A stretch of DNA of 11,124 nt from an uncultured Prevotella sp. (lineage in GTDB: Bacteria; Bacteroidota; Bacteroidia; Bacteroidales; Bacteroidaceae): assembly GCA_934229335.1 (NCBI GenBank), contig CAKQDQ010000079.1, forward strand, positions 1-11,124, read 5' to 3'. Shown piece by piece: positions 1-11,124 of the stretch. The first letter of the stretch is position 1, and every line of letters begins with the position of its first letter. Under the pieces are notes generated by a model. That model made no database searches. It had not been told where the DNA came from and saw only the letters and a program-made list of their open reading frames with translations. Made by a program: the position numbers and the translations under genes.

Positions 1-96
1 TGATTGCCAAGGGGCTTGACGCGGTATGGGGATATTTCTGCCCGTCAAAACCGGGTTTGTCCTTGTCAATGGGGTCGTTATATTGCCGCACACGCC

Positions 97-375
97 TTAC
101 CGCAGCACGGTGCCGCCGGCAAGGGGAATGGTGTAGCCGTTGAAGTTGATGGTGCCGTTGCTCACAAGGCTGGTGACGGTGCAGCTCCCGGTGAGGGTCC
201 AGACACAGCTGCTGCCGATGGTGATGACCGCGTTATCGCTGACGGCATCGCCGCTCTGGGCGTTGCCCACGATGTTGACGGTGCCGGTGAAGCTGCTGCC
301 GTTTGTCAGGGTCATGTTTGGGGGGGAGATGGTGTCCGCGATGATGCTGCCCTCCAGGGCCTGGGCGTCAGGGGG
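97..375 (-). CDS. C-terminal fragment of a repetitive beta-helix-like surface or fibre protein, foreign to the rest of the window
   Basis: I do not recognise a specific gene. The minus-strand frame ends at a TAA at 97-99 and is open up to the join with galE, so its N-terminus is missing. The ~92 residues are rich in Ser, Thr, Gly, Asn and Val. They contain short strand-turn units such as TLTNGSSFTGTVNIVG, VITIGSSCVWTLTGSC and VTSLVSNGTINFNGYTI, a pattern seen at the C-termini of secreted right-handed beta-helix or adhesin-like proteins and some phage fibres. No Lys occurs in this stretch. Base composition is strongly G+C-rich with G/C-ending codons, unlike every other gene here. This suggests a different source genome, possibly a Clostridia-type gut bacterium (inference). 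The upstream 5' part lies outside or was never contiguous. Positions 1-96, beyond the stop, show nothing I can assign. Confidence 0.4.
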   Translation of the reverse strand, partial: PPDAQALEGSIIADTISPPNMTLTNGSSFTGTVNIVGNAQSGDAVSDNAVITIGSSCVWTLTGSCTVTSLVSNGTINFNGYTIPLAGGTVLR

Positions 376-889
376 CGTTCCACTCCTTATCAGCCTTCTG
401 CAGGTCAATCATCACCTCCTCAAGCATAGACTTGGTCTGACCATAAGGGTTAGTACATTTACCTTTAGGACATTCCTCTGTGATAGGAATAATAGCAGGG
501 TCGCCGTAAACGGTGGCAGAAGAAGAGAAGATAATATTCTTGCAGCCATTGTTTCTCATGACGTCGAGCAGAACGAAAGTAGCGTTCATGTTATTCTCGT
601 AGTATTCCAGTGGTTTTGCTACAGACTCGCCCACAGCCTTCAGACCAGCGAAGTGTATTACGGCGTCAATCTTGTTCTCCTTGAAAATTTTGTCCATGGC
701 ATCGTGGTCTCTAACGTCAGCCTTATAGAAAGGAACCTTCTTGCCGATGATTTTCTCTACGCGACGCAATGCTTCCTCCTTAGAGTTTACCAGATTGTCT
801 ACAACAACAATCTCGTGACCTGCCTTGTCTAATTCGATAGCAGTGTGAGAGCCGATGTAGCCTGCACCGCCAGTTAATAGAATTTTCAT
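368..889 (-). CDS. galE: UDP-glucose 4-epimerase GalE, N-terminal half only
   Basis: GalE is a cytoplasmic NAD+-dependent enzyme that interconverts UDP-glucose and UDP-galactose (Leloir pathway and glycan precursors). The protein starts with a Rossmann-fold dinucleotide site, GGAGYIG at residues 7-13. It continues with the family signatures VIHFAGLKAVGES and the catalytic FSSSATVYG segment, then NPYGQTK, which contains the catalytic YxxxK pair. Family members are about 340 residues long; here the match stops after residue 171, followed by Ala-Pro and a stop. The whole sugar-nucleotide-binding C-terminal half is therefore missing and the product should not be active as written. The ATG at 889 fits the family N-terminus, and a Bacteroidetes-type promoter lies just upstream. 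The truncation coincides with the G+C-rich breakpoint, so the real genome probably carries an intact gene. Confidence 0.9.
   Translation of the reverse strand: MKILLTGGAGYIGSHTAIELDKAGHEIVVVDNLVNSKEEALRRVEKIIGKKVPFYKADVRDHDAMDKIFKENKIDAVIHFAGLKAVGESVAKPLEYYENNMNATFVLLDVMRNNGCKNIIFSSSATVYGDPAIIPITEECPKGKCTNPYGQTKSMLEEVMIDLQKADKEWNAP
371..378. other. Abrupt composition and homology breakpoint (probable chimeric join)
   Basis: On the minus strand the GalE reading frame follows the family up to ADKEWN (Asn codon at 377-379). It then reads Ala-Pro-stop, while a different frame opens into the G+C-rich repetitive protein. Composition changes within a few bases. No terminal inverted repeat, target duplication or integrase lies at the boundary. 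This fits an assembly or library chimera, or an illegitimate recombination over a few bases of microhomology. Confidence 0.75.
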
Positions 890-944
890 GTCTTAATAGT
901 ATTTAGTTTGCTTAGTGAATAGTCTTGTCTTTTTATATCCATTT

Positions 945-979
945 GCAAAGATACCATTTTTTTTTCAGATGAAAGCAAA
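945..979 (-). promoter_or_regulatory. galE promoter, Bacteroidetes sigma-ABfr type
   Basis: On the minus strand TATCTTTGC (953-945) matches the -7 consensus TAnnTTTG. A TTTG (979-976) lies 22 nt upstream, slightly longer than the usual ~19-21. The predicted start site is near 938, giving a short ~50-nt leader before the galE ATG at 889. Confidence 0.55.
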
Positions 980-1021
980 AATACAGATGTTTTTTGTGAC
1001 ATTTCGTAATTTTATTCCTGC

Positions 1022-1090
1022 CAACATAAAATGGCAGAATGTTACGACTATACATATCTTTAGTAACATTATGCCATAAAGAAAATGTTG
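1022..1090. repeat. Imperfect inverted repeat, 15-bp core with outer 6-bp arms
   Basis: ATGGCAGAATGTTAC (1031-1045) pairs with GTAACATTATGCCAT (1063-1077) with one mismatch and a 17-nt loop. Outside it, CAACAT (1022-1027) pairs with ATGTTG (1085-1090) after small A-rich internal loops. It sits just upstream of the galE promoter region. There is no T-tract typical of an intrinsic terminator. It may be an extragenic palindrome or an RNA hairpin. Confidence 0.6.
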
Positions 1091-1169
1091 ACCAGAAAAA
1101 CGAAAATAGAGAGCGAAGAACTATGAAAATGCCTTTATGTCACTTTTGGGTAGTAACCAAAGCGTGCCT

Positions 1170-1249
1170 CTTTAGTCATTAAAGTGCGATAGTGCCCTTT
1201 TTGTAGTGCGAAAGCGGCGCTATCGCATCGCAATATCATTGCTTTCGCA
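1170..1249. repeat. Interleaved inverted repeats with pseudoknot geometry
   Basis: Stem A pairs TGCGATAGTGCC (1185-1196) with GGCGCTATCGCA (1216-1227): 11 Watson-Crick pairs plus one T/U-G. Stem B pairs TGCGAAAGC (1207-1215) with GCTTTCGCA (1241-1249), perfect over 9. The order A5'-B5'-A3'-B3' is that of an H-type pseudoknot. B5' directly abuts A3', and the loops are 10 and 13 nt. A small hairpin, CTTTA(gtcat)TAAAG, precedes it at 1170-1184. No protein-coding frame explains this. It could be a folded RNA or a repeated extragenic element. Confidence 0.6.
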
Positions 1250-1559
1250 ACATGAAAAAGTGGTTATAATTGTAGCTTTTTGTATGAGGTGTAATTCGTG
1301 CTGAATGTGTAACAGTTTGATAGTCAGTAGAAATGAAAAATGTATATAATTGCGGATTTTCAACAAAAATATTTCTTCTACGTTTTTTTTCGTACCCATT
1401 AGCGTTTTCAAAAAATCAAAGTGTCAGAAAAGTATAGCGAAAAACGACGTAGTGTATTGAGAGAAATTGCAAGAATGGTGGATGCACATTCCTAAAAACT
1501 ATTTGTGTTTTTGTTACCCTATTGTCCCATACCTGCTATACTAAGAGTGGGTAATACAG
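1250..1559. other. Intergenic, no supported feature
   Basis: This A+T-rich stretch contains oligo-T and oligo-A runs (for example around 1384-1391). I see no gene, promoter match or strong palindrome in it. An open minus-strand frame at 1220-1411 (63 codons) has no recognisable family features and overlaps the interleaved repeats, so I do not call it. Confidence 0.5.
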
Positions 1560-1615
1560 ACTACAACACCATAAAGCTTCAAACAGAAATGTTAAAGACT
1601 TTATGGTGTTGTAGT
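1560..1615. repeat. Perfect 17-bp inverted repeat, 22-nt loop
   Basis: ACTACAACACCATAAAG (1560-1576) is the exact reverse complement of CTTTATGGTGTTGTAGT (1599-1615). It lies 157 nt beyond the corA stop, on the side where corA transcripts would end, so it could stop or stabilise that mRNA. It lacks a clear U-tract in the minus direction. A second palindromic cluster follows at 1634-1653 (AAGCTT, 8-nt loop, AAGCTT). Confidence 0.7.
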
Positions 1616-1631
1616 ATGTTTTTGCTGTTAA

Positions 1632-1757
1632 TCAAGCTTCAGTTGATAAGCTTTCTTGATGTAGTTCTTCAGCAAAGTCAACAGCTTGTTGGTGAAGTTG
1701 AATTGCAGGTGGGTACTGCTCATCCAGTCTACATAATAGATTGGTATGCTCATCCAT
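1632..1757 (-). CDS. Possible 41-residue small ORF downstream of corA
   Basis: An ATG 14 nt after the corA stop opens 41 codons (MDEHTNLLCRLDEQ... ending LSTEA) rich in Glu and Gln, possibly a short amphipathic helix. The ten bases TGGATGAGCA occur twice, 30 nt apart and in this frame. However, a second overlapping frame starting 4 nt later (1628-1753, MSIPIYYVDWMSS...) is also exactly 41 codons. I recognise neither product. Palindromes within and beside the segment suggest it may simply be structured non-coding DNA. Confidence 0.2.
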   Translation of the reverse strand: MDEHTNLLCRLDEQYPPAIQLHQQAVDFAEELHQESLSTEA

Positions 1758-1771
1758 CTTAAAGAACTACC

Positions 1772-2698
1772 CTAAAGCAAGTTCTTATGTCTCAGTATAA
1801 GCCAAGAGCCTATGCTGACTATTATTGATATTACCAGTGCTATAGGGAAACCCCAACTGGTGGATTCCATGCCGTTGATAAGATTCATACCAAACAGAGA
1901 GGAGATGAGAGTCGGGAACATGAGGATGATAGAAAAAGAGGTAAGGGTACGCATCACCGTGTTCATGTTGTTGTTAATGATAGAAGTGTACGTATCCATT
2001 GTCGACTCTAATATCTCTGAGTATATGTGCGTAGTTTCTCGTGCCTGCGACATCTCGATGTTTACGTCTTCTATAAGGTCTGCGTCCAGTTCGTCAATAG
2101 GGAGCTTGAACTTTAGCTTCTGTAGCAACGTCTCGTTGCCCCTGATAGAAGTGATAAAGTAGGTGAGAGAGTCTTGAAGACGTGAGAGGTTGATAAGAGA
2201 GGTGTTGTTCACGCTGTGGTCCATAGAACGCTTGGCACGGTCAAGGAGCATGGAGATTTGTTTCAAACGTTTCAGATACCAAACGGAAGAGGAGAGGAAC
2301 AAACGGAATATCATGTCAACATAGTCTGTAAAGCCCTCACCGCGACGTTGCTGATAACTAACAAAGTCTATCATCATGTCAGTCTCAAAGTAACACACAG
2401 TAATGAGTATGTCACCTTTATGTATTATGCCAAGTGGAACAGTAGTATAAGGAGTGCGTGAGCGCACTTCCTTCATGTAAGGGATACGTATGATTATAAG
2501 TTGCCAACCCTCATCAAATTCAAAACGCGCTCTCTCGTCAGCATCGGAAATGTCGGAGAAAAAGTATTCGGGTATCTGGTATGCCTTTTCTAACTGTTGA
2601 CGATCTTCGTCTGTTGGACATGTAACCTGTATCCAACAATTTGGCTCCCACTCTTCGATGGGGTGGATGCCTTTGGTAATGTTCCAAAGTCTTTTCAT
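1772..2698 (-). CDS. corA: CorA-family magnesium (Mg2+/Co2+) channel
   Basis: This is an inner-membrane divalent-cation channel of the CorA family, normally a homopentamer that brings in Mg2+. The 308-residue length is typical. Residues 1 to about 250 form the cytoplasmic regulatory domain: a beta-rich start, then long charged helices such as the stretch with LDRAKRSMDHSVNN. Two C-terminal membrane helices lie at about 251-269 and 284-302. The signature GMN motif sits at 270-272 in the context SSLFGMNL; Phe replaces the Tyr often seen before GMN. The chain ends with a short basic tail, RHKNLL, as in CorA. The start is supported by GAGGAG six bases upstream, an unusually good Shine-Dalgarno for this phylum. 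The gene is preceded by a long structured leader and an upstream ORF that overlaps its start codon. Some CorA relatives move Zn2+ or Ni2+, so the exact ion is inferred. Confidence 0.93.
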   Translation of the reverse strand: MKRLWNITKGIHPIEEWEPNCWIQVTCPTDEDRQQLEKAYQIPEYFFSDISDADERARFEFDEGWQLIIIRIPYMKEVRSRTPYTTVPLGIIHKGDILITVCYFETDMMIDFVSYQQRRGEGFTDYVDMIFRLFLSSSVWYLKRLKQISMLLDRAKRSMDHSVNNTSLINLSRLQDSLTYFITSIRGNETLLQKLKFKLPIDELDADLIEDVNIEMSQARETTHIYSEILESTMDTYTSIINNNMNTVMRTLTSFSIILMFPTLISSLFGMNLINGMESTSWGFPIALVISIIVSIGSWLILRHKNLL

Positions 2699-2757
2699 TG
2701 GTTGCTCCTCTTGAAAAAATCACAAACGAATAAATGACCGCTTGCGATGAGGAGCAT
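2695..2757 (-). CDS. Candidate 20-residue leader peptide overlapping the corA start
   Basis: The minus-strand ATG at 2757 opens 20 codons (MLLIASGHLF VCDFFKRSNQ) and ends in a TGA that overlaps the corA start as ATGA. Its second and third codons, CTCCTC, lie in the exact complement of the corA Shine-Dalgarno. Ribosomes translating it would open that helix and end on the corA start, an arrangement suited to translational coupling. It has no good ribosome-binding site of its own and no known homologue, so translation is unproven. Confidence 0.3.
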   Translation of the reverse strand: MLLIASGHLFVCDFFKRSNQ

Positions 2758-2920
2758 ATAGTCTTCTACTGAAGCGAAAACCGTTACTTCCTCACGCAGT
2801 GGTTATCGTGTTATCGTTTTCCGCGTGATAGTCGTCCATTTATTACTTATACTTTAGTTATTTTTTACGGGAAGAATGAACACTGTTACTGTTCAAACCC
2901 CGATTCATCTTTTTGTGGCT
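2699..2920 (-). promoter_or_regulatory. Long structured corA leader with three short ORFs and a masked ribosome-binding site
   Basis: If the -7 box at 2921-2929 is used, corA mRNA has a leader of about 215 nt. In order it holds uORF1 (2858-2908, MNRGLNSNSVHSSRKK), uORF2 (2792-2839, MDDYHAENDNTITTA) and uORF3 (2695-2757). TCACGCGG and CCACTGCGTGA, mostly inside uORF2, form a stem. GCTCCTC (2755-2749) is perfectly complementary to GAGGAGC (2710-2704), which contains the corA Shine-Dalgarno. This resembles in outline the leader-peptide control of corA and mgtA in Salmonella, but there is no sequence similarity I can point to; Mg2+ sensing is inference. Confidence 0.45.
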
Positions 2921-2929
2921 GCAAAATTA
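2921..2929 (-). promoter_or_regulatory. Candidate corA promoter -7 element
   Basis: TAATTTTGC on the minus strand (2929-2921) matches TAnnTTTG. No clear TTTG lies about 20 nt upstream (the sequence there is ATGGCTATC), so the promoter may be weak or need an activator. Three GATTAATG copies lie further upstream at 2994-3022. Confidence 0.4.
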
Positions 2930-2993
2930 CGAAAAAAAAATGAGATAGCCATGTTTTTGTTGATACATTTTTCTTACAAAAATATTAATTGTA

Positions 2994-3022
2994 GATTAAT
3001 GTCTGATTAATGATGATTAATG
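2994..3022. repeat. Three GATTAATG repeats at 10-11 bp spacing
   Basis: GATTAATG occurs at 2994-3001, 3005-3012 and 3015-3022, with the palindromic ATTAAT core. Start-to-start distances of 11 and 10 bp place the copies on the same face of the helix. They lie about 80-110 bp upstream of the predicted corA start and downstream of the hemW stop. They could be a regulator-binding site, or chance in A+T-rich DNA. Confidence 0.35.
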
Positions 3023-3092
3023 TTATAAAAAATAGTGTAAAGCACGATAATTGTTGTTCTTGGAATCTTTTATGTTTGACTATAACCACCCT

Positions 3093-4202
3093 TTACACCA
3101 TTATTAGGTCTGACATTACGTCATCGCTTATGTAAAGACCCTTACGTGTTAGGTGCAGACGATTGTTGCTGATTGCCAGTGTGCCTGCGTTGAGACTGTT
3201 GCGTGCGCTCCTTGTTATATACAGACGTTCTTTCGCGCTGAGTTCGTTCAGGTCTATACCTTCGCGTGTGCGCAATGCAGTTGTTATCATGTCGTTATAT
3301 CGCGTTGTCTCGTCAATAGGTTCTGTTTCTGCTGGTACGATGTCTTTCTCTATAGACTCTATATATTCCCTGACGTCACTAACGTTCCATTGTCTTGAAA
3401 CAGTGTTGTAAGAGTGAGCTGCTGCGCCCAGTCCTATGTATTGCGTTCCGTTCCAATATGAAGAGTTGTGCATTGAGCGAAAGCCTGGCTTGGCAAAGTT
3501 GCTTATCTCGTAATGTTCATAACCGTGAGAGGTTAGTGTGTCGATAAGCGTGTCATACATTGCCACGCTAACGCTTTCGTCATTTTCCTGTATCTCTCCT
3601 TTCTCTAACATCTTATACAGTCTTGTGCCTTCCTCATACATAAGAGAGTAGGCGGAGAGATGCTTCACGTCTAACGCTATGGCTTCCGTTAAGTCCTCCT
3701 TCCATTCTTCGAGCGATTCGTTAGGGAAGCCAAACATAAGGTCTATGCTGATGTTATGAATGTCGTTATTATGCAGATTCTCTATTGCCGCAGGAATATC
3801 CTTGGCAGTGTGGCGTCTGTTGAGGAAGCGTAACCTCTCGTCAGAGAAAGTCTGTACACCCATAGACACCCTGTTGATGCCACAATCATGTAGTGTTTTA
3901 CATAATTCGGACGTTACGTCGTCAGGGTTACACTCTATGGTAAACTCTTCGGTGACGCCTTCTTGGTAAATCGCTTCTGATATTTTCCTGATGTTCCCCT
4001 CGCTAAGAAGTGAGGGGGTGCCACCGCCAATGTATATAGTTTTAGTATTCGCATCGTCAAGATACCCCTCTCTTAGTCTACGTTCTTTTAGTAGCGCGTC
4101 AACATATTTGTCCTGTATACTTAACAAACCTACGGAAGAATAAAATCCGCAGTATATGCATCTGCTTTTACAAAAAGGTATGTGTATGTATGTCCCTGCC
4201 AT
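3093..4202 (-). CDS. hemW: Radical SAM heme chaperone HemW
   Basis: HemW is a cytoplasmic radical-SAM protein that binds heme and is thought to deliver it to respiratory enzymes. It was long misannotated as an oxygen-independent coproporphyrinogen oxidase. The 369-residue product opens with HIPFCKSRCIYCGFYS: Cys11, Cys15 and Cys18 are the CxxxCxxC ligands of the 4Fe-4S cluster. The position that is a fourth Cys in true HemN is Phe20, which marks HemW. GGGTPS at 59-64 and the RVSMGVQTF segment (111-119) belong to the SAM-binding barrel. Residues 231-264 (YEISNFAKPG, then NGTQYIGLGA AAHS) are the HemN/HemW hallmark, followed by a HemN C-terminal domain. I chose the ATG at 4202, not the in-frame ATG at 4268, because the -7 promoter element (4237-4245) lies between them. 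It appears to be transcribed alone. Confidence 0.93.
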   Translation of the reverse strand: MAGTYIHIPFCKSRCIYCGFYSSVGLLSIQDKYVDALLKERRLREGYLDDANTKTIYIGGGTPSLLSEGNIRKISEAIYQEGVTEEFTIECNPDDVTSELCKTLHDCGINRVSMGVQTFSDERLRFLNRRHTAKDIPAAIENLHNNDIHNISIDLMFGFPNESLEEWKEDLTEAIALDVKHLSAYSLMYEEGTRLYKMLEKGEIQENDESVSVAMYDTLIDTLTSHGYEHYEISNFAKPGFRSMHNSSYWNGTQYIGLGAAAHSYNTVSRQWNVSDVREYIESIEKDIVPAETEPIDETTRYNDMITTALRTREGIDLNELSAKERLYITRSARNSLNAGTLAISNNRLHLTRKGLYISDDVMSDLIMV

Positions 4203-4236
4203 ATATTCCTGATTATGTTTTTGACGATGTCTGTTT

Positions 4237-4269
4237 GCAAAGTTACTGTTTTTTGACGAAAGTAACAAA
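4237..4269 (-). promoter_or_regulatory. hemW promoter, Bacteroidetes type
   Basis: On the minus strand TTTG (4269-4266), a 20-nt spacer and TAACTTTGC (4245-4237) form a near-ideal match to the -33/-7 consensus. The predicted start site near 4230 leaves a leader of about 30 nt before the ATG at 4202. Confidence 0.7.
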
Positions 4270-4318
4270 AAAGTACGATTTTATCTTCTTTCCCATACGC
4301 TTTCTCAAATTTTATTTG

Positions 4319-4327
4319 TACCTTTGC
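4319..4327 (+). promoter_or_regulatory. Candidate plus-strand promoter -7 element upstream of the repeats
   Basis: TACCTTTGC matches the TAnnTTTG consensus exactly and points toward hsdM. A TTTG at the ideal distance is absent. It is the only good match I found between hemW and hsdM on this strand. If used, transcription would start near 4335, cross all the repeats and hairpins, and give hsdM a leader of about 640 nt, or make a separate RNA. It is divergent from the hemW promoter about 75 bp away. Confidence 0.4.
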
Positions 4328-4495
4328 CATGGTGTTTCCGATAAATATCACCTGTACGGTAAAATTGAAGTCCATGGTGTTTTCGATAAAGTTTCACCTG
4401 TACGGTAAAATTGAAGCCCATGGTGTTTCCGATAAAGTTTCACCTGTACGGTTAAATTGAAGTCCATGGTGATTCTGATAAAGTTTCACCTGCAT
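4327..4495 (+). repeat. Tandem repeat, 46-bp unit, about 3.7 copies
   Basis: Units begin at CCATGG at 4327 (45 bp), 4372 (46 bp), 4418 (46 bp) and 4464 (partial, ending near 4495). The consensus runs CCATGGTGTTTCCGATAAAG, then TTTCACCTGTACGGTAAAAT, then TGAAGT. Copies differ at only a few positions. The unit is not a multiple of three, so it is not a coding repeat, and there are no spacers, so it is not CRISPR. Each unit holds the palindromes CCATGG and ACC-TGTAC-GGT, as expected for a repeated protein-binding site. The twelve bases CCGATAAAGTTT recur once more at 4881-4892. Confidence 0.85.
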
Positions 4496-4509
4496 GCTTA
4501 AGCGGAAAC

Positions 4510-4589
4510 GCCCTGAAAGGGCAACCTGCACATAGCCCAGGGTACCACCCTGGGGTAGTGAAATCCATAGCTATGCGCCCTGAAAGGGC
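4510..4589. repeat. REP-like palindromic block: two GCCCTGAAAGGGC hairpins around a CCCAGGGT hairpin
   Basis: GCCCTGAAAGGGC (5-bp stem, GAA loop) occurs at 4510-4522 and again at 4577-4589. Between them CCCAGGGT-ACC-ACCCTGGG (4536-4554) forms an 8-bp stem, and CATAGCTATG (4566-4575) is a perfect palindrome. Paired GCCCTGAAAGGGC-type hairpins resemble repetitive extragenic palindromes in gut Bacteroidales and other phyla, sometimes mobilised by REP-associated transposases (from memory, untested here). No transposase is in the window, so this would be a non-autonomous copy. Confidence 0.65.
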
Positions 4590-4682
4590 AAAAGCGTCAT
4601 TTACTAATCATAAAAACCAAAAAACAAACAGAAAGAACAAGTATTTAGACATATTACATATAAAGCGTTTACGATTATTTGG

Positions 4683-4876
4683 AGTCTCTTGAAATTTGGC
4701 GATTGAAAAAAGACTATACGTAATTGATAAAAGTGAATGCTCACGCTCATAAGGCGTGAGCTAAACTTATCTACGTATAGCAGGTTACGCCAAATACCTA
4801 AGAGACTGATAAGTGAGGCTTACGCCTTTCTTGTGTCTTCTCTTCAACCAATAGGTATTTGATTCCCCGACCTGCT
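4683..4876 (+). ncRNA. Candidate switching RNA or DNA structure: two mutually exclusive long hairpins
   Basis: Fold 1 nests four stems: AGTCTCTT (4683-4690) with AAGAGACT (4800-4807); ATTTGGCG (4694-4701) with CGCCAAAT (4788-4795); CTATACGTA (4714-4722) with TACGTATAG (4772-4780); and GCTCACGC (4739-4746) with GCGTGAGC (4754-4761). Short GAT/ATC and AAGT/ACTT pairs lie between, giving about 40 bp. Fold 2 reuses the 3' arms: AGCAGGT (4779-4785) with ACCTGCT (4870-4876), AAATACCTA (4792-4800) with TAGGTATTT (4852-4860), and AAGAGA (4800-4805) with TCTCTT (4839-4844). An AGGC-ttac-GCCT hairpin lies inside fold 2. The two folds cannot coexist. Neither ends in a terminator T-tract. It lies 100 bp before hsdM; function is unknown and a DNA-level palindrome role is equally possible. 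Confidence 0.45.
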
Positions 4877-4925
4877 AATTCCGATAAAGTTTACGCTCTC
4901 TAACCCTTATGGCGGCAAAGAAAAG

Positions 4926-4967
4926 CGTTTTATTCTTTGTCCCCATTGTCGTACAATGAATAAAACG
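4926..4967 (+). promoter_or_regulatory. Hairpin just upstream of the hsdM start
   Basis: CGTTTTATTC (4926-4935) pairs perfectly with GAATAAAACG (4958-4967). Inside, CATTGT-CGT-ACAATG (4944-4958) forms a second 6-bp stem that shares the G at 4958. The structure ends 8 nt before the hsdM ATG, so in RNA it could limit ribosome access; as DNA it could be an operator. No control-protein gene is visible nearby. Confidence 0.5.
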
Positions 4968-4975
4968 TAATATTT

Positions 4976-6700
4976 ATGACAGACATAGAACTGAAACAAC
5001 TAAAGGACAACCTTTGGCATTCTGCTGACATGCTCCGTGCTGGTGCCCATTTGGCTGCCAACAAATATGGACAGCCCATCCTTGGACTCATCTTCCTGCG
5101 TTATGCCGATGTGCTCTTCAAGCAGCATAAGGCGGAGATAGACGAGGAATACAACAAATACAAAGGCTCACGAATGGAGCGGGAATATAAGGACATTGCC
5201 GTGGAGAAGTGTGGCTTCTTCTTGCCAGAGTGTGCCTACTTCGATTTTATTAATGATGCGCCTGATGATGCCCATAAGGCTGTCTTGGTGAAAGAGGCGA
5301 TGGAGGCTATCGAACGAGAGAATCCTCGCATGGAGGGAGTATTGCCTAAGGAAGTATATGGTCAGTTGGTGCCAGAGGATGATCCAGAGTTGTTGAGCCG
5401 CATAGTGCGTGTGTTCAAGGATATTCCTGAGAACATCAGCATCGACATCTTCGGTCAGATTTACGAATTCTTCCTTGGCAAATTTGCTTTGGCAGAGGGA
5501 AAGGGTGGTGGTACTTTCTATACACCAGCCTCGGTAGTACAATACATGGTGGAGGTTCTTCGACCTGTTGCGGGCGACAAGAAGTTTCTCGACCCTGCCT
5601 GTGGTTCGGGTGGTATGTTCGTGCAAGCGGCTCGCTATATGCACCGCCACAATGCTACCAACCAAAACATGATGAGTTACCGCTGTTATGGCATAGAGAA
5701 GGAATCTGACACCGTGAAGTTGGCGAAAATGAACCTCTTGCTCAACAATGTGCGAGGTGAGATAACGGAGGCAAACTCTTTTTATAGCGACCCTTACAAT
5801 GCCTTCGGTCAGTTCGACTATGTGATGGCTAATCCTCCATTTAATGTTGATGAGGTAGTGTATGATAAAGTGAAGGACGAAGAACGATTCACCGCCTATG
5901 GCGTGCCTCGCAACAAGACACAAGCCAACAAGAAGGCTAATAACAAAATAAAAGTCGCAAAGAATACCTCTGAGAAGGCTAATGACAAAACGGAGACGGT
6001 TCCTAACGCCAACTATCTCTGGATAGGTTACTTTGCTGCAGCTCTGAATGAGACGGGCAAGGCGGCTCTCGTCATGGCTAACTCAGCAAGCGATGCGGGT
6101 GGTAGCGAGTTAGAGATTCGCAAGAAGATGATACAGGAGGGCATCATCTCACAGATGGTCACCGTGTCAAGTAATATGTTTTCTACCGTTACGCTCCCTG
6201 CCACACTGTGGTTTTTTAACAAGCAGCGCACTAAGAAAGACGAAATCCTCTTCATCGATGCTCGCAACATCTTTACGCAAGTGGACCGTGCCCACCGCAA
6301 GTTCTCTGACGAACAAATCAAGAACCTCGGCATCATCACTCGTCTCTATGAGGGCGATAGCGATGCGTTCTGGGCTTTAGTCGATGAATATAAGGCAGAA
6401 GGCAAACAGACGGAAGTGGATTGGTTACTCGAACGTTGGCCAGAAGGCAAATACCGTGACGTCATTGGCTTGTGTAAGGTGGCTAAGATAACAGGCGAGG
6501 ATGGCATAGAGGATAATGACTGGAGTCTGAATGCCGGTCGCTATGTTGGCGTAGTGATAGAGGATGACGGTATGACAGAAGAGGAGTTCCGTCAAGAAAT
6601 GCTGTCGCTTAATGGCGAGTTCTCTAAACTCAATGCAGAGGCTGTGGACTTGCTGAAGGAGATACAGAAGAATATCGTGGAACTGTTTGGGGAGGGATAG
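4976..6700 (+). CDS. hsdM: Type I restriction-modification methyltransferase subunit HsdM
   Basis: HsdM, with HsdS, transfers a methyl group from SAM to the N6 of adenine in the target site and protects host DNA. The 574 residues begin with the all-helical HsdM N-terminal domain, including NKYGQPILGLIFLRYADVLF. The segment GGGTFYTPASVVQYM leads into the catalytic domain. Motif I, FLDPACGSGG, is at 204-213 and binds SAM. Motif IV, NPPF, at 286-289 is the adenine-specific catalytic tetrad. An Asn/Lys-rich stretch at about 313-341 separates motif IV from NANYLWIGYF and looks like a species-specific insertion. The C-terminus is helical and probably packs on HsdS. The ATG at 4976 fits the family start; as usual for the phylum, no Shine-Dalgarno is present. 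hsdS starts 4 nt after the stop, suggesting translational coupling. Confidence in family is very high. Confidence 0.97.
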   Translation: MTDIELKQLKDNLWHSADMLRAGAHLAANKYGQPILGLIFLRYADVLFKQHKAEIDEEYNKYKGSRMEREYKDIAVEKCGFFLPECAYFDFINDAPDDAHKAVLVKEAMEAIERENPRMEGVLPKEVYGQLVPEDDPELLSRIVRVFKDIPENISIDIFGQIYEFFLGKFALAEGKGGGTFYTPASVVQYMVEVLRPVAGDKKFLDPACGSGGMFVQAARYMHRHNATNQNMMSYRCYGIEKESDTVKLAKMNLLLNNVRGEITEANSFYSDPYNAFGQFDYVMANPPFNVDEVVYDKVKDEERFTAYGVPRNKTQANKKANNKIKVAKNTSEKANDKTETVPNANYLWIGYFAAALNETGKAALVMANSASDAGGSELEIRKKMIQEGIISQMVTVSSNMFSTVTLPATLWFFNKQRTKKDEILFIDARNIFTQVDRAHRKFSDEQIKNLGIITRLYEGDSDAFWALVDEYKAEGKQTEVDWLLERWPEGKYRDVIGLCKVAKITGEDGIEDNDWSLNAGRYVGVVIEDDGMTEEEFRQEMLSLNGEFSKLNAEAVDLLKEIQKNIVELFGEG

Positions 6701-6704
6701 AGGT

Positions 6705-7778
6705 ATGGAACTTCAGAAGTATAGATTGTCTCAATTACTGACTATAAAGAATGGTAAAGACTATAAGTCTTTGAATGTTGGAGATGTACCAGTCTTTGGA
6801 AGTGGTGGGTATATGTGTTCTGTTGATTCTTTTTTATATGATAAACCAAGTGTTTTATTGCCTCGAAAAGGTACTTTGTCTAATATTCAATATTATAATG
6901 AAGGGGCATTTTGGACAGTTGATACTTGTTATTATACAATTGTAAACGAAGAATTGGTGGATTCTTACTATATCTATAGGTATCTGAGAAATCTTGATTT
7001 GTCAGGTTTGGATACTGGAGCAAGTATTCCAAGTATGACTCAAAAGACTTACAATGGAATAAAGGTTCTGTTGCCATCTTTAGAAACTCAGCACCGCATC
7101 GCCTCCATCCTCTCCACCTACGATACTCTGATAGAGAATAACACTAAGCGCATTCGCCTTTTAGAGAAAATGGCAGAGAACCTATATAAAGAATGGTTTG
7201 TCCGCTTCCGCTTCCCTGGACATGAGAAAGTTGAAATGGAGAGGGGATTGCCGAAAGGGTGGAAGATAAAAAGATATGAAGACGAATTGAATGTAAAATA
7301 TGGTAAAGGATTGCCTACAGATAAATTGACGGATAAAGGATATCCTGTATTTGGTAGTAATGGACAGATAGGATATTATACTTCATACATATATGAGCAA
7401 CCTCAAATTCTTATATCGTGTAGAGGAGCATCTTCTGGTGTGGTAAATATATCTTTGCCAAAGTCTTTTGTTACCAATAATTCTTTGGTTTGTGAGATCG
7501 GAGGTAATACAGAGTCTGTTTTTGAATATTTGAAATACTATTTCTTGAATACTAATTTAGTTCAATATCAAACAGGTTCTGCTCAACCACAAATCACAAT
7601 TAATAATATTGCGAAGCTTAAAATGTTAGTTCCTTCAAAAGGAGTTCAGAACAAGTTTGGGGAAAAGGTAAGGGGTATCGATAATGAGATACAAAATCTT
7701 GCAAAGCAGAACACTCTCCTTGCTCGCCAGCGAGACCTCCTTCTCCCTCGCCTCATGTCAGGCAAACTTGAAGTATAG
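6705..7778 (+). CDS. hsdS: Type I restriction-modification specificity subunit HsdS
   Basis: HsdS sets which bipartite DNA sequence the complex recognises. The 357-residue protein has the standard two-fold layout: target-recognition domain 1 (about 5-128), a conserved helical spacer (129-174, QHRIASILSTYDTLIEN through YKEWFVRFRFPGHE), target-recognition domain 2 (about 180-315) and a C-terminal helix (316-357, ending RDLLLPRLMSGKLEV). Both recognition domains carry a similar VPVFGSGG / YPVFGSNG turn, as in this family. I start at the ATG at 6705, 4 nt after hsdM and preceded by a purine-rich GGGGAGGG; an in-frame TTG at 6687 would overlap hsdM needlessly. Codon use is mosaic: the recognition domains are A+T-rich, while the spacer and C-terminal helix match the neighbouring genes. 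This fits exchange of recognition domains by recombination. The target sequence cannot be read from the protein. Confidence 0.95.
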   Translation: MELQKYRLSQLLTIKNGKDYKSLNVGDVPVFGSGGYMCSVDSFLYDKPSVLLPRKGTLSNIQYYNEGAFWTVDTCYYTIVNEELVDSYYIYRYLRNLDLSGLDTGASIPSMTQKTYNGIKVLLPSLETQHRIASILSTYDTLIENNTKRIRLLEKMAENLYKEWFVRFRFPGHEKVEMERGLPKGWKIKRYEDELNVKYGKGLPTDKLTDKGYPVFGSNGQIGYYTSYIYEQPQILISCRGASSGVVNISLPKSFVTNNSLVCEIGGNTESVFEYLKYYFLNTNLVQYQTGSAQPQITINNIAKLKMLVPSKGVQNKFGEKVRGIDNEIQNLAKQNTLLARQRDLLLPRLMSGKLEV

Positions 7779-7805
7779 TAACTAACCATAAACACAATAG
7801 CGAAT

Positions 7806-10800
7806 ATGAAGTCATTTATCAGTGAAGACGATATAGAGCAATCTATCTGCAACCGCTTGACGCAAGCCGAATATGGATGGAAACGAATAGAATGTGACGC
7901 ACGGGTGGAGGCGCAGGATGATGTCTCTACCACGGGGCGTGCAAATCCATCGGAGTGTATTCTGCCAAACGTATTCCTCGATGCCTTGAAGAGACTGAAC
8001 CCACAGGTGCCAGAGGATATTCTGAAAGGCATACTGCAAGACTTCCGTAAGGACTATACAGGTACCGATATGGTGGACACGAACTATTCTCTATATCAGA
8101 AAATGCGCAATGGCATAAAGGTGCAGGTGCGTAAAAACGGAAAGGAAGACTTTGAGATAGTGCGACTGTTTGACTTTGACTGTCCTGACCGCAACGACTT
8201 TCATTGCGTTAACCAGATGTGGATTAAGGGGCATTATCGCTATCGTCGTCCCGACGTGTTGCTCTTTGTCAATGGTCTGCCGGTTGTCTTTATAGAATTA
8301 AAGAACTCTACCGTAAAGATAGAGGAGGCGTACAACAAGAACCTGACGAGTTATCGCAAGGATATTCCGAATATCTTTGCGATGAACCAGATATGCGTGC
8401 TCAGCAATGGATTGCAAACAAAGATGGGGGCATGGAACAGTAACTATGAGTTCTTCTTTGAGTGGCTTCGTGTGGACGACGAGAAGGAGAAACTGGACCG
8501 TGAGCAGATAGAGAACCACGGACTGAGCATAACAAACCTAATAGACGGTCTCTTCAGAAAGGAACGACTGTTGGACTATATAGAGAACTTCGTCTTCTTT
8601 GATAACAAGCGCATCAAGATTATAGCCAAGAACCATCAATATCTTGGCGTGAACAACTTGATGAGGAGTGTAGAGAATAGAGAAAGGTTGAACGGCAAAC
8701 TTGGTGTGTTCTGGCATACACAAGGCTCGGGCAAGAGTTACTCGATGGTGATGTTCGTGAGAAAGGTGAAGCGTAAGATGCATGGTAACTTTACATTCCT
8801 GGTCATTACCGACCGTGAGGACTTGGATACGCAGATACATAAAACCTTTGTACGCACGGAGGTAATAGGTCCAAAGGAGGAATGTCAGCCGAAGAACTCT
8901 ACGCAACTGCGTGATTTTTTGAGGGGAAACAAACCGATGGTATTTACCTTGATACATAAGTTTCAGTACGACAAAACAAAGAAATATCCTGTCTTGTCTG
9001 ACCGAGACGACATCTTTGTATTGGTAGATGAGGCGCATCGTACCCAGTATAAGCAACTGGCAGAGAATATGCATACGGGTCTGCCCAATGCTAACTACAT
9101 TGCCTTTACTGGTACACCGCTATTGGGCAGTAAGCGATTGACCAACCAGTGGTTTGGCGACTACGTGTCAGAATATAACTTTGCACAAGCCATAGAGGAT
9201 GGCAGTACTGTGCCATTGTTCTATAGCAGACGAGTGCCAGAGGTGGGCTTGACCAATGATTGGCTTGATACTGACATAGACCAAATATGCGATGACGAAG
9301 ACCTTAACAACCAAGAGAGGGAACTATTGCAAAACTCTTCATCACGCATTATGGAGGTTATCAAACGAGAAGAGCGACTCGACTCCATAGCACGAGACAT
9401 TGCGCACCACTTCCCGCGTAGGGGATTCTTAGGCAAGGGCATGGTGGTGAGCGTGGACAAATACACTGCCGTAAAGATGTATGACAAGGTGAAACACTAT
9501 CTGCCAGAGGAAAAGAAGAAACTGGTGAAAGAGCGTAACCAAGCGAAGACTGAAGAGGAGAGGGCGGAGAAGAATAGACAACTCGAATACCTTAGCAAGA
9601 TGGAGATGGCTGTGGTAGTAAGCAAGGAGGACGGTGAGGAAGAGAAGTTTGCCGCTCAAGGGCTTGATATTACGCCACATCGTAGGAAGTTGGAGGCTAT
9701 ATCGCCAGATGGAAAAGATATAGAGGATAGGTTTAAGGATAAGAACGACCCATTGTGCTTGGTATTCGTCTGTGCAATGTGGTTGACAGGCTTTGACGTA
9801 CCGTCGCTCTCTACGCTCTATCTCGATAAACCGATGAAGGGACACACCTTGATGCAGGCCATAGCCAGAGCCAACAGAGTGTTCCCAGGGAAGTCGTGTG
9901 GCATCATCGTGGATTACGTAAACGTGTTCAAATACATGCAGCAGGCGTTGTCGGACTATGCTTCAACGGGGGATGATACGGAATATCCTGCAAAGGACAT
10001 AGAGCAGTTGGTTCGCACTATTGACAAGACTATCATTGAATGTGACATCTTCTTGCGGTCGCTCGGTATCAAGATTGTTGATATTATCGCAGAAGGTAAT
10101 ACTCTCGACCGACTTGAAATGTTCCGTAAGGCATACAACCGCATCTTGGAGAAGGATGAATGGAAAGATCGCTTTAAGGTACTGACCAATCTCTTGATGA
10201 ATCTATATGATGCTGCTAAGCCCGAGATATTTGAAAGAGATTGGCATAACGATAATTTTGCGCCTTTGTCTTATCTCAACGGACTTTTCTGTAACCAGAT
10301 TGATGACGAGAAACTGCGACGCGCCAAGGCAAGGATGGCGGAGACGCTGGACCAAAGTGTTTCTTCTACGAGGGTTGATGCGACAAGTAACGGTGTTGCT
10401 ACGGAAGGTATGGCAGCGGAAGAACTACATGCAGACTATGTAATTCATCAAGGGAAGGTTATTGACCTCAGTAAACTGAATGTTGAGGCTCTACGCAAAG
10501 AACTCGATACGACGCCTTATAAGGCTCTTGAGATTGATGATCTTCGTGATTTTATAGAGCGTACCTTGAAACAGATGATTAATAAGAATACAACGCGTGT
10601 GAAGTTCTCGGAACGATACAAGGGTGTCATCGACCGTTATAACGCTGGGGGCAGTGAGAATGAGGATTATTACGAAAAACTACTTCAACTCATTGAGGAT
10701 TTGAAGCAGGAGCAGTCTCGCTCTACTGACCTCGGATTGGAGGAAGAGGAATTGGAAATCTACGACTTATTGTCGGCTAACAGAAAGTTGACAAAGGCGG

Positions 10801-11048
10801 AAGAGCAGAAGGTTATTCTTGCTGCAAAGAATCTCTACCAAAAGTTGTTGAAGGAAAAGGATAAGGTGATGGTGGTAGACTGGTTTAAGGATGAACAGCC
10901 ACGCCATCAAGTCTTCGCTTTGATACAGACCTCCCTTAATGATGACTTGCCTATGAGTTATGACAAGGTAACGTTTAACGATAAGACAAACTTGCTCTTC
11001 AATCATTTTGTGGATATGGCAGTGCAAGGATATGGATGGGTAGCGTGA
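7806..11048 (+). CDS. hsdR: Type I restriction endonuclease subunit HsdR
   Basis: HsdR joins the M2S core to form the restriction enzyme, which binds unmethylated sites, pumps DNA past itself using ATP, and cuts at a distance. The 1080-residue length is typical. The N-terminal nuclease domain has a PD-(D/E)xK motif: Asp150 in RRPDVLLF and Glu164-x-Lys166 in VVFIELKNS. The SF2 motor follows: Walker A QGSGKS at 306-311, DEAH at 408-411, FTGTPL (motif III), and the second RecA domain with TGFDVPSLSTLYLDKP and QAIARANRVF (motif VI). A charged helical C-terminal domain (from about 730) contacts the methylase. A Ser/Thr/Ala-rich segment (SVSSTRVDATSNGVATEG) in it looks like a flexible linker. All key residues are intact and the frame is unbroken, so the system is probably active. 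The ATG lies 27 nt after hsdS. Confidence 0.97.
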   Translation: MKSFISEDDIEQSICNRLTQAEYGWKRIECDARVEAQDDVSTTGRANPSECILPNVFLDALKRLNPQVPEDILKGILQDFRKDYTGTDMVDTNYSLYQKMRNGIKVQVRKNGKEDFEIVRLFDFDCPDRNDFHCVNQMWIKGHYRYRRPDVLLFVNGLPVVFIELKNSTVKIEEAYNKNLTSYRKDIPNIFAMNQICVLSNGLQTKMGAWNSNYEFFFEWLRVDDEKEKLDREQIENHGLSITNLIDGLFRKERLLDYIENFVFFDNKRIKIIAKNHQYLGVNNLMRSVENRERLNGKLGVFWHTQGSGKSYSMVMFVRKVKRKMHGNFTFLVITDREDLDTQIHKTFVRTEVIGPKEECQPKNSTQLRDFLRGNKPMVFTLIHKFQYDKTKKYPVLSDRDDIFVLVDEAHRTQYKQLAENMHTGLPNANYIAFTGTPLLGSKRLTNQWFGDYVSEYNFAQAIEDGSTVPLFYSRRVPEVGLTNDWLDTDIDQICDDEDLNNQERELLQNSSSRIMEVIKREERLDSIARDIAHHFPRRGFLGKGMVVSVDKYTAVKMYDKVKHYLPEEKKKLVKERNQAKTEEERAEKNRQLEYLSKMEMAVVVSKEDGEEEKFAAQGLDITPHRRKLEAISPDGKDIEDRFKDKNDPLCLVFVCAMWLTGFDVPSLSTLYLDKPMKGHTLMQAIARANRVFPGKSCGIIVDYVNVFKYMQQALSDYASTGDDTEYPAKDIEQLVRTIDKTIIECDIFLRSLGIKIVDIIAEGNTLDRLEMFRKAYNRILEKDEWKDRFKVLTNLLMNLYDAAKPEIFERDWHNDNFAPLSYLNGLFCNQIDDEKLRRAKARMAETLDQSVSSTRVDATSNGVATEGMAAEELHADYVIHQGKVIDLSKLNVEALRKELDTTPYKALEIDDLRDFIERTLKQMINKNTTRVKFSERYKGVIDRYNAGGSENEDYYEKLLQLIEDLKQEQSRSTDLGLEEEELEIYDLLSANRKLTKAEEQKVILAAKNLYQKLLKEKDKVMVVDWFKDEQPRHQVFALIQTSLNDDLPMSYDKVTFNDKTNLLFNHFVDMAVQGYGWVA

Positions 11049-11088
11049 TTTTTTATCGTAATGTCTGTATAAAGCCAAAGTACCAGAA

Positions 11089-11115
11089 TATATATAAGGT
11101 GTAGGTATATATATA
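11089..11115. repeat. A+T-only inverted repeat downstream of hsdR
   Basis: TATATATA at 11089-11096 and TATATATATA at 11106-11115 flank a 9-nt spacer. The stem would be weak. A run of six T right after the hsdR stop (11049-11054) has no GC-rich stem before it. Neither is a convincing terminator; the rest of the 76-base tail shows nothing else. Confidence 0.3.
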
Positions 11116-11124
11116 GTATAGAGG

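Follow-up and report, generated by a model that had tools for sequence, protein, structure and literature searches.

A candidate bistable leader RNA upstream of a Prevotella-like hsdMSR operon, with relatives before Bacteroidales restriction-modification genes

Introduction

Intrinsic-terminator attenuators and riboswitch expression platforms exchange a terminator for an antiterminator. The element described here resembles them: it is a putative 5' leader with predicted mutually exclusive helices that have a strand in common, and a U-tract follows one of these helices. It also departs from them. It has three large strands where those systems switch a small hairpin, and a further fold, formed late, is predicted downstream of the U-tract. 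There is no known ligand and no conserved leader peptide, and the leader stands before about seven kinds of restriction-modification (R-M) gene. In processive antitermination of the EAR, put or UpxY-LoaP kind, a structured RNA likewise lies in the 5' part of an operon; unlike those RNAs, our element has no Rfam match at gathering score and a predicted bistable three-strand design.

To our knowledge, accounts of R-M control center on C proteins, promoters, antisense RNA and proteolysis. Published examples rely on a C protein, on an antisense RNA or on rare codons (PMC3874152, PMC12707154, PMC6456624). These systems resemble our proposal in their goal of keeping restriction and methylation expression in check, but here the leader RNA itself would adopt alternative folds. 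In a term search of PMC3874152, "riboswitch" does not occur, the single "attenuat" refers to host killing and the single "leader" to the SymE toxin mRNA; the same kind of search in PMC12707154 gave no "attenuat," "riboswitch," "leader" or "untranslated." Among the matches listed in a wider literature search, titles and the first lines of abstracts mention no structured leader common to R-M genes. The word "restriction" is absent from the main text of a human-microbiome RNA survey, whose supplementary motif tables may hold the motif unnamed (PMC8040213). A 2010 survey includes structured Bacteroidetes motifs such as Bacteroidales-1 and Bacteroid-trp, which are also RNA motifs of this phylum from comparative genomics (PMC2864571). 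Where these motifs have an Rfam 15 entry, neither the window nor any of 20 relatives matched it at gathering score.

Results

The window, by which we mean the whole stretch of 11,124 nucleotides that was analyzed, has a Prevotella-like source: its hsdM is 86% identical, in the best segment, to hsdM of an uncultured Prevotella MAG (locus L001). By Pfam, hsdM, hsdS and hsdR make up a plain type I R-M operon (Table 1). Just upstream of the operon there is no sign of the small HTH gene that characterizes C-protein-controlled R-M systems: no ORF of at least 60 aa starts within 4409-4975 on either strand. Bacteroidales promoters have the -7 motif TAnnTTTG. The sole match to it within 4200-4975 is TACCTTTG, a candidate promoter 338 nt upstream of the element, a distance that is unusually long for the family described below.

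A sequence-only reading of this DNA had proposed two alternative folds with a common strand at 4683-4876. Every arm that it listed, for both folds, was found in its place. The limits had to be moved, as the element spans 4665-4898, and the inventory of strands was incomplete: the 5' box, strand C as a second partner of strand B, and the D box had all been missed.

Table 1. Features of the putative leader and of the operon that follows it (window coordinates)
Feature	Position	Strand	Evidence
Candidate promoter TACCTTTG, fits TAnnTTTG	4319..4326	+	motif
5' box GCGTTTAC, able to pair with strand A (GTGAATGC)	4665..4672	+	own versus swapped strands
Fold 1, 5' third: P1a AGTCTCTT, P2a ATTTGGCG, P3a CTATACGTA	4683..4722	+	folding; P1/P2 covariation
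Fold 1 helix P1: AGTCTCTT / AAGAGACT	4683-4690 / 4800-4807
Fold 1 helix P2: ATTTGGCG / CGCCAAAT	4694-4701 / 4788-4795
Fold 1 helix P3: CTATACGTA / TACGTATAG	4714-4722 / 4772-4780
Fold 1 hairpin P4, arms GCTCACGC / GCGTGAGC	4739-4746 / 4754-4761
Strand A GTGAATGCTCACGC, 5' side of hairpin P4	4733..4746	+	folding, covariation, strand swaps
Strand B GCGTGAGCTAAACTTATC, on the 3' side of P4; can pair with A, C or D in turn	4754..4771	+	strand swaps
Middle strand, common to both folds: P3b TACGTATAG, AGCAGGT, P2b CGCCAAAT, ACC, P1b AAGAGACT	4772..4807	+
Strand C GATAAGTGAGGCTTACGCC (4808-4826), complementary to B, then U-rich stretch; terminator-like	4808..4835	+	inverted repeat
Fold 2, 3' third: P1c TCTCTT, TAGGTATTT, ACCTGCT	4839..4876	+	folding, strand swaps
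Fold 2 arms AGCAGGT / ACCTGCT	4779-4785 / 4870-4876
Fold 2 arms AAATACCTA / TAGGTATTT	4792-4800 / 4852-4860
Fold 2 arms AAGAGA / TCTCTT	4800-4805 / 4839-4844
D box GATAAAGTTTACGCTC, a complement of B and, within the fold-2 class, possibly of the 5' box as well	4883..4898	+
hsdM, type I methylase subunit, operon gene 1	4976..6700	+	Pfam N6_Mtase 1.9e-71, HsdM_N 2.9e-17
hsdS, specificity subunit	6687..7778	+	Pfam Methylase_S 2.6e-31
hsdR, restriction subunit	7806..11048	+	Pfam SWI2_SNF2 1.2e-72, HSDR_N 1.1e-40

A 211-nt segment of this region folded at -69.4 kcal/mol, whereas dinucleotide shuffles gave -42.2 (sd 4.2). This is a z of -6.5, and none of 200 shuffles was as stable; the reverse strand gave a z of -4.7. 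Which fold is predicted depends on how much of the sequence is present. When the leaders of the window and of nine homologues were cut after the C hairpin, all were predicted to form fold 1; with 90 nt more, all were predicted to form fold 2. The two states of the window are nearly equal in predicted energy, at -86.6 with the middle strand paired upstream and -88.8 with it paired downstream.

We searched for relatives of the element. With blastn, 4640-4975 matched 13 of 200 genomes of the genus to which the L001 genome belongs, some matches being very short and one of them (L022, 22 nt) not an element. We then built a covariance model, R1, from 8 fold-2-type leaders; it holds fold 1 and the small C hairpin, and omits helix P3 because MAFFT could not align it. 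R1 matched at least 240 of 398 genomes of the genus (E<=0.01), at least 62 of 247 of the order (E<=1e-4) and at least 23 of 247 of the class (E<=1e-6), all of them lower bounds since these large searches scored no more than 7 or 11 candidates in each genome. Six genomes in which up to 150 candidates each were scored carried 3 to 21 copies. At L081, neighboring copies (6996-7168 and 7217-7369) both lie upstream of one gene, and copies are adjacent or closely spaced at L068 and L070 as well. Further comparisons used 164 members, drawn from the best-scoring matches rather than at random: 165 matched rows minus an opposite-strand shadow in L081. This set does not include L016, L021 or L070's second copy.

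In Rfam 15, the window had sub-threshold matches alone, and 20 relatives had no family match at gathering score, one tRNA apart. The miRNA, snoRNA and sRNA families that Rfam listed for the window fell below gathering score and were rejected. Plasmid and phage records held no DNA similar to 4600-4975, and exact probes for strand B (three variants) matched none of the IMG/VR contigs. Spread via sequenced phages or plasmids is therefore not supported at that sensitivity.

Where do the relatives lie? In 152 of the 158 members with enough sequence, an ORF of 100 aa or more begins on the same strand no further than 250 nt downstream, compared to 25 of 152 on the mirrored side, and the median gap between element and gene is 67 nt. 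Upstream, TAnnTTTG occurs within 300 nt in 133 of 156 members, mostly at 50-125 nt; the reversed motif occurs in 46 and mononucleotide shuffles gave about 25. This is the position expected of a leader, between a putative promoter, known by its motif, and a start codon. Two other roles that had been suggested for the element, a stand-alone structured RNA and a site for recombination or replication, fit poorly with such constant placement before genes.

The pattern of substitutions suggests that the constrained molecule is RNA. In an alignment of 99 matches (98 distinct rows), 93.5% of the cells of the modelled structure were paired, compared to 69.8% after shuffling; the covariation score was 0.702 versus 0.253, and 35 of 38 pairs, with P3 not counted separately, had changes on both sides, figures that lean towards this structure because the alignment was fitted to it. 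Sliding the partner strand abolished the pairing. Over all 164 members, the fold 1 helices contain 3882 Watson-Crick pairs, 355 G.U, 36 A.C and 126 other mismatches, and this excess of G.U over A.C argues that the constraint acts on the + strand RNA. Outside the modelled helices, GC.TT.GC, AA after P1, AATT, ACTTATC, GG and CCT are conserved.

Since P3 could not be aligned, B:C and fold 2 were tested by duplex energies, without an alignment: each member's own strands were compared with strands swapped in from other members. A:B was better than the swapped mean in 159 of 164 members and B:C in 149 of 164. Fold 2 beat all 8 swaps in 69 of 164, compared to 16 of 164 for a 5'-flank control. The fold 2 energies formed a histogram with two peaks, and after viewing it we set the fold-2 class at a duplex of -30 kcal/mol or lower; by that definition a third strand competes for the middle strand in 85 of 164 members. 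A fold-2-type leader before a helicase gene at L013 carries an insertion of about 50 nt within fold 2 (about 1420-1468, - strand), because of which its score, -25.8, falls short of the cut-off. For the full-length sequence, the better predicted state was fold 2 in 83 of 85 members of the class (median 7.7 kcal/mol) versus 5 of 79 others.

The remaining strands were compared in the same way. Of the 85 fold-2 members, 83 had a 5' box whose pairing with its own A beat the swapped mean, and so did 61 of 79 others. For B:D the counts were 55 of 77 and 18 of 43, the latter being no signal. The box:D pair had been planned as a control; given its signal in the fold-2 class (63 of 77, versus 23 of 43 others), we report it as a possible real contact. 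The A:D control gave 36 of 77 and 22 of 43. Of the 9 nt directly after C, 6.2 are T in the fold-2 class and 7.2 in the other leaders, compared to 2.6 in the control; a C box was recognised in 78 of 85 and 74 of 79 members, respectively. These comparisons support mutually exclusive helices in the base element, and the family appears to have the hallmarks of a terminator/antiterminator attenuator: exclusive helices that compete for a common strand, both of them conserved, with a U-tract directly after one.

Within the fold-2 class (85 members, 70 distinct middle strands), the median leader has 15 of its last 22 middle-strand positions paired in both states. The 3' arm makes 188 wobbles with the middle strand and the 5' arm makes 20, which would suit a third strand that is a weaker duplicate of the first. 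The sequence-only reading had called for a check of covariation in each fold; both folds are kept, by the fold 1 alignment, the strand swaps and the two-state middle strand. Taken together with the G.U excess on the + strand and the 5' leader positions, covariation of both folds also favors, by comparison, the idea of RNA-level control of restriction expression. We conclude that the element is most likely a member of a new family of bistable Bacteroidales leaders and would act in cis, as a 5' untranslated leader on the hsdMSR mRNA.

Two familiar kinds of leader were considered. For a riboswitch, which would have a conserved ligand-binding aptamer, the leaders offer the conserved positions given above, and the target genes have no obvious metabolite in common. 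By eye, some Prevotella copies read ATG GCG TTC GCT at the 5' box; a leader-peptide attenuator was dropped because this ATG is not conserved.

Which genes follow the leaders? We clustered the first downstream genes by blastp and classed each cluster from one to three representatives tested with Pfam and PADLOC; 5 of the 164 members had no usable ORF. R-M or helicase genes follow 72 of 82 fold-2 leaders, compared to 4 of 77 others (p about 1e-28), and moving the fold-2 cut-off between -24 and -36 gave p values from 2e-29 to 9e-24. With one count per protein cluster, R-M genes make up 10 of 16 fold-2 clusters and 0 of 60 others. The gene types are PLD/SNF2 helicases (some DrmD-like), type II methylases, HsdM, type III Mod, MmeI-like IIG enzymes, an EcoRI-type methylase, a C5 methylase and three singletons with methylase or ResIII domains. 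Because several of the ten clusters have common methylase or helicase superfamilies, we give the count as about seven enzyme types. In the genome G348, where 7 of 9 matches were examined, all five restriction-gene leaders among these have fold 2 and both leaders of BspA-type genes are without it.

The other 10 of the 82 fold-2 leaders precede genes for PAP2 phosphatase (3), acyltransferase (2), MBOAT, ATP-grasp, DUF4468 and two unknowns. Envelope-type genes (PAP2 phosphatase, acyltransferase, MBOAT and ATP-grasp) are found behind fold-2 leaders at L035, L015, L114, L042, L136, L034 and L140. A protein of about 170 aa follows the leader at L093 (1733-2254; fold-2 energy -33.0) and L105 (1728-2240; -27.2). 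It had no Pfam match at L093 and is possibly the product of an unrecognised defense gene.

Leaders with fold 1 alone have different neighbors. By a simple hydropathy rule, 54 of 77 are followed by a protein with a hydrophobic N-terminus, compared to 5 of 82 fold-2 leaders. We scanned 76 of these 77 proteins with Pfam and PADLOC, one being listed twice; BspA-type repeats were present in 8 of the 76, and among the matches listed were the four R-M genes already counted and a ZorA-like protein. The gene for the latter (L060, 1720-2919; PADLOC ZorA2 3.1e-127, Pfam MotA_ExbB) places its leader possibly on a Zorya anti-phage system. Hence, fold-1-only leaders can precede defense genes too.

On a tree of the leaders, the fold-2 state changes only 7 times. 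Fold 2 is thus mainly a trait of one leader lineage, and a test on independent pairs has no power. Among 69 fold-2 leaders that belong to 7 R-M families, the downstream gene family changes at least 24 times, as judged from a quick tree of short sequences. The 5' flank of hsdM at L001 (1-188) and that of the helicase at L013 have 123 nt in common at 97%, as if promoter and leader moved as one module. Counting L014 too, such flanks (123 nt, 94-97%) stand before unrelated genes, hsdM and an SNF2/DrmD-like helicase.

Viewed from the gene side, R1 matched 3 of 30 HsdM_N loci, a few of which have little upstream sequence; at least two further hsdM loci (L116 and L167) have the leader. The leader is a minority feature among hsdM loci. 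The sequence-only reading had asked whether homologues always precede hsdM. They do not, as they also stand before type II, IIG and III methylases and PLD/SNF2 helicases. It had added that homologues scattered beside unrelated genes with one fold preserved would speak against a switch. Half of this is what we see: copies beside unrelated genes keep fold 1 alone, whereas copies with both folds stand mostly before R-M genes. This placement suggests that bacterial immunity is controlled at the RNA level in a way that has yet to be described.

Discussion

Our preferred reading, held with modest confidence, is that 4665-4898 would be a cis-acting attenuator leader, in which an antiterminator helix A:B competes with a terminator-like helix B:C and a late fold 2 is added on restriction genes. 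State 1 would comprise P1, P2 and P3 with A:B. In state 2 the 5' box would take A, and the freed B would pair with C just before the U-rich stretch. During transcription, state 1 should form first and act as the antiterminator by hiding B from C. If state 1 failed, with A held by the 5' box or a factor involved, the B:C terminator would stop RNA polymerase. Most restriction-gene leaders have an extra 3' third that could capture the middle strand (fold 2) as well as B (via D); in read-through transcripts, fold 2 would displace fold 1 and might set mRNA accessibility, translation, stability or decay. The restriction and methylation genes could in this way be kept at low expression, or their expression could depend on a signal, be it a protein, a metabolite or the speed of transcription. 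Because A:B closes as a tight hairpin between neighboring strands, B:C would hardly form unaided. Two features of the window count against an attenuator: the U-tract after C is imperfect (TTTCTTGTG), and the nearest promoter motif is far upstream. The link with restriction is weakened by the confinement of fold 2 to one lineage, the 3 of 30 HsdM_N loci, the Zorya-type gene and the 10 of 82 fold-2 leaders before other genes.

Perhaps the leader switches translation or mRNA stability without termination, the fold altering access to the start region or RNase entry and the U-stretch being incidental? Fold 2 ends at a near-constant distance from the start codon (about 26 nt; quartiles 22-28), as such a switch would have it, and the U-tract is weaker in the fold-2 class than in the other leaders. 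However, the U-richness after C is still far above the background of the same leaders in either class, and B:C, unneeded for translation control alone, is conserved in both. We consider this explanation unlikely. Less probable again is a processive-antitermination RNA, which would load a NusG paralogue of the UpxY/LoaP type or act on RNA polymerase in the manner of put or EAR, so that long operons are completed. A conserved structured RNA near operon 5' ends, in several copies per genome and before diverse genes, would suit that role, and UpxY proteins exist in Bacteroidales (see also PMC12691694). It leaves the third competing strand and the marking of restriction genes unexplained, however, and no Rfam family was matched at gathering score.

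We would give very little weight to a DNA element, be it an attC-like hairpin of single-stranded DNA that serves recombination or integration, or else a gene-carrying MITE-type repeat. Several copies per genome, the adjacent copies in L081 and the promoter-leader flanks common to the unrelated genes at L001 and L013 are in its favor, but the attC and MITE-like classes are disfavored by the G.U excess, by a placement upstream, on the gene's strand and at a narrow distance, and by helix sequences that diverge between copies while pairing is kept, as those of a copied repeat would not. It is just as improbable that the terminated leader is a trans-acting small RNA with regulation of its own gene secondary: with a length of about 200-250 nt and a U-tract at its end, such a leader would look like an sRNA made by intrinsic termination, but its coupling to a start codon downstream and the way fold 2 depends on gene class speak for action in cis.

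The attenuator leader of our preferred reading invites a wider and more tentative proposal, which we hold to be somewhat less likely than not. Bistable leaders would be regulators of accessory genes throughout the Bacteroidales, and one lineage, having gained a wobble-weakened copy of the 5' arm as its third strand, would have become a portable promoter-leader module, joined repeatedly to type I, II, IIG and III and PLD/SNF2 systems. One RNA switch could then make all of them answer to a cell-wide cue, for instance infection or some second messenger. If true, a common RNA leader on about seven kinds of R-M gene would be a new layer that tunes whole defense sets together, and how Bacteroidales keep several restriction systems without self-damage would become testable. 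Fold-2 leaders before genes of unknown function could mark unrecognised defense genes, and the leader itself would be a natural three-strand RNA switch.

Other repeats lie near the element and elsewhere in the window. A tandem array of a 46-nt unit (3.6 copies, 4327-4492) is found 3' of the candidate promoter. Its units hold the D-box core TTCCGATAAAGTTT at 4381, 4427 and 4473 with at most 1 mismatch, the copy in the D box itself being at 4879 (chance expectation 0.00); the array copies are possibly decoys for strand B. Two REP-like palindromes CGCCCTGAAAGGGCAA, 67 nt apart, follow at 4509-4591, where Rfam gave a sub-threshold Acido-Lenti-1 match (4509-4554, - strand). On the 3' side of a corA-like gene (1772-2698, - strand), an inverted repeat at 1548-1627 with sub-threshold miRNA matches is probably a terminator.
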